Positions 1-64,000 of a stretch of DNA of 64,000 nt are shown here, piece by piece. Origin of the DNA: Methylacidiphilales bacterium (GTDB taxonomy: Bacteria; Verrucomicrobiota; Verrucomicrobiia; Methylacidiphilales; UBA1321); the NCBI GenBank assembly GCA_026225555.1, contig JAMFSY010000114.1:110451-174450 (forward strand). Reading direction: 5' to 3'. The notes beneath the pieces were generated by a model. It was not told where the DNA came from. It saw only the letters and a list, made by a program, of their open reading frames with translations, and did no database searches. A program made the translations under genes and the position numbers. Numbering within the stretch: the stretch's first letter is position 1; every line of letters begins with the position of its first letter.

Positions 1-2
1 TC

Positions 3-176
3 GAGCAAATAGATTCGGGCGCGACGCGTCATTATCAAGGCACCGGCCTGGGACTGGCTTTGACCCGAAAGATTGCGGAACTCGTCGGAGGTCACGTTGC
101 CGTCGAAAGCGATTTTGGGCGAGGCAGTACCTTCACAGTGACCCTGCCGTTGAACTTTCACCCGGAGGAAACATGA
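3..176 (+). CDS. Histidine kinase C-terminal HATPase fragment (truncated by window start)
   Basis: Open frame reads [51 protein letters not shown]1/G2 box of HATPase_c; stop overlaps next ATG (ATGA). Confidence 0.85.
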
Positions 177-952
177 GCGCAGAACGCATTCTCGTGGTAG
201 ACGATAATCCCACCAATCTTAAGCTGATCTCCGATTTACTGGCCTTCGAGGGCTACGAGATCCTGCAAGCGATCGATGCCGAACAGGCACAGGAAATTGT
301 CCGGCAAACTCCCCCGATTCTGATCCTCATGGATATTGCCCTGCCGGGGATGGATGGGCTGGCCTTGACCCGTCTGCTGAAGGCCGATGAAAAGACCCGT
401 TCCATCATTATTATTGCGCTCACCGCCTTTGCGATGAAGGGGGATGACCAAAAGGCTTTCGATGCCGGCTGCGATGGATACATCACGAAGCCGATCGACA
501 CCCGCCAACTTCCCGGTCAGGTGGCTGCTTATCTGCCGGCCGCCGTGCCCGTGGAAACGAAATCCAGAATCAGAATTCTCATTATCGAAGATCACGCCCC
601 CCAGATGAAACTCGCCAGCCATATCCTGAGCAGCGATGGACATCAGGTTAGTTGCATCGGGGATGCCGAGCAGGCCTTCGCGGCAATCCGGAAGGAGAAG
701 CCCGAGGTCATTCTCCTGGATTTGGTCCTTCCTGCCATGGATGGCCTGACCCTGGCCCGGAGACTCAAGGCCAATCCGGAAACGAGGGACATTCCCATCG
801 TGGCTGTGACCGGTTTTCCGGAACGTTTTCCCAAGGCCGATGCGCTGGCCGCCGGATGCGATGCCTACTTTCTCAAGCCAATTAATACGCGCGAGTTGCC
901 GGTCCAACTGACCGATGCCGTTAAACGGGGTTCTCAAACACTTAGTTTATAA
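173..952 (+). CDS. Tandem dual receiver (REC-REC) response regulator
   Basis: Two successive REC domains, [10 protein letters not shown]...[10 protein letters not shown]...KPID and [10 protein letters not shown]...[10 protein letters not shown]...KPIN. Confidence 0.9.
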
Positions 953-961
953 GGAGCTCTT

Positions 962-2251
962 TTGCAAATTCTCATTGTCGACGATACGCCGACCAACCTG
1001 AAGTTGCTGCGGGTGACCCTTGAGTCCGAGGGTTACGAGACTCTATCCGCGCGGGATGGCCAGGAGGCTTTGGAGATTTTAGAGCGCGAATCCGTCGATA
1101 TCGTCATCTCCGATATCCTCATGCCCCGCATGGACGGTTATCGCCTGTGCTATGAGTTGCGGCGAAACGAGCGCCTGCATTGGATCCCGTTTATTTTCTA
1201 TACCGCAACTTATACGTCGCCCGCGGATGAAAAGGTCGCCCTGGATTTTGGTGCGGATAAATTCATCTGCAAGCCCGCTTCGATGCGCGTCGTGATGGAA
1301 ACCCTGCGGGAAGTAATGGCGGATGAAAAATATCGGCTGGCCCGGTTTTTCGAGCCGCCGCCAGCCCTGGAGGTGATGAAGGAATACAGCGAGCGCCTGG
1401 TGGCCAAGCTCGAGGAGAGAAATCTCGAACTGACCGCCCGCAATGAAAAATTACAGGAGAGCGAAGGGAAGTATCGCGGCCTGATGGAGCAGATGAGCAG
1501 GTTGAACGAGGAACTGGAACAGCGGGTCCTCAAGCGCACGGAGCAACTCACCGTGGCCAATCGGGAACTGGAGGCGTTCTCCTATTCCATCTCGCATGAT
1601 TTGCGCGGACCCCTGCGCCATATCCTGGGATATGCCAGCCTATTGCAGGAGAAGGCGTCTCTTTTATCGGACGAAGTCAGCCAGGGTTATCTCGGAAACA
1701 TTTCGCATTCCATCGCCCGAATGTCGGAATTAATCGATGATCTGCTCAACTTCTCCCGGATCGGGCGCGCCGGAATGCAGATGATCACCGTGGACTTGGA
1801 TCGAGTCATCGAGGATGCCCTGCAGGATTTGAACGATGAAACCAAGGGGCGCGATATTTCCTGGGAGATTGGGTCCCTGGGAGAGGTCCGAGGGGATCGC
1901 TCCATGTTGCGCCAGGTGCTGGTCAACCTGCTGGGCAATTCTCTCAAGTTCAGCCGGGGCTGTAAGAGGCCTGAAATCAAGGTTGGAGGCGCGCCGGGAA
2001 AGGCAGGTGAGAAAATTTTCTTCATCCGCGACAACGGCGTTGGATTTGACATGAGTCATGCGGACAAGCTTTTCGGCGTATTTCAGCGGCTCCATCCAAA
2101 GGAAGAATTTGAAGGAACGGGGATCGGCCTCGCCCACGCACAACGCATCGTCAACCGGCATGGGGGCCGGATCTGGGCAGAGGGAATTGTCGGCGGCGGA
2201 GCCACTTTTTATTTTTCACTGCCTCTGTCCGTTTCCGGTATGACGTCATGA
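962..2251 (+). CDS. REC - coiled coil - HisKA - HATPase histidine kinase
   Basis: N-terminal REC ([16 protein letters not shown]), H-box FSYSISHDLRGPLRHI, GTGIGLAHAQRIVNRHGG; TTG start. Confidence 0.88.
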   Translation: MQILIVDDTPTNLKLLRVTLESEGYETLSARDGQEALEILERESVDIVISDILMPRMDGYRLCYELRRNERLHWIPFIFYTATYTSPADEKVALDFGADKFICKPASMRVVMETLREVMADEKYRLARFFEPPPALEVMKEYSERLVAKLEERNLELTARNEKLQESEGKYRGLMEQMSRLNEELEQRVLKRTEQLTVANRELEAFSYSISHDLRGPLRHILGYASLLQEKASLLSDEVSQGYLGNISHSIARMSELIDDLLNFSRIGRAGMQMITVDLDRVIEDALQDLNDETKGRDISWEIGSLGEVRGDRSMLRQVLVNLLGNSLKFSRGCKRPEIKVGGAPGKAGEKIFFIRDNGVGFDMSHADKLFGVFQRLHPKEEFEGTGIGLAHAQRIVNRHGGRIWAEGIVGGGATFYFSLPLSVSGMTS

Positions 2252-4629
2252 CCATTCTTATCGTCGATGATATTCCCATCAATCTCAGATTGCTGCGGGC
2301 GATGTTGGAAGCCGAAGATCACACAATAGTCGAGGCCGCTGACGGTATTGAGGCGCTGGCGGTTTTGGAGCGAGAAAACGTGGATGTCATCATCTCGGAT
2401 ATTCTTATGCCGCGGATGGACGGCTATCGTTTTTGCTATGAGGTGCGGGCGAGCAAACGCTTTGGCCACCTCCCGATTATTATCTATACTTCCAGCTATA
2501 TCTCAGATGGAGACGAGAGGCTTGCGCTGGAAGTCGGGGCGGACAAATTCATCCGCAAGCCCGCGCCGCTCAAGACGATTGTCGATGCCCTGGCCGAGGT
2601 GAAAGCTGGCAAGAGGCGCCCCCTGAGCCAGGCGAAGGAAGTGGGCGTGATGAAGGAATACAGCGAAAGGCTGGTGGCCAAGCTGGAGGAAAAAAATACG
2701 GAACTCACCGTCCGTAATCGCGAATTACAAGCGAGCGAGGAGCAATTGCGCTGGAGAACGGCTCTCTTTGAGGCCCAGATGAACTGTGCCCTGGATGGGA
2801 TTTTGATCGTCGATAACGAGGGAAAGAAAGTGCTCCAGAATCAGCGGATGAGGGACATGTGGAAGATCCCCCAGGAGTTCTCGGACGAAAGTGATGATTC
2901 CAGGCAACTCCAGTTCATTACCGGACGGACCTGCAATCCGGCGGAATTCGCCAGGCGGGTCTCCTATCTCTATGCCCATCCGAATGAAATCAGCCGCGAT
3001 GAAATCGAGCTGCTTGATGGGAGGACCTTCGATCGTTACTCGGCCCCGGTTCGCGATACGCAGGGAGGCTATTACGGCAGGATCTGGATGTTTCGCGATG
3101 TGACCGAGGGCAAAAAGGCGATGGAGCAAATCGCCGAACATGCCGAGCTTTTGGATAAAACCCAGGAAGCCATTACGGTCTGCGATCTGGAGGGACGGAT
3201 CCTTTTCTGGAACAAAGGAGCGGAGAGGATGTATGGCTGGACCCGCCAGGATGCCACGGGGCGAATGGGCGACGAACTGATCCATAACGGCGATCCGCGG
3301 CATGAAGAGGGCTACCGCGCGGCCCTGACACAAAACGAATGGACCGGCGAAGTTCAATACAAGACCAAGGGCGGCCAGCAGTTGACCATCGAAGCGCGAC
3401 TGACCCTGGTGAGAGACCGGGAGGGGCGCCCCAAATCGGTGCTCGCGATCAATACGGACATCACCGAGAAGAAAAAGATCGAGGCCCAGTTCATGCGCGC
3501 GCAGCGGATGGAGAGCATCGGTACTCTGGCCGGCGGCATCGCTCACGATCTGAACAACATTCTTGCCCCAATCATGATGGCCATTGATTTACTCAAGGAC
3601 ATGACCGACCGCGCGGACGCAAAAAGCATGCTGGAAGATATTGAAATCAGCGCCCGGCGAGGGGCGGATATCGTCCAGCAGGTCTTGTCCTTCGCCCGAG
3701 GTATGGATGGTCAGCGAATCGAGATTCAGCCGCAGCATCTGCTCAAGGACATCAATCACATTGTCAAAAATACCTTCCCGAAAGACATTCATCTCGAGCT
3801 CTCCATTCCCTCGTACACCTGGACGATTCTCGGCGATCCCACCCAGGTCCATCAGTTGGTCTTGAATCTCTGCGTCAATGCCAGGGATGCGATGCCGAAT
3901 GGAGGCAATCTGACCATCAAGGCCGAAAACTTTCTCTTCGACGAACAATATGCGGCGATGAACCTGCAAGCGAAGGCCGGGCCCTACGTGATCATCTCCG
4001 TGACTGATTCCGGAACCGGAATTTCCCAGGATGTCATCGACAAGATCTTCGAGCCCTTTTTCACAACCAAAGAGGTGGGCAAAGGAACCGGTCTCGGTCT
4101 TTCAACCGCCATCGCCATTGTCAAAAGTCATCACGGATTTATCGACGTTTACAGCGAACCAGGTACGGGAACGACCTTCAAGGTTTGCCTTCCCGCTCAA
4201 CGAACGACGGCCGAATATTGCGAAGGGCCCGCTGAACCGGTGATCCTTCCCCGTGGCGATGGCGAGATGGTTCTGGTGGTTGACGATGAGCCGACCATTC
4301 TCACTGTTACCGGCCAGACGCTTCGCGCATTCGGCTATCGGGTCCTGACGGCGAGCAACGGGGCCGAAGCGGTTGCGGTTTACGCCCAACATCGCAACGA
4401 GATCGATGTCGTTCTTACGGATATGGCCATGCCGATCATGGACGGCCCCGCCACCATTCACGCTCTGCTCAATATCAATCCCTTAATCCGGATCATCGCG
4501 GCCAGCGGCCTCAATACCAATGCCAGCGTGGCCAAGGCCGCCGGCGCGGGGGTCGAACATTTTCTTCCGAAGCCCTACACCTCTGGAACTTTGCTGAAGG
4601 CGCTCCAGCTCATTCTGAATAAAGCTTAG
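2248..4629 (+). CDS. Hybrid histidine kinase REC-PAS-PAS-HisKA-HATPase-REC
   Basis: [20 protein letters not shown] regions, H-box [33 protein letters not shown]-terminal [25 protein letters not shown] overlap with upstream gene. Confidence 0.9.
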
Positions 4630-4669
4630 GCGTACCCGTTCTTGGGGTTCCGGGAAGCGAGGCCTCCCT

Positions 4670-6217
4670 TCAAAAGAGTTGTTCCATGGCCGGATCTGAG
4701 ACTTGGCGAGGGAGCCGATTACGCGGTGAAATGGTGACCGGATAATCTTCCCGATTGATGGAAGATGGCTGGCTCTTCTGCATGATCAAAGGAGGTGATT
4801 TGAGGGCGCCGATCAGGGCGGCTTTAGCATAGTGATTACTTCCCATCATCAGGGCGAGCTGGCTTACGGCCGAGACAAGTTCCTCATTCTCGCGTTGAAT
4901 CTTGCCGGCCTCCTCGGCTTGTTCGCCGGACTTTGTGCTATGAGAATTCGTGAGATAGGCAATCTCCTTGAGCGCCTCATCCACCGACTTGATGCCTTCG
5001 CTTTGCTTGCAGCCCGTCTTGTTCAGATGGAGGATAAGACCATCCACCTCGCGAAATCCTGTGAGGATTTGGGTGAGATCGGATTGGAGCGCGCCGGAAG
5101 TTTGAATCATGGCCTCCAGATTGCTCATGACCTTGGTGTTGATTTGGACGCCGTCGTCGCTGCGTGTGATCGCGGTCTCGATCAGGGTGCTGGTCTCATT
5201 GGCCGCATCGGCGGAACGCTTGGCCAGATTGCGGACTTCATCAGCCACCACCGCGAAGCCCAGGCCCGCCTCGCCCGCCCGGGCTGCTTCGACGGCGGCA
5301 TTCAAGGCGAGGATATTGGTTTGGAAAGCGATTTCATCGATGGTCTTGATGATCTTGGAAATCGCATTGCTGGATTGTTTGATTCCATCCATCGAGCGGG
5401 TCATTTCCTGTCCGGAAATTTTGACCACGTCCAAAATAGTCGTCAGTTTTTTCATCCCGTTTTCGCAGGTCTCCGCGGTCTTTCGGGAGACCATGATTTG
5501 CTCGCGAGCCTGATCGATGCAGACGGAGGAATCTTTGACCAATCCGGAAATCTCCCCCATGGAAGCACAGGTCTTCTGAACTGAGGTGGCCTGCTTCGAG
5601 GCGTCGTGAGCCAGGGTTTCGGCGCTATAAATCAGCGAGCGAGAAGTTCCGCTGAGGCGATTGACGGTCTCGTCCAGACGATAAAGTGCCAGGTTGCCGC
5701 CAATCATGTAGTTGTAAAAGGCCCGCGCAATCATACAGGATGGAATGCTGGAAAGGACGACAAAGACGGCATGTTCCACCACAATCCAGATCGAAGCCTG
5801 GTAATTGAAAACACTCGACGGCAAGAGAAGAAAGAAAGCCAGATGATGAAGCGCGATGACCACCGCCGCCACGATGATGACCCGTGAATCGGCGAACACG
5901 GCCAAAAATGAGATCGAGGCGAAAATGTAGAAATGCATTTCGATCTGTCCCTTGCCCAAATGAATGAGCAGCGCGCCAAGACACTGGCTGGTGATACCGA
6001 TGGAAAGCGCGCCGAGGAGACTCCCAGGCGCGCAAAAGTAGAGCAACGTGGGGCCGGCCAGGATGGCGGACCCGATCCAAAAGGCTTGAAAGTAGCTCGT
6101 GTCAAACAGCCACGCGACACCCATCAGCACGGGAATATGTGCCCAAAAGGCAATGAGAAAGATGCGGGTCATTCTCGAGAAATGTTTTTCTATTTCTAGT
6201 TTAATGCGGTCGTTCAT
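4670..6217 (-). CDS. Methyl-accepting chemotaxis protein with polytopic N-terminal membrane domain
   Basis: Signalling hairpin [48 protein letters not shown]-terminal ~200 aa strongly hydrophobic with several predicted TM segments. Confidence 0.92.
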
Positions 6218-6258
6218 GGAGTTTGTCTTTCGATCGGGATGTTTTATTTAAGTGACCC

Positions 6259-6843
6259 CTATTTCAATCCAAGGGGGTCCATCTGATGTCTTAGTTTTTG
6301 GGTGATAAAGCATCCAAAAGCGGCCAGCGGTTTGGGAGATTGTCCGTTTTCCAGGGATGTCAGCATGACCAGGTCCTGAAAGGGCTCGCGTGGAGAATGG
6401 ATCGGGCGTCCCAGATAGCCGCCGCTATAGACTAATTTTTCATGGGAATCATAGATCAGCAGCCAAGGAGCTCCACCCGGACCGAACTTCGCTTCGGCAT
6501 CGGACTCACTCAGGGATGTGACCTTCCATCCGGCCTGTTCCAGTTGAGCCGAGAGGGCGGGGTTATTTCCGATAATGATGACCTGCTCCCGGGCGGAAAG
6601 GGACGGATGGCGATTCTCCAGATAGACCGCCAAGTTGGCCGAGCAGGGGCAATCCGCCGCCAGAAGATGGACGACACTCCATTGATTTTCGGCGATCCCT
6701 GCAGGAGCTTTAAAGTTTCGATATCCCGGCAAGGGGGAGGCATGAATAAAAGAGAGGTAGCAGATCAATCCAGCGGCAAGAAATGCCCAACAGACAAAGA
6801 TGCCCAGTTGGATCAGGTAGCAATAAAGTTGGGTGTTTTTCAT
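6259..6843 (-). CDS. Membrane-anchored RedB/thioredoxin-like protein
   Basis: N-terminal TM, then VVHLLAADCPCSANLAVYLENR resembling RedB/thioredoxin-fold proteins with a CPC motif. Confidence 0.5.
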   Translation of the reverse strand: MKNTQLYCYLIQLGIFVCWAFLAAGLICYLSFIHASPLPGYRNFKAPAGIAENQWSVVHLLAADCPCSANLAVYLENRHPSLSAREQVIIIGNNPALSAQLEQAGWKVTSLSESDAEAKFGPGGAPWLLIYDSHEKLVYSGGYLGRPIHSPREPFQDLVMLTSLENGQSPKPLAAFGCFITQKLRHQMDPLGLK

Positions 6844-6943
6844 TTCGGGGAGCGCCGAGTTTTTCCACTTCTCGGATTACTCTCATATCGGAATGAGGAG
6901 CTGGAATCTTAAGGCGGCTCGCCCAACTAAAAATTGGAGGCGC

Positions 6944-9928
6944 CTAGCTGCCGTCGATGACTTCCCGCACCTTGTTCGCCATGGCGGATGGTGTGAACGG
7001 CTTTTGAAGAAGGACGATTCCTGCGTTGAGAACGCCATGATGAACGATGGCGTTTTCGGTGAAAGCCGAAGTGAACAAGATCTTCACATCGGGATGAGAG
7101 ATACGAATACGATCCGAAAGTTCCTTGCCATCAACTTGGGGCATGATGACGTCGGTGAAGAGAAGATCGATGTTTTTATTCCCAGGTTCCCCGGACAGGG
7201 CAAGTGCCTGGGCACCATCCGCTGCGGCCAGGATCCGATAACCCAGCCGGCTGAGAAACGTGGAAGCCATTTCCAGCAAGGCGGGGTCGTCCTCAACGAG
7301 GAGGATGGTCTCGGTGCCTCGCGGAATATGGGCCGGGGTGCGTGCAGGAAGAGGAATGAAATCTTTTTTCAAGGCCTGCGGGAGGTAAACCTTGAAGGTT
7401 GAGCCGCGGCCCGGCTCACTGTAGACGCTGATATGGCCGCCGCTTTGCTTGACGATGCCGTAGCAAGTAGCCAGGCCCAGACCAGTCCCCTGGCCGACGC
7501 CCTTGGTGGAGAAGAAGGGCTCAAAAGCATGGGACTTTACTTCCTCGCTCATACCTTCGCCCATATCGCTGATGGCCAGCATGACGTAGGCGCCCGGTTT
7601 CATCTCTGGATAGCGGCCGACTTTCTCGTTATCGAAAATGACGTTGGAAGTTTCCAGGGTCAGCTTGCCGCCTCGGGGCATGGCGTCACGGGCGTTGAGG
7701 GCGAGATTGATGATGACCTGCTCGATCTGCCCGGGATCGGCATTTACGTTCTGGAGGTCGGCGGCGGGAACGATGCGGATATCGATGTTCGTTCCCACGA
7801 GATGCCGCAGAACATGCTCCAGATGAAACAGGAGGCTGTTTAGACTCAGAAAATCAGGCTGCAAAATCTGCTTGCGGCCATAAGCAAGCAATTGGCGGGT
7901 GAGGACGGCCGCACGGTCTGCCGCCAGACGAATCTCATTGGCGTTGACCGAGAGGGGGTGATCCGAGGGAAGATCGCCGAGGAGCAATTCGCTCTGCCCG
8001 ATGATCGCCGTCATGATGCTGTTGAATTCATGGGCGATGCCGCCGGCAAGCTTGCCCACAGTTTCCATTTTCTGGGCCTGGATCAACTGGACTTCGAGCT
8101 GCTTGCGCTCGGTGATATCGGTGAAGATAACGACGACGCCCGCGAGATTCCCTGCCTCATCGCGCACCGGCGTGCTGGTATATTCGACGGGAAAGCTGGT
8201 GCCGTCCTTGCGCCAGAAAATCTCATTCGTGACGCGGCGGATAAGTCCGTCTTTCAGCGTCAAATGGATTGGGCATTCCGTCACTGGGTAGGTAGATCCG
8301 TCGGCGTGAGTGTGATGTATCAGCACGTGTGCTGATTTGCCGATCAGCTCGGAGTTTTCGTACCCAAGTATTTTGGACGCGGCGGGATTCTCGAATTTAA
8401 TCAGCCCATCCGCCCCCACCCACTGGACGCCTTCTCCGACCGAATCCAGAACTAGCCGATGCTCGGTACGCAATCGCTCCAGCCGCTCCTCGGCCAATTT
8501 TCGCTCGGTGACGTCGCGTCCCACACAATAGAGAAACTCCTCGCCCGGCACGGTGACGGAATTGATCTGGATCCATTTATAGGAAAGATCCTTGCAGCGA
8601 ATGCGCCATTCGACGCCGGAAAGTTTTCTCTCCGTCACGACGCGTTTCAGGAAATCGACCGCCGTCGCGAGATCATCCGGATGGGCAAGATTCGGAAAGG
8701 GCTTCGTCAACAATTCGTGCTTGGAATATCCGAGAATCCGCTCGAAGGCCGGGTTGATCTGACGCAAATAACCATTGAGGTTGACGCTAAAAATCATGTC
8801 GGGAGAAAGGGCGAACATCCGGTCGAGTTGCTCCGTCGCCCGCTTGCGGTCAGTGACATCGACCATGCAGCCGACGAGCCGGGAGTGACTGCCATTAGCG
8901 TCGGGGAATAGGGCTCCCTGGGAGTAAAACCAGCGATAACCGCCATCCTGATGGCGAAGGCGAAACTCGGCGCGGTAGTTGGGCACCGGCTGCGCCACAT
9001 AGGCGCGAAAATTGGCCATGAATGAATCGCGATCTTCCGGGTGAAGGCGAGTTTCCCATTCAAAGCTTTCGTCGGAAGGATCATTGTCCCGATAACCGAG
9101 GAGTTGTTTCCATTCCGGCGATAAATAACCCCGATTGGTTTTGATGTTCCACTCCCAGGCCCCAATGGAAGCCGCTTGGGCGGCCAACTGTAGCCGCTGT
9201 CTGCTCTCCACTAATTCCTGTTCTACCAGCCCGCGTTCGACGATTTCGTTTTCCAGTCGATAATTATCTTCTTTGAGTTTGCGTCCAACTTTGATGGCGA
9301 CCCACCCGGTGCGGATGGCAATGAGAATGGCGATTCCAATGAACAAATTACTCGCGGTCCGAGCGCTGGAAATGAGATGAGAAGTCGCAGCGGAAACTTC
9401 ACCGGCCTCCGTCTCGGACTTGTCGATCAGGAGCTCCAGGGCCTGTCGATAGGCGTCGTGCGCCGGATCCTGTTTGGTGCTGATCAATTGGTCGGCTTCC
9501 TTATCGCGATTAACCTCGGCGAGGACCTGTACTTCTTCGGTAAGTTGCCGATAGGTCTGTCTCTTTTGCAGGACTGTTTCGTAGAGGCGACTCTCCTCAT
9601 CGCTCGCGAGATACTTCCGATAACCGGCAATTTCCTGCGTGATCCTTTCATCGATCCGCGAGATTGTTTGCCTGACCGGCTGAATCTCACCGGGATCGGT
9701 GGCATTCACCTCTCGAAAAATCTCGGTCTGCATCATCTCGGCGTCCTGGGCAATGTCGTCGGCCAACGCCAATTTAGTCAAGGCGCGGGATTGCTGGACC
9801 TGGTTACTGCGTTCAATCGCCCGCAAGCTGAGAAAAAGAAAAGCGCCAATGGCGAGAAGCGCGGCGCAGAGCGTCCCGAAAGTGAACGAGACCTGTCCAA
9901 GCGTCGGGATGTGTTTAAATTTGGGCAT
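6944..9928 (-). CDS. Hybrid histidine kinase: 4HB-type sensor, PAS x3, HisKA, HATPase, REC
   Basis: N-terminal helical region between two TMs, PAS/PAC segments (VDVTDRKRA, VGRDVTERK, FTDITERKQLE), H-box GGIAHEFNSIMTAI, GTGLGLATCYGIVKQSGG, REC FTDVIMPQVDG. Confidence 0.9.
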   Translation of the reverse strand: MPKFKHIPTLGQVSFTFGTLCAALLAIGAFLFLSLRAIERSNQVQQSRALTKLALADDIAQDAEMMQTEIFREVNATDPGEIQPVRQTISRIDERITQEIAGYRKYLASDEESRLYETVLQKRQTYRQLTEEVQVLAEVNRDKEADQLISTKQDPAHDAYRQALELLIDKSETEAGEVSAATSHLISSARTASNLFIGIAILIAIRTGWVAIKVGRKLKEDNYRLENEIVERGLVEQELVESRQRLQLAAQAASIGAWEWNIKTNRGYLSPEWKQLLGYRDNDPSDESFEWETRLHPEDRDSFMANFRAYVAQPVPNYRAEFRLRHQDGGYRWFYSQGALFPDANGSHSRLVGCMVDVTDRKRATEQLDRMFALSPDMIFSVNLNGYLRQINPAFERILGYSKHELLTKPFPNLAHPDDLATAVDFLKRVVTERKLSGVEWRIRCKDLSYKWIQINSVTVPGEEFLYCVGRDVTERKLAEERLERLRTEHRLVLDSVGEGVQWVGADGLIKFENPAASKILGYENSELIGKSAHVLIHHTHADGSTYPVTECPIHLTLKDGLIRRVTNEIFWRKDGTSFPVEYTSTPVRDEAGNLAGVVVIFTDITERKQLEVQLIQAQKMETVGKLAGGIAHEFNSIMTAIIGQSELLLGDLPSDHPLSVNANEIRLAADRAAVLTRQLLAYGRKQILQPDFLSLNSLLFHLEHVLRHLVGTNIDIRIVPAADLQNVNADPGQIEQVIINLALNARDAMPRGGKLTLETSNVIFDNEKVGRYPEMKPGAYVMLAISDMGEGMSEEVKSHAFEPFFSTKGVGQGTGLGLATCYGIVKQSGGHISVYSEPGRGSTFKVYLPQALKKDFIPLPARTPAHIPRGTETILLVEDDPALLEMASTFLSRLGYRILAAADGAQALALSGEPGNKNIDLLFTDVIMPQVDGKELSDRIRISHPDVKILFTSAFTENAIVHHGVLNAGIVLLQKPFTPSAMANKVREVIDGS

Positions 9929-9943
9929 GCCTGAAGCGCCGGT

Positions 9944-11560
9944 TCACGCGGCATCTAGCACGTCACGTATTTTACGAGTGAGCGTCCCCAGATTGTAGGG
10001 TTTGGGTAAAAAGGCCGATTCCGTACCGTTCTGTCCCTCATGGGCCACGGTCTCGGCGGTGTAGCCCGAGGTAAAGAGAATTTTGAGATTGGGATAGGTC
10101 GCCTTCAGCCATTCCACCATCACTTTGCCCCCCATCTGTGGCATGACGATATCGGTAATGACCAGGTCGATCGGCGCGCCCTTGTGATCGCTGGCGACGC
10201 GCAAGCCTTCCTGTCCGGTCGCGGCTTGCAGGACGGTGTAACCTTGGGCTCGGAGCGCAATGACCGCCACGCGACGCAGAGCGGTTTCATCCTCCACGAC
10301 GAGCAACGTTTCCGAGCCACGCGAACGCGAAAGAGTGGCGGTTTTCGTAAAAGTGGCGGCGCTTTCGAGCGGCTGTTCGATTCGTGGGAAATAAATGAGA
10401 AAGGTCGTCCCCTTGCCGGGAGCGCTGTCGACTTCGATATGGGCGCCGAGCTGTCTGGCGATGGTCTGGCAGGTGGCCAGCCCGAGGCCTGTGCCCTTGC
10501 CGGTTGGCTTGGTGGTAAAAAAAGGTTCGAAGAGATGCTTCCTGATTTCCTCGGAGATGCCGATTCCCGTGTCGCAAACGGAAAGGGCGACGTAGTCCCC
10601 GGGCACCAGACCGTGTCCAACCTGCAGGTCATTCGTGGGGAGCGTGACGTTGCGCGTCTTAATACTGAGGCGTCCGCCTTCAGGCATCGCGTCGCGGGCG
10701 TTGACGACAAGGTTCATCAACAATTGTCCGATGTAACCGGAATCGGCCTTGATGCGGCCAATGGGGCGTTCGGGAATAATCGCCAGTTCGATATTTTCCG
10801 CCGTCATACGGGACAACATCTTGTCCATGGAGGAGATGACTTCGTTGAGATCGAGTACTGTCGGTTGCAGGGTCTGATTGCGGCTAAAGACGAGAAGCTG
10901 CTGGGTCAGGGCGGCGGCGCGTTTGGCGGCATGCCGGATTTCCTCCAGATTCGTACGCAACGGATCGCCCGGTTTGAGGTGTCCCAGGGCGTAATCATTA
11001 TTGCCCATGATGACGGCAATGACATTGTTGAAATCATGCGCCACGCCGCCGGAGAGCTGGCCGATCACTTCCATTTTTTGGGCCTGGATCAATTGTCTTT
11101 CCAACTCTTCATGCCCGAGGCGGGCCTCGATTTCATTCATGACGCGGCGCACTGCGGGGACGAGTTTTGAGGGATGATCCCTGAGGACGTAATCGGTCAC
11201 GCCGCTCTCCAAAAGCTTGATGGCGATGTCGTCGTCGGTGACTCCGGAGACGAGAACGAACGGAAGTCGGGCTTGGTTCGTCCGGGCGAGATTTATCTCG
11301 GCGAGCACCTTGAAGCCGGACAAAGAATAATCGGCGATGACCAAGTCAAAAAACTGTCGATTGATTTCCGAGAGAAAAGCCCCGGATGTTTCCATATGCC
11401 GGATTGAGCAGGGAATCTTGGCCTGGATCAGGAGCGCCTCAACCAGCACCGCATCGTTGGGGGTCTTCTCAAGGAGTAAGATTTGCAGAGGATTTTTCAT
11501 GGGCGGGATGTGCAAGGCGAAGATTCTTGGGCGGGAATAGCAAAAGCCACCTCGACGCAT
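9944..11560 (-). CDS. Hybrid histidine kinase REC-HisKA-HATPase-REC
   Basis: H-box GGVAHDFNNVIAVIMG, GTGLGLATCQTIARQLG, C-terminal REC VITDIVMPQMGG; start may be the internal MKNPLQILLLEKTPND. Confidence 0.87.
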   Translation of the reverse strand: MRRGGFCYSRPRIFALHIPPMKNPLQILLLEKTPNDAVLVEALLIQAKIPCSIRHMETSGAFLSEINRQFFDLVIADYSLSGFKVLAEINLARTNQARLPFVLVSGVTDDDIAIKLLESGVTDYVLRDHPSKLVPAVRRVMNEIEARLGHEELERQLIQAQKMEVIGQLSGGVAHDFNNVIAVIMGNNDYALGHLKPGDPLRTNLEEIRHAAKRAAALTQQLLVFSRNQTLQPTVLDLNEVISSMDKMLSRMTAENIELAIIPERPIGRIKADSGYIGQLLMNLVVNARDAMPEGGRLSIKTRNVTLPTNDLQVGHGLVPGDYVALSVCDTGIGISEEIRKHLFEPFFTTKPTGKGTGLGLATCQTIARQLGAHIEVDSAPGKGTTFLIYFPRIEQPLESAATFTKTATLSRSRGSETLLVVEDETALRRVAVIALRAQGYTVLQAATGQEGLRVASDHKGAPIDLVITDIVMPQMGGKVMVEWLKATYPNLKILFTSGYTAETVAHEGQNGTESAFLPKPYNLGTLTRKIRDVLDAA

Positions 11561-12597
11561 GTTCCCTCGGAGATTTTTGATTCGATGGAAAAAAGAGCCG
11601 AGCAGCGGGCCGCCAATTTCTGGACCAATTCCAGACCGAGGCCGAGGCCCTGTTGCTCGTATTTCTTCCGATCAAATTGTTGAAACGCACCGATCCGTTC
11701 GATCTGATCGCTGGACATGCCTCGCCCGTAATCGGTCATGCTGAATACTCCATTGGAGGAAAGATGAACTTTGATTGGCGTCCCTGCTTTCGAGTAATTG
11801 CAGGCGTTGTCCATTAGTTCCTCCGCGATCAATGCCAGATCCACCGGACAGGCGAGAGGGGAGGAATCCTCCAGTCGAATCACGACGTCCTCATCCCGTT
11901 TTGTCCGATGGAGCGAAGCCTTGATGCCGGCGAGGATACTCTTGTTCGCGGTCTTCGCGGGAAGAGGGTTGATGACCGGGGTGATCTTCCGCGCGGCTGT
12001 GCTCTGAAGATCGAGGATCATGAGATAATTTCGCAGGGTACGATGAAGCCGAAGCCCGGTTTGGTGAATATCTCCCGCCAAGCTCACAATCTCCTCGATA
12101 AGAAGAGTTTTTCCTTCCCCCATCAGGATTTCGGAGAGACCGATGATTCCACTGATGGGAGTGAAAAATTCATGGGGGAGGTTGGAGGGAAGACATTCCC
12201 GAAGCATAAACATCGAATTGTCTTCCATGCGGACGCGGTTCAATCGGGCCTCAACACAATGGAGGAGCGTCTCCTGACTGAACGGCTTGAGCAGAAAATC
12301 ATCGGCTCCGGACTCCATGCCTTTGCGGGGGGTCAGAACTTCGGCGGCGCCGGTCATCAGCACCACCTGCCGGCAACTTAAATCCGGATCATGCCGAACG
12401 CGGTCGAGGACGAGCCGGCCGTCCCCGCCGGGCATGCAAACATCGGTCAGGATCAAGTCCGGCAACTGCTGCCGGGCCAATTCGTAGCCTGCCTGGCCGG
12501 AGGCTGCCTCGAGGACGCGGTAGCCGTGCTCACGCAAGGAACTGGCGAAGATGGAGCGGACCCCCTCGTCGTCGTCGATGAAAAGAATCGTTTTCAT
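11497..12597 (-). CDS. REC-histidine kinase (REC, HisKA-like, HATPase)
   Basis: FIDDDEGVRS..LTDVCMPGGDG..KPF, NLPHEFFTPISGIIGLSE, GLGLGLELVQKLAAR. Confidence 0.85.
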   Translation of the reverse strand: MKTILFIDDDEGVRSIFASSLREHGYRVLEAASGQAGYELARQQLPDLILTDVCMPGGDGRLVLDRVRHDPDLSCRQVVLMTGAAEVLTPRKGMESGADDFLLKPFSQETLLHCVEARLNRVRMEDNSMFMLRECLPSNLPHEFFTPISGIIGLSEILMGEGKTLLIEEIVSLAGDIHQTGLRLHRTLRNYLMILDLQSTAARKITPVINPLPAKTANKSILAGIKASLHRTKRDEDVVIRLEDSSPLACPVDLALIAEELMDNACNYSKAGTPIKVHLSSNGVFSMTDYGRGMSSDQIERIGAFQQFDRKKYEQQGLGLGLELVQKLAARCSALFSIESKISEGTCVEVAFAIPAQESSPCTSRP

Positions 12598-13217
12598 GGC
12601 ACATCGGAAACGGACAAGGCGGTGGACAAGATGCGAACGGGAGCATCGTCGCCGGCCATGGCCGGCGCTGGCCGAAGATCAAGCTCGGCATTGGGATGTG
12701 GGGGAAGGGGGAGGGGCAAACCGGTGATGATGGCATGGGCCACGGGGGGCGCCGGAAGGACAGGAGCCGCCACGGCAGGAGGCGCCGATACGGGCGCCGG
12801 GGGAATAACGGCAGGCTTGATCAGTTGAACCGCGCTTGGAATCTTTTGCGGCGGAAGGGGATGGTCGACTTCCTTTTTCTGGGCGTCGTGCAGGGCCGTT
12901 TGCAGGACGGAAATCTGCTGTCGGATATCGGCCAGGGACGCACTTTGATCGTGGTTGTCTCTGCCGAGGGGAGCCAGGGAGGCCTGAAGCGTTTCGATTT
13001 TCGTGTTCAAATCAGCCAGAGTACTGCGGGTGGAAGTCAAAAATTCTTCCTGTGAAGTCTGGTGTTCCTGAAGAGCTAGAGAATTCTGGCTGATTTCCTT
13101 TTCGAGTCCGGCAAATTGCGCCTGAACGGTGAAGTGATAGGAGATGCCGGCCCCGGCCAAGGCGCAGGCAATCAGGATAAGCGCCCCAGTGCTGGAAGAT
13201 TTTCGGGAAGAGGTCAT
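12594..13217 (-). CDS. Hypothetical single-TM protein with coiled coil and Pro/Ala-rich C-terminus
   Basis: MTSSRKSSSTGALILIACALAGAGISYHFTVQAQFAGLEKEISQ..., start chosen at ATG overlapping upstream stop. Confidence 0.6.
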   Translation of the reverse strand: MTSSRKSSSTGALILIACALAGAGISYHFTVQAQFAGLEKEISQNSLALQEHQTSQEEFLTSTRSTLADLNTKIETLQASLAPLGRDNHDQSASLADIRQQISVLQTALHDAQKKEVDHPLPPQKIPSAVQLIKPAVIPPAPVSAPPAVAAPVLPAPPVAHAIITGLPLPLPPHPNAELDLRPAPAMAGDDAPVRILSTALSVSDVP

Positions 13218-13615
13218 AAGAATGAGTTGCGTGACGGCTGGTTTCGGAAATAGAGATTGAAGCATTCCAACGAATACTGCTGTTGGTCGTGCAGCACGTT
13301 CATCTGCGCGCTGATGATTTGCAGTTGGACCTCCACCTTTTTCCGGGATTGATATTCCAGGTCCGCGATCTGGGACCGGAGCATCAACAGGTCGTTGGAT
13401 TCCTTTTCGATCGGACCCGGGGTCCAATCGAACTTCTTGAGATCTTCAGCCAGGGCTACCTTCTTAACCTTGAGCCCGGGCAAATCCTCCCACTTGCGAT
13501 TTGAGATCGCGGAGAGTTCCCACATGAGCAACTCGGTAACGTTGCGTAAGAGAAGAGTCCTTTCGCGGATATCTTCGTCGTGGGTGCGGAACATGCCCAT
13601 GCTATCGGTGTCCAC
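13214..13615 (-). CDS. Small helical protein, possibly FlgN-like export chaperone
   Basis: 133 aa, helical, divergent from fliC; similarity to FlgN is by general character only. Confidence 0.45.
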   Translation of the reverse strand: MDTDSMGMFRTHDEDIRERTLLLRNVTELLMWELSAISNRKWEDLPGLKVKKVALAEDLKKFDWTPGPIEKESNDLLMLRSQIADLEYQSRKKVEVQLQIISAQMNVLHDQQQYSLECFNLYFRNQPSRNSFL

Positions 13616-13628
13616 GCCGGAAAACTTA
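13602..13628 (-). promoter_or_regulatory. Candidate sigma28 promoter (TAAGTTTT-N11-ACCGATAG)
   Basis: rc of aaaactta (13621-13628), 11-nt spacer, rc of ctatcggt (13602-13609). Confidence 0.5.
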
Positions 13629-13694
13629 GATTCCGATGGCCTCTATATATGGGGCCGGAAATGGAGCCCTGCCGCCGCCCCTGGTAATCGCGGC

Positions 13695-13721
13695 TCAGGT
13701 TTTTCCCGGGTGTACCGATGA
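13695..13721 (+). promoter_or_regulatory. Candidate sigma28 promoter for flagellin (TCAGGTTT-N11-ACCGATGA)
   Basis: tcaggttt ttcccgggtgt accgatga, consensus TAAAGTTT-N11-GCCGATAA. Confidence 0.6.
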
Positions 13722-13750
13722 AGCCTTTAGACCGGCATGATGTCGGTCCC

Positions 13751-13767
13751 AGGACGGATGGAGTCCT
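13751..13767 (+). promoter_or_regulatory. Candidate CsrA-binding hairpin in flagellin 5' leader
   Basis: AGGAC-GGATGGA-GTCCT: 5-bp stem, GGA/AUGGA motifs in the loop. Confidence 0.5.
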
Positions 13768-13839
13768 GCACAAAAACCCATCGTCCGGTAACCCCGGAAA
13801 GTTGCATGATGCGACTTCGATATAGGAAAGGAAATCCAT

Positions 13840-14649
13840 ATGTCAGTTATTGGCTATAATAGTGCGGCAGTTAATGCGGCGTTTTACCTGAATCAGAACA
13901 CGATGAATTTGAATTCATCGATCCAGCGGCTCGCCTCGGGCAGCCGCCTGGCGAACCCGACAGATGATGCGGCCGGAGTGGCCGTAAGTGGTAATTTGGA
14001 TGCTCGCGTCGGACGGCTGACCGCGGCTTCCCAAGGTGCGCAGAACGTCGTCTCGTTTGCCCAAACGACCGACGGCTTCCTGAGCACCATTCAGCAGCAG
14101 TTGACTCGCATGAGTGAGCTGGCCCAGAGCGCAACCAACGGCGCCTTTGGATCATCCGATCGTGCGAATTACGCTACTGAATTTAACACGCTCAAGACGC
14201 AGATCGACAACATCGCCACGAACGCGAGCTTCAACGGTAGCAGCTTGTTTACCGCCGGCAGCGTGAGTGTTGCGATTGACTCGGCTGGCAATACCGATTC
14301 GTTTACGACCTCCACCGTGGGGAATACGACGAGTCTCGGCATTGACAGCACCACCATCGATACCACGACAGCGGCCGATGCAGCCATCGCCGCGCTGAGC
14401 ACGGCGATTACTTCGCTGACCAGCCGTCGCGCTTCGGTGAATGCGGACATCTCCAAGTTCAACTTCTACGTTCAGAACATCGCGACCGAATCGACGAACG
14501 TGCAAGCCGCGAACTCCCGCATCAAGGACGTTGATGTGGCGACGGAAAGCACCAACATGGCGAAGAACAACATTCTCCTCCAGGCCAGCACCTCCATGCT
14601 TGCCCAGGCGAATTCTTCCCAGCAGGCCATGCTGACGCTCCTCAAATAA
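13840..14649 (+). CDS. fliC: Flagellin (short, 269 aa)
   Basis: N-terminal LNQNTMNLNSSIQRLASGSRLANPTDDAAGVAVSGNL and C-terminal ATESTNMAKNNILLQASTSMLAQANSSQQAMLTLLK flagellin D0/D1 signatures. Confidence 0.95.
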   Translation: MSVIGYNSAAVNAAFYLNQNTMNLNSSIQRLASGSRLANPTDDAAGVAVSGNLDARVGRLTAASQGAQNVVSFAQTTDGFLSTIQQQLTRMSELAQSATNGAFGSSDRANYATEFNTLKTQIDNIATNASFNGSSLFTAGSVSVAIDSAGNTDSFTTSTVGNTTSLGIDSTTIDTTTAADAAIAALSTAITSLTSRRASVNADISKFNFYVQNIATESTNVQAANSRIKDVDVATESTNMAKNNILLQASTSMLAQANSSQQAMLTLLK

Positions 14650-14674
14650 GCGCCAGTTTAGTCTGATAGAGTCC

Positions 14675-14710
14675 AACGGGCCTCCGAAAGGGGGCCCGTT
14701 TTGCTTTTAG
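14675..14710 (+). terminator. Rho-independent terminator of fliC
   Basis: aacgggcctcc-gaaa-gggggcccgtt stem (one G-T) followed by ttttgctttt. Confidence 0.85.
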
Positions 14711-14793
14711 CGACAAGACCTCCCGACGATGGAATGGTTCACTGAACTTTTAATCTCGTCGGGTAAATTTCCCACCGCCGGCGACGTGCAGAA

Positions 14794-14892
14794 GGTAGCC
14801 GTCGCACGCCGTGCGACGGAGGGGAGAAGAAAAACTTCGACGTTCCCCGTCTCGTTCGAAAAGACACCACCGCACGGCGTGCGGCGGCTACC
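14794..14892. repeat. REPIN-like inverted pair of palindromic elements
   Basis: ggtagccgtcgcacgccgtgcgacgg (14794-14819) and its 23/26 reverse complement ccaccgcacggcgtgcggcggctacc (14867-14892); each half is itself a hairpin. Confidence 0.75.
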
Positions 14893-15005
14893 ACTCCAGG
14901 CGATATCGCTCGAGCCGAAGCGAGTTTCGAGGAATTAGACCCAAGACATTAAACAGAAAGTACGGCGCTAAGAAAATCTGGAAGCGCTTTCGCGCAAACC
15001 AAAAT

Positions 15006-16352
15006 TTAGACGCTCGCGGAAGGCGCGGAAACCAGCGAAGCGATGCGGTGGTCCCAAAGATGTTCCCGAATGGAACGGGAACGGGCCCGTTCTCCGCAGG
15101 CCAGGGCGCTATCGGGATCGTTCAGGCATTTGTCAGCCGCGGACTCGAGCCCGGCCAGGGAATCGACCATCATGATCTCTCCCTCATCATAGCAGGACCG
15201 GACATCGGGGCTGTCGAGATTGATGGAGAGCCGCCCGCTGGCCGCGATCTCGAAAAGCTTTTCGTTGGCCGTAGCGTCGCGGATGGAATTGGGCGCGTTG
15301 AGATGAGCGGCATACTTGCGGTAGTAGCCAGGCAAAGCGCCAAAGGTGATATAAGGCTTGGCCTCGATACCATAAGGCTTCCATTCATCGGGAGCACTGT
15401 AGACATCGATCCAGCCCCGTTTCCAGAGACGGTGGACGAAGGCGGGCCGATCGTAGCGATTGACCAGTTTGATCAGGAAGGCGAGGTCGAGAACGATGCC
15501 CTTTTCGTTTACAAATTCGAAAGCCCGCGGGTAATGAGTCCCGGCCAGTTGGAGAATCTGTAAAGCGGGTCGATAAGGAAATTGGCGGCGCGCCTCCAAC
15601 GCCACAGCGAGGAGATTACGCACGCTCGGCTCCTCGGCGAACCATGCGACGGAGCGGGTGTCGGGATGCTGCAAAATCGCGTCGCGGCAGAAGGAGCGCA
15701 ATTCCTCCAGCTCCGCTCCGGCGTCCATAAGCTTGACCGCCCCTTCGTGAGGCGTGCCGCGAAAGCCGGGATTGCCGATGAAAGCCAGTTGTTCGGTATG
15801 CTCGCAGGGAGATTGATTTTGTGCCAAATGCCGGGGCGCGGCCAAGCGGGTCAACCGTTGATTGGTGACGCCGAGGAGGCCGGCCTCAAGAGCCTGGCTG
15901 TTGCCGTAGAAGTGATGGGTGACCTTGGGATGTTTGACGTGGCGTTGAAAAACATCACCCGACGCCGGGAAGCAGGGATTCCAGGGCGAGGTGCACCAAC
16001 TGCGAAAATCGTCGAACCAAAAGGAATGAATGGAGCGGATCGCGGCATCATCGATAAAGAGGCCCGGCGTCACATACCAGTTCAGGTCGAGGCTGATGAC
16101 GGTATCGATGCCGGCATGCTCGATCAGTTCACGCAGCCCATCGCAAATGGCTTCCTGCGCGAGCGGGGCCTTCGCTTCCATTTCCCCGGAGTAGACGAAG
16201 GTGAGCAGACGCGCTTCAGCATGATCGCGAACATAGGCGGGAATCTGACGGCGTTCGAGCGCAGCGGCGAGGTAGTCGGAGGTTTTGGCGAAGGGAGTGA
16301 GCAGATCATTGCTCAGAATAAGGACGCCTTTGGGCGTGGAGGGCGTCGTCAT
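15006..16352 (-). CDS. CgeB-like glycosyltransferase-type protein (paralog A)
   Basis: VLILSNDLL..TVISLDLNW..SIHSFWFDDFRS..KLFEIAASGRLSINLDSPDVRSCYDEGEIMMVDS; start at ATG overlapping upstream stop. Confidence 0.6.
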   Translation of the reverse strand: MTTPSTPKGVLILSNDLLTPFAKTSDYLAAALERRQIPAYVRDHAEARLLTFVYSGEMEAKAPLAQEAICDGLRELIEHAGIDTVISLDLNWYVTPGLFIDDAAIRSIHSFWFDDFRSWCTSPWNPCFPASGDVFQRHVKHPKVTHHFYGNSQALEAGLLGVTNQRLTRLAAPRHLAQNQSPCEHTEQLAFIGNPGFRGTPHEGAVKLMDAGAELEELRSFCRDAILQHPDTRSVAWFAEEPSVRNLLAVALEARRQFPYRPALQILQLAGTHYPRAFEFVNEKGIVLDLAFLIKLVNRYDRPAFVHRLWKRGWIDVYSAPDEWKPYGIEAKPYITFGALPGYYRKYAAHLNAPNSIRDATANEKLFEIAASGRLSINLDSPDVRSCYDEGEIMMVDSLAGLESAADKCLNDPDSALACGERARSRSIREHLWDHRIASLVSAPSASV

Positions 16353-17668
16353 GAGAAGATTTTCTCGAGGCGGTTTTCCCAGAGGTGTTCGCGGGCGGTG
16401 CGCTGGCGCGCGAGTTCTCCGCGGGCGAATGCCTCGGTGGGATTGTCGAGCACCCTGGCGGCGGCTGCTTCCAGGGCTTCGTCGGAGTCGGCGAGGACGA
16501 TCTCCTCTTTTCCGTAGCAGGCCCGCACATCCGGGCTGTCGAGATTGAGTGAGAGCCGGGCGCACGCGGCGATTTCAAAGAGTTTCTCATTGGCAGTGGC
16601 GTCACGGGCGCAGTTGGCGGCGTTGAGATGGGCCGGATAGTGCCGATAGATCGAGGGCAATTTGACAAAGGGGACGGTGGGCCGGGCCTTGATTCCATAG
16701 GGCGCCCATTGCTCCGGTGTTCCATAGACATCCAGCCAGCCCCGCCGCCAGAGACGATGGGCGAGACCGGGACGGTCGTACCGGTTGACGAGTTTGACCA
16801 GCAATGCGGCATCTAGCATTAACCCGTTGCGGTTAAGAAAATCGAAGGCGTTAGGGTAGGCCTGGCCGGTTTGCACCAAAAGTGAAATGGCGGCCTCATG
16901 GGGACGAGCGAGGCGCTGTTCCGTGGCGGCGGCAAGTAGATCGGTCACCCCGGGTGACTGCCGAATCCAGAGCGCAGTTGACTCGGTTTGGGCGAGGCCA
17001 TCTAAAACCTCCTGCCGGGCCAGACCGCGGAGCGTGGCCAGATCCTCTCCCCGCTCCATGGCGGCCAGGGCCACGCGTCCGGGCGGCGAGGCGAGACCGG
17101 GATTGCCGATGAAGGCGATCCGGTTGACTTGGACGCAAGGCTGGTTGGCGCGGAGATATTCGGCGGGCGCGGCGAGAGCGGAGGCGCGGATATTTTTTAC
17201 GCCAAGAAGGCGAAGCTCCTCGGCCTGGCCCTGGCCGTAGCAATGGTGCACGACCTTGGGGCCGTTGATCAGTTCCTGCACTGTGCGCGGCGCGAGCGGG
17301 AACATGGGGGAGGTCTGGAGATGGGAGCGAAGGTCGTCGAACCAGAAGGAATGGATGCTCTTGATCTTGTTGCTCTCGACAAAAAGACGCGAGGTGAAGA
17401 GCCAGTTGAGGTCGAGACTGATGACCGTATCGACGCCGTAATCGAAGAGGAGCTTGCTCCATTTAGCCACGATGGCCGTTTCGCAGGCTTCCCGGCGCAG
17501 GGCGCTTTCCTGTTCCATCTGGCTCGCGGTCCAGCGGACCAGACGGGTATCGCGGCCGATCGCGCCATAGCCGAGCCTCCCCAGAGCCAGGGCCAGTTGG
17601 CGCGAGGTTTTCGATGCGGCGAGACTGAGATCGTTGCTCAGGACAAGGACAAGAGATCGTGCGGGCAT
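16349..17668 (-). CDS. CgeB-like glycosyltransferase-type protein (paralog B)
   Basis: VLVLSNDLS..TVISLDLNW..SIHSFWFDDLRS..KLFEIAACARLSLNLDSPDVRACYGKEEIVLADS; clear paralog of adjacent gene. Confidence 0.6.
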   Translation of the reverse strand: MPARSLVLVLSNDLSLAASKTSRQLALALGRLGYGAIGRDTRLVRWTASQMEQESALRREACETAIVAKWSKLLFDYGVDTVISLDLNWLFTSRLFVESNKIKSIHSFWFDDLRSHLQTSPMFPLAPRTVQELINGPKVVHHCYGQGQAEELRLLGVKNIRASALAAPAEYLRANQPCVQVNRIAFIGNPGLASPPGRVALAAMERGEDLATLRGLARQEVLDGLAQTESTALWIRQSPGVTDLLAAATEQRLARPHEAAISLLVQTGQAYPNAFDFLNRNGLMLDAALLVKLVNRYDRPGLAHRLWRRGWLDVYGTPEQWAPYGIKARPTVPFVKLPSIYRHYPAHLNAANCARDATANEKLFEIAACARLSLNLDSPDVRACYGKEEIVLADSDEALEAAAARVLDNPTEAFARGELARQRTAREHLWENRLEKIFS

Positions 17669-17724
17669 CCTGAAAGAGGGGATCTGGCGGGTTCGAAACA
17701 GGTGGCTGAAGAAGAAGAGTCTAT

Positions 17725-17751
17725 TTCAGCTATCGGCGCAAAAACCGATAA
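17725..17751 (+). promoter_or_regulatory. Candidate sigma28 promoter toward GT4 gene (TTCAGCTA-N11-ACCGATAA)
   Basis: Strong -10 (7/8), weak -35 (4/8), 14 nt between -10 and ATG. Confidence 0.4.
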
Positions 17752-17756
17752 CCTAA
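17730..17756 (-). promoter_or_regulatory. Candidate sigma28 promoter toward glycosyltransferase pair (TTAGGTTA-N11-GCCGATAG)
   Basis: Read on minus strand between divergent genes. Confidence 0.5.
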
Positions 17757-17765
17757 GGAAATGCC

Positions 17766-18842
17766 ATGAAGATACGCTTCTATGTCCATTCGTCCCACGG
17801 CGACGCCATCCTCGATCCCGAGTATTGCGAGAACCATCCCTTGGGCGGAAGCGAGACGGCTGCGGTCCGGTTGGCGGGCAGTTTGAAAAAGCTGGGGATG
17901 GATGCCCAGGTGATCACGGACTTCAACCAACTGGCCACCTTGCGGTGCGATGTCTTTGTGGCGCTCCGGACCTGGGAGGTGTTTGCCCCCGGGGTGCGAC
18001 CGGGCCGCTTAAATTATCTTTGGTGCCAGGATGATGTGGACCAGCAATTGGTGGTTCCCTTAAAGGATCCGGAAATAGCGCGAAGGGTTTACGACGCCTG
18101 CGATGGCGTGATCATGATTTCCCATTATCAGGCGAATCGTTGGCTTGCGAATCTTCATGTTCCGCCCGAAAAGATTTTTATGAGCTCGAACGGCATTGAT
18201 TTGGAGCGATTCCCGTATCGGGCTTCGCGGACCACCGGCCGTCCGGCCCATGCCTACTATGCCTCGACTCCCTTTCGCGGATTAAAGCCATTGCTCGATC
18301 TGTGGCCCGAGGTGTATGGCGCCTTGGGTGATCGAGCCCGACTGACCATTTGCAGTTCCTTGAAAGTTTATGGCACATCGGACGAAGCGGCCTATGAGCC
18401 TCTCTACGAGCAGGCGCGGCAAACGAAGGGAGTTGTCTATTTGGGATCCGTCGGGCAAAGGCAACTTCGCGAGGTTGCCGTCTCCAACCGGGCACTGGCC
18501 TATCCCTGCACATTCCCGGAAACGGGATGCATCGCGGCGATGGAAGCCATGGCGGCGGGCTGCGCGGTGGTCAGCACAGCGTTGGGAGTTTTACCTGAAA
18601 CAGCCTGGCGCAATCCGCTGGTAGCCCCGACCGATGGCTGGGCCGATTTGTGGTTGGAGGAATTGATCCGGGTCCTGGTCGATGATGAATATTACCGGGA
18701 ACTGGCCGAAGCCAATTTGCACCTGGCTAAGTTGATGGGTTGGGACTCGGTGGCCCGTCGCTGGCTGATGCGCTTCCGCTCCGACGGGATCAAGCGGACG
18801 GCTAATCACGCAATGTCATCATTGGAACGGATCGGGGCTTGA
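17766..18842 (+). CDS. Glycosyltransferase, GT4/GT1-like (GT-B fold)
   Basis: PLGGSETAAVRLAGSLKKLG, VYLGSVGQRQLREVAVSNRALAYPCTFPETGCIAAMEAMAAGCAVVSTALGVLPE. Confidence 0.85.
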   Translation: MKIRFYVHSSHGDAILDPEYCENHPLGGSETAAVRLAGSLKKLGMDAQVITDFNQLATLRCDVFVALRTWEVFAPGVRPGRLNYLWCQDDVDQQLVVPLKDPEIARRVYDACDGVIMISHYQANRWLANLHVPPEKIFMSSNGIDLERFPYRASRTTGRPAHAYYASTPFRGLKPLLDLWPEVYGALGDRARLTICSSLKVYGTSDEAAYEPLYEQARQTKGVVYLGSVGQRQLREVAVSNRALAYPCTFPETGCIAAMEAMAAGCAVVSTALGVLPETAWRNPLVAPTDGWADLWLEELIRVLVDDEYYRELAEANLHLAKLMGWDSVARRWLMRFRSDGIKRTANHAMSSLERIGA

Positions 18843-20103
18843 GGAAAGAATTGGGATCGCAATGCTGGGCGATTTGCCGCCAGCGGATTTCCCACGTGTG
18901 CCCATTAAGGAAGCACTGATGCATTCGCGCCGCCTGTTCCTGCAGGTCGCTTTGCGATGAGGCAAAAAGCCGGGCCGATTCCGTCTGCAGCGCCTGCTCA
19001 TCGGTGGCTGTCACCAAGCCCGATCCTTCAGGAAAGAGCTCGGCCAACTCGAGTCGATAATCACTGAGCAGAGGCACACTGCACGCCGCGCATTCGAAGA
19101 TGCGGAACGGCAGGCCGCCCAAGATTGATTGAGGATCAATGATTTGGATCTGCCATTTTCCCGTGCAAAAAAGGTGACTCCAGGATGAGGAGGGAACCGA
19201 GGCAGTATCGGCATAAACCCAATCGGCTCCTCGTGGCAAGACGGCGCGCAACTCATCCTCACCCGCATAGGATTCGATGCCATGCCCGCTTAAAATGGCA
19301 ATGGGTCCGGCCTCGGCGATGGCAGCGAGCCCCCGCAGCCGTGCGATCCGTTTACCCAAGCGCCAAATCAGGTGATTCCACAGCGCCCGTAGCAGAGGAG
19401 CTTTGAGCAGGGCGTCAATCGCGAGGCGTTGCTTGCCGCCCAAGAGGGAGTGATAAGTCTGAAAAATGTCATAGGGCCGAATCGGCCAAGCCGCGCCGCG
19501 CATGGCTTCGCGAATATCTTCGAGCAGCCGCCCCAGGGACGCGGGGAACGATTGGGCAACCGCATCGAGTGAGCGCAGCGAGGGAATGGTGCCGACAAAA
19601 ACGGCGCGATCGTTCCAGTCGGAGTTCCACGCCTCTGCGCCAGGACAAAGGCGTTGAGGGTCAGCCGCCAGATGGATCGGAAACGCTTCGCTGCCGGTCA
19701 AGGCTTTCCAGCGGAGACGCCAGTAGCCATCCCAGATTCCGACCCGGACTCCATCACGTTGTTGCCAACGACGCCAGATTTCAGGATGGGCGAGTGTCTT
19801 GGGTGAGCGTTGGAAGTCGTCGAACCAGAGGGAGATTTTATCGACTCCGGTCAGCTCGGGAGAGTTCCAGAGGTCCTCCAGATCGAGGGGTGCATCCATC
19901 AGGAAGCAAACGGTATCGGGCCTTTTTTTCAGTAAATCGAGCCGGAGTTCATCGACGGCCCGATGACGTCCGGAGGCATCGGTAAGAAAAACCATTTCGG
20001 TTTCCCATCCGGCCGCCTTCGCACCGGAACGAAGGCCGCTGGTGAAAAGCGACTCCGTGCCGTGAAAGCTCTCAAGGAAGACGACCCGGCGAGGTTTGGA
20101 CAT
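18802..20103 (-). CDS. CgeB-like glycosyltransferase-type protein
   Basis: FLESFHGTESLFTSGLRSGAKAAG, KISLWFDDFQRSPK, GGLPFRIFECAACSVPLLSDYRLELAELFPEGSGLV. Confidence 0.6.
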   Translation of the reverse strand: MSKPRRVVFLESFHGTESLFTSGLRSGAKAAGWETEMVFLTDASGRHRAVDELRLDLLKKRPDTVCFLMDAPLDLEDLWNSPELTGVDKISLWFDDFQRSPKTLAHPEIWRRWQQRDGVRVGIWDGYWRLRWKALTGSEAFPIHLAADPQRLCPGAEAWNSDWNDRAVFVGTIPSLRSLDAVAQSFPASLGRLLEDIREAMRGAAWPIRPYDIFQTYHSLLGGKQRLAIDALLKAPLLRALWNHLIWRLGKRIARLRGLAAIAEAGPIAILSGHGIESYAGEDELRAVLPRGADWVYADTASVPSSSWSHLFCTGKWQIQIIDPQSILGGLPFRIFECAACSVPLLSDYRLELAELFPEGSGLVTATDEQALQTESARLFASSQSDLQEQAARMHQCFLNGHTWEIRWRQIAQHCDPNSFLKPRSVPMMTLRD

Positions 20104-20129
20104 GGGAGGATCAGGGCAGGCCGCGCGCC

Positions 20130-20531
20130 TTACGCCGCCTGGGCATGAGGGACGGAAGCCAGTTGGTCCGCCTCAATCCAGGTCTTCTTGAGATCCAGAA
20201 GGAGGGGCAGGATGGCGCGAATGCGCTCCGGCTCGCATTTCTCAAACGCGTCCGAGATTTCCCGGGTGAAAAAGAGATAGAGATCGCTCAGGTTGCCGCA
20301 CAATTCGGGGCTGATCTCATGATTGAGGGTGGTATTGAGTTCCGTGAGAATATCGATACAGCGGGAAACGGATAGTGCGGCACGCGCGCGATCGTTTGGC
20401 CTCTCTTGGGCGGAGATCTCCGCCTGCACGGTATCGGCATGGTCGATCAGAGCCTCGTAGAGCATGATCAATCTTTGAGCGGGGGTGGAATTGTTGATCT
20501 TAATTTCCAGATAGCGGAGTCGTTGATCCAT
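20130..20531 (-). CDS. fliS: Flagellar export chaperone FliS
   Basis: LRYLEIKINNSTPAQRLIMLYEALIDHA...RAALSVSRCIDILTELNTTLNHEISPELCGNLSDLYLFFTREI. Confidence 0.9.
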   Translation of the reverse strand: MDQRLRYLEIKINNSTPAQRLIMLYEALIDHADTVQAEISAQERPNDRARAALSVSRCIDILTELNTTLNHEISPELCGNLSDLYLFFTREISDAFEKCEPERIRAILPLLLDLKKTWIEADQLASVPHAQAA

Positions 20532-20540
20532 ATAGTAATC

Positions 20541-21140
20541 CTAGTCGTGCAGGGTTGAGACGAGTTGACGGCAGCTTTCCAAAAAGGCCCTCGATTGCCG
20601 AAGCCAGGGCAGAAGGCGGAGTTCGATCGAATCGGAGATTCCCATGGTGTCGCCTCGATTAAAGGCGGCATGCAGTTCCCACATGACCTTGCCGAGTTCC
20701 GCCAGTTGCCGGTCGATGATGTGAGTGACCTGCGCATCGGTGAGCAGGCCGGAGAGTCGGGGAAGAAAACCGACCTGAAGCTTGATTTCCTCGCAGATCA
20801 ACTGCCATGAAATAGCCACCTCCGCGGGTTCGCCCACGAGCGCTTCGGTGACCAGCGTTTCGCACTCGCCTTCCAGTTGGCGGGCCTTCTGGCACTGCTG
20901 GTTTAGGGCCGCCTCCAGGGCGCTGGCGAGGGGAACCGAAGCGATCCGGCAGATTTCGCAGCGGGAGAAAAGATCGTGGGCCTCTTCGAGGTTGACGACG
21001 GGGATGCCGTCGAACTCACAGGAACCGATGGAAAGATTATCTGCGAGAAGAATTTCCATGATTCGGGCGCAAAATTCGGAGAAATCTTTCGCTTCGGGAA
21101 GACCGCTTTCCACGGGGTGATTGTCGATGAGTATTTTCAT
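20541..21140 (-). CDS. Hypothetical protein in the fliD-fliS interval
   Basis: 199 aa, intact ORF packed between fliS and fliD. Confidence 0.7.
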   Translation of the reverse strand: MKILIDNHPVESGLPEAKDFSEFCARIMEILLADNLSIGSCEFDGIPVVNLEEAHDLFSRCEICRIASVPLASALEAALNQQCQKARQLEGECETLVTEALVGEPAEVAISWQLICEEIKLQVGFLPRLSGLLTDAQVTHIIDRQLAELGKVMWELHAAFNRGDTMGISDSIELRLLPWLRQSRAFLESCRQLVSTLHD

Positions 21141-21148
21141 AGTTTTTC

Positions 21149-22945
21149 TTAAGAACTGCTTAGTGTGTTGCTACCGACCGTGCCCATGCTGCTAGGGGTG
21201 CTGCTGCTACTGCTGCTTGAGGAACTGCTGGAACTGGGCGTTCCGTTGAGCACGCTGCTCATTCCCTGGGAGGTTCCCTCGATGGAATCCAGCGCGGCAA
21301 ATTCCATTTCGAGCTGCGTCTGCTCTGCCGCCATGCGTTCCTGCATCTGGGCAATCTGGGTATTGTTGTAAGTGAGCTGGGATTTGATCTGGGCTTGTTC
21401 GTTGGTGATGATGCCGTTGAGTGAATCGTTGTAGCCCGCGATGACGTTTTGCAGGGTCGTGGTCAGACCCGTTTTGGGATCGTTGAACAGAGCAACCACG
21501 TCGCTGAGATTATTGGAAAGAGCGGCTGTCAGTTTCGCCGAATCAACGTGGGTGATGGTGTTGTCGTTGGCATTCGTCTCGATGCCGAGATCGCTCAACA
21601 TGCGGATAACGGAAGTATTATTGACGGCACCCGAGGTAATCTGGCGAAGTTGGGGGGCAAGAAAGGTCAGGTTCGTATCGCTGGCGAGGCTGCCGTTTTT
21701 CGTGGGATCGGTCGTATTCAGGCTCGTGTAGCCGGCGATGATACTTTGTGTCGAATTATACTGATCGATGAACGCGTTGATCGCGGTCGCGATCGTGGTG
21801 GTGTCGGGCGCCACGGTGACCTGGGTGGTGCCGGTGCCGGTCGCGGTGAAGGTGATGCCAGGTACCCCGAGATCGCTGCTGCTGATAATATTGCTATCGC
21901 TTTGGCGCACCGTGGCGCTGTCTCCCACGGTAAAGAGAGTCGGCCTGCCGACCTGCAACTGGCTGTCGCTGGTCGAGAGGCGTAAGGCGCTGGCAATGTT
22001 GCCGGTGCCGTCGGCCACGGTGATGTTCTGGGGACCCCGTTGTGTGGAAGTGAGGACGAGTTGATCGTTATAGGTGTCGTAAACCGCAGTTACACCGGCC
22101 TTGCTCGCATTGATCTCTCCGATAAGCGAGTTGAGGGAATCGCCGCTCGTGTAGGTGATGGGCACGCCATTGATCGAAAAAGTTCCAGCCGTCAGCGGAG
22201 TGCGTAAGGGGGTCGAAGCAAGATCGGCGGTGGGATCGATGCGACCAATTCCCGTGGTTGAAATGACGCTGCCTGTCCCGTTATTAAAGAGTTGGGCCTG
22301 ATGAAGAAAGTCACTGGTATCGGTGGCCGATCCGAGAATGACGGGCGAGGAGGATTGAAGCGAGATGGCGCCGGTGGTGCTGTTGTAGGAAGCAGTCACC
22401 CCGGCGCCGGAATTGTTGATTTTACCAATAACAGAGGCCGTGGAATTGGGGTTGCCGTCGTCCAGCACATCCGTCGCCGCCAGCGTGATCTGTTTCCCGT
22501 TCAGGGTGAAGGTCTGGCCATCGACGGAAGTCTCGTTAAGGACGGTCCCGACGAGGGCCGTGCCCGCCGGCGGGGCGGTGAGCTTGATGTCGGAAAAGGC
22601 GCCGCCGGCTGAACCGCCCCGAAGGGCGGTAGTGCTGGCGAGTTGGGTGATGTTGAGGCTGAAGGCGCCGACATTGGCCGTGCTGTCCGTGGCGGCGGTG
22701 CCGGTGGCGGTGGCCGAAACGGTCGCAAGCCGGGAGGTAAAAAGGCTATTGGCGTTGAGGCTTTGCAGCGTGGTGCTCAGGCTCCCGAGGCTCGTCCCCA
22801 GTGAGCCGAGATCCGAGCTGTTATTGGTCAGCGTGGTATTGGTCGTCTGGAGGTTTGTGATGGGAATACTGTCTGCCGCGATGATCGATGAGATGATCGA
22901 GGAGACATTTAATCCGCTGAAGGTGCCGCCAATAGTAATACCCAT
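21149..22945 (-). CDS. fliD: Flagellar filament capping protein FliD
   Basis: N-terminal FSGLNVSSIISSIIAADSIPITNLQ, C-terminal helical region; poly-Ser tail. Confidence 0.93.
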   Translation of the reverse strand: MGITIGGTFSGLNVSSIISSIIAADSIPITNLQTTNTTLTNNSSDLGSLGTSLGSLSTTLQSLNANSLFTSRLATVSATATGTAATDSTANVGAFSLNITQLASTTALRGGSAGGAFSDIKLTAPPAGTALVGTVLNETSVDGQTFTLNGKQITLAATDVLDDGNPNSTASVIGKINNSGAGVTASYNSTTGAISLQSSSPVILGSATDTSDFLHQAQLFNNGTGSVISTTGIGRIDPTADLASTPLRTPLTAGTFSINGVPITYTSGDSLNSLIGEINASKAGVTAVYDTYNDQLVLTSTQRGPQNITVADGTGNIASALRLSTSDSQLQVGRPTLFTVGDSATVRQSDSNIISSSDLGVPGITFTATGTGTTQVTVAPDTTTIATAINAFIDQYNSTQSIIAGYTSLNTTDPTKNGSLASDTNLTFLAPQLRQITSGAVNNTSVIRMLSDLGIETNANDNTITHVDSAKLTAALSNNLSDVVALFNDPKTGLTTTLQNVIAGYNDSLNGIITNEQAQIKSQLTYNNTQIAQMQERMAAEQTQLEMEFAALDSIEGTSQGMSSVLNGTPSSSSSSSSSSSSTPSSMGTVGSNTLSSS

Positions 22946-22965
22946 AATACCGTTAGATATTCCAT

Positions 22966-22973
22966 CTATCGGT
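22966..22973 (-). promoter_or_regulatory. Isolated sigma28-like -10 (ACCGATAG) 20 bp upstream of fliD
   Basis: -35 at expected spacing is poor. Confidence 0.25.
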
Positions 22974-23007
22974 ATGAGCGGGCCGTTCCTTGACCCGAAT
23001 CGGAATG

Positions 23008-24423
23008 TTACTTTGAGGGGATTTCCTGCGGCTCGTCGTCGGCATCCGCATCGCTGTCGGTGGCGGACTGGCCCTGATATTCCTTCAACTTGTTGCGCAG
23101 GGTGCGAACGTTGATGCCGATGAGATCGGCGGCTTCATTGCGATTGCCGGAAGTTTTTTTAAGCGCGAGAGAAATCAGTCGTTTCTCCACTTCGGCCAAA
23201 GTGGGAAAACCAGTACCCGAATCGAGGATTGGATCTCCCGCCGAGGAGGTGGAAAAAGGAACGATGTCGCCATAAGTGAGTTCGGTTTCCTGAGTGGAAA
23301 GAATCACCGCCCGTTCGGCATAATTGCGCAATTCGCGCACGTTGCCCGGCCAGGAATAGCGGGCGAGCTGGTCGAGCGCGATGGAGCTGATTTTTGGAAC
23401 CGGCTTGTTATGTTGTTTGGCGAAACGATCGAGAAATTTACCCAGCAGATATTCGACCTCGCCCTTGCGTTCGGATAAGCGCGGCACCCGGATGGGAACG
23501 ACATTAAGCCGGTAGTAGAGATCCTGCCGGAATTGTCCCGCCTTCACCGCCTCGGCCAGATTGCGATTGGTGGTGGCGAGAATCCGGACATCGATGCGGA
23601 TGGTGCGGTTTCCGCCCACTCTTTCGAATTCCTGTTCCTGAAGGACGCGCAGTAATTTCGCCTGAAGCGGAAGCGATATCTCGGTGATTTCATCGAGGAG
23701 GAGCGTGCCGCCGTTGGCCAGTTCGAAGCGCCCTTCGCGCCTCGCGGTCGCGCCGGTGAAGGCGCCTTTCTCATGGCCGAAGAATTCGCTCTCCAGGAGA
23801 TTCTCGGGAACGGCCGCGCAGTTGACTTTGATGTAGGGCTTTTCCCGGCGCAGGCTTTTTTCGTAAAGGGTGCGCGCGATGACTTCCTTGCCGGTGCCGC
23901 TCTCGCCCTCGATCAGGACGGTGGCATCCGTGGGCGCGACTTGCAGCACCAGTTTCAGGACCTGCTGCATTTCGGTACTGCAGAGCAGCAGGGACGACGC
24001 ATCGGACTGTTCCGCAAGCTGACTCTTGAGATAAGTGTTTTGCTTGCGCAGCTCCTTCTGTTCGGAGAGGAGGTTAACGGCGAGCTCCAGCTGGCTGCTG
24101 GTGAAAGGCTTGAGCAGGTAATTCGAGGCGCCGTTCTTCATCGCCTCCACCGCCGATTCAATCGTGCCGAATCCGGTCATGATGATGACTTCGACCGCCT
24201 TGTTGGCCTGCTTGAATTGCTGAAGCAATTCCATGCCGTTGCCATCGGGAAGCTGAAGATCGGTAATGATCAAATCCGCCGGTTCCTTTTGTTGTTCCTC
24301 CCTCGCCTGGCTGCAATTGCTGACGGCCAGGACGGAGAGGCCCATCTTTTGAAAGGCGCTGACCAATAGCCGACGGACGATGGGATCGTCCTCAACAACC
24401 ATGATTTTTTCGAATCGAATCAA
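23008..24423 (-). CDS. NtrC-family sigma54-dependent response regulator (FlrC/FleR-like)
   Basis: [24 protein letters not shown]+ [25 protein letters not shown]-terminal Fis-type [22 protein letters not shown]. Confidence 0.93.
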
Positions 24424-24426
24424 GTT

Positions 24427-25656
24427 TTAACGGAGGGTAAGGGGCTGATCGGACGGAGTGGAGAAAGTGGGAGGAAGGAGACGATTCAAGGACAGGTCCA
24501 AGTTCTGGAGAGCTTTTTCGTCGGAGAGAAGGGAGGAGATGTTTGTTTGCGAAGGGGAACTGGCTCCGTTTTCGGGGACATCCGAAAACTTGGTTTGAAA
24601 GGCAACAAGCCTACTATAATGATCGAGCGTTGCCTGCCAAGGTTTACCTTCCGGAGGCAGATCCAATGCCTTCTGAAGAAGGGGCGCCATGACGGTTGTG
24701 TTGCTCTTGTTCAGGGTAAGGAGAAATTCCGCCGTCCGCTTTTGCCAATAGGATTCATCCTGGGGCCAAACCGTGCGGACGGTCCAAACCAGCGCCTGCA
24801 ATTCCTGCTGCGCGCGAATGGGATCATTCTTGAGGAGATAAAGATGATAGAGGCGCAGTCGCGCTTCCGGGGCGAGGGGATGAAACGGATTCTGTTGCAG
24901 GGTTTGTTCGTAAAGACCTTGCGCTTGGTCGGCCTGCTTCAGCTGATAATAACAATCCGCCTGAAGAAACGAGGCCCGCGCCCGGGAGGCCGGGGAAGCG
25001 GTTGGCGCGGCCTTTTGATAGCGATCGAAGAGCTTGGCGGCGCGAGCCCATTGGCCGCCGTTATATTCGTTTTCAGCCAATCCCAGGAGGGTCGCCTCGG
25101 TCAGCCGAGTATATTGTTTGAGGTCCTCCGCGCTCTGCACTTCGCCCTGGTTGACCGTGGAGGAAAGAGTCCGGTAGTAGGCGTCGCGGGCGAGATCGAA
25201 TAGCCCCATCCTGGAATAAAGTGTCCCCGTGCGGTAGGCAACCGCCCCGGCTTCGGGACGTCCGGGAAAAAGTTCCAGCCAGATTTTAAGCCAGGACAGT
25301 GCCTCGGCATCTTCATTCCGGGCCGTCAGGCAATCGGCCAATTCCAGGATGGCCCTGGCCCGCTCAGGTGGAGAGAGATCACGATTCGAGGCAACCTGAC
25401 GAAGATAAGCGATGGCCAGCACCGTATCGTTATGGTCGCGCAGATAATCGGCCCGTTTGAGAAAAGGCGGCAATTCTTCCGGAGCATCAGGTTTCTGCCT
25501 GGGAGATAACGGGTCCAGATTGGCGGGCGCAATGGAATCGGGCGGTGTGGCCAAAGGTTGCGGCATCGCCGGGGCGGCGTTCGTCGAGGCTGCTTCTTCT
25601 CCACTCAGGTGAAGAACGGGCAACAGGCAGACGATAAGGATCAACCAACAACGCAT
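24427..25656 (-). CDS. Exported TPR-repeat protein
   Basis: Signal peptide MRCWLILIVCLLPVLHLSGEEA, then repeated helical TPR-like segments. Confidence 0.7.
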   Translation of the reverse strand: MRCWLILIVCLLPVLHLSGEEAASTNAAPAMPQPLATPPDSIAPANLDPLSPRQKPDAPEELPPFLKRADYLRDHNDTVLAIAYLRQVASNRDLSPPERARAILELADCLTARNEDAEALSWLKIWLELFPGRPEAGAVAYRTGTLYSRMGLFDLARDAYYRTLSSTVNQGEVQSAEDLKQYTRLTEATLLGLAENEYNGGQWARAAKLFDRYQKAAPTASPASRARASFLQADCYYQLKQADQAQGLYEQTLQQNPFHPLAPEARLRLYHLYLLKNDPIRAQQELQALVWTVRTVWPQDESYWQKRTAEFLLTLNKSNTTVMAPLLQKALDLPPEGKPWQATLDHYSRLVAFQTKFSDVPENGASSPSQTNISSLLSDEKALQNLDLSLNRLLPPTFSTPSDQPLTLR

Positions 25657-25662
25657 GGTGGT

Positions 25663-26283
25663 TTACCGTTGGGGTGTCTGGTAAATGGCGGCGGAGCCTC
25701 CAATAACGGGAGGACTGCTTTCACTGGAGTTGAGCAGGGGCGGAAGCCAGTAAGGATCGGCGCCGGAAGAGGTTCCTTTGCCGTTTGATGGGACGACGGC
25801 GGAGGACTGATAACTACCCGCCTGCTTTTTAGCGTCTGCCGCTGCGGTCTGCGGATTGTCTTTGATCCACTGGAGAAAGGGCGATACAGCGACAAGCGCT
25901 GGATTTTCCACGGGCTGCGGCACGGACGCCGGCTTGGGTGGTTGCGGTGTGGGGCTGGACGCGGCGGGTGGCGTGTCCTTCGGAGGCGGGAGCGTCGCGA
26001 GGGGGGCAGTAATCGAGGCCACCATGAGCCTTTTCCCGAGCGGTTTAAGCTGATCGGGCAAAGGAGGCATGGAGGCAAAGTGGGTCCAACCCGGCATGGG
26101 TTGAAATCTTCCGGGAGTCGGTGCGACCGGCGTGGGCGCAGGAAGTAAATCTTGTGGATCATCCTGCGGTAGGCCCGTCAATTCACCGGCGCGCAAAACA
26201 GAGGCGGGAGCCATGAAGAGAAGGGAAAGCCCAACCGTAGCGAGAAGAGTTCTAGAGAGGGAGGTATAGTCAAAGCCGGGCAT
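25663..26283 (-). CDS. Exported Pro-rich hypothetical protein
   Basis: Signal peptide TLLATVGLSLLFMAPASVLRAGE; Pro/Ala-rich body. Confidence 0.6.
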   Translation of the reverse strand: MPGFDYTSLSRTLLATVGLSLLFMAPASVLRAGELTGLPQDDPQDLLPAPTPVAPTPGRFQPMPGWTHFASMPPLPDQLKPLGKRLMVASITAPLATLPPPKDTPPAASSPTPQPPKPASVPQPVENPALVAVSPFLQWIKDNPQTAAADAKKQAGSYQSSAVVPSNGKGTSSGADPYWLPPLLNSSESSPPVIGGSAAIYQTPQR

Positions 26284-26307
26284 AATCTTCCATGGGGGTT
26301 ACTTCCG

Positions 26308-26334
26308 TTATCGGGTTGGTGTTGCGGAGTATTA
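26308..26334 (-). promoter_or_regulatory. Candidate sigma28 promoter of the fliD/fliS operon (TAATACTC-N11-CCCGATAA)
   Basis: Minus-strand reading, 24 nt upstream of ATG at 26283. Confidence 0.45.
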
Positions 26335-26420
26335 GCGAAAATAATGAAGATCCGGGGCTAACCGGCTGAACGAGAGAAGGACCGAAAAGCTCCTCAGTTT
26401 TCCGCCCCCGAAGTCGATGT

Positions 26421-27380
26421 ATGGAGGGAAGTCGCCGTGATGGCTTCTATGCTATGTCCTCCAAAAGTTCCTCCACCCGCCGGCTTAGTAACGGGAAAAG
26501 TATCTTCGATTATCTGGAAGATCCCAAGGCAACTGAGGCGTTGCCTTCCTTAAAGTCGGTCTTGAGCGAGCTGGACGTGCTGACGCAAAAAAACAATGTT
26601 CGCCTGGATGAAGTCACCGGGTTGGTGGAAGCGGACCAGGCCATGTCATTGCGAGTGCTCCGAATGGCCAATTCCGTTTATTATGCTCCGATTGTACCGA
26701 TCATGGATGTGCAGGACGCCATTCTCTATATGGGACTGAGCACCTTTCGAGGGGCGGTTATTTCCGCGCGGTGTATCGAAAAAACCTGCCACATCCAGCA
26801 GAGCACTCTCGATTGGAAAGAATTTTGGATCCATGCCGCCGGCGTTGGGCGCATTTCGATGGATCTAGCCTCCCACCTCAGGGAAGCCAGTCCGGGTGGG
26901 GAATCCATCTACCTCATGGGCCTGTTGCACGACATCGGCAAGGTGGTGCTCGCCCAGTTGATGCCAGCAGAATTCGACCGCATTTATTTTCATGCCGCGC
27001 GGGAAAAGGTGTCTCCCGCGAAACTGGAAATGGAAACGCTGGGCATCGACCACGGGCATTTGGGGGCTTGGTATATGCAGCAACAGGGCCTTTCGATTTC
27101 GTTGTGTGAACCAGTTCGGTTTCATCATTCATCGATCGTGGAGGACAAGCCCCACTTGCGGCCCGCCCTTCTGATCAAGCTGGCCGATCTGTTGGCCCTT
27201 TGGTTCAACCTTGGGCAATCGGGAAATCACATCGATTCAGGAGATCCCTTTCTTTCGAAGGAATGGCAGTGGTATCTCGGGCAATGCGATCTGGCCGATT
27301 CCGATGGACGCCAGCTTCAGGAAACTGTGGCGGGGCAGGTGGAACGCACGGCCGACCTCGTGCATAAGATCATTGTGTAG
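26421..27380 (+). CDS. HDOD-domain signalling protein
   Basis: LPSLKSVLSELDVL, VTGLVEADQAMSLRVLRMANSVYYAP, LLHDIGKVVLAQLMP; start may be internal ATG at 26454. Confidence 0.9.
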   Translation: MEGSRRDGFYAMSSKSSSTRRLSNGKSIFDYLEDPKATEALPSLKSVLSELDVLTQKNNVRLDEVTGLVEADQAMSLRVLRMANSVYYAPIVPIMDVQDAILYMGLSTFRGAVISARCIEKTCHIQQSTLDWKEFWIHAAGVGRISMDLASHLREASPGGESIYLMGLLHDIGKVVLAQLMPAEFDRIYFHAAREKVSPAKLEMETLGIDHGHLGAWYMQQQGLSISLCEPVRFHHSSIVEDKPHLRPALLIKLADLLALWFNLGQSGNHIDSGDPFLSKEWQWYLGQCDLADSDGRQLQETVAGQVERTADLVHKIIV

Positions 27381-27399
27381 AGGGCAGGAAATTTTTTCC

Positions 27400-27426
27400 T
27401 AAAATTTAGAAATAAAATACCGATAG
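27400..27426 (+). promoter_or_regulatory. Sigma28 promoter of flgM (TAAAATTT-N11-ACCGATAG)
   Basis: taaaattt agaaataaaat accgatag; near-consensus with exact N11 spacing. Confidence 0.8.
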
Positions 27427-27440
27427 CAGGACTAAGGCTT

Positions 27441-27734
27441 ATGCAAATCAACGGAATCTCGGCTTCATCTTACGTGACGGGGAACAAAAACAACTCGGCA
27501 GCTTCCCCAAAACCCGCGCTCGACCAGGCGGTCATCGGGTTTTCAGCCGATTCCTTTTCCAAGCTCGTCAAGCAAGCTTCCCAAATGCCTGAAGTCCGGA
27601 GCGAAGTGGTTGATGCCTTCAAGTCCCGCATTCAATCCGGTGCCTACCCGCCTCCTGAAGTCATCGAGGGGCTGACCCATGTCATCGGCGGGCCGCTCGC
27701 CCGCCAGGCGCAGTTGGATTCCGCGCAAGGTTAG
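27441..27734 (+). CDS. flgM: Anti-sigma28 factor FlgM-like
   Basis: 97 aa; C-terminal VVDAFKSRIQSGAYPPPEVIEGLTHVIGGPLA matches FlgM pattern; own sigma28-like promoter. Confidence 0.8.
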   Translation: MQINGISASSYVTGNKNNSAASPKPALDQAVIGFSADSFSKLVKQASQMPEVRSEVVDAFKSRIQSGAYPPPEVIEGLTHVIGGPLARQAQLDSAQG

Positions 27735-27770
27735 CGCGGTTTCTACTTAGATAATTGCGTCAATATTGCC

Positions 27771-27858
27771 GTCATCCTGAGCTTGTCGAAGGATCAGTTC
27801 TGCCGCGCTAAAAAGCAAAAAGGCAACTGAACTGATCCTTCGACAAGCTCAGGATGAC
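27771..27858. repeat. 29-bp perfect inverted repeat, 30-bp loop
   Basis: gtcatcctgagcttgtcgaaggatcagtt (27771-27799) / aactgatccttcgacaagctcaggatgac (27830-27858). Confidence 0.95.
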
Positions 27859-28071
27859 TGACTTTGGAGCGATCATTTAATTGGAAAGCGGAGCGACGCT
27901 TCCGCATCAAGGGCCGGCAGTGATCAAGGTCCCGGATTATTTTTCCAAGGAATTTCCGGTTAGTGGATAAAATTTCCGAAACGGTTGCCACCTTCAAATC
28001 ACTATCTCCATGCAGGAGGCCAAGTTACGGAATAAAACGCCCTATGGCATGTCCCGTGCATTAAGGGTGGC

Positions 28072-28464
28072 ATGTCAACAGAAGGTCTCTTCATCAGCCC
28101 GACCCTGCAAAGCCTGCATATGGTCATGGATGAAACCGCGCTGCGACAGCAGGCGATTTCCTCCAATATCGCCAATCTCAACACCCCCGGCTACCAGCGG
28201 GTGGACGTCAGCTCGAGTTTCCAGCAGTCCTTGTCCACCGCGCTGAACCGCCTCGGTCGCGGAGAATCGGCCGGCGAGTTGCCCGCGCAATCGATCGAGA
28301 CGGCTCAGGTGCAAGGTCCCGCCCGCCCGGATGGAAACACCGTCCAGGTCGAACAGGAAATGATCGGCCTGACGCAGAACAGCGCCCGCTATGAATTCGC
28401 GGCGCAAATGATGGCCAGCCAATACCACGGAATCAAGTACGCCATCACCGGGCAGAACCCGTGA
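28072..28464 (+). CDS. flgB: Flagellar basal-body rod protein FlgB
   Basis: ALRQQAISSNIANLNTPGYQRVDV. Confidence 0.93.
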   Translation: MSTEGLFISPTLQSLHMVMDETALRQQAISSNIANLNTPGYQRVDVSSSFQQSLSTALNRLGRGESAGELPAQSIETAQVQGPARPDGNTVQVEQEMIGLTQNSARYEFAAQMMASQYHGIKYAITGQNP

Positions 28465-28484
28465 TCGGTTAAAGGAAAATTTTT

Positions 28485-28907
28485 ATGGGAATGATACCAG
28501 GAATCGAATCGAGCAGCAGCGCTCTCCAAGCCGAGCAGACCCGGCTCGACGTCATTGCGGGCAATCTGGCCAACGCGCAGAACACCAGCGATGCGTCGGG
28601 CCAAGTCTATCGCCGCAAGATGGTCGTCTTCGAAAGCAAGCTGAACGACGCGATGGGAGCCACCGGCATGGGCGGCGCATCCCAGGTGGAAGTTGCCCGC
28701 GTCACGGACGATCCCAGCCCCCTCCAGAAGATCTACATGCCCGGCCATCCGAAGGCCGACGCGCAGGGGATGGTCTCCATGCCCAACGTCAATCCGCTCG
28801 ATGAGATGGTCGATATGATGACCGCGAGCCGCTCCTACCAGGCGAACCTGCAGGTCATCCAGACGGGCCGCAGCATGTTCGAGCAGTCGTTGAAAATCGC
28901 CCAATAA
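28485..28907 (+). CDS. flgC: Flagellar basal-body rod protein FlgC
   Basis: SSALQAEQTRLDVIAGNLANAQNT; C-terminal NPLDEMVDMMTASRSYQANLQV. Confidence 0.95.
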   Translation: MGMIPGIESSSSALQAEQTRLDVIAGNLANAQNTSDASGQVYRRKMVVFESKLNDAMGATGMGGASQVEVARVTDDPSPLQKIYMPGHPKADAQGMVSMPNVNPLDEMVDMMTASRSYQANLQVIQTGRSMFEQSLKIAQ

Positions 28908-28923
28908 CTAACGATCCACTCCC

Positions 28924-29313
28924 GTGAACCCCATCGACGCTCTTTCCGCCCTGACCCAGATCCAGGCCCCCATGCCGGGTGCAGGCGGCCCTATGGCGCC
29001 CGGCATGGGGGCGCCGATCCGCGAAGGCTTTTATCTCCAGCCAACACCTCAAACGATCCCGGCCGCGACTGCCGTTTCCTCCGCCGAGGGACCAAGCACC
29101 TGGGGCCATCTCGTGCAGCAGATGGTCCTGGATGTGAATCAAAAGCAGCAGACCGCGGCGCAAAAAGTAAGCGACGTTCTTCAGGGCGGCCCGACGCCGG
29201 TACATGAAGCGATGGTGGCGACGGAGGAAGCAAATCTCTCTTTCGAATTCGTCGCCGAAATGCGGAACAAGATCATCGAATCCTATCAGCAGATCATGCA
29301 GATGCAGGTTTAA
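28924..29313 (+). CDS. fliE: Hook-basal body complex protein FliE
   Basis: VHEAMVATEEANLSFEFVAEMRNKIIESYQQIMQMQV; GTG start. Confidence 0.92.
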   Translation: MNPIDALSALTQIQAPMPGAGGPMAPGMGAPIREGFYLQPTPQTIPAATAVSSAEGPSTWGHLVQQMVLDVNQKQQTAAQKVSDVLQGGPTPVHEAMVATEEANLSFEFVAEMRNKIIESYQQIMQMQV

Positions 29314-29337
29314 CCCACGACCCCTTGACCAATTTTT

Positions 29338-30933
29338 ATGGAAGAAATTAAAAAGAATCTCCTCGTTCTCTGGAACGGACTTTCGATCCAGCGCAAGGCA
29401 TCGCTCTTCGCCAGTTTCGCACTCTCGCTCGCCGTGCTTGGCGCGGTGATTTACTTTGCGGGCAAGCCCCACTTGACGCTCTTGTACGGCGGATTGGCCC
29501 CGGCGGAGGCGGCCAAGGTCGTCGAATATCTCGATTCGAAGAAGATCACCTATGAGGTTGGCGACGGCGGCCGTTCCGTCATGGTGCCGGCTCAGCAGGT
29601 TTACAACGTGCGGCTCGGGCTGGCGTCGCAGGGTATCCCCACAATGTCGGATGGCGGCGCGGGATTTGAACTCTTCGACAAGCCCACCTTCGGAATGTCC
29701 GATTTCATGCAACGCGCCAATTACTACCGGGCCTTGCAGGGGGAATTGGCCCGCACCATCCGGCAATTGGATGAAGTGAGTAATGCCCGGGTGATGATCG
29801 TCGTCCCCGAGGATAAACTTTTCGGACAGGACCGCCAGGAAGCGAAGGCCTCGGTCTTCCTCCAGCTTCAGCCCGGACGCTCTCTCCAAGACAGTCAGGT
29901 GCGGGCAATCCGCTTTCTGGTTGCGAATGGCGTGGAGGGACTTCAACCCGAACGGGTGGCGGTCGTCGATAGCTCCGGCCGCGCCATGGCCGAGTCGGAT
30001 TCCTCGCTGACCGGTGACGGCCCGACAAATGACAAACAACGCGAGGCCCGGGCCAGTCTGGAAAAGGAGCTCGAGGAAAAAGCGCAAAGCATGCTCGACC
30101 AGGTGCTCGGGCCAGGCCAGGCGGTGGTGCGGATCACCTCGGAAATCGATTACAGCCAGGTCCAGCAAACCACGGAGCGTTATGACCCGAAGAATGCCGC
30201 GGTTCGCACCGAAACGACCACCTCGGAGACCGAGACGACACATTCCCAGGACAACTCGAACGGCGCTGGTGTGACCGCAAACACGGCGACGACGACCGAT
30301 ACGACAGGCAAGGTGAACGAGCAGAAGAAGGACAACACGACCAGCGAATATCAGGTCGGCAAAACGGTGGAAAGCCGGGTGATTGGTGGCGGTGCGATCA
30401 AGCGGTTGACCATCGCCCTGATGCTGAATGAGCGGCATGCGCCCGCAGGCGGCAAAGCCACCCCGCGATCCGCTCAGGAAGTCCTCTCGGTCGAAAATAT
30501 CGTGAAGGCCGCAGTCGGCTTCACCCAAAACGACACCCGGCAGGACATGATCCAAAGCCAGGAAATCGCCTTTGCCGATCTCTTCGCGGACTCGAGCACT
30601 CCGACGCCCAAAACAGTCGAGCAACAAATGAGCGGCTGGATGCCCTATGTCACCCAGGGTTGCCTCATTCTGCTTGCGCTTGGTATCGTGCTCTATTTCC
30701 GCAGCGCCTTCTTTTCAACCAGCACTAAAAGTAACGACTCTCCAGACAGCTTCGAGGGTTTGTTGCAGACCTATCAGAACCACGAAAATGGCCTCAATGG
30801 CCATGCGGGTGGAAAGACGAACGGCGCCCTGCCGTTGGCGGGCATCCTGACCCCGGCGGAACTATCCCGCCTCATCCGCGAGAATCCCGACAACGCCTCG
30901 CAGGCGCTCAAGCAGTGGCTGCGGCGCAATTAA
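29338..30933 (+). CDS. fliF: MS-ring protein FliF
   Basis: LYGGLAPAEAAKVVEYLDSKKITYEV; LARTIRQLDEVSNARVMIVVPE; C-terminal NPDNASQALKQWL. Confidence 0.97.
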   Translation: MEEIKKNLLVLWNGLSIQRKASLFASFALSLAVLGAVIYFAGKPHLTLLYGGLAPAEAAKVVEYLDSKKITYEVGDGGRSVMVPAQQVYNVRLGLASQGIPTMSDGGAGFELFDKPTFGMSDFMQRANYYRALQGELARTIRQLDEVSNARVMIVVPEDKLFGQDRQEAKASVFLQLQPGRSLQDSQVRAIRFLVANGVEGLQPERVAVVDSSGRAMAESDSSLTGDGPTNDKQREARASLEKELEEKAQSMLDQVLGPGQAVVRITSEIDYSQVQQTTERYDPKNAAVRTETTTSETETTHSQDNSNGAGVTANTATTTDTTGKVNEQKKDNTTSEYQVGKTVESRVIGGGAIKRLTIALMLNERHAPAGGKATPRSAQEVLSVENIVKAAVGFTQNDTRQDMIQSQEIAFADLFADSSTPTPKTVEQQMSGWMPYVTQGCLILLALGIVLYFRSAFFSTSTKSNDSPDSFEGLLQTYQNHENGLNGHAGGKTNGALPLAGILTPAELSRLIRENPDNASQALKQWLRRN

Positions 30934-30957
30934 CTTTCACCTGAACCAAAAAAATCC

Positions 30958-31989
30958 ATGAGCTCCGCCACCGCCATTCCCACTTCAATCGAAGGACTGA
31001 GTAAAATTCAGAAACTTGCCGCCCTCCTGGTTGTGCTTGGCCCGGAGGAAGCCTCCACGCTTCTCTCGTCCTTCAATCAACGACAGATGGAACAGATCCT
31101 CGCGGAAATGGCCCGGATCGAGTTTCTCTCTCCCGATTTACAACAGGATCTCCTCAGGGAGTTCTCCTCCATCACGCTGGAGGCCGTCACCTCGGCGCTC
31201 GGCGGAGTGGAGAAAGCGCAGCACGTCCTGGAAAAATCGCTGGGCCCCGTCAAGGCCCGCGAGATGCTGGGCCGGGTCGCGCCCGATGCCGCGGTCTCGC
31301 CGATGCTGGAAGAGTTGCGGAATATGTCCGCCACGGCGTTCACCCAGATGCTGCGAGGGGAGGGTAGCCAGACTTGGGCGCTCGTCATGGCCCAACTCGA
31401 GGCGGAAAATTCGGCGGAAGTTTTTCGCACGATGGAGCCGATCTTTCGCGGTGATGTCATGCGCCGGATGGCTCGGATGGAACCGGTCTCGCCCGAGGTG
31501 CTGGACCGTCTCATCGAGAACTTGCTGGCCCGCCGATCCGAGGCCAGTTGCCGGGATTACGTCGAATCCGACGGCACTCAATATCTGACTGAAATCATGA
31601 AGCGTTTCGACCGGCAGGCGGCGAACAACGCGCTGGAAGTCCTGGCGCAAAAGGACCCGGAGCTTTCGGCCTCGATCCGCAAGCGGATGTTCATCTTCGA
31701 GGACCTGCTCCAACTCGATGCGGCGACCATGGCCGTCATTCTTCGGGAGGTCGATTTCAACACGCTGGCCATCGCGATGAAGGATTGCCCGGTCGCTCTG
31801 CGCGACATGATCTTCAAGTCGATCACCAAGCGCGCCGCCGAATCGCTCGAGGAAAACCTGCGCTTTATGACTGGCATACGCCGCAAGGAAATCGAGCAGT
31901 CCCGCAGCAAGGTCATGGAAACGGTCTTCGACCTGGAGCGGAAGGGCGAAATCACCTTGAGTCGGGAGGAATCCAGTGTCGCCGCTTGA
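30958..31989 (+). CDS. fliG: Flagellar motor switch protein FliG
   Basis: LSKIQKLAALLVVLGPEEASTLL; MFIFEDLLQLDAATMAVILREVDFNTLAIAMK. Confidence 0.97.
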   Translation: MSSATAIPTSIEGLSKIQKLAALLVVLGPEEASTLLSSFNQRQMEQILAEMARIEFLSPDLQQDLLREFSSITLEAVTSALGGVEKAQHVLEKSLGPVKAREMLGRVAPDAAVSPMLEELRNMSATAFTQMLRGEGSQTWALVMAQLEAENSAEVFRTMEPIFRGDVMRRMARMEPVSPEVLDRLIENLLARRSEASCRDYVESDGTQYLTEIMKRFDRQAANNALEVLAQKDPELSASIRKRMFIFEDLLQLDAATMAVILREVDFNTLAIAMKDCPVALRDMIFKSITKRAAESLEENLRFMTGIRRKEIEQSRSKVMETVFDLERKGEITLSREESSVAA

Positions 31990-32545
31990 AATTGTTTTGC
32001 CGATCCGGATCCAGCGGATTGAGAAATCGACCGCCCCCGTTCGTGGCCAGGAAGACGCGCACGGACAGGGTTTTTCCGCCGGTTATGAAGAGGGCCGCCT
32101 GCGCGCGGAATGGGAAGGGGAGCGTCAACGCCAGCAGGAAAAGGAGCGCGTGCAAGGTGTGATGCGCAAGCTGGAAAACCTTCACCACGAGTTTGAAGGC
32201 CTCCTCGCCGAGCATTTGCCCGATTTGATTCAGGGTGCGCTCAACCGGGTTTTTCGTGCCCATCCGTTCACCATCGCGCAGATCAGCGCGGAGGTCTCCA
32301 ATCTTTTGCGCGACTTGGAACAGGCTGGTCGAATTTCTCTCGAATGCTCTCCGACGGATGCCGAGGAACTGCGGCTAAATTTGGAGCAGGGCGGCGCCAT
32401 TCCCGATGATTCCAAATGGCTGATGCAGGCCAATCCTGCTCTGAGCGCGGGCGAATTTTTACTTAAGAGCGATCTGGGCGATGTCGATGGCCGGTACTCG
32501 TCCCGCGTCCGGCAAATCCATTCGGCATTGGAGACCAAGTTATGA
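31976..32545 (+). CDS. fliH: Flagellar assembly protein FliH
   Basis: FSAGYEEGRLRAEWEGE..., position between fliG and fliI; GTG start. Confidence 0.85.
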   Translation: MSPLEIVLPIRIQRIEKSTAPVRGQEDAHGQGFSAGYEEGRLRAEWEGERQRQQEKERVQGVMRKLENLHHEFEGLLAEHLPDLIQGALNRVFRAHPFTIAQISAEVSNLLRDLEQAGRISLECSPTDAEELRLNLEQGGAIPDDSKWLMQANPALSAGEFLLKSDLGDVDGRYSSRVRQIHSALETKL

Positions 32546-33876
32546 ACGACGGACTCTTTCAAACCTATCGCGAACGCCTGCACCGATTAAACGGAGCGGG
32601 CCCAGTGGGTCGTGTGGCGAAGGTGGTTGGCCTGACCGTGGAGTCGCAGGGGCCTCCGGCGGCCTTGGGCGAGGCCTGTGCGATCACGACACGTGGCGGA
32701 CGGGAAACCCTCGCCGAGGTTGTCGGCTTTCGCGATGGGCGCGTGCTTCTGATGCCGTGGGATCCGCTGGATGGAATTTCCGCTGGAGCCACGGTGCGCT
32801 CGACGGGCGATGCCTTGCGCGTGCCGGTGGGACAGGCCGTCCTGGGGCGAATTATCGATCCGCTCGGACGGCCGCTGGACGATCTCGGTCCTCTTCCGGC
32901 GAACCGGGAGGAAAGCAAGATCGTGCGCGCGGTGCCGAATCCCTCCCATCGTGGCCGCATTCGCGAGACGTTGACGACCGGCGTACGCGTCCTGGATGCC
33001 TTTGCCACCTGCGGGCGCGGACAGCGTCTCGGCATTTTCGCCGGAAGCGGCGTCGGCAAGAGCAGCCTGCTCGGCATGATCAGCCGCCATAGTTCGGCCG
33101 AGATCAATGTCATTGCCCTGATCGGCGAACGGGGACGCGAGGTTTTGGAATTTGTCGAAAAGGACCTCGGACCGGAAGCGTTGAAACGAAGCGTGATTAT
33201 CGTCGCGACCTCGGACCAACCCGCGCTCGTGCGTATCAAGGCCGCCTTCACCGCCAATACCATCGCCGCCCATTTTCGCGACCAGGGAAAACATGTCCTT
33301 CTCCTGATGGATTCGCTCACCCGCCTGGCCATGGCGCAGCGCGAAGTGGGACTGGCGGTCGGCGAACCCCCGGCGACGCGCGGCTATCCGCCTTCGGTTT
33401 TTGGACTCCTGCCCGTGGTCCTGGAGCAGGCGGGCTGCAACAATCACGGGGCCATTACCGGTTTCTATACGGTGCTGACGGAGGGTGATGACTGGAACGA
33501 TCCGATCAGCGATTGCGCGCGCTCGATTCTCGATGGGCATATTCTCCTGAGCCGCCGCCTGGCTTCGGAAAACCAGTATCCCGCCGTGGAAGTGCTGGAG
33601 AGCTTGAGCCGGCTGCAAACCGATCTCATCACGCCCGAACGCCTGCGGATCGTGGCCGCCGCCCGGCATGTGCTGTCCATTCATCGGCAGTATCGCGAGT
33701 TGATCGACATCGGCGCCTACAAGGCCGGAACCAATCCGCAACTCGACCAGGCGCTGAATATTCATCCGCACCTGATGGAATTCCTTCGCCAGCCGATCGC
33801 CACCAAAAGCTCGCTGGCCGCAACCTTCGACACCCTCCACCAAATCCTGACCCCGACCAAGAAAGGCTCCCTATGA
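32542..33876 (+). CDS. fliI: Flagellum-specific ATPase FliI
   Basis: GQRLGIFAGSGVGKSSLLGMISR Walker A; LLMDSLTRLAMAQREVGLAVGEPPATRGYPPSVF. Confidence 0.98.
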   Translation: MNDGLFQTYRERLHRLNGAGPVGRVAKVVGLTVESQGPPAALGEACAITTRGGRETLAEVVGFRDGRVLLMPWDPLDGISAGATVRSTGDALRVPVGQAVLGRIIDPLGRPLDDLGPLPANREESKIVRAVPNPSHRGRIRETLTTGVRVLDAFATCGRGQRLGIFAGSGVGKSSLLGMISRHSSAEINVIALIGERGREVLEFVEKDLGPEALKRSVIIVATSDQPALVRIKAAFTANTIAAHFRDQGKHVLLLMDSLTRLAMAQREVGLAVGEPPATRGYPPSVFGLLPVVLEQAGCNNHGAITGFYTVLTEGDDWNDPISDCARSILDGHILLSRRLASENQYPAVEVLESLSRLQTDLITPERLRIVAAARHVLSIHRQYRELIDIGAYKAGTNPQLDQALNIHPHLMEFLRQPIATKSSLAATFDTLHQILTPTKKGSL

Positions 33877-34313
33877 AAAGCCACTCGCTTAACGTTTTGT
33901 ACCGTTACCGGAAATTTTTATTGGAAAAGGAGCAGGTTCTCCTTCAGGAAGCGATTGCGGAAGAAAATGTGCAGAAGGACCGCATGACCCAGATTCAGGG
34001 CCGGGTCAGGAAGACCCACGACGCCAAACTGAAGGCGGAAACCGTTGAAGGGATGTGCGTGCTTGATGAGGCGGCGGCCTACCTGCACGGACGCATGGTC
34101 ATGGTCAAACGCACCATCGGCCTGGCCGGGCTCGCCCGGGAGGAGGCCCTGGCCCGGACGCTGAAGGCCAAGCAGGCCCGGGACCAAGTCGGGTTGCTTT
34201 TGGAAAAGGGACGCCGTGAATACCAGCGGGAACAGGACGAGGCGGAGCGACGTCAGATGGACGATCTCGTGACCTCACGCTACGCGATGGCGGCGGGGAG
34301 ACTCCACGCGTGA
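33873..34313 (+). CDS. fliJ: Flagellar export protein FliJ
   Basis: LNVLYRYRKFLLEKEQVLLQEAIAEEN coiled coil, directly after fliI. Confidence 0.8.
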   Translation: MKSHSLNVLYRYRKFLLEKEQVLLQEAIAEENVQKDRMTQIQGRVRKTHDAKLKAETVEGMCVLDEAAAYLHGRMVMVKRTIGLAGLAREEALARTLKAKQARDQVGLLLEKGRREYQREQDEAERRQMDDLVTSRYAMAAGRLHA

Positions 34314-35110
34314 AAAAGCTTTTGCCGGGGGCCATCATCGGCCTGTTGTTTCTCATTGGCGGTTTCGGCATCGGCCTGCGGTTGGCGAAATTTCCGAGTC
34401 CCCCCGCGCCGAAGAGCAAGGTGCCGGAGCTCGCGGCAGTTGTGGCCATCACGGCGCCGACCGATCCGATCACCCCGGAGGCCTTGCGCAAAACTTCGGA
34501 GGGAATGATGGAACTAAACCAGAGCCTGAAGACCCGCGAGCAGCAAGTGGCGCTACGCGAACAAAAGGCGAAGGAACAGGAAGAGGAACTTCACGCCGAG
34601 CAGGATGCGCTGGTCCGTTCGCACGAGAAATTCAATCAGCTCTTTCTTCAATTTCAGAATCGTCTGCAATTGGTGGAGGCCAATCAGCTTGAGCAGGCGC
34701 AACGCCAGAACGAAATCTATCAGGCGATGGACCCCATGCAGGCCATCGATATCTTGCGCGGACGCGACGATGCCTCGCTGACCCGCCTGTTTTCGGTGAT
34801 GGAGGTCAAGCCGCTCGCGAAATTGATCGCCGGATGGAAGACCAAGTATCCGGATGATACCGCCCGGTTGCTAGGGGCGCTCGACGCCATGGGACAGGTC
34901 ATGCCAAAGGACAAGATCTCCCTTCCCGAGGCAGTCCCCCCTGCCGATTCTGGAACGCCCGTCGCCGCCTCCGATGCCGCTCCGCCAGCCAATCCTGGTG
35001 CTCCGGCCCCAACTGCGGACGTGCCGTCCGCGGCTTCCACGGTTGATCCCGCCTCGGCCCCGGTGTCCGATCCGGCTTCAAATTCCGCCGCCCCAACGGC
35101 CGGCCAATAG
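34310..35110 (+). CDS. MotE-like motility chaperone (MgtE_N-type domain)
   Basis: TM, long coiled coil, then AIDILRGRDDASLTRLFSVMEVKPLAKLIAGW; between fliJ and fliK. Confidence 0.7.
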   Translation: MKKLLPGAIIGLLFLIGGFGIGLRLAKFPSPPAPKSKVPELAAVVAITAPTDPITPEALRKTSEGMMELNQSLKTREQQVALREQKAKEQEEELHAEQDALVRSHEKFNQLFLQFQNRLQLVEANQLEQAQRQNEIYQAMDPMQAIDILRGRDDASLTRLFSVMEVKPLAKLIAGWKTKYPDDTARLLGALDAMGQVMPKDKISLPEAVPPADSGTPVAASDAAPPANPGAPAPTADVPSAASTVDPASAPVSDPASNSAAPTAGQ

Positions 35111-35117
35111 CGCGAGC

Positions 35118-36383
35118 ATGAGAGCCTCCGCAAGTTCGGTTTCCGAAGGCACACTTTCGGGAGCGGCCCTTTCTTCTCGCGACCCGGCCAGGGCCGTCAA
35201 CGCCAAGAAGGACACGACGAGTTTCGGTGACGTCTTACAAAAGGAAACGGGAACTCATTCGGAAAAATCTTCCCCTACGAAGACGGGGGGAGAGACTGCA
35301 TCGCCGAAAACGGGACAAACCGCCTCCAAGCCGGGACCACAAGTTCCTGAAGCTCCCCAGACGGGTAGTCCGGCAACTTTCCCGACCGATAAGGCCGCCT
35401 CTGAGCCAGAGCAAGCCATCCTGCCATCTCCGGTGGAGGAGCAGCAGCCGGAGAGTCCACCGCCTGCCGCAACCGTGGGGGCGAATTTTTCAGCCATGAT
35501 CGCCCAAGCCGCTCTTTTCGCGGCAAGCGGCGGCAAGGGCCTTATCTCGCCGGGGAACGGATTACCACCGGCGGTTCCGGAGAAGGGACCGGGAACGGGC
35601 ACCGCGAAGGAAAAAAAATCCGCTCCTCCAACACCGGAAGGGACTTTTCTTCAACTGCCTGGGGAAGGGACAGCGCCCGCTTTGGGAAATCCAGGGGGAC
35701 TCATCTCATCACTGGCCTACGCTCTGCCGCCCTCTGGAAATCAACCATTTCAGGCCATCGGAGGGAGCCCCAATTGGTCGTCGAATCGCTCCGCTCTCAG
35801 TGGCTTGCCAGGCGCTGGCATAGCGAATGATGAGAAGGGGAAAGCAATGAACGACTCGACCAACCTCCAGGAAATGACCGGGACCGATACGCTGCTGTGG
35901 CAGAACGCTCCAGCCCTAAGCGCCTACGGCACGGCGGATATCGTGCTGGGTTCCAATCAGGATTTCGAGACCGCGCTCAAGCACGTCATGCAAGTCGCGC
36001 AGTCGGGTGAATCAACTAACGTTCCCCGGCGCATTTCGATTGAAATTCAGACGCCGCCCGGCGCGATCGTGAATGTTTATGTCTCGCGGCAGAATGATCA
36101 ATGGCGCGCGCAACTGGGCACGAATGATCCCCAGGCCTTGAAGTGGGTTCAGAACCAGATGGAGGCCTTGCGCCAGACCGGCGGATTAGGTGCGGAAGTG
36201 ACCTGGTTACCTCCGCAGATGGAGACCAACGCCGGACAAAATCCCAACTTTACGGGAAACCAGGGCCGCGAAGGCCGTCCCGATCAGGAAGCTCAACAGG
36301 AAAAACGGGCCTCCCGGAACCGCCTTTCAGCTCCCGAAAACTCTTTTATGAATACCATCAATGAACTGGGGAGGGCCGCGTGA
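35118..36383 (+). CDS. fliK: Hook-length control protein FliK
   Basis: Low-complexity Pro/Ser/Gly N-terminus; C-terminal RRISIEIQTPPGAIVNVYVSRQNDQWRAQLGTNDPQALKWVQNQMEALRQTG. Confidence 0.75.
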   Translation: MRASASSVSEGTLSGAALSSRDPARAVNAKKDTTSFGDVLQKETGTHSEKSSPTKTGGETASPKTGQTASKPGPQVPEAPQTGSPATFPTDKAASEPEQAILPSPVEEQQPESPPPAATVGANFSAMIAQAALFAASGGKGLISPGNGLPPAVPEKGPGTGTAKEKKSAPPTPEGTFLQLPGEGTAPALGNPGGLISSLAYALPPSGNQPFQAIGGSPNWSSNRSALSGLPGAGIANDEKGKAMNDSTNLQEMTGTDTLLWQNAPALSAYGTADIVLGSNQDFETALKHVMQVAQSGESTNVPRRISIEIQTPPGAIVNVYVSRQNDQWRAQLGTNDPQALKWVQNQMEALRQTGGLGAEVTWLPPQMETNAGQNPNFTGNQGREGRPDQEAQQEKRASRNRLSAPENSFMNTINELGRAA

Positions 36384-36772
36384 TTCCCGCTCTCCTCGCC
36401 GCTCCGATTGTCGAAGGTGTGTTGGGACAGGTGGTTGGCCACCTGATGCCGGCTCAACCTTCCACCCCGCAGATTAGCCCATTCCTCAAGCACCTGGCGA
36501 CGGCTTCGGCAGCGAAGGCATCGCCGACCACCTCGTCCAGCGGCACCGCGAATGCCGACCAATGGAGCCAATGGGGCGCGACCAATTTGCAGGCATGGAT
36601 GCAGGGCCTTGTCGGACGTCACGTCGATGTGACCGATGTCTCCGGGCGCACGATCTCGGGCGTCGTCAGCGGCGTCCAGCAGTCCGGCGGCGCAAATGCG
36701 CTGAACATTGGCGGACATATCGTCTCTCTTTCTCAACTTCAACAAGTCGCCTGGAACCCCCCGGCGGCCTAA
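36380..36772 (+). CDS. FlgD-like C-terminal beta-domain protein (hypothetical)
   Basis: LVGRHVDVTDVSGRTISGVVSGVQQSGGANALNIGGHIVSLSQLQQV resembles FlgD tudor-like segment. Confidence 0.55.
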   Translation: MIPALLAAPIVEGVLGQVVGHLMPAQPSTPQISPFLKHLATASAAKASPTTSSSGTANADQWSQWGATNLQAWMQGLVGRHVDVTDVSGRTISGVVSGVQQSGGANALNIGGHIVSLSQLQQVAWNPPAA

Positions 36773-36785
36773 TTCATCAACGACC

Positions 36786-37304
36786 ATGAGCACAACAATC
36801 AATACGACCAATCCGGCGGCGAATCTTCCCCCCACCACTTCCTCCACCGCCACTGCCACCCCGGCCCTAACGCAGAACGACTTTCTGAAAATCATGGTGG
36901 CGCAATTCACTCAGCAGGATCCCCTGAGCGGTGATTCCAGCGGCGGCAGCGGCAGCGGCACCAGTGATTACGTGAATCAACTGATGAGCATGACCAATCT
37001 CACCACCATGCAGACGATGTCGGGCCAGATGACCACCTCCACGCAACAACAAGCGATGGAACTGGCCCAATCTCTTCCGGGAGCGAGCGTCGAAATTTCG
37101 AATAATGGCGCGACGGTCCAGGGCGAAGTCCAACGGGCACGGCTCGACGGCGCCGGCGGAGTTTTCCTGACTGTAGGCGGCCAGGAATATTCCAGCGCAA
37201 ACCTCATCTCCGTGGATCAAACAGCGGCCCAGGCCGCCGCTGCAGCAGCAGCTGCCGCGGCAACAGCCGCAGCGACGCCCGTTACCCCCGCAGCAACCAA
37301 TTAA
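36786..37304 (+). CDS. flgD: Flagellar hook capping protein FlgD
   Basis: LTQNDFLKIMVAQFTQQDPL...DYVNQLMSMTNLTTMQTM; poly-Ala C-terminus. Confidence 0.9.
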   Translation: MSTTINTTNPAANLPPTTSSTATATPALTQNDFLKIMVAQFTQQDPLSGDSSGGSGSGTSDYVNQLMSMTNLTTMQTMSGQMTTSTQQQAMELAQSLPGASVEISNNGATVQGEVQRARLDGAGGVFLTVGGQEYSSANLISVDQTAAQAAAAAAAAAATAAATPVTPAATN

Positions 37305-37373
37305 GCAGAGATCGATTTCAACCAACCTTCCGGTCTTCTTTCCAAAGCCAGCCGGAGCAACCAAAAAAATCCC

Positions 37374-38216
37374 ATGTTACAGTCTTTATTTTCCGGCGTC
37401 AGCGGCATGCTCGCCAATCAAAGTGAAATGGATGTCATCGGCAATAACATTGCCAATGCCAACACCACGGCCTTTAAGGGTGGCAGCGCCAACTTCACAG
37501 AATCCTTCCAACAGGTCAGCGATGAGGCCACCGCGAACAAGCCCGTTGGCCTATCGGTTGGTCTCGGTACCCAGGTCAATTCCACCACGACCGATTTTAG
37601 TCAGGGGGTTTTTCAGCGGACAAATGTTCCCACCGACATGGCGATCAATGGAGACGGCTGGTTCGCCGTTCAGAGTGCGGGCGGGGCGAATTATGTAACG
37701 CGTAGCGGTGATTTTGTGCAGGACAATAATGGCTACCTGCGCACGGCGGACGGCAATTTTCTCCTGGGCACTTCCGGCTCGGCGGCTCCCGCCTCTCCCG
37801 CGACGGGTTTTCCTCCGGACAAGCTGCAGATTCCGGCAACCATCACCGCGAGCGGCTCACCCGTTGTCAGTTTCTCGGTCGATACGACCGGGGCGATCAC
37901 GGTGACGGGTCAGGACGGCAGCTCGCAGATTTCCGGCTACATCAGCCTCCAGCACTACAGCAACAATAACGGCCTCGCCAATCAGGGCAGCGGACTTTAC
38001 AGCTACCAGCCCGCCGCGGGGACGAACCAGAATTACTCCGGCGGGAGCTCCGGTGTCGGCACGATCCAGACGGGCGTGCTCGAATCCTCCAACGTCGATC
38101 TCTCGACGGAGTTCAGCAACATGATCATCGCGCAGCGCGGCTTCGAAGCCAGCGCCCGCGTCATTTCGGTCAGTGACAACATGCTCCAGACCGTCACGCA
38201 GCTGAAGACGCAGTAA
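37374..38216 (+). CDS. flgE: Flagellar hook protein FlgE (short)
   Basis: LFSGVSGMLANQSEMDVIGNNIANANTTAFKGGSANF; C-terminal LSTEFSNMIIAQRGFEASARVISVSDNMLQTVTQLK. Confidence 0.88.
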   Translation: MLQSLFSGVSGMLANQSEMDVIGNNIANANTTAFKGGSANFTESFQQVSDEATANKPVGLSVGLGTQVNSTTTDFSQGVFQRTNVPTDMAINGDGWFAVQSAGGANYVTRSGDFVQDNNGYLRTADGNFLLGTSGSAAPASPATGFPPDKLQIPATITASGSPVVSFSVDTTGAITVTGQDGSSQISGYISLQHYSNNNGLANQGSGLYSYQPAAGTNQNYSGGSSGVGTIQTGVLESSNVDLSTEFSNMIIAQRGFEASARVISVSDNMLQTVTQLKTQ

Positions 38217-38238
38217 TCCCTCCAACGGAAACACGACC

Positions 38239-38814
38239 ATGGCTGATAAACCACCTGCAACCGACAAGACCGCGAAGGCTCCCGCCGAGGAAAAAGCGGC
38301 GGCGCCCCAGGGCCTTAAGCCTATGTTGATTTCCTCATTCGTCATGGCAGTTACGCTGGGAGCGATCGGTTTCGCCCTGGCCTACCTGGTTCTTCCCAGC
38401 CGCTTGGCCGCGCAGATGCAGTTACCGGTCGCCCCGGCTGGCGATCCGGCCGCGCCCGTGGTCAAGGAACACACGGAGCGGACGGCGGCCGATGTCGCGT
38501 CCGTCGGCGGAAAAGTGGTCACTAAATTCACCATTGAGGAAGTGACCGTTAATATTGCCGATACGCAAGGCAACCGTTTCGTCCGCGCCGGGGTTTACTT
38601 CGAGGCGCCTCCCGAAGTGTTGGAGGAACTCGAGGGCAATCGCGCCCGGATCATCGATACAGTGGAACAGGTGCTTTCCGCCAAGACCATGGGTGAACTG
38701 ACCTCTCCCTCCATTCGCGGAACCTTGCGCCAGGAATTGCTCGGCATCATCAACCCCACGCTCAAGCAGGGACGCATCGACAACGTCTACTTCACCGATT
38801 TGCTCGTGCAGTAA
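38239..38814 (+). CDS. fliL: Flagellar basal body-associated protein FliL
   Basis: N-terminal TM, VNIADTQGNRFVRAGVYFEA, followed by fliM. Confidence 0.85.
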   Translation: MADKPPATDKTAKAPAEEKAAAPQGLKPMLISSFVMAVTLGAIGFALAYLVLPSRLAAQMQLPVAPAGDPAAPVVKEHTERTAADVASVGGKVVTKFTIEEVTVNIADTQGNRFVRAGVYFEAPPEVLEELEGNRARIIDTVEQVLSAKTMGELTSPSIRGTLRQELLGIINPTLKQGRIDNVYFTDLLVQ

Positions 38815-38825
38815 GGATCACACCC

Positions 38826-39746
38826 ATGACCGCCACCGCTGAAATCTCCGAGCCCGTGGCCGAAAGTCCGGCTGCCTCTCCGACCCCTTCCTTCCATTTT
38901 TCCTCCGCCTCGGCTCTCTCCTCGGCCCGGCAGGAGAGTCTGGAAAACTGGCACCGTCAATTTCTGCGCACCGCTTCCGGTAGCCTGGCTGATCTTCTTC
39001 GCCAGGATCTGGATCTCGAACTGGCCTCCGTCCAGATTCAGACCTACGGCGAGATGGTCAAGGAGCGCGGCGAGGATAATCAATGCGTCCTGTTCCGCAT
39101 GCATCCCCAGCCTGGCATCTGGCTGATGGACGTTCCGGTGACGCTTTCCCTTCTGCTGGTCGAACGAATGATGGGCGGTCCCGGCGTCTTGCCCACTGGA
39201 AAAGCGCCTGATTTGACACAGCTTGAGCAGACCGTTTTTCAGCAATTTGCCGAGACTTTCCTCGCCGATTATGCCCGCAACTGGCGGCCGCACGCCGAGC
39301 TCAAGGCCGACATTCTCCGGCAGGTGCGCAACCTCAATTACCAGCTCATTCACCAAGCCGATGATCTGATCCTGCGCGTTGGTGTGCGGGCCGTATTCAA
39401 GGGCGGCAACGCCGTCCTCTGGCTGGTCGTTCCCATCGCTTCGGTGGAAGATTTATTGCTGCGCACGCTGGCGCCTGCCGCCGGCGCGAAACCGGAGGAA
39501 CCTGTCCTGAATAAGGACAAAAAGTCACCGTTGGGTTCCGTGCCGATTCCGGTTTCCCTGCGGTGGCAGGGCTTCGATATTTCCCTGCGCGAAGTGGAAG
39601 CCATGGCACCGGGAGATGTTCTCGTTCTCGATAATCGGAAATGCGACCAGGTGGCGATATGGCTGGGGAATATCGCCAAGTTCGAAGGCCGTCTGGTCCG
39701 TGAAGCTCAAAAAACAACGGTAACGATCACCCGTCCTCTGGAATAA
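38826..39746 (+). CDS. fliM: Flagellar motor switch protein FliM
   Basis: WLMDVPVTLSLLLVERMMGGPG, QLEQTVFQQFAETFLADYARNW; C-terminal SpoA-like region. Confidence 0.92.
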   Translation: MTATAEISEPVAESPAASPTPSFHFSSASALSSARQESLENWHRQFLRTASGSLADLLRQDLDLELASVQIQTYGEMVKERGEDNQCVLFRMHPQPGIWLMDVPVTLSLLLVERMMGGPGVLPTGKAPDLTQLEQTVFQQFAETFLADYARNWRPHAELKADILRQVRNLNYQLIHQADDLILRVGVRAVFKGGNAVLWLVVPIASVEDLLLRTLAPAAGAKPEEPVLNKDKKSPLGSVPIPVSLRWQGFDISLREVEAMAPGDVLVLDNRKCDQVAIWLGNIAKFEGRLVREAQKTTVTITRPLE

Positions 39747-39750
39747 AATT

Positions 39751-40008
39751 ATGCAACAGGAAGCCACTCAAACCGCGTCGAGAAACCTTGTGATGGATAT
39801 CCCCGTCTCGCTCAGCGTCGAACTCGGGCAGACCCAGATGGAAATTCGCGAGGTGCTGGGACTCGGCGCCGGATCGGTCATCGAGCTTCACAAGCTCCAG
39901 GAGGAGCCGGTCGATGTGCGCATTAACGGACGGCTGATTGCGCGCGGGGAAGTTGTTTTGGTGAACAACAGTCTGGCGGTCAAAATCACCGAGTTGCTCA
40001 ACGGGTAA
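39751..40008 (+). CDS. fliN: Flagellar motor switch protein FliN (minimal)
   Basis: MDIPVSLSVELGQTQMEIREVLGLGAGSVIELHKLQEEPVDVRINGRLIARGEVVLVNNSLAVKITEL. Confidence 0.97.
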   Translation: MQQEATQTASRNLVMDIPVSLSVELGQTQMEIREVLGLGAGSVIELHKLQEEPVDVRINGRLIARGEVVLVNNSLAVKITELLNG

Positions 40009-40013
40009 TCGCC

Positions 40014-40337
40014 ATGTACGACGCTATCCGATGGACATGCCTGGTCCTGCTTTTTGCCGGACTTCTCGGTTTCTGGCTCTGGTCCCGCCGCCGGGCCGCG
40101 CAGTCGGGCGGTCCGCGCGGACGGGGTGGCAAAGCATTCACCGTCGTGCAGAAGCGCTGGGTGGACAAGGGCACGGGCGTCTGTCTCGTGGAGTCGGAAG
40201 GGCAGACTTTTCTTCTGGCCTACAGCGTGGGTGGCGGCGTCAGTTGGCAGGTGTTGGAAGAAAAGTCCTACCAGGCCGTTGAGGCCGACGCCCTGCGAAA
40301 TGCTTCCAATTTTACCTCTGAGGCGGGACGTCGATGA
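40014..40337 (+). CDS. fliO: Flagellar biosynthesis protein FliO
   Basis: N-terminal TM; KAFTVVQKRWVDKGTGVCLVESEGQTFLLAYSVGGGVSWQVL; between fliN and fliP. Confidence 0.8.
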   Translation: MYDAIRWTCLVLLFAGLLGFWLWSRRRAAQSGGPRGRGGKAFTVVQKRWVDKGTGVCLVESEGQTFLLAYSVGGGVSWQVLEEKSYQAVEADALRNASNFTSEAGRR

Positions 40338-41095
40338 ACTGGAAAAAGATCATCGCCCCGCTCGTGTTTGCCCTCGTGATGAGTGTGCCCTCCGTGGCGC
40401 AGGCCCAAATCATCCCGGCCAACCCCCAGGTCCAGATCTCCATCCAGAATGGCCCGGGTGGAAATGCCAATCTCAGCGTCAATCTCCAGTTGCTGATCCT
40501 CTTCACCGTCCTCAGCGTGGCGCCTTCGCTCCTGATCATGATGACCTCGTTTGTGCGGATCATCATCGTGCTTTCGTTCCTGCGCACCGGACTCTCCCTG
40601 CAACAGCCCTCCAATCAGGTCATGCTTTCGCTCGCGCTGTTTATCACCTTTTTCGTCATGGCGCCCACCTTCCAGAATATCAAGCGGGAAGCGCTCGATC
40701 CGTTGCAGGCTGGACAGATCACCACGCAGGTCGCGCTGGATCATTCCCTCGAGGAGATGAAGACCTTCATGCTCCGTTACACGCGGCAGAAGGACCTCGC
40801 ACTCTTTATGTCGATGTCGACTCCGCCGCCCCGGGTCAACTCGGCCCATGAACTTTCCGCGGCGATCATTATTCCGGCCTACATGTTGTCCGAGTTAAAG
40901 ACCGGCTTTCAGATGGGCGTGCTCGTGCTTCTGCCCTTTCTGGTCATCGACATGGTCGTGGCCTCCATCCTGATGTCGATGGGCATGATGATGCTGCCGC
41001 CGCCGATCGTTTCGCTTCCGCTCAAGGTGATGGTTTTCGTGCTGGTGGATGGATGGACGCTGGTCATTCACTCGATCGTACAAAGCTTTCACTAA
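40334..41095 (+). CDS. fliP: Flagellar export apparatus protein FliP
   Basis: SVAPSLLIMMTSFVRIIIVLSFLRTGLSLQQPSNQVMLSLALFITFFVM. Confidence 0.98.
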   Translation: MNWKKIIAPLVFALVMSVPSVAQAQIIPANPQVQISIQNGPGGNANLSVNLQLLILFTVLSVAPSLLIMMTSFVRIIIVLSFLRTGLSLQQPSNQVMLSLALFITFFVMAPTFQNIKREALDPLQAGQITTQVALDHSLEEMKTFMLRYTRQKDLALFMSMSTPPPRVNSAHELSAAIIIPAYMLSELKTGFQMGVLVLLPFLVIDMVVASILMSMGMMMLPPPIVSLPLKVMVFVLVDGWTLVIHSIVQSFH

Positions 41096-41106
41096 AAAAA
41101 CTCGCC

Positions 41107-41370
41107 ATGGATTCCATTCACGAAGTGATCAAGATGTGCCTCACCACCGGCTTGATGGTGGCCGCGCCCATCGTGCTGACCGCGCTGATCGTCGGCACCG
41201 TGGTGAGTCTTCTGCAAACGCTGACCTCCATCCAGGAGCAGACCCTGTCGTTCGTTCCCAAGCTGCTGGCATGCGGGTTTTGCCTCTGGCTCATGGCGCC
41301 CTGGATGCTGGAGCAACTCGGCTCGCTTTTTGAAATGATGTTGACCAAGGCCGGGACTTTCACGCCATGA
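41107..41370 (+). CDS. fliQ: Flagellar export apparatus protein FliQ
   Basis: VGTVVSLLQTLTSIQEQTLSFVPKLLA; ATG at 41107. Confidence 0.96.
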   Translation: MDSIHEVIKMCLTTGLMVAAPIVLTALIVGTVVSLLQTLTSIQEQTLSFVPKLLACGFCLWLMAPWMLEQLGSLFEMMLTKAGTFTP

Positions 41371-42131
41371 GCCTCTTCCTCAACGTCGTGGTTTTTTGGA
41401 TGCTGGCGACGCGCCTGACCGGTTTTTTTCTCATGGCGCCCGGCGTCCAGGATATGCAGTTGCCCAAGCTCGTCCGGGCGGCATTGATCATCTGGCTTGC
41501 CTGTTTTATGACGCCGCTGGTGGCAGCGCCGCCGGCCATGGATTTATTCTGGGGCAATCTGCTGACCGGCCTTGTGGCGGAATTTCTTTTCGGCCTTGGC
41601 CTCGGCCTCGTGACGCGTCTGGTCCTGTGCGCGGTGCAGGTTGGGGGCGCGATGATGGACAATGATCTCTCCCTGTCGGCCGCCCAACAGCTCAGCCCGC
41701 AGCTGGGAATTTCCGGCGGTGTGATGAACCGAATCCTTATGCTGGTCGGCCTCGCCTTCTTCTGGTCCTCCGATTATCTCTCCGCTCTTTTAGTAGGCAT
41801 CCAACAATCGCTGCGCGTTTTGCCGCTGGGCAGCGCCGCACTCAATCACGCTTCACTCGAAGTGATGATCCGCTTGGGCGGCGACTTGTTTGCCTCCGGG
41901 CTGATCCTGGCCGCGCCGATTGCCATCCTGACCTTCATCGTGACGATGGCGCTCGGTTTTCTTTCCCGCTCCGTGCAGCAGCTCAATATTTTCAACGAGA
42001 GTTTCACGCTGCGAGTCGTCGTCGGTGGAAGCGGTCTGATTCTTTTCCTGCCCCTGCTTTTGTCCCTCGTCCGTTCCGGACTGGAGCGGATGCTTCCCGC
42101 TGCGGCCGATTACTTCAAGGCCATGTCATGA
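41367..42131 (+). CDS. fliR: Flagellar export apparatus protein FliR
   Basis: RLTGFFLMAPGVQDMQLPKLVRAALIIWLA; polytopic membrane protein after fliQ. Confidence 0.95.
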   Translation: MSLFLNVVVFWMLATRLTGFFLMAPGVQDMQLPKLVRAALIIWLACFMTPLVAAPPAMDLFWGNLLTGLVAEFLFGLGLGLVTRLVLCAVQVGGAMMDNDLSLSAAQQLSPQLGISGGVMNRILMLVGLAFFWSSDYLSALLVGIQQSLRVLPLGSAALNHASLEVMIRLGGDLFASGLILAAPIAILTFIVTMALGFLSRSVQQLNIFNESFTLRVVVGGSGLILFLPLLLSLVRSGLERMLPAAADYFKAMS

Positions 42132-43255
42132 GTGAGGATGGTGGAGATAAAAAGTTCGAGCTCTCGGCCCAGCGCCGCGAAAAGCTCCGGCAGGAGGGGA
42201 ACATCCCCCGCAGCCACGACATCTCGACCACGCTCATTCTGGCCATCGGGTTGGGCATGCTGGTCTGGGGCGGCGGTGTTCTGGTCGGCTTCCTGCGCGA
42301 GATGATGGTGAAGTCGTTCGGGCAGATCGGCCAATCGAGTCTTTCCCTCACGCCGCAAACCGTCGGATCGGTCTTCGCTAACGGACTCTGGTTGTGGCTG
42401 GCGATTTTCACCGGGGCCATCGCCGCCGGAGTGGCCATTTCGCAAGTCGCGCAGGTGGGGCTCAACGTCATGGACGACGCGATCGGCTTCAAGTTCGACC
42501 GTATCAATCCATTGGCTGGATTCACCCGGCTTTTTTCCCTCAATCGCCTGGTCCAGACCGGCCAAAGCCTGATCAAGCTGGGCATGGTGACGGCGTTCGC
42601 TTATCTCGCTCTGAAGGAAATTCAGGGCAGTGCCGTCTTTTCACGTCCGGTGAGCCTCGAGGAATTGGCCGCCACGTACCGGAATGTCGCCTGGTCTCTG
42701 GGCTGGAGGGTCATCATGGTTTTGCTCGTGCTCGCCGGGGCGGACTACTTCTATCAATTTTGGAAATTCAACCACGACAACCGCATGACTTTCGAGGAGA
42801 TGAAAGAAGAGCGGCGCTCCGGAGAAGCCTCGCCGGAAGTGATCAAAAAGCGCCGCATGATGGGCCGTCGCCTTTCCATGCGGCGCATGCTCGAAGATAT
42901 GAGCGAGGCGACCATCGTGGTGACCAACCCGACCCACTTTGCCGTGGCCCTGAAGTATCGTCGGGGTGAAACCGAGGCGCCGATCATCGTGGCCAAGGGT
43001 ACGCGCCGGAGCGCCCTGCGGATCAAGGAGCACGCCTACGACCTGCGCATCGCCGTGCGGGAAAACAAGCCGCTCGCACAGGGACTTTATAAGTATGGAA
43101 AGGTCGGCCAGCCGATCCCACCAATTTTTTACCAGGGCGTCGCCGTTATTCTGGCCTCTCTTTACAAGCAGGGCTTCCGCCCATCGGATAACGAGCCTCG
43201 GCCCGAATCCGAAATGTCTCACGACGATGAAATCTGGAACAAGGAGAACGACTGA
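42128..43255 (+). CDS. flhB: Flagellar export switch protein FlhB
   Basis: KKFELSAQRREKLRQEGNIPRSHDIS; NPTHFAVALKYRRGETEAPIIVAKG autocleavage motif. Confidence 0.98.
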   Translation: MSEDGGDKKFELSAQRREKLRQEGNIPRSHDISTTLILAIGLGMLVWGGGVLVGFLREMMVKSFGQIGQSSLSLTPQTVGSVFANGLWLWLAIFTGAIAAGVAISQVAQVGLNVMDDAIGFKFDRINPLAGFTRLFSLNRLVQTGQSLIKLGMVTAFAYLALKEIQGSAVFSRPVSLEELAATYRNVAWSLGWRVIMVLLVLAGADYFYQFWKFNHDNRMTFEEMKEERRSGEASPEVIKKRRMMGRRLSMRRMLEDMSEATIVVTNPTHFAVALKYRRGETEAPIIVAKGTRRSALRIKEHAYDLRIAVRENKPLAQGLYKYGKVGQPIPPIFYQGVAVILASLYKQGFRPSDNEPRPESEMSHDDEIWNKEND

Positions 43256-45336
43256 TGAATAAGGGATTTAGTTGGGAACAGCTTATTCGCCGGGGCAATT
43301 TGCTGTTTAGCGTCGGCATGATCGGCATCGTCTTCATCCTCGTCCTGCCTTTGCCGACCTGGATGATCGACGTCCTGCTCAGCCTAAGCATCGCGATCTC
43401 GGTTCTGATCATCATGTTGATCTCGAACATCCGCCGGCCGACCGATTTCAGCGTATTTCCGACCCTGCTTCTTTTCGTCACTCTTTTCCGCCTGGGACTT
43501 AATATCGCCACCACGCGCGCCATTCTCACCCAGGGCGATGCGGGCAGCCTGATCACCGCCTTCGGCCAGTTCGTCGTGCAGGGGAACGTGGTCATCGGCC
43601 TGGTGATTTTCATCATCCTGACGATCATCAATTTCATCGTCATCACCAAGGGCGCGGGACGGGTGGCCGAAGTATCGGCCCGATTTACCCTCGACGCCAT
43701 GCCGGGCAAGCAGATGAGCATCGACGCCGATCTCAATGCCGGAGTCATTTCTGAAAAGGACGCGCGGGATCGCCGCCGGTTCATCGAGAAAGAGGCCGAT
43801 TTCTACGGCGCCATGGATGGCGCGAGCAAATTCGTGCGCGGCGATGCTATGGCGGGAATCCTGATCACGAGCATCAATCTCGTAGGTGGATTTGTCATCG
43901 GCATCCTCCAGATGGGGCTTTCGCCCGCCGACTCCGTGCAGCGGTTTTCCCTTCTGAGCGTGGGTGACGGTTTGATCTCCCAGATCCCGGCGCTGCTGAT
44001 TTCCGCCGCAGCCGGTATCCTGGTGACCCGCTCCGGTTCCGAGGCCGGCCTCGGAGAGGACTTTATGCGTCAGTTGCTGAGCAACTCGCGGACGGTGATG
44101 ATGACCGGCGTGATGCTTTGCGCCATGGTTCTCGTGCCCGGCTTTCCCAAGCTGATCCTCCTGATCATGGGCGCGATTTTCATCGGCCTGTCACGCTTGT
44201 TGCCGAAGACCGAGGCCGAAGCACAAGCTGGCACGACCCCTTCCGGCGCGAAAACGGCGGGAGCGAAAGAAGCAGGAGGCAAGCCCGGGGAACCGGCCAC
44301 CTTCATCCCGAAGCCGGGCGAAGTGTTGACTCTGGAAATCGGGCTGGGCCTGTTGCCGCTGATCCAGGGCAACATGCAGAATCTCCTCGACCGCGTGTTG
44401 GCGTTGCGGAAAACGCTCTCCCAGGAGATGGGCGTCACCATTCCGCCGATTACGATCCGGGACCAAAGTTCCCTTGGCGCGCATCGCTATCAATTACTTT
44501 TGCGCGGGCATCCTCTCGCCCATGGCGAAGTCTTTTGCGGTCACCTGATGGCCATGGGGATGGGTAAGGGACAACGCCAGTTGCGCGGGCGCGAGACCAT
44601 TGAACCGGCCTTCGGCATGCCCGCGGTCTGGATCGTCGAGGCAGAACGGCGTGAGGCGGAGAAGGCCGGTTACGTGGTCATTGATCCGCTCACGGTCATG
44701 ATCACGCATCTCAGCGAAATGCTCAAACGTCACCTCGGCGAGATGATCTCACGCCAGGATGTGCAGGACCTCCTCAATCGCCTCAAGGAGTCCAACCAGG
44801 CGGTGGTTCAGGAGCTTGGCCAGCTTCAGATCAGCGTCGGCGTGGTGCAGCGCATTCTGCAGAATTTGTTGCGTGAAGGTGTCTCGGTGCGGGAGCTTTC
44901 CGTGATCCTGGAACGGCTCTGCGACCAATACCCCTATACGAAAAATATCGACGAACTGAGCGAGGCCTGCCGTCGCGCCCTTCACCTGGAGATCGCCCGC
45001 CAGTTGGATTCCGAGGACGAGAAACTGAAGGTTATCACTCTGCATCCCGATATCGAACAGCGGGTGATCGAAAGCGTCCGTCAGATGCCGCAGGAAGTCG
45101 TCCTCGTGCTTGATCCCGCGCTGGCCGGTCACATCCACGCGGAGTTGAAGAAGGGCATCCAGGCAATGTCCGGTTCGGGACGTCCGCCCACCCTGCTTTG
45201 CTCGCCCGCCATCCGCCTCGGGTTGAAGAAATTCTTCGAGGACAGTTTCCGGCTCCTGAAGATTTTCGCTTACAACGAAATTTCGCCCCAGCTCAAGCTT
45301 GAGCCGGTTTATACCATCGTCCCGGCGAAGGTCTGA
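43255..45336 (+). CDS. flhA: Flagellar export protein FlhA
   Basis: RPTDFSVFPTLLLFVTLFRLGLNIATTRAIL...DAMPGKQMSIDADLNAGVISEKDARDRR FHIPEP signature. Confidence 0.98.
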   Translation: MNKGFSWEQLIRRGNLLFSVGMIGIVFILVLPLPTWMIDVLLSLSIAISVLIIMLISNIRRPTDFSVFPTLLLFVTLFRLGLNIATTRAILTQGDAGSLITAFGQFVVQGNVVIGLVIFIILTIINFIVITKGAGRVAEVSARFTLDAMPGKQMSIDADLNAGVISEKDARDRRRFIEKEADFYGAMDGASKFVRGDAMAGILITSINLVGGFVIGILQMGLSPADSVQRFSLLSVGDGLISQIPALLISAAAGILVTRSGSEAGLGEDFMRQLLSNSRTVMMTGVMLCAMVLVPGFPKLILLIMGAIFIGLSRLLPKTEAEAQAGTTPSGAKTAGAKEAGGKPGEPATFIPKPGEVLTLEIGLGLLPLIQGNMQNLLDRVLALRKTLSQEMGVTIPPITIRDQSSLGAHRYQLLLRGHPLAHGEVFCGHLMAMGMGKGQRQLRGRETIEPAFGMPAVWIVEAERREAEKAGYVVIDPLTVMITHLSEMLKRHLGEMISRQDVQDLLNRLKESNQAVVQELGQLQISVGVVQRILQNLLREGVSVRELSVILERLCDQYPYTKNIDELSEACRRALHLEIARQLDSEDEKLKVITLHPDIEQRVIESVRQMPQEVVLVLDPALAGHIHAELKKGIQAMSGSGRPPTLLCSPAIRLGLKKFFEDSFRLLKIFAYNEISPQLKLEPVYTIVPAKV

Positions 45337-45578
45337 GCGAACGCCCGACGTCTCACGCAGGATTCTTTGCGTGAACAAACAGGGCTCTTCTCATTTCTGG
45401 GAACATCTTTTCCCTTCGTTCTCATTCCGCCGATTTTTTCTTCAGGCGAAAATGCCCCTTTTTATTTTTGCGATGGAGTTATTTTCCAACGCCAATTTTC
45501 GAAACGGAAAAAAATTCTTTTTTGGCAGGCGTCAAAAGATTTCTCAATAAGAGATGGGGAACGCAAGTCGTTGATGTG

Positions 45579-45600
45579 ATGTCGGATACATATCCGACAT
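45579..45600. promoter_or_regulatory. 22-bp palindrome, candidate operator
   Basis: atgtcggata-ca-tatccgacat, perfect 10-bp arms, upstream of the orf-fliA-motAB segment. Confidence 0.5.
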
Positions 45601-45648
45601 GGCGTTGGCATCCGGCATTGGTACCACCAGTGCTTAAGGAGAGATGCC

Positions 45649-45918
45649 ATGAAAACAAAAGTCCCTCCCTTCATCCTGAAACTCTCTTTCCTCTCGGCTC
45701 TAACCGGTGGATTGATCGGGGTGCTCATCGGTTGGAACAACGGTGATGAGCTGGGTTGGTCTCTGTTGCGTGGCGCGGTGCTGCTTCTGGTGTTCGGAAG
45801 CGTGACGCGTTGGTTGCTGGCGAATATGGCCAAGGCGTGGCTGGAAAGTCGCCTGGAGTCCTTGCAAGTAAAGGTCTCCAAAACCCCGGAAAAACGTCCC
45901 GCTGCTCGCGTGGGCTAA
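45649..45918 (+). CDS. Small two-TM membrane protein between flhA and fliA
   Basis: 89 aa: LKLSFLSALTGGLIGVLIGW..GWSLLRGAVLLLVFGSVTRWLL. Confidence 0.7.
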   Translation: MKTKVPPFILKLSFLSALTGGLIGVLIGWNNGDELGWSLLRGAVLLLVFGSVTRWLLANMAKAWLESRLESLQVKVSKTPEKRPAARVG

Positions 45919-45945
45919 CAAAAAAATTAACAAAAAAAGGTTATC

Positions 45946-46719
45946 ATGATCGCACTATTACAGGAACAGCCGCAGGAAATGACGACCGATGTCGTCGCCT
46001 TCAATGAAGGGACAGACCGTGAGGAAAAAATCCAGGGTCTTCTCTTTTTGGTTCAACACATCGCGGGACGCCTGGTCGCCCGGCTTCCCTCACACATCTC
46101 GAAAGAGGACCTAGTCAGCGCCGGCGTCGTCGGTCTGATCGACGCGGTGGATCGCTACAACGGAGCGAAGGGTTGCAGCCTCAAGACCTACAGCAGCCTG
46201 CGAATTCACGGTGCCATGGTGGATGAATTGCGCAGCCAGGATTGGATTCCCCGCACGGTGCATCGCGACGAAAAGATTTACGATCGGGCGGCGGAAAAAC
46301 TGAGCCAGCAGTTCGGCCGCGAGGCTTCCACGGAGGAAATCCGGCAAGAGCTTGGCATGACGCCCCAGGCGTTCCAGCTCTTCGCGGAACGGACGCAGAC
46401 CATCACCACGTTTTCGCTCAATGAATCCTGCTCCGACGAGGATGGCAACGCCATCGACCGCGGCGAGATCATGCCCAACCCCGATGCGCCCACGCCTTTC
46501 GATGAAGTGGTGCGGGAGGAAGACCGGGCCATGTTGCGCGAGGAATTAAACCGCCTGCCCCGGGCCGAGAAGCTCGTGCTGTCGCTTTACTATATGGAGG
46601 ACCTTCGCCTGAAGGAGATCGCGCAGATTCTCGAAGTCAGCGAATCGCGGGTCTCCCAAATTCACACCGAGGCGCTGAAACGCCTGAACGCTTCCATGCG
46701 CAAAGCACGGAACAGCTAA
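45946..46719 (+). CDS. fliA: RNA polymerase sigma factor FliA (sigma28)
   Basis: AARVVGLIDAVDRYNGAKG-type sigma region 2 (SAGVVGLIDAVDRYN), YSSLRIHGAMVDELRSQDWIPRTV, LYYMEDLRLKEIAQILEVSESRVSQIHTEALKRL. Confidence 0.96.
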   Translation: MIALLQEQPQEMTTDVVAFNEGTDREEKIQGLLFLVQHIAGRLVARLPSHISKEDLVSAGVVGLIDAVDRYNGAKGCSLKTYSSLRIHGAMVDELRSQDWIPRTVHRDEKIYDRAAEKLSQQFGREASTEEIRQELGMTPQAFQLFAERTQTITTFSLNESCSDEDGNAIDRGEIMPNPDAPTPFDEVVREEDRAMLREELNRLPRAEKLVLSLYYMEDLRLKEIAQILEVSESRVSQIHTEALKRLNASMRKARNS

Positions 46720-46731
46720 GGAAATCTCGTT

Positions 46732-47589
46732 ATGTTAATCCTACTAGGCTGGGTCATCGTCACGGTCGCTCTCCTGGGTGGGTTCACCTATTCGGGAGGG
46801 AAGCCGGCCACGCTGTTCGTGACCGGCGAATATATCATCATCCTGGGAATCTTCTTCGGCTACATCATTGCCTCTTCCAGCGGTGCAGTGCTGAAGATGA
46901 TGCTCAAGTCGATCGTCATCGCCCTCAAAGGGTCGCCTTATACCCAGAAGCGGTATGTGGAGCTGATTCAGGCGATCTACCAAGTCCTGGTCCTGGCGCG
47001 GGAAAAAGGGGTGATCGGCCTGGAGGAACACATTCTTCAACCGCAAACCAGTTCGATTTTCGCCAAATACCCGAGCTTCCTCAAGGATCACCACGCTGTT
47101 CATTTCCTGCAGGATACTTTTCGCCCACTCCTGGATGGGAAGGTCAAGCCGGAGGAGTTATCGCGCTCGGTCGAGGCCCAACTCGATAATTTCTATTCCA
47201 TGCACTCCCAGCCGGTGGCTGTCCTGACCAAGGCGTCCGACGCGCTTCCGGGCATCGGCATCGTTGCCGCGGTGCTGGGCATCGTCATTACCATGGCGAG
47301 CATCGCCGGAGAGAAGACCGAGATCGGGGAGAAAGTGGCCCACGCTCTGGTGGGGACTTTCCTCGGCCTGCTCCTGAGTTACGGTTTTGCACAACCGCTG
47401 GTCAATCGGATCGAGACCATCCACGAGGAGGAGCTCAGTTACCTCGCGGTGATCGGGCGCATGGTCATCAGTTATTCGATGGGAGCTCCGCCCATGGCGG
47501 CGGCGGAAGCGGGGCGCATCACGATGCCGGTCCACCATCAACCGAGCTGCGACGATCTCGAAGCTCTGTTGAAAAAAGGCAACGCGTAG
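46732..47589 (+). CDS. motA: Flagellar stator protein MotA
   Basis: DALPGIGIVAAVLGIVITMASI; ALVGTFLGLLLSYGFAQPLVNRIE. Confidence 0.97.
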   Translation: MLILLGWVIVTVALLGGFTYSGGKPATLFVTGEYIIILGIFFGYIIASSSGAVLKMMLKSIVIALKGSPYTQKRYVELIQAIYQVLVLAREKGVIGLEEHILQPQTSSIFAKYPSFLKDHHAVHFLQDTFRPLLDGKVKPEELSRSVEAQLDNFYSMHSQPVAVLTKASDALPGIGIVAAVLGIVITMASIAGEKTEIGEKVAHALVGTFLGLLLSYGFAQPLVNRIETIHEEELSYLAVIGRMVISYSMGAPPMAAAEAGRITMPVHHQPSCDDLEALLKKGNA

Positions 47590-47610
47590 AACCTCTCATC
47601 CGAGAATCTT

Positions 47611-48375
47611 ATGGGTCGTAATAATCGTCGCGGTGGGGGAGGGGGGCATCACGGTGGCGCCTGGAAAGTCGCGTACGCCGACTTCGTGACCTCAATGATG
47701 GCCCTCTTTCTTGTCCTGTGGCTTGTCGGTTCCGATCAGGAAATCAAGCTTGCGGTGCAGCGCTATTTTCGCGGAGAGGTCAACCAGCAGGGTAAATCGG
47801 GAGCGCACGAGAATTCCAAGCTAGAGCCTTTCCAGACTCGAATTCGTGACAAGGTCAGTCGCAATCTCGTGGAGCAGGAGGACATGAAGCGCGAGTTGGA
47901 GAAACTCCGCCAGCAGCTTAACAATAGCAGCCAGGCCGGGGATGACTTGATCCGTTATGAATTCATCGCCGATGGCGTGAGGATTACGGTGATCGATAGC
48001 TCCTCCCGGCCGTTTTTCGATCCCGGAACGTCGCACTTGACCGCCTACGGGGAGTGGGTTCTCAAAACCACCGCATGGTTTCTGGATCGCTTCCCCTTCC
48101 AACTGGAGGTCGAGGGCCATACGCAAAAAGGCGCCGAGGCCGCTCCGGATTCAGGTGGAGGGTGGGATCTCTCCACAACCCGGGCCGTTGCCGCGCGGGA
48201 CCTTTTGCAGAGCTCGGGCCTGGAGGAAGAACGTTTCTGGCGGGTGGTCGGCTATGCCGATCGCATTCCCCTGGATGGCGTCACTCCCGAGGCGGAAGAG
48301 AACCGGCGCATCACCATCGTAGCCCATCTTAAACCTGACGAAGCCGAAAAAATTACCCAAGGAGACACCCCATGA
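47611..48375 (+). CDS. motB: Flagellar stator protein MotB
   Basis: HHGGAWKVAYADFVTSMMALFLVLWLVGS plug/TM; C-terminal OmpA-like EGHTQKG..AENRRITIV. Confidence 0.97.
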   Translation: MGRNNRRGGGGGHHGGAWKVAYADFVTSMMALFLVLWLVGSDQEIKLAVQRYFRGEVNQQGKSGAHENSKLEPFQTRIRDKVSRNLVEQEDMKRELEKLRQQLNNSSQAGDDLIRYEFIADGVRITVIDSSSRPFFDPGTSHLTAYGEWVLKTTAWFLDRFPFQLEVEGHTQKGAEAAPDSGGGWDLSTTRAVAARDLLQSSGLEEERFWRVVGYADRIPLDGVTPEAEENRRITIVAHLKPDEAEKITQGDTP

Positions 48376-48662
48376 AAACCACCTATCCCGTCCGAATCCA
48401 TGAATCGATTTTTCCCCAAGGCTCGTCCGCCCAGCCGGTGCGCCTGATCAAGGCGGCGCAGGCTGGACGTTTGATTCAGGCCAACGGCCACGCTCATGTC
48501 GAGACTCAGGCCGGCCCGTGCTTGCCCAAGGACGCGCAGATTCGTCTGCTTGGCTCCGGGCCGGGCTATAGCGATATGGAGGTTCATTGTGGTTGCGGTG
48601 AGACCGTTCAGGTTCGCTGTTGGCAGTCTCCCGCCGTCGCGGAAATGGAGCGGTCCAAGTGA
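48372..48662 (+). CDS. Hypothetical protein with CxC motif
   Basis: 96 aa, ATGA-coupled to motB; SDMEVHCGCGETVQVRCW. Confidence 0.65.
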   Translation: MKTTYPVRIHESIFPQGSSAQPVRLIKAAQAGRLIQANGHAHVETQAGPCLPKDAQIRLLGSGPGYSDMEVHCGCGETVQVRCWQSPAVAEMERSK

Positions 48663-48805
48663 ATAAAATTCCGTCGCTTCGGATTATTATTCCGGAGACA
48701 TCCACCAAGGTAACGATTGAGCCGCTGGATCTCAGAGGAGAAGTGAAAATCAGCGGAAAAAAATGGTCATGGCATGAGGCATGCAAGGAAGAGGTCAGAC
48801 CATGA
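48659..48805 (+). CDS. Possible small ORF (48 aa)
   Basis: GTG start overlapping previous stop, stop overlapping flgF start (ATGA). Confidence 0.35.
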   Translation: MNKIPSLRIIIPETSTKVTIEPLDLRGEVKISGKKWSWHEACKEEVRP

Positions 48806-49563
48806 ATATCGGATTATATAGCGGCGCGGCGGGAATGCGCGTGGGGCAGGATTATCAGGATCTCATCTCCGAGAATCTCTCCCTGCAAACCGTGCCCGGC
48901 TATCGCCAATCGCTTCCCGTTTTTTCCACAGTTGTGCCGGCCGCCACGGCCGGGGCCCCGACCTCCGCAGGCGGAAACGCCGCTTCGGTTAAAATGACCC
49001 GGGTCACTGATTTCTCCCAAGGCCCGGTGCAGCCCTCCGGCAGCCCCTATCATCTCGCCATCCAAGGGCAGAGTTTCTTCGAGGTGCGCGAAGCGGACGG
49101 TAAGTCAGGCTATACCCGCAACGGGGAATTCAGTCTGTCTCCCCAAGGCCAATTGCGCACCACGGACGGCGCGACGGTCCTGGGAGCCGGCGGATCGCCG
49201 GTCACCATCGATACGAGCAAGTCGTCCGCGATTTCCATCGGGCCGGACGGGACCATCTCGGCCGATGGAACCGTCCAGGGCAAACTGGAGCTAGCCCATT
49301 TCGATAATCCTTCCACGACTCTTCAGTCGCGGGCCTTTGGCCGCTTTGCGGCGGTGACTCCCGGCGCGGCGCAGGTCGGAATCGCTCCTGGAGATAAAGT
49401 TTTGCAGGGCTGTCTCGAGCAGAGCAACGGCAACCCCGTGCAGCAAATGTCCAGCATGATCCAGGCAGTCCGTCTTTACGAAGCGAATCAAAAATCGATT
49501 CAGGCAGTCGATGATTCGCAGAACCAACTCATCACCACTTTGGGGGGCCATCCGCAAGGGTGA
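48802..49563 (+). CDS. flgF: Flagellar rod protein FlgF
   Basis: GLYSGAAGMRVGQDYQDLISENLSLQTVPGYRQ; SGSPYHLAIQGQSFFEV; upstream of flgG. Confidence 0.85.
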   Translation: MNIGLYSGAAGMRVGQDYQDLISENLSLQTVPGYRQSLPVFSTVVPAATAGAPTSAGGNAASVKMTRVTDFSQGPVQPSGSPYHLAIQGQSFFEVREADGKSGYTRNGEFSLSPQGQLRTTDGATVLGAGGSPVTIDTSKSSAISIGPDGTISADGTVQGKLELAHFDNPSTTLQSRAFGRFAAVTPGAAQVGIAPGDKVLQGCLEQSNGNPVQQMSSMIQAVRLYEANQKSIQAVDDSQNQLITTLGGHPQG

Positions 49564-49601
49564 AGTCCTCCGCACGTTTAAGAAAAAAAGGAAAAACACT
49601 T

Positions 49602-50387
49602 ATGATTCGAGCTCTTTGGACATCCGCCAGCGGCATGGAGGCGCAGCAAATGAATCTGGACGTCATCGCCAATAATTTGGCCAACGTCAATACGCCTGGT
49701 TTCAAGAAATCGAACGTCCAGTTCCAGGAAATGATGTACGACACCGAGAAGGCGCCGGGCGCGAGCACGTCCGATTCGACGACGGGTCCGTCGGGGATCC
49801 AGGTCGGTTACGGGGCCAAACCTGTGGCGACCGTGCGCAATTTCTCCCAGGGCAATATTCAAAGCAGCGGCAACCCGCTGGACGTGGCAATTCAGGGCAA
49901 GGGCTTCTATAAGGTCGAACTTCCCGACGGCACTTTTGCCTATTCGCGAGACGGTTCCTTCGTGGTAAATGCCGACGGCCAGATGGTGACCAACCAGGGT
50001 TACAAAGTTTCCGGCGTCGGCCAGGTCGATCCAAAAGCCACCGACATCGCCATCGGTTCCGACGGCGCGATTTCCGCCACGGTCAACAATGTGGCAGTGA
50101 AAATCAGCCCGATCACGCTGACCGATTTTCCCAATCCCGAGGGACTCAAAAGCCTCGGCGATAATCTCTATCAGGAAACAGGCGCCTCCGGCAACGCGGT
50201 TGACGGCCAGATTCCCGGGCAGAATGGCATGGGCACGCTCGCGCAGGGTTATATCGAAACGTCGAACGTCCAGGTCGTGGAGGAAATGGTTCAGATGATT
50301 CAGGCTCAGCGGGCGTATGAAATCAATTCCAAGGCGATCCAGGCTTCGGATGACATGTTGGGCATGGCCAATAATCTGCGGCACTAA
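49602..50387 (+). CDS. flgG: Flagellar distal rod protein FlgG
   Basis: MIRALWTSASGMEAQQMNLDVIANNLANVNTPGFKKSNVQFQEMMY. Confidence 0.98.
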   Translation: MIRALWTSASGMEAQQMNLDVIANNLANVNTPGFKKSNVQFQEMMYDTEKAPGASTSDSTTGPSGIQVGYGAKPVATVRNFSQGNIQSSGNPLDVAIQGKGFYKVELPDGTFAYSRDGSFVVNADGQMVTNQGYKVSGVGQVDPKATDIAIGSDGAISATVNNVAVKISPITLTDFPNPEGLKSLGDNLYQETGASGNAVDGQIPGQNGMGTLAQGYIETSNVQVVEEMVQMIQAQRAYEINSKAIQASDDMLGMANNLRH

Positions 50388-50399
50388 CCGGAGTAACCG

Positions 50400-51344
50400 A
50401 TGAAATTCATTTCGCTTTTTTTCGCATGGGCCGGACTGGGATTTCTCTCGACTCAAGTCCATGCCGTTGTCCTGGAGTTGAAAGATCAGGTCACCATTGC
50501 CAGCCCCAATCTCGCGCTGAATGACTTGCTGCAATCCTCGCAGGGATTAACGGCTGACGACCTCAATACCGTGGTTGCCGTCGCTCCTTCGCTCGGAAAA
50601 ACCGAAGCCTGGACGCGGGCGCGTCTCGAAGCGGTGCTGCCCGATTCGATCAAGAACCAGCCCTATGAGTGGAGTGGCGCAGATTCTTGCCAGGTTAATA
50701 GGCCCGCCGTGCGTTATGATGAATCGGGAGTCCGCCAGATCATCACCGCAGAGTTGGAACGTCAGCTGCCGCCGCAAAGCCGTTTTGCGATCCTCGAAAT
50801 ACCGGAACTAAAACCCTTCCTGATCCCGGACGGAATCGTGGACGCTCGGGCCGAACTTGCTCCCGGTTCCCTGCGCAACGAGTGGGGTCAGGCCACGTTG
50901 AAATTTAGCGTGGAGGGTCAACTCGCGGTTACGCAGAACATCCGCTTCCATTGGTCTTACACCTGCCAGGTGTGGCAGGTGATCAGCCCGGTGCCTAATG
51001 GAGAGGCGCTCAATACGAGCACGTTCCAGCAAGTTGAGATCAATGTCCTGAAACTTCCTGGCTCCCTCTTGCCGACCATCGATTTTCCCGATGGCAAAAT
51101 CGCGGCTCGCGCCTTGCCCGAAGGTAAAATTCTCATGGGCAACGACTGGATCGAGCCCTTGCTCGTAGCGCGGAATGATCTGGTCGCCATTCACTACGAA
51201 CATCACGGCGTCTCCATCACGGTGGCGGCTCGGGCCCTGAGCAACGGCATGCGTGATCAGGTCATTCAGGTGCAGAATCTCAGTTCGCGAAAAATCTTCA
51301 ACGCCCGTGTGGTGGACGAAAGGACCTTGGTTTATGACGAATAA
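50400..51344 (+). CDS. flgA: P-ring assembly protein FlgA
   Basis: Signal peptide; C-terminal VARNDLVAIHYEHHGVSITVAARALSNGMRDQVIQVQNLSSRKIFNARVV SAF-like. Confidence 0.88.
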   Translation: MKFISLFFAWAGLGFLSTQVHAVVLELKDQVTIASPNLALNDLLQSSQGLTADDLNTVVAVAPSLGKTEAWTRARLEAVLPDSIKNQPYEWSGADSCQVNRPAVRYDESGVRQIITAELERQLPPQSRFAILEIPELKPFLIPDGIVDARAELAPGSLRNEWGQATLKFSVEGQLAVTQNIRFHWSYTCQVWQVISPVPNGEALNTSTFQQVEINVLKLPGSLLPTIDFPDGKIAARALPEGKILMGNDWIEPLLVARNDLVAIHYEHHGVSITVAARALSNGMRDQVIQVQNLSSRKIFNARVVDERTLVYDE

Positions 51345-51996
51345 TTGCTTTTTAATCGCGGGCTTCGCCTTCGGTTCCACGCTTGCAGTTTGCGCGGACC
51401 CGGCGACGGCTCCCGTAGGCTCCGTGTGGGGACATACCTGCGCAGCATCAACGGGAACAGGATCTCTGTATGGAGACTCAACCGCTCACGACGTCGGGGA
51501 TCTCGTCACGATTGTAGTGTCGCTGCAGAACCAGATCACGAAGGACCAGAACACGACCACGGGCAAGGACACGGCGGTGAATGGTACGATCAATTCGCTG
51601 ATCTATCCGGTTTCTGGCACGAACAATGGCTGGGATTTCTATACGGCCCACGGTCTTGCTCCCACCACGTCGTGGAATAGCAGCCAGTCGTTTAAGGGCG
51701 GCGGCACGATCAACAATCAGGAAACCGTTTCCACCACCATCCAGGCGCGCATTGTCGATATCGAGCCCAATGGCGTCATGCGCATTGAAGCCACGAGACT
51801 CTCCAAAGCCGGCGAGGAAGATACCAGCACCTTCCTGACCGGGTTCGTGCGGGCCGAGGATCTCAGCTCGGCAAATTCGGTGAGTTCCAGCCGCGTGGCC
51901 GATTTGCAGATCATCCAGAAGGGCAAGGGCACCATTTCCAATAATCAGCGCAAGGGCTGGCTGACCAAACTCTATGAATTCATCCAACCATTTTAG
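51334..51996 (+). CDS. flgH: L-ring protein FlgH
   Basis: SLYGDSTAHDVGDLVTIVVSLQNQITKDQNT...SSRVADLQIIQKGKGTISNNQRKGWLTKLYEFIQPF. Confidence 0.93.
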   Translation: MTNNCFLIAGFAFGSTLAVCADPATAPVGSVWGHTCAASTGTGSLYGDSTAHDVGDLVTIVVSLQNQITKDQNTTTGKDTAVNGTINSLIYPVSGTNNGWDFYTAHGLAPTTSWNSSQSFKGGGTINNQETVSTTIQARIVDIEPNGVMRIEATRLSKAGEEDTSTFLTGFVRAEDLSSANSVSSSRVADLQIIQKGKGTISNNQRKGWLTKLYEFIQPF

Positions 51997-53170
51997 TCGT
52001 GTCGGGCGGATGAGCCTCCGCCGGTTCATCGCTTTTTGCGTGATCGCAGCGCCGTTGGTTGTTGGGGCGCAGACACGCATCAAAGATGTGGCGACTGTCC
52101 AGGGCGCCCGTGATAATCAATTGATCGGCTATGGTCTCGTCGCCGGTTTGGACGGCCAGGGCGATTCCGACAAGCTCCTGACCCAACAGACCGCTGCCAA
52201 TTTGGCCCAGCGTTTCGGCATCCAGATTCAGGCCGCGAATATCACGGCTCATAACATGGCCATCGTCATGGTCACGGCCACCATTCCCTCCTTTGCCCGG
52301 CAGGGCACTAAATTGGATGCCACCGTGGCTTCGCTCGCCGATGCTAAATCGCTTCAGGGAGGCGTGCTCTTGCAGACCCCGTTGGTCGGTGGCGATGGAA
52401 AAGTTTATGCGGTCGCGCAGGGTAGCGTCTTCCTGGGTGGTTTCGATGCGGGAACGGGCGGCGCCGGCGGGGCTTCCGTGCAGAAGAATCACACCACCTC
52501 AGGCGTCGTGACGGGAGGGGCTTTGGTGGAGAATGAAATTCCGACCTCGCTCTTTTCTCAAGGCGTGCTGGAGATCGTGCTTCGGCAGGGCGACTTTACC
52601 TCGGCGGTGCGGATGGCCAATGCCATCAATGAGCAGATCGCGCCCATGGCCGAGGCGGTGAGCCCGACAACGGTGCGGATTTTTGTGCCTAAGGAAATGC
52701 AAAGCCCAGAACGGCAGATGGAGTTCGTCGCCCGGGTTGAAAACGCATCTTTTGTTCCCGACGTGGCGGCCCGTGTTGTGATCAATGAACGCACCGGCAC
52801 GATTGTTTCCAATGCCAATATCCAGATCACCAAAGTGGCGGTCGCTTTCGGGAACTTGACGGTGTCCATTTCCAGCACGCCCGAAGTCTCCCAGCCCAAT
52901 TCCTTCACCGGCGGTGGCGATGGAGGACGAGGTGGAAAACGCGGAAAAGGCGGCGGGGGCGGAGGCGGAGCCAGCACGGAAGTGGTGAATCGCACGACGA
53001 CGAGTGTAACCGAGGAGAAGCGCCGCATGGTCGTTTTCCCGGACATGCCGACGGTGGAAGATGTGGCCTTCGCCCTCAATTCCATGGGCGCCACGCCGCG
53101 TGAGTTGATGTCCATCCTTCAATCCATCAAGGACGCCGGCGCCCTCAACGCGGAGCTCGTCCTCGAATGA
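51974..53170 (+). CDS. flgI: P-ring protein FlgI
   Basis: RIKDVATVQGARDNQLIGYGLVAGLDGQGDSDKLLTQQTAANLAQRFG. Confidence 0.97.
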   Translation: MNSSNHFSRVGRMSLRRFIAFCVIAAPLVVGAQTRIKDVATVQGARDNQLIGYGLVAGLDGQGDSDKLLTQQTAANLAQRFGIQIQAANITAHNMAIVMVTATIPSFARQGTKLDATVASLADAKSLQGGVLLQTPLVGGDGKVYAVAQGSVFLGGFDAGTGGAGGASVQKNHTTSGVVTGGALVENEIPTSLFSQGVLEIVLRQGDFTSAVRMANAINEQIAPMAEAVSPTTVRIFVPKEMQSPERQMEFVARVENASFVPDVAARVVINERTGTIVSNANIQITKVAVAFGNLTVSISSTPEVSQPNSFTGGGDGGRGGKRGKGGGGGGGASTEVVNRTTTSVTEEKRRMVVFPDMPTVEDVAFALNSMGATPRELMSILQSIKDAGALNAELVLE

Positions 53171-53520
53171 ACACCGATTTTTCTCTTTCATCGATGACGC
53201 CGCTGGCGCCTCTCGACGCCTCGGCAAGTGGAACGGGAACACCCTCGGATATCCGCGTGAAGCAGGTCGCCCGCGCGATGGAGGGAATGTTTGCCGGCCA
53301 ATTGATGGCGGAACTCGGCAAGGGCCTGGGAGGCTCTTCCAAGAGCGGCTCGGACTCTCCCTATCAGGATTTTATCCAGCAGGCGATGAGCCAGCAGGTG
53401 ACCTCGGGTGGGGGATTCGGCCTGGCCAAGTTCATCGAGAATTATCTCCACAAAAACGTCCCGGAAGCACAAGCGACGACAACGAAAGGTATTCACTCTT
53501 ATGGCCGCCGCATCGAATAA
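53167..53520 (+). CDS. flgJ: Rod-binding protein FlgJ (N-domain only)
   Basis: VARAMEGMFAGQLMAELGKGLGGSSKSGSDSPYQDFIQQAMSQQVTSGGGFGLAKFIENYL; no muramidase domain. Confidence 0.88.
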   Translation: MNTDFSLSSMTPLAPLDASASGTGTPSDIRVKQVARAMEGMFAGQLMAELGKGLGGSSKSGSDSPYQDFIQQAMSQQVTSGGGFGLAKFIENYLHKNVPEAQATTTKGIHSYGRRIE

Positions 53521-53929
53521 TTCAGGTCGTCCCATTCTCAAGGAATTCGATCTCCTGCTTGAGGAGATGATCGCCCTGCAAAAGAAGGAGCAGTCGTTGA
53601 TTCTGGAAAGGCGCACCGACGATCTCGCCCACGCCACCCGATCAATTGAACGGGTGGGCGAACGCATGCAAAGCATGGAGGTCGAGGTGCGGCGCGAATT
53701 GCAGAAAGCTCCGGCGAATGAAGCTCCGCAGGATCGATTGGAGGAAAAGCTGGGTCAAATCCGGCGACTCGCCCAGCAGAACCACACGCTGCTTGAGCAC
53801 TCTCTCTATTTTTTACAGCAGCTTTTTCAGCAGGTCCTCGAAAGGGATACGCCATTGCATCTCTATAATTTTAACGGTCACGCCTTTCAGCGCGACAGCG
53901 GCGGGGCTCTCCTCGAAACCAAGATTTAA
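53501..53929 (+). CDS. flgN: FlgN-like flagellar export chaperone
   Basis: Helical 142 aa between flgJ and flgK; ATG at 53501. Confidence 0.7.
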   Translation: MAAASNNSGRPILKEFDLLLEEMIALQKKEQSLILERRTDDLAHATRSIERVGERMQSMEVEVRRELQKAPANEAPQDRLEEKLGQIRRLAQQNHTLLEHSLYFLQQLFQQVLERDTPLHLYNFNGHAFQRDSGGALLETKI

Positions 53930-53956
53930 CCCCACCGCTTCCAAAGGAATATCGAT

Positions 53957-55423
53957 ATGTCTGGAATTGGACTCAACGGCGCCTTGTTCATGGGCAGCCA
54001 ATCGCTGAACGCCCAGCGCATCGCCATCGAAACGATTGGCAACAACATCTCCAACGTCAACACGCCGGGCTATGCGCGGCAACGCGCGAATCTGGTCGCT
54101 GACGTCGTCGTCAACCAGAATGGTGGCGAGAGCGGGACGGGCGCTTCCGTTTCCAATGTCGAGTCGCTGCGGAGCACACTTCTCGACGGTCTTGTCCAAC
54201 AATCCATGGGCAACCAGGGTTTTGCCGACGATCAGGCCAGCCTATCCTCGACCGTTCAAGATGCGCTCGGCGAACAGCTGAGTTCGACCAGTACGGGCAG
54301 CTCGAGTTCCACCGCATCGGTGCAGAGCAGCGGTGCGATCCAGGATGCCATGTCTAATTTTTTCAGCGCCTTTCAGAATCTGGCCAGTTCGCCAACCGAT
54401 CCCACCGCCCGGCAAGCCGTGGCGCAGGATGGGGCCGCGCTGGCCAGCGGCATCCAGGGCGCCTATCAGCGGCTGCAGCAAACGCAAAGTGGAATCGCGG
54501 CCGATGCTTCCGGGATCACCACCCAGATCAACCAGCTCTCCAAATCCATCGCCTCTCTCAACCAGCAAATCAAGGTGGTTGAGGCATCATCGGGCACGAC
54601 GGCCAACGATTTGCGCGACACCCGCATCGCGGATACCGAAAAACTTTCCAACCTGGTCAACATCACCGCGACGACGCAGAACGATGGAACGGTCTCCGTG
54701 GCCCTGGCTGACAGTCCTTCCGTCCTGCTGGTCAGTGGCTCGAATGGCGGCGGGGCGGGCGCGACTCAGAGTCTAAGCGTTTCCTATAATGCCTCGGCGG
54801 TCGTGCCCCTGACCGTGTCTGGCAGCACGACCGGCGTGCTGGGAACCGGGGTTCCTTCCTCTGGCTCGCTCGGCTCGCACCTCGATGTGGCGAACAACCT
54901 GATCGGCTCTCCCGGTTCCAGCGGCGATACGGGAATTCTCGGCGCACTCGACGATGTGGCCAATCAATTGCGGACCCAGGTGAATACCCAGCATGGTCTT
55001 GGTTTCGACTCGAACGGCAATGCGGGCGGCGTCTTTTTCGATGGCACGGGAGCCGCGGATCTGGCGGTCGATCCAGCCATTACCAAGAATCCCTCACTCA
55101 TCGCGGCGGGCAATGGCAGTGGCGTGCTGGACGGCAGCAACGCCCTCGCCTTGTCCCAGATCCAGAACCAGCCCGCGATCATTCCGGCGTTTCAGACGCT
55201 GGTCAGCAACCTCGGGACGACGGTCAGCACGGCGCAGACGAGCCAGACCACACAGGACCAGGTGACCACACAATTGCAAAATCAACGCGATTCCGTCTCC
55301 GGCGTGTCGATGGATGAAGAGATGACTAATCTCATCAGCTTTCAACAAGCCTATGATGCTTCGGCCCGTTTTATCACGACCATTTCCAATCTCTACGACA
55401 CGCTCATCAACAAAACCGTCTAA
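53957..55423 (+). CDS. flgK: Hook-associated protein FlgK
   Basis: LNGALFMGSQSLNAQRIAIETIGNNISNVNTPGYARQRANL; C-terminal SGVSMDEEMTNLISFQQAYDASARFITTISNLYDTLI. Confidence 0.97.
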   Translation: MSGIGLNGALFMGSQSLNAQRIAIETIGNNISNVNTPGYARQRANLVADVVVNQNGGESGTGASVSNVESLRSTLLDGLVQQSMGNQGFADDQASLSSTVQDALGEQLSSTSTGSSSSTASVQSSGAIQDAMSNFFSAFQNLASSPTDPTARQAVAQDGAALASGIQGAYQRLQQTQSGIAADASGITTQINQLSKSIASLNQQIKVVEASSGTTANDLRDTRIADTEKLSNLVNITATTQNDGTVSVALADSPSVLLVSGSNGGGAGATQSLSVSYNASAVVPLTVSGSTTGVLGTGVPSSGSLGSHLDVANNLIGSPGSSGDTGILGALDDVANQLRTQVNTQHGLGFDSNGNAGGVFFDGTGAADLAVDPAITKNPSLIAAGNGSGVLDGSNALALSQIQNQPAIIPAFQTLVSNLGTTVSTAQTSQTTQDQVTTQLQNQRDSVSGVSMDEEMTNLISFQQAYDASARFITTISNLYDTLINKTV

Positions 55424-55429
55424 AACCTC

Positions 55430-56359
55430 ATGCGCGTAACCTCCAACACCTACACGGACCTGGTCCTCTCCAGTTCCCAGAACGCCCAGCAACGCCTGGC
55501 CCAGTTGCAGCAGCAAATCGCCACCGGCACCACAATTCAGGCTCCTTCGGACGACTCCATTGCCTATGGGCAGGCGGTGCGGACGCAGGCTTCGATTACG
55601 AAACTGAACGCCTACAGCCAGGCGGTTTCCCAGGCGACCTCCATGACGTCGCAAAACTACCAGGCGATGAGCAGTCTTCACCAAGTCGTGGCCAAGGCGG
55701 GGGAACTGGTCTCGGGCGTCAACTCGACGATGTCGTCAGCCGATCTGCAGGCCTACGGCACGCAGATGAGTTCCCTCCTTTCCCAGATGACGAGCATCGT
55801 CAATCAGGCGCCGGACGGCAACTACCTCTTTGGTGGTTCGAGCAACCAGCGCCCGCTTGATCCTTCCACTCAAGCCTACAATGCATCGACCAACAGTGAG
55901 GGCACCACCATCAATGTTCAGGATGGCAATGCCGTACCGGTGGGCATTGTCGCCGGGCGATCGGGGACGCCCCCGGTCGATGGTTTTCTCTATGATTCGA
56001 CTTCGGGAGTCGATGTCGTCTCGGCCATCACTCAGGCCCGCGATGACCTCAATTCGGGAAATATCACCGCCCTCCAGACGACGGATCTGCCGGCGCTTAA
56101 CAAAGCCCTCGATCATATTTCTCTCTACGTGGGCAGCACTGCGGCCAACATGGCCGCGGTTCAGACCGCCGATCAGTCCAACCAACAGCAGAATGTTTCC
56201 CAGCAAACACGATTGAATGGTTTGACCCAGACCAACCTGCCGAATGTCACCATCCAGTTGCAGCAGGTCCAGATGCAGTACCAAGCTTCGCTCCAGGCGG
56301 GAACGAGGATCATGGGCCTATCCATGCTCAATTACATGAGCTCCGTACCCAACTCTTAA
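55430..56359 (+). CDS. flgL: Hook-associated protein FlgL
   Basis: MRVTSNTYTDLVLSSSQNAQQRLAQLQQQIATGTTIQAPSDDSIAYGQA. Confidence 0.94.
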   Translation: MRVTSNTYTDLVLSSSQNAQQRLAQLQQQIATGTTIQAPSDDSIAYGQAVRTQASITKLNAYSQAVSQATSMTSQNYQAMSSLHQVVAKAGELVSGVNSTMSSADLQAYGTQMSSLLSQMTSIVNQAPDGNYLFGGSSNQRPLDPSTQAYNASTNSEGTTINVQDGNAVPVGIVAGRSGTPPVDGFLYDSTSGVDVVSAITQARDDLNSGNITALQTTDLPALNKALDHISLYVGSTAANMAAVQTADQSNQQQNVSQQTRLNGLTQTNLPNVTIQLQQVQMQYQASLQAGTRIMGLSMLNYMSSVPNS

Positions 56360-56375
56360 CCCAAAACTCTATTCT

Positions 56376-56813
56376 ATGACTACCACAACCGACGACCTCA
56401 CGGTGGAGCAGGCGCTTCACGAAAAAATCATTCATTTTCCCTCCGGCCTTCCGGGCTTTCCCGCCGACCGGGAATTCCTCATGGCGCAGCAGCCGGAGGA
56501 GCGGCCCTTCGCCTGGATGCAATCGATCAACGATCCCGAACTGACTTTCGCCGTGGTCGATGCCTATTCCTGGATCAAGGATTTCACCCTGGAAGTCGAT
56601 GATGCCGTGCTCGAGGAAATGGGATCGATGGATCCCATGGACTACGCCGTTTATTTCATTCTTCGCATTGAGAAGAAGGACAATCGGACCACGCTTCACG
56701 CCAAACCCAACGCGCCCGTGCTCGTCAATGTGCGAAATCGGCAGGCCCGGCAGGTCGTTGTCCCGCTCGACTCCACCATGGAGCAAGCGGAAGCCCTTTG
56801 CCTTCAACTTTAA
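56376..56813 (+). CDS. fliW: Flagellar assembly factor FliW
   Basis: IIHFPSGLPGFPADREFLMA..PFAWMQSINDPELTFAVVD..NVRNRQARQVVV. Confidence 0.94.
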   Translation: MTTTTDDLTVEQALHEKIIHFPSGLPGFPADREFLMAQQPEERPFAWMQSINDPELTFAVVDAYSWIKDFTLEVDDAVLEEMGSMDPMDYAVYFILRIEKKDNRTTLHAKPNAPVLVNVRNRQARQVVVPLDSTMEQAEALCLQL

Positions 56814-56831
56814 ACCTGCTATTCAAAATCT

Positions 56832-57080
56832 ATGCTCGTCCTAAGTCGCAAGGTTGGCGAGTCGATCAAACTCGCCGACGATATCGAAATCACCGTCCTC
56901 GCCGTCGATAACCAGCGGGTCCGCCTGGGTATTCGCGCGCCTCGCCACATTGAGGTTCGCCGCAGCGGTCCCGAGGTCAACGTCAGCGAAGACAATCGCG
57001 AAGCGGCCGTGCCGGCCGACGCGACCGACAAGACAACTCTTCTTCGCCAGGCAGCTTCCGCGAAAAAGAAGCAGGACTAG
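56832..57080 (+). CDS. csrA: Carbon storage regulator / flagellin translation regulator CsrA
   Basis: MLVLSRKVGESIKLADDIEITVLAVDNQRVRLGIRAPRHIEVRR. Confidence 0.98.
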   Translation: MLVLSRKVGESIKLADDIEITVLAVDNQRVRLGIRAPRHIEVRRSGPEVNVSEDNREAAVPADATDKTTLLRQAASAKKKQD

Positions 57081-57088
57081 GTCCTTCT

Positions 57089-57118
57089 TTCGCTGGCCCG
57101 GTTTTCCGGGTCAGCGAA
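57089..57118. terminator. Hairpin at convergent csrA / minus-strand gene junction
   Basis: ttcgctggcccgg-tttt-ccgggtcagcgaa, 13-bp stem with one G-T pair; no strong T-tract. Confidence 0.6.
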
Positions 57119-57788
57119 GCTTGACGGGAGTTCCAGCGCCGAATCTATCATGTAGAAAAGTCAGGAACTTATCATTCGACTTCGGGACGGGAGTCGAAGG
57201 GTTCGCCGCGCGATCAATCAGGAAATCGAAACGATCGAACGCGATGTCATTTAGATTGTTGGAACGCAGAAAGCGGCGCGCCTGCTCAAACCATCCGTTT
57301 CTAAGATAGCAACGCAGGACGATCTCGATCGACTCGTTATCCAATATCCCGCCTGCCTCGGTGGCGAGCGCATGCAGCAGCGCGAGGCTTCGCGGACGAT
57401 TCAGCGCCGAAAGAAAGACAAGGCACAACTGCAGATCCATGAGTTCGAGTCGGCCCTGGCAGGCGTGATTCTCCACCGCGTCTTCCCACAGATTGATTTT
57501 ATCGATCGCGGGTAGTTGGACGCCATAACCAAGATGCCGATCTCGCAGCAGGAGGAGCGCAGCAACGCAATCCTTCGGTTGACCCGGGACGAAGTTTCCA
57601 CTCAATCGCGAAAGTTTCTCGTGCTGATTTCGGGACACGTATAGATAGAAAAGGATATTGGAAACGATCCCGATGGCTTTCTCCGGAATAGGGCCGATTT
57701 GTTCCACCGCATCGATGGCCCAGGCCCATTCCTCGCGTTCCATGGCGCGTTTGATCGCGGCCAGCCGGGATTGGAATTCAATTTGCAT
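57111..57788 (-). CDS. Hypothetical helical-repeat protein
   Basis: MQIEFQSRLAAIKRAMEREEWAWAIDAVEQIGPIPEKAIG..., overlaps end of upstream GT9 gene. Confidence 0.6.
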   Translation of the reverse strand: MQIEFQSRLAAIKRAMEREEWAWAIDAVEQIGPIPEKAIGIVSNILFYLYVSRNQHEKLSRLSGNFVPGQPKDCVAALLLLRDRHLGYGVQLPAIDKINLWEDAVENHACQGRLELMDLQLCLVFLSALNRPRSLALLHALATEAGGILDNESIEIVLRCYLRNGWFEQARRFLRSNNLNDIAFDRFDFLIDRAANPSTPVPKSNDKFLTFLHDRFGAGTPVKLR

Positions 57789-58893
57789 AGGAAAAGCGCC
57801 TCGCTTCGAACAATTGTTCAACGACCGCAACCACCTGTTTGGCCTCGATCGAATTGGTGCAGGGAGGGACCTCCTCCAACAAAGGGCATTGGCGCAGATA
57901 ACTGGCGGTGGACCACCAGCAGCCGCCGCAAATGCGAGGCGCGATATTGATGTTCGATTTCATCCCGAAGAACTCCAGAGGAGTTGATCCGAAAAAGACG
58001 ACGGAGGGAGTTTCCACCGCGCGGGCGAGGTTAACCAGGCCTCCCTCCGGGCCGAGCAGGAGCCGGGCGCCCTTGATCAGGCCGGCTGCTTCCAGAAGAT
58101 TTGTTTTGCCGCGAAGATCATGATCGACCGGGTAATTCCCGGGATCGTTCGTTGTTCCCAACAGAAGCGTGGGAATCGCCAAAGTTTTAAGTTGAGAGAG
58201 AATTTCTCTCATGCGGGCGTGCGGTAGGCTCTTCGTCCAAAGGGAGCCCTGAAGGGGAAGCCATTCCGCCGCATTGCTCACCACGATATAATCCGACGGA
58301 AGGGAGAACCTGGCCAGGGCCGTCTCCTGATCGGGAAGATCAATTTGCAGCGCCTCGAAATCCTCATCGGGGAAGCCCGAGGTGTGGGCCATCAATTCAT
58401 ACATCGACCAACCCGCCGCACGGGCCTCCCGACAGAGAAAATCGTTGTCATAGGGAAAGTTCTGCACCTTGCCCAACCAACCTGTCTGGATCTTTTGGGC
58501 GTCTTCAATAAATTGAAGTTGTTCCCGATTAAAGCGGGGCCGAATCGAAAGGGTATATTTAATGACGTACCGGCATTCGACCAACAGGTCATAGGAATGC
58601 TCCTTCAATTTATTCCGGAGCAAATAGTGATAACCCGCCGGGATCCGAATATGTTTTTTGAGGTAGGAAACCGATTCCAATAACTTCGATCCCAGGGAAT
58701 CAGAATGAACCAGAATGAAGGTCGCTTGGGGAAACGTCTTCCGCAAGGACCGAAGCAGGGGCGTGATTTGAATCACGTCCCCATAACTTCCCAATCCAAA
58801 AACAAGGATGACCTGTCCCGTTTGCGACTCCCTTTCGATGGAGTCAACTGCTTCGTTAATCCGCCGATTGATTTCGTTCGTCGGCTTGATCAT
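57778..58893 (-). CDS. GT9/heptosyltransferase-like glycosyltransferase
   Basis: VFGLGSYGDVIQITPLLRSLRKTFPQATFILVH; LLGPEGGLVNLARAVETPSVVFFGSTPLEFFG. Confidence 0.8.
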   Translation of the reverse strand: MIKPTNEINRRINEAVDSIERESQTGQVILVFGLGSYGDVIQITPLLRSLRKTFPQATFILVHSDSLGSKLLESVSYLKKHIRIPAGYHYLLRNKLKEHSYDLLVECRYVIKYTLSIRPRFNREQLQFIEDAQKIQTGWLGKVQNFPYDNDFLCREARAAGWSMYELMAHTSGFPDEDFEALQIDLPDQETALARFSLPSDYIVVSNAAEWLPLQGSLWTKSLPHARMREILSQLKTLAIPTLLLGTTNDPGNYPVDHDLRGKTNLLEAAGLIKGARLLLGPEGGLVNLARAVETPSVVFFGSTPLEFFGMKSNINIAPRICGGCWWSTASYLRQCPLLEEVPPCTNSIEAKQVVAVVEQLFEARRFSYAN

Positions 58894-58937
58894 CGAGGTT
58901 TTTTGAATCTGAAATCAAAACGTGATCGGCCCACTGA

Positions 58938-60626
58938 TTACATATCCATGAACGAGTCGTGGGGATCGTTTCCGTTATGGCCGTTGTGACCATTATGCTT
59001 GGCGGTGGCCACGGGCTGGTTCTGGCGGCGAGTCAAGGTCATCGGCGCGATGGAAAGCGGCATTGATTTTTGGAGTGAGGGCTTACTCTTGGACGATTCT
59101 CTTGGGACGGCAGAGTTGCCCTTCACCAGCTTGACCAGAACTTCGACCCCGGCCCGTAGTTCGACCGATTGGGCGGTCAATTCTTCGGAGGCGCTGGCCG
59201 TCTGTTCCGAGCCGGCGGCATTGGCCTGCGTGACTTGATTCATCTGGGCGATGGCGCTGTTGATCTGCTCGAGTCCGGTATTTTGTTCCTTCGATGCATC
59301 GGTGATCTGGCCAACGAGGGAATCGACTTCCCTGGCCTTCGTGACGATATGGTTGAGACTTTCGCGGACGCCGTTCGCCTTCTGGACGACCTCGGCGATG
59401 CGGCTGGCCACCTTGCTGTTCACCTCGACCCCGCAGTTGCTTTGATTGACCGAGCTCTCGATCATCTGGGCTGTTTCCTTGGCGGCATCGGCGCTGCGCT
59501 TGGCCAGGTTGCGGACTTCCTCGGCGACGACCGCGAAGCCCATGCCGGCTTCTCCTGCCCGGGCGGCTTCCACCGCGGCGTTCAGGGCCAGGATATTGGT
59601 TTGAAAGGCGATTTCATCAATGGTCGAGATGATCTTGGAGACATCGTTACTGGAAGCCTTGATGCCCAGGATAGCCTGTCCCATTTCATTGCTGGCGAGT
59701 TGAATCGCCTCCATCGCACCCTGCATTTCCTCGGTGCGCTGGGCGCCGGTTTCGGCGGCGGTACGGGTTTCGCTGGAGAGTGTCTGGGCGTGTTTGGCAT
59801 TTTCAGCGTTGCGCTTGGTCATGCTGCCAATCTCCTCCAGGGCGGCGCTGGTTTCTTCCAGCGAGGCGGCCTGTTCACTGGCGCCTTGGGCCAGGGCTTG
59901 GCTGGCGGAGGCGAGTTGGCTCGAGGCGGAGACGATCTGGCTGGCCCCTTCGCCCAGGGTTTCGGCCACTTGGGTCAAGACCCCGTTGAGACTGCGGACA
60001 ATCAGATAACCGATGATGCCGCCGGCCAAAAGCGTGATGATCACCGATACGTTGACTCCCGCTGCACTAGCGTTCGCCAGGTTCGCGCTGGCCGTACTTT
60101 CCGTGTTGGCGCTGTTTTTATTGTAGTCAATCTCCGCCTGAAGAGCTTCGTGATACTTGAGAAGCGCCGGTTCGACCTGCTTCTGAAATAGATCATACGC
60201 GGCGGCATCTTTAAGTTCCGAGCTCAGTTGCCGTACCGGCGCCCAGGCTGCCCGATAAGTATCACGGGCTTCGATCGTTTTATCATAGAACGGCTTTTCG
60301 ACAGGGTCGGCGTCGGCGATCAGTTTGTAATCGCCGAGCTCTTTATCGATCGACTCCCGGGCCGCAGTGATTTGGCTCTCATTGGCCTGCACGTCGGCCG
60401 GGGTGCTTGACATAATGTGTTTCAAAAGCAGGACATTGACGCCGGTAGTTTGTTGGAGAAGCTGGCTGAGAGTTTCGACGCTGGGAAATTGATTGTCGTG
60501 GATATCGTCCGCATAGAATTTGAGCTTATTGATGCTTAGCGAAGTGAGAACGCCCACGATCACATTGATCAGAACAAGAAGGCTCAGGCCGAGGATGACC
60601 CGCTTTTTGATGGTCCAGTTTTTCAT
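58938..60626 (-). CDS. Methyl-accepting chemotaxis protein (4HB-type sensor)
   Basis: TM-periplasmic helical-TM, [48 protein letters not shown]-terminal [16 protein letters not shown]. Confidence 0.95.
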
Positions 60627-60641
60627 AGATAGTTTTGCATT

Positions 60642-60668
60642 TTATCGGTTGGGGATGGGAGATTATTA
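60642..60668 (-). promoter_or_regulatory. Candidate sigma28 promoter of mcp (TAATAATC-N11-ACCGATAA)
   Basis: Minus-strand reading upstream of ATG at 60626. Confidence 0.5.
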
Positions 60669-60691
60669 GCGCTCTCTCCGGAGCGCTGTGC

Positions 60692-62467
60692 CTAGGCCGC
60701 CAGATTGAGGATTTCCTGGCCTGGATTTTCCAGCCGGACGAGCGCGGTCGGATCGAGGATCAAGCCGACACATCCGTCGCCGAGAATGGCGCCTCCAGAG
60801 ATCATCGGATCGGTCTTAAAAACATCACCGAGATGCTTGATCACGACCTCCTGCTTGCCGAGAAGTTCGTCGGCGAGCAGACAACGCTTTTGTCCATCCG
60901 CCTCGATCACCACCATGATTCCAGCTCCGGTATAGGTAGAGGCCGTCTGAAATTGAAAGTGATCGTGCAGGCGAAGCAGGGGAATCAATTCCTTGCGCAT
61001 TTGCACCACCTCACCACGGCCGGGCAGGGAGGTGATGTGGCAGGACTTTGGGTGGAACGATTCCCGCACCGAAATGGCGGGCAGGATATAGCGCTGCCCG
61101 CTCACCTTGATGATGAGGCCATCGATGATCGCCATGGTCAGCGGCAGCTGGATGGTAAAGCCGGTCCCGACGCCGGGGGCGGACCGAATATCGATCTTGC
61201 CGCGAAGCTTGCTGATATTTCTCTGCACCACATCCATGCCGACCCCGCGTCCGGAAATATCGGTGACCACTTCCGCAGTGGAAAAGCCGGGATGGAAAAT
61301 GAGGCTGAAGATATCTTTGTCTTCCGGAACGACGCCGGGTTTGAGAAGGCCATTCCTGATCGCCTTTTGCACGATGCGTTCGCGGTTTAATCCCGCGCCG
61401 TCGTCCTCGACTTCGATCAGGATATGGCCGCTTTTATGATAGGCCCGAAGCAGGATGCGGCCCGCTGCTGGTTTTCCCGCGGCGATGCGCTGGGCCATCG
61501 GTTCGATCGCGTGATCGACCGCGTTGCGCACCATGTGCATCAGCGGGTCGCTGAGTTTTTCCACCAGGGTGCGATCGACCTCGGTGTCTTCGCCTTCCAG
61601 GACCAGGTGGACCTCCTTCTTTTGCCGGGCCGCTACGTCGCGGACCAGTCGATGCATTTTTTGAAAGATGCCGCGGATGGGAACCATGCGCATGGTCATC
61701 GCCGTGCGCTGGAGTTCCTTGCTGATCCGATTCAGTTGCGACAAGTTGCGCATCAAGGCGTGGCTGTCGAAGGTGCTTGAGGAGGCGATTTGAACAATGA
61801 GCGATTGGGCAATGAGAAGCTCTCCGGCCAAATCGACCAGGCTATCGAGCTTGGCGGTGGAAACTTTGACCGAGTTATTTTCGTTGCCGGCGAGAAGAGG
61901 GGATTTGGCGTTGGCGGAAGGCTCAACTGGCGCGGGCGGTTCGACGGGCGCCGTCTCTGCCGATTCTTCCGGCACGGAGGATTTCAGGGCGGGAATATCA
62001 CAAGTGGCGGACTCATCACCATCCAGGATCCGGCGCACCGAGGCCTTCAGTGCCGAGGTGGGAATGAGAAGGGGTCGCCGGGTTTTCTTGCCTCGGACCT
62101 GCGCCTCGATTTCATCCACGAATTGTTTGAGCGTATCCCGTCCCTTCAGAATGATTTCGATAATTGCGGAATTGATCTCGAGATGGCCTTCCCGCACCTG
62201 GTCGAGCAACGATTCCAAGACGTGGGCCAGTTCACTGACCGCGGTCAAATCGAGAAATCCGGCATTTCCCTTGAAGGTATGAAATGCCCGGAAGATCGTG
62301 TTGACGACTTCCTGATTGTGGGCGTCTTCCTCGAGGACGAGTACCCCTTGCTCGATATGATCGAGATGGTCTCGGGCATCGTTGAGAAATTCCTGGAGCA
62401 GCTCCGAATCCGTTTCGGCGCTGATTTCCAAGGGAATCTCGCCGTTCAGTTCGGGGTCCTCGGGCAT
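60692..62467 (-). CDS. cheA: Chemotaxis histidine kinase CheA (P2-less)
   Basis: HPt FRAFHTFKGNAGF; P3 VKVSTAKLDSLVDLAGELLIAQSL; HATPase HMVRNAVDHAIE..GRGVGMDVV; CheW-like C-terminus. Confidence 0.97.
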   Translation of the reverse strand: MPEDPELNGEIPLEISAETDSELLQEFLNDARDHLDHIEQGVLVLEEDAHNQEVVNTIFRAFHTFKGNAGFLDLTAVSELAHVLESLLDQVREGHLEINSAIIEIILKGRDTLKQFVDEIEAQVRGKKTRRPLLIPTSALKASVRRILDGDESATCDIPALKSSVPEESAETAPVEPPAPVEPSANAKSPLLAGNENNSVKVSTAKLDSLVDLAGELLIAQSLIVQIASSSTFDSHALMRNLSQLNRISKELQRTAMTMRMVPIRGIFQKMHRLVRDVAARQKKEVHLVLEGEDTEVDRTLVEKLSDPLMHMVRNAVDHAIEPMAQRIAAGKPAAGRILLRAYHKSGHILIEVEDDGAGLNRERIVQKAIRNGLLKPGVVPEDKDIFSLIFHPGFSTAEVVTDISGRGVGMDVVQRNISKLRGKIDIRSAPGVGTGFTIQLPLTMAIIDGLIIKVSGQRYILPAISVRESFHPKSCHITSLPGRGEVVQMRKELIPLLRLHDHFQFQTASTYTGAGIMVVIEADGQKRCLLADELLGKQEVVIKHLGDVFKTDPMISGGAILGDGCVGLILDPTALVRLENPGQEILNLAA

Positions 62468-62473
62468 CGACGT

Positions 62474-63001
62474 CTAGGATTGGGCCGGGGTGGTTTCGAG
62501 GGCGGGGAAGGATAAGGGCAGGCCTTCGTGATCCTCCTGCACCATCTGGTCGATGTTCAGAAGCGCCTTCACCTGGCCGCGCACCTTGGCCATGTGCTCG
62601 ATGCAACTGACCGTATTTCCATTGCCAAAATGGGGGGCCGGTTCGATGTCCTCCGCATTGATGGAATAGACCTCCTCGAGGGCGTCCACAATCAGCCCCA
62701 TCAGCTTGGTGGCGGAAGCGATCTCGACCTGGGTGACAATGATGCAGGTGCGGTTCGTTGTGGTTGCTTCCGGCAGGCCGAACCTCATCCGGAGATCGAT
62801 TACCGGGACAATCTTTCCGCGCAAATTGATCACACCCTTGATATGAGCGGGCAGCCGGGGAATGGGCGTGATATCGAGCAGACGAATGATTTCCCGGGCC
62901 TTGAGAATGGGAATCCCGTAGGCAACGCTGCCCACGATGAAGGTGAGATATTTTCCGGCCACTTTGCCGGCGACGGATTTTTCGAGTGTTGATGCGGGCA
63001 T
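62474..63001 (-). CDS. cheW: Chemotaxis coupling protein CheW
   Basis: YLTFIVGSVAYGIPILKAREIIRLLDITPIPRLPAHIKGVINLRGKIVPVIDLRMRFGL. Confidence 0.96.
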   Translation of the reverse strand: MPASTLEKSVAGKVAGKYLTFIVGSVAYGIPILKAREIIRLLDITPIPRLPAHIKGVINLRGKIVPVIDLRMRFGLPEATTTNRTCIIVTQVEIASATKLMGLIVDALEEVYSINAEDIEPAPHFGNGNTVSCIEHMAKVRGQVKALLNIDQMVQEDHEGLPLSFPALETTPAQS

Positions 63002-63014
63002 AAAAAGAGGAAGA

Positions 63015-63404
63015 TTATTGGGCTGCCACGAGGAGTTGCAGATTGAGAATCTGGTTGGCCTGCGCCAGGAGTTGCTCGCCCTTGAAGGGCTTGGCGACGT
63101 AGCCGGCGACGTGCAACTGGTCGGCGCGCTCGATCGATTTATTGCCTGATTCCGCCGTCAGCATGATCACGGGCGTGGCCTGCAGCGCCTCGGTCTGCCG
63201 CAGCTTTTCCAGGACTTCGAGGCCGTTCATGTCTCCCATGGTGATATCGAGGAAGATCAGGTCGGGAAGAATGCTCGCGGCCATCGCCAGGCCATCGGCC
63301 CCATTGGAGGCCTCGAAGATCTCGCACTCGAAAGGCTGGAATGTTCTCGTGACGATCATTCGCACCATCTTGCTGTCATCCACCGTCAAAATTTTGTTAC
63401 TCAT
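63015..63404 (-). CDS. cheY: Chemotaxis response regulator CheY
   Basis: ILTVDDSKMVRMIVTRTF..LIFLDITMGDMNGLEVLEKLR..VAKPFKGEQLL. Confidence 0.93.
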   Translation of the reverse strand: MSNKILTVDDSKMVRMIVTRTFQPFECEIFEASNGADGLAMAASILPDLIFLDITMGDMNGLEVLEKLRQTEALQATPVIMLTAESGNKSIERADQLHVAGYVAKPFKGEQLLAQANQILNLQLLVAAQ

Positions 63405-63427
63405 AATATTCCAAGTTCCTTCTTCTC

Positions 63428-63454
63428 TTTTCGGTATAAGCCGAGGTTTCTTTA
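63428..63454 (-). promoter_or_regulatory. Candidate sigma28 promoter of cheY operon (TAAAGAAA-N11-ACCGAAAA)
   Basis: Minus-strand reading in the cheX-cheY intergenic gap with exact N11 spacing. Confidence 0.55.
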
Positions 63455-63967
63455 GTTTTCCGAAAATGGGTTGATGCAGAGATTCACGCCCAGCCCGCGC
63501 GTCCCCTGACGAAAGAAAAATTGTTCGCTGCTCGCGCCCGGAATCGAGTTGGCGACGAGGTCCTGATTGGCGCTGACCTGAGGGATCTCCATCTTCGAAT
63601 CCAGGCCTGCATCGTGCAGCCGCGACTGCAGGTTGCCGGTTACGATGTTGACAATTTCACCTATGGCATCCGTGATGACGTCGAGTGGATATTCCCCCTC
63701 GTCGCCGTCGCCTAGGATTCGCGCGGCGATAAGTCCGCTGAGCTCTTGCGAAAAGGAAAGAGCGACTTTTCCGCTTGTTCTTCCGTTGAAATTGACCGAG
63801 GCGGTCAAATGTCCGTGCTCCTCGATCGGCATCAGGGAGGGGTCATCGGTTTCCAGTAGAATCGAGACCATCGTGGCGAATGTTTCCGTCACGGCCCGGG
63901 TGAGCAAATCTCCGATGAGAAGAACGATTGTGCAGTTAAGACCCAGGCGGGAAATCGCCATCTCCAC
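63452..63967 (-). CDS. CheX-like chemotaxis phosphatase (5' end uncertain; frame open to window edge)
   Basis: NFNGRTSGKVALSFSQELSGLIAARILG...DVITDAIGEIVNIVTGNLQSRL (ExxN motif). Confidence 0.75.
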   Translation of the reverse strand: MEMAISRLGLNCTIVLLIGDLLTRAVTETFATMVSILLETDDPSLMPIEEHGHLTASVNFNGRTSGKVALSFSQELSGLIAARILGDGDEGEYPLDVITDAIGEIVNIVTGNLQSRLHDAGLDSKMEIPQVSANQDLVANSIPGASSEQFFFRQGTRGLGVNLCINPFSEN

Positions 63968-64000
63968 CGTCGCTCCATCGCGGGCGGATATCCGAGGATA

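Follow-up and report, generated by a model that had tools for sequence, protein, structure and literature searches.

CsrA and FliW in described flagellin systems

CsrA–FliW control of flagellin synthesis is known from Firmicutes and Campylobacter. In the flaA leader of Campylobacter jejuni the two-hairpin CsrA arrangement is proven, with two ANGGA stem-loops of which the second lies over the ribosome-binding site (PMC4894983). This leader is 45 nt long and its GGA sites are 21 nt apart. Replacement of GGA by UGA in its first hairpin raises the Kd 4–10 fold and removes CsrA repression (PMC4894983). The GGA triplet is recognised through the protein backbone of CsrA, and in RsmE the R6–E46 salt bridge has been termed indispensable (PMC6692469). 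FliW has also been reported to bind the hag leader of Bacillus subtilis, for reasons that were left unexplained (PMC6529632). In the literature searched, judged by titles, abstracts and term counts, CsrA, FliW and Verrucomicrobia are brought together only in passing.

The window (the whole 64,000-nt stretch of DNA analysed here) shares with the B. subtilis hag system a sigma28-type promoter, a flagellin leader, a GGA at the ribosome-binding site with another GGA upstream, and adjacent fliW and csrA genes. Unlike hag, it has a 7-nt loop in the upstream hairpin (h2), two further hairpins with an AUGAU pentaloop, and a CsrA protein without E46; the likeness and the differences are both read from sequence. 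With C. jejuni flaA it has in common two ANGGA stem-loops, the second over the ribosome-binding site, and a structure backed by compensatory changes, whereas its leader is ~110 nt long, contains three additional hairpins and has its GGA sites spaced by 67 nt. The observations used below are the sequence itself, predicted folds, conservation and covariation in relatives, and gene co-occurrence. They make it probable that, as in hag and flaA, CsrA acts on the ribosome-binding-site loop and h2 to repress the window flagellin, and that FliW relieves this repression.

Organization of the flagellin leader

The flagellin gene (13840–14649, on the forward strand, as are the promoter, the leader hairpins, fliW and csrA; matches to the Flagellin_N and Flagellin_C domains) is preceded by a sigma28 (FliA)-type promoter, TCAGG-N15-CCGAT, at 13695–13719, which is also present in the sister genome G006. 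The first-pass annotation had placed a fliC promoter at 13695–13721 and a leader of ~110 nt downstream of it. Both proposals hold; the transcript start is predicted near 13727–13731, and the open reading frame at 13840 is that of flagellin. The promoter pattern was found upstream of 45 of the 94 flagellin genes of the class (shuffle expectation 1.2), and fliA lies within the window at 45946–46719.

Predicted folding makes the leader more stable than its shuffled versions (z -2.7) and divides it into four hairpins (h1–h4) and a ribosome-binding-site hairpin. Besides h2, which had been reported before, three stable hairpins were detected, at 13730–13748 (h1), 13784–13798 (h3) and 13799–13817 (h4). 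The first of these, h1 (GACCGGC-AUGAU-GUCGGUC; stem pair probability 0.99), lies at the 5' end of the leader; in the sister genome its stem is maintained by compensatory changes, around a loop that reads ACCAA. The loop of h3 (UCCGG-UAACC-CCGGA; pair probability 0.77–0.91), a hairpin also found in the sister genome, is devoid of GGA. The last one, h4 (AAGUUGC-AUGAU-GCGACUU), carries a pentaloop identical to that of h1 and ends 22 nt before the start codon.

The upstream hairpin h2 and the ribosome-binding-site hairpin

The proposed upstream CsrA site, h2 (CAGGAC-GGAUGGA-GUCCUG, 13750–13768), is composed as originally described, of AGGAC (13751–13755), GGATGGA (13756–13762) and GTCCT (13763–13767), and its stem is extended by one outer C-G pair (13750/13768). 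The predicted pair probability of the stem is 0.71–0.76, and the GGA of the loop, which is part of ATGGA at 13758–13762, is predicted to be 76–95% unpaired. A 5-bp hairpin with an ANGGA loop arose in 1.3% of dinucleotide-shuffled window leaders and, by the same definition, in 1.2% of 111-nt segments drawn at random from the window; a hairpin with any GGA in its loop arose in 8%. Taken alone, h2 is weak evidence for CsrA control.

The loop of h2 is 7 nt long, with GGA abutting the stem, and thus departs from the ANGGAN hexaloop. Of the close relatives, the sister genome alone encodes a flagellin (77% protein identity), and it keeps CAGGACGG..GGAGUCCUG, with 17 of the 19 bases of h2 identical. 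The loop there reads GGUCGGA, i.e. AUGGA is replaced by UCGGA, with the A of ANGGA lost and the GGA retained. Conservation of the hairpin, which the first-pass annotation had suggested as a check, therefore extends to the stem and the loop GGA, but not to ANGGA. Covariation is uninformative for h2, as just two genomes carry this hairpin and their stems do not differ. The leader found throughout the class (see below) has no direct counterpart of h2. The ANGGAN hexaloop hairpin of the high-affinity CsrA site (CANGGANG in an apical hexaloop) is present in class relatives, but none with a 4-bp stem was found in the window leader. Elsewhere in the window, a scan for ANGGAN and ANGAN hairpins gave only scattered single matches. 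The earlier proposal of a CsrA site at the AUGGA hairpin is thus sound with respect to the hairpin itself, while loop length, the sister ANGGA and the missing class counterpart make it a less certain CsrA site. On balance, we lean slightly towards h2 being a true CsrA site.

The proposed second CsrA site is the ribosome-binding-site hairpin (13819–13845), with AAGGA (13828–13832) in the loop and the start codon in the stem; the GGA is predicted to be unpaired (>0.9) and the AUG paired. At the ribosome-binding site ggaAAGGAAAucc is common to the window and the sister genome, and AAGGA occupies the loop in most near relatives. The GGA-rich stretch ATAGGAAAGGAAAT, previously assigned to 13823–13836, is present, one base off, at 13822–13835. 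As in leaders of the hag/flaA type, an ANGGA is thus located in a predicted loop overlapping the ribosome-binding site. The second, upstream ANGGA hairpin of such leaders is represented by the AUGGA in the h2 loop, with its atypical length and its altered sequence in the sister genome.

csrA, fliW and their distribution

The genes fliW (56376–56813; PF02623, E 4e-26) and csrA (56832–57080; PF02599, E 4e-19), the latter being the only copy in the genome, are located 42 kb from the flagellin gene, in agreement with the first-pass annotation. The encoded CsrA keeps the RNA-binding residues L4, R6, A36 and R44, as well as P37, and carries R29. Codons 44–47 (56961–56972) specify R44-S45-G46-P47, so that G46 replaces E46, a residue shared by the other 32 verrucomicrobial CsrA proteins in the comparison; CsrA of the sister genome has E46. 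A frameshift does not explain the odd residues 45–48: the reading frame is intact, and the protein can be aligned in-frame with that of the sister genome up to its C-terminus. R29 is found in 12 of 12 CsrA proteins of the window lineage versus 0 of 21 elsewhere, and the lineage proteins also vary at positions 41 (R/K/N/E), 43 (L/V/R), 45 (T/S/A) and 48 (D/A/E). These residue changes could be explained by shared ancestry alone.

Of the 62 genomes of the order, 10 encode CsrA and 11 encode flagellin, with nine encoding both. In the class (384 genomes), CsrA (86 genomes), FliW (86) and flagellin (96) occur in nearly the same genomes, fliW adjoins csrA, and the two genes are retained almost only alongside flagella. 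The near-restriction of CsrA to flagellated members of the class suggests that its role there is a dedicated one, and favours the control of flagellin as the function that CsrA had ancestrally.

One genome, G014, contains CsrA and FliW with no flagellin match, at 96% completeness. In several class members (G111, G253, G379, G348 and G249) a flagellin gene without the structured leader lies directly downstream of fliW-csrA; in the first four of these, another flagellin gene of the same genome does carry the structured leader.

A structured flagellin leader throughout the class

Flagellin upstream regions were collected from ~65 genomes. A textbook ANGGAN hexaloop hairpin (e.g. GGCAUGGAUGCC) was present in 34 of the 52 more distant class leaders that do not follow a csrA gene, versus 0.17 in shuffles, and in many of these leaders GACUC-AUGGAAG-GAGUC lies over the ribosome-binding site. 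Alignment of 23 leaders revealed four helices, in which 95% of the cells pair, with both-sided changes at 13 of the 19 pairs, values that none of 500 shuffles reached. When the covariance model derived from this alignment (R1) was run over 20 genomes, 21 strong matches were obtained; they are confined to flagellin clusters, and 20 of them lie directly before a flagellin gene. Searches with Rfam gave no gathering-score match in the window and nothing at E ≤ 1 in the sequences of 20 relatives. Judged by its covariation, this is a class-wide multi-hairpin flagellin leader with putative CsrA-type sites, which lies outside Rfam.

The remaining strong R1 match is situated between two flagellin genes in G159 (G159:C3:44150-44293); no intact flagellin gene follows it, and it is possibly a decayed copy.

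The window leader resembles the class leader in the gene it precedes, in the type of promoter, in the presence of a hairpin immediately before the ribosome-binding site and in having ANGGA at this site. It differs in that R1 gave no match up to E=1 on the window leader (13728–13840) and in that the proximal loop is AUGAU, not ANGGAN; neither leader is represented in Rfam. An R1 match at 43808 of the window falls inside a coding region and was dismissed as a chance hit.

AUGAU pentaloop hairpins of the window lineage

In the window, the place of the class-wide CsrA hairpin is taken by h4, whose pentaloop lacks GGA. The same hairpin, with loops AUGAU, ACGAU, AUGAA or AUGAC, was identified in three families of the order and in one neighbouring family (G075), the end of the stem being mostly 17–24 nt before the AUG. 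Hairpins with an A[ACT]GAN pentaloop occur in 12 of 31 lineage leaders (0.44 in shuffles) versus 1 of 52 leaders outside. In G075 one flagellin gene has AUGAU and another has AGGAU at the corresponding position, and in G085, from a further family, one flagellin gene has AUGAA where its paralogue has AUGGAU. Compensatory changes were observed at 7 of 7 pairs of the h4-type stem in 13 aligned leaders; these were chosen by loop pattern and pairing, so that loop invariance and the percentage of paired positions are biased upward. The same hairpins had been recovered in an earlier listing in which the loop was left unspecified.

A model of the lineage pentaloop element (R2) gave a single match in the window genome, to h4 (42.3 bits). 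The matches of R2 are its own training sequences, and it is the absence of others that is informative: above noise, R2 matched flagellin leaders only, and a genome-wide regulon for the AUGAU hairpin was not found. These comparisons indicate that the AUGAU hairpins are clearly under selection. Their position matches that of the canonical CsrA hairpin of the class and thereby suggests a common origin, and the lineage hairpin can be read as the counterpart of the class-wide one from which a single G was lost. It is in the AUGAU hairpins that this leader is new.

A separate GGA hairpin is kept in many lineage leaders; in the window it is h2, G018 and G019 have GUCGG-AAGGAA-CCGAC, and further ones occur elsewhere. 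Given the effect of the GGA to UGA replacement in C. jejuni and the reading of GGA by the CsrA backbone, AUGAU is expected to be a poor site for ordinary CsrA. The simplest reading is that the GGA contact has moved to h2 and the ribosome-binding site.

Proposed regulation and alternative explanations

From these data we infer CsrA binding, repression, antagonism by FliW and a role for each hairpin, as follows. Sigma28 would start a flagellin transcript with a structured leader, on which a CsrA dimer would block ribosome entry. One contact of the dimer would be the GGA in the ribosome-binding-site loop (AAGGA, 13828–13832), and the second, upstream contact most likely h2 (AUGGA, 13758–13762). 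FliW, freed upon flagellin export, would remove CsrA, and translation would resume. The AUGAU hairpins h1 and h4 may derive from the class-wide CsrA hairpin or have taken its place, and may serve either as geometry-setting spacers or as sites that the altered CsrA of the lineage reads. The hag-like CsrA/FliW arrangement put forward in the first-pass annotation is thus well supported by gene co-occurrence, ANGGAN hairpins, covariation and the ribosome-binding-site GGA, h2 being its less certain part. Also in its favour are the confinement of strong R1 matches to flagellin clusters, the conservation of h2 in the sister genome, the CsrA residues L4, R6, A36, P37 and R44, and the proven arrangement of C. 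jejuni flaA. Against CsrA control we counted the 7-nt loop of h2, the loss of ANGGA in the sister genome, the missing R1 match and the loss of E46.

It is possible, although not probable, that CsrA acts at the GGA sites only, and that the AUGAU hairpins have a different binding partner (FliW, an RNase or another RNA-binding protein) or a protective effect on the mRNA. Their strong, position-fixed conservation, seen in flagellin leaders only, would be consistent with this, as would the reported binding of FliW to the hag leader; however, the h4-type position is where the canonical CsrA hairpin is located elsewhere in the class, and no candidate protein was identified.

We consider it doubtful that CsrA, while controlling the flagellin, has its principal upstream site in h4 (and h1) instead of h2, i.e. 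that the loop preference has shifted from ANGGAN to the ANGAN pentaloop, accompanied by the CsrA changes at positions 29, 41, 43, 45 and 48. Such a shift would account for the enrichment of A[ACT]GAN hairpins in the lineage, their constant position and fully covarying stem, the AUGAU and AGGAU loops at one place in a single genome, and the confinement of R29 to lineage proteins. It is, however, difficult to reconcile with the backbone recognition of GGA (PMC6692469) and the loss of repression with UGA in C. jejuni flaA (PMC4894983), and with the separate ANGGA hairpin kept in many lineage leaders. Moreover, the link with R29 is explicable by common descent, and CsrA of G091 has R29, yet the G091 leader is without an ANGAN hairpin. 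That CsrA and its leader site changed together, from the near-universal recognition of GGA to an ANGAN pentaloop (AUGAU, AUGAA or ACGAU), to form a natural orthogonal CsrA–RNA pair seems more doubtful still.

It is unlikely that h2 is an ordinary stem with a GGA by chance in a leader whose structure, independently of CsrA, only adjusts the stability of the mRNA or the access of ribosomes. The shuffle frequencies of ANGGA- and GGA-loop hairpins, the loss of AUGGA in the sister genome and the absence of E46, which would favour such a view, are opposed by the retention of 17 of 19 h2 bases, the class-wide ANGGAN hairpins and the preservation of csrA and fliW almost only with flagella.

Repression of the window flagellin by CsrA at the ribosome-binding-site loop and h2, relieved by FliW, would extend this type of control from Firmicutes and Campylobacter to Verrucomicrobiota, with a class-wide leader that is new to Rfam. 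The lineage with altered loops may be viewed as a natural experiment on the strictness of GGA recognition.

Two minor observations concern other flagellin sequences. The record CAJCIA010000033.1 bears the title Betaproteobacteria, which looks wrong, since both the flagellin and the contig coordinates agree with those of the sister genome G006, a member of the verrucomicrobial order. The second flagellin genes of G017, G018 and G019 share another conserved leader stretch, TTGGCAYGRCCGGTGCT, located ~85–110 nt before the start codon.
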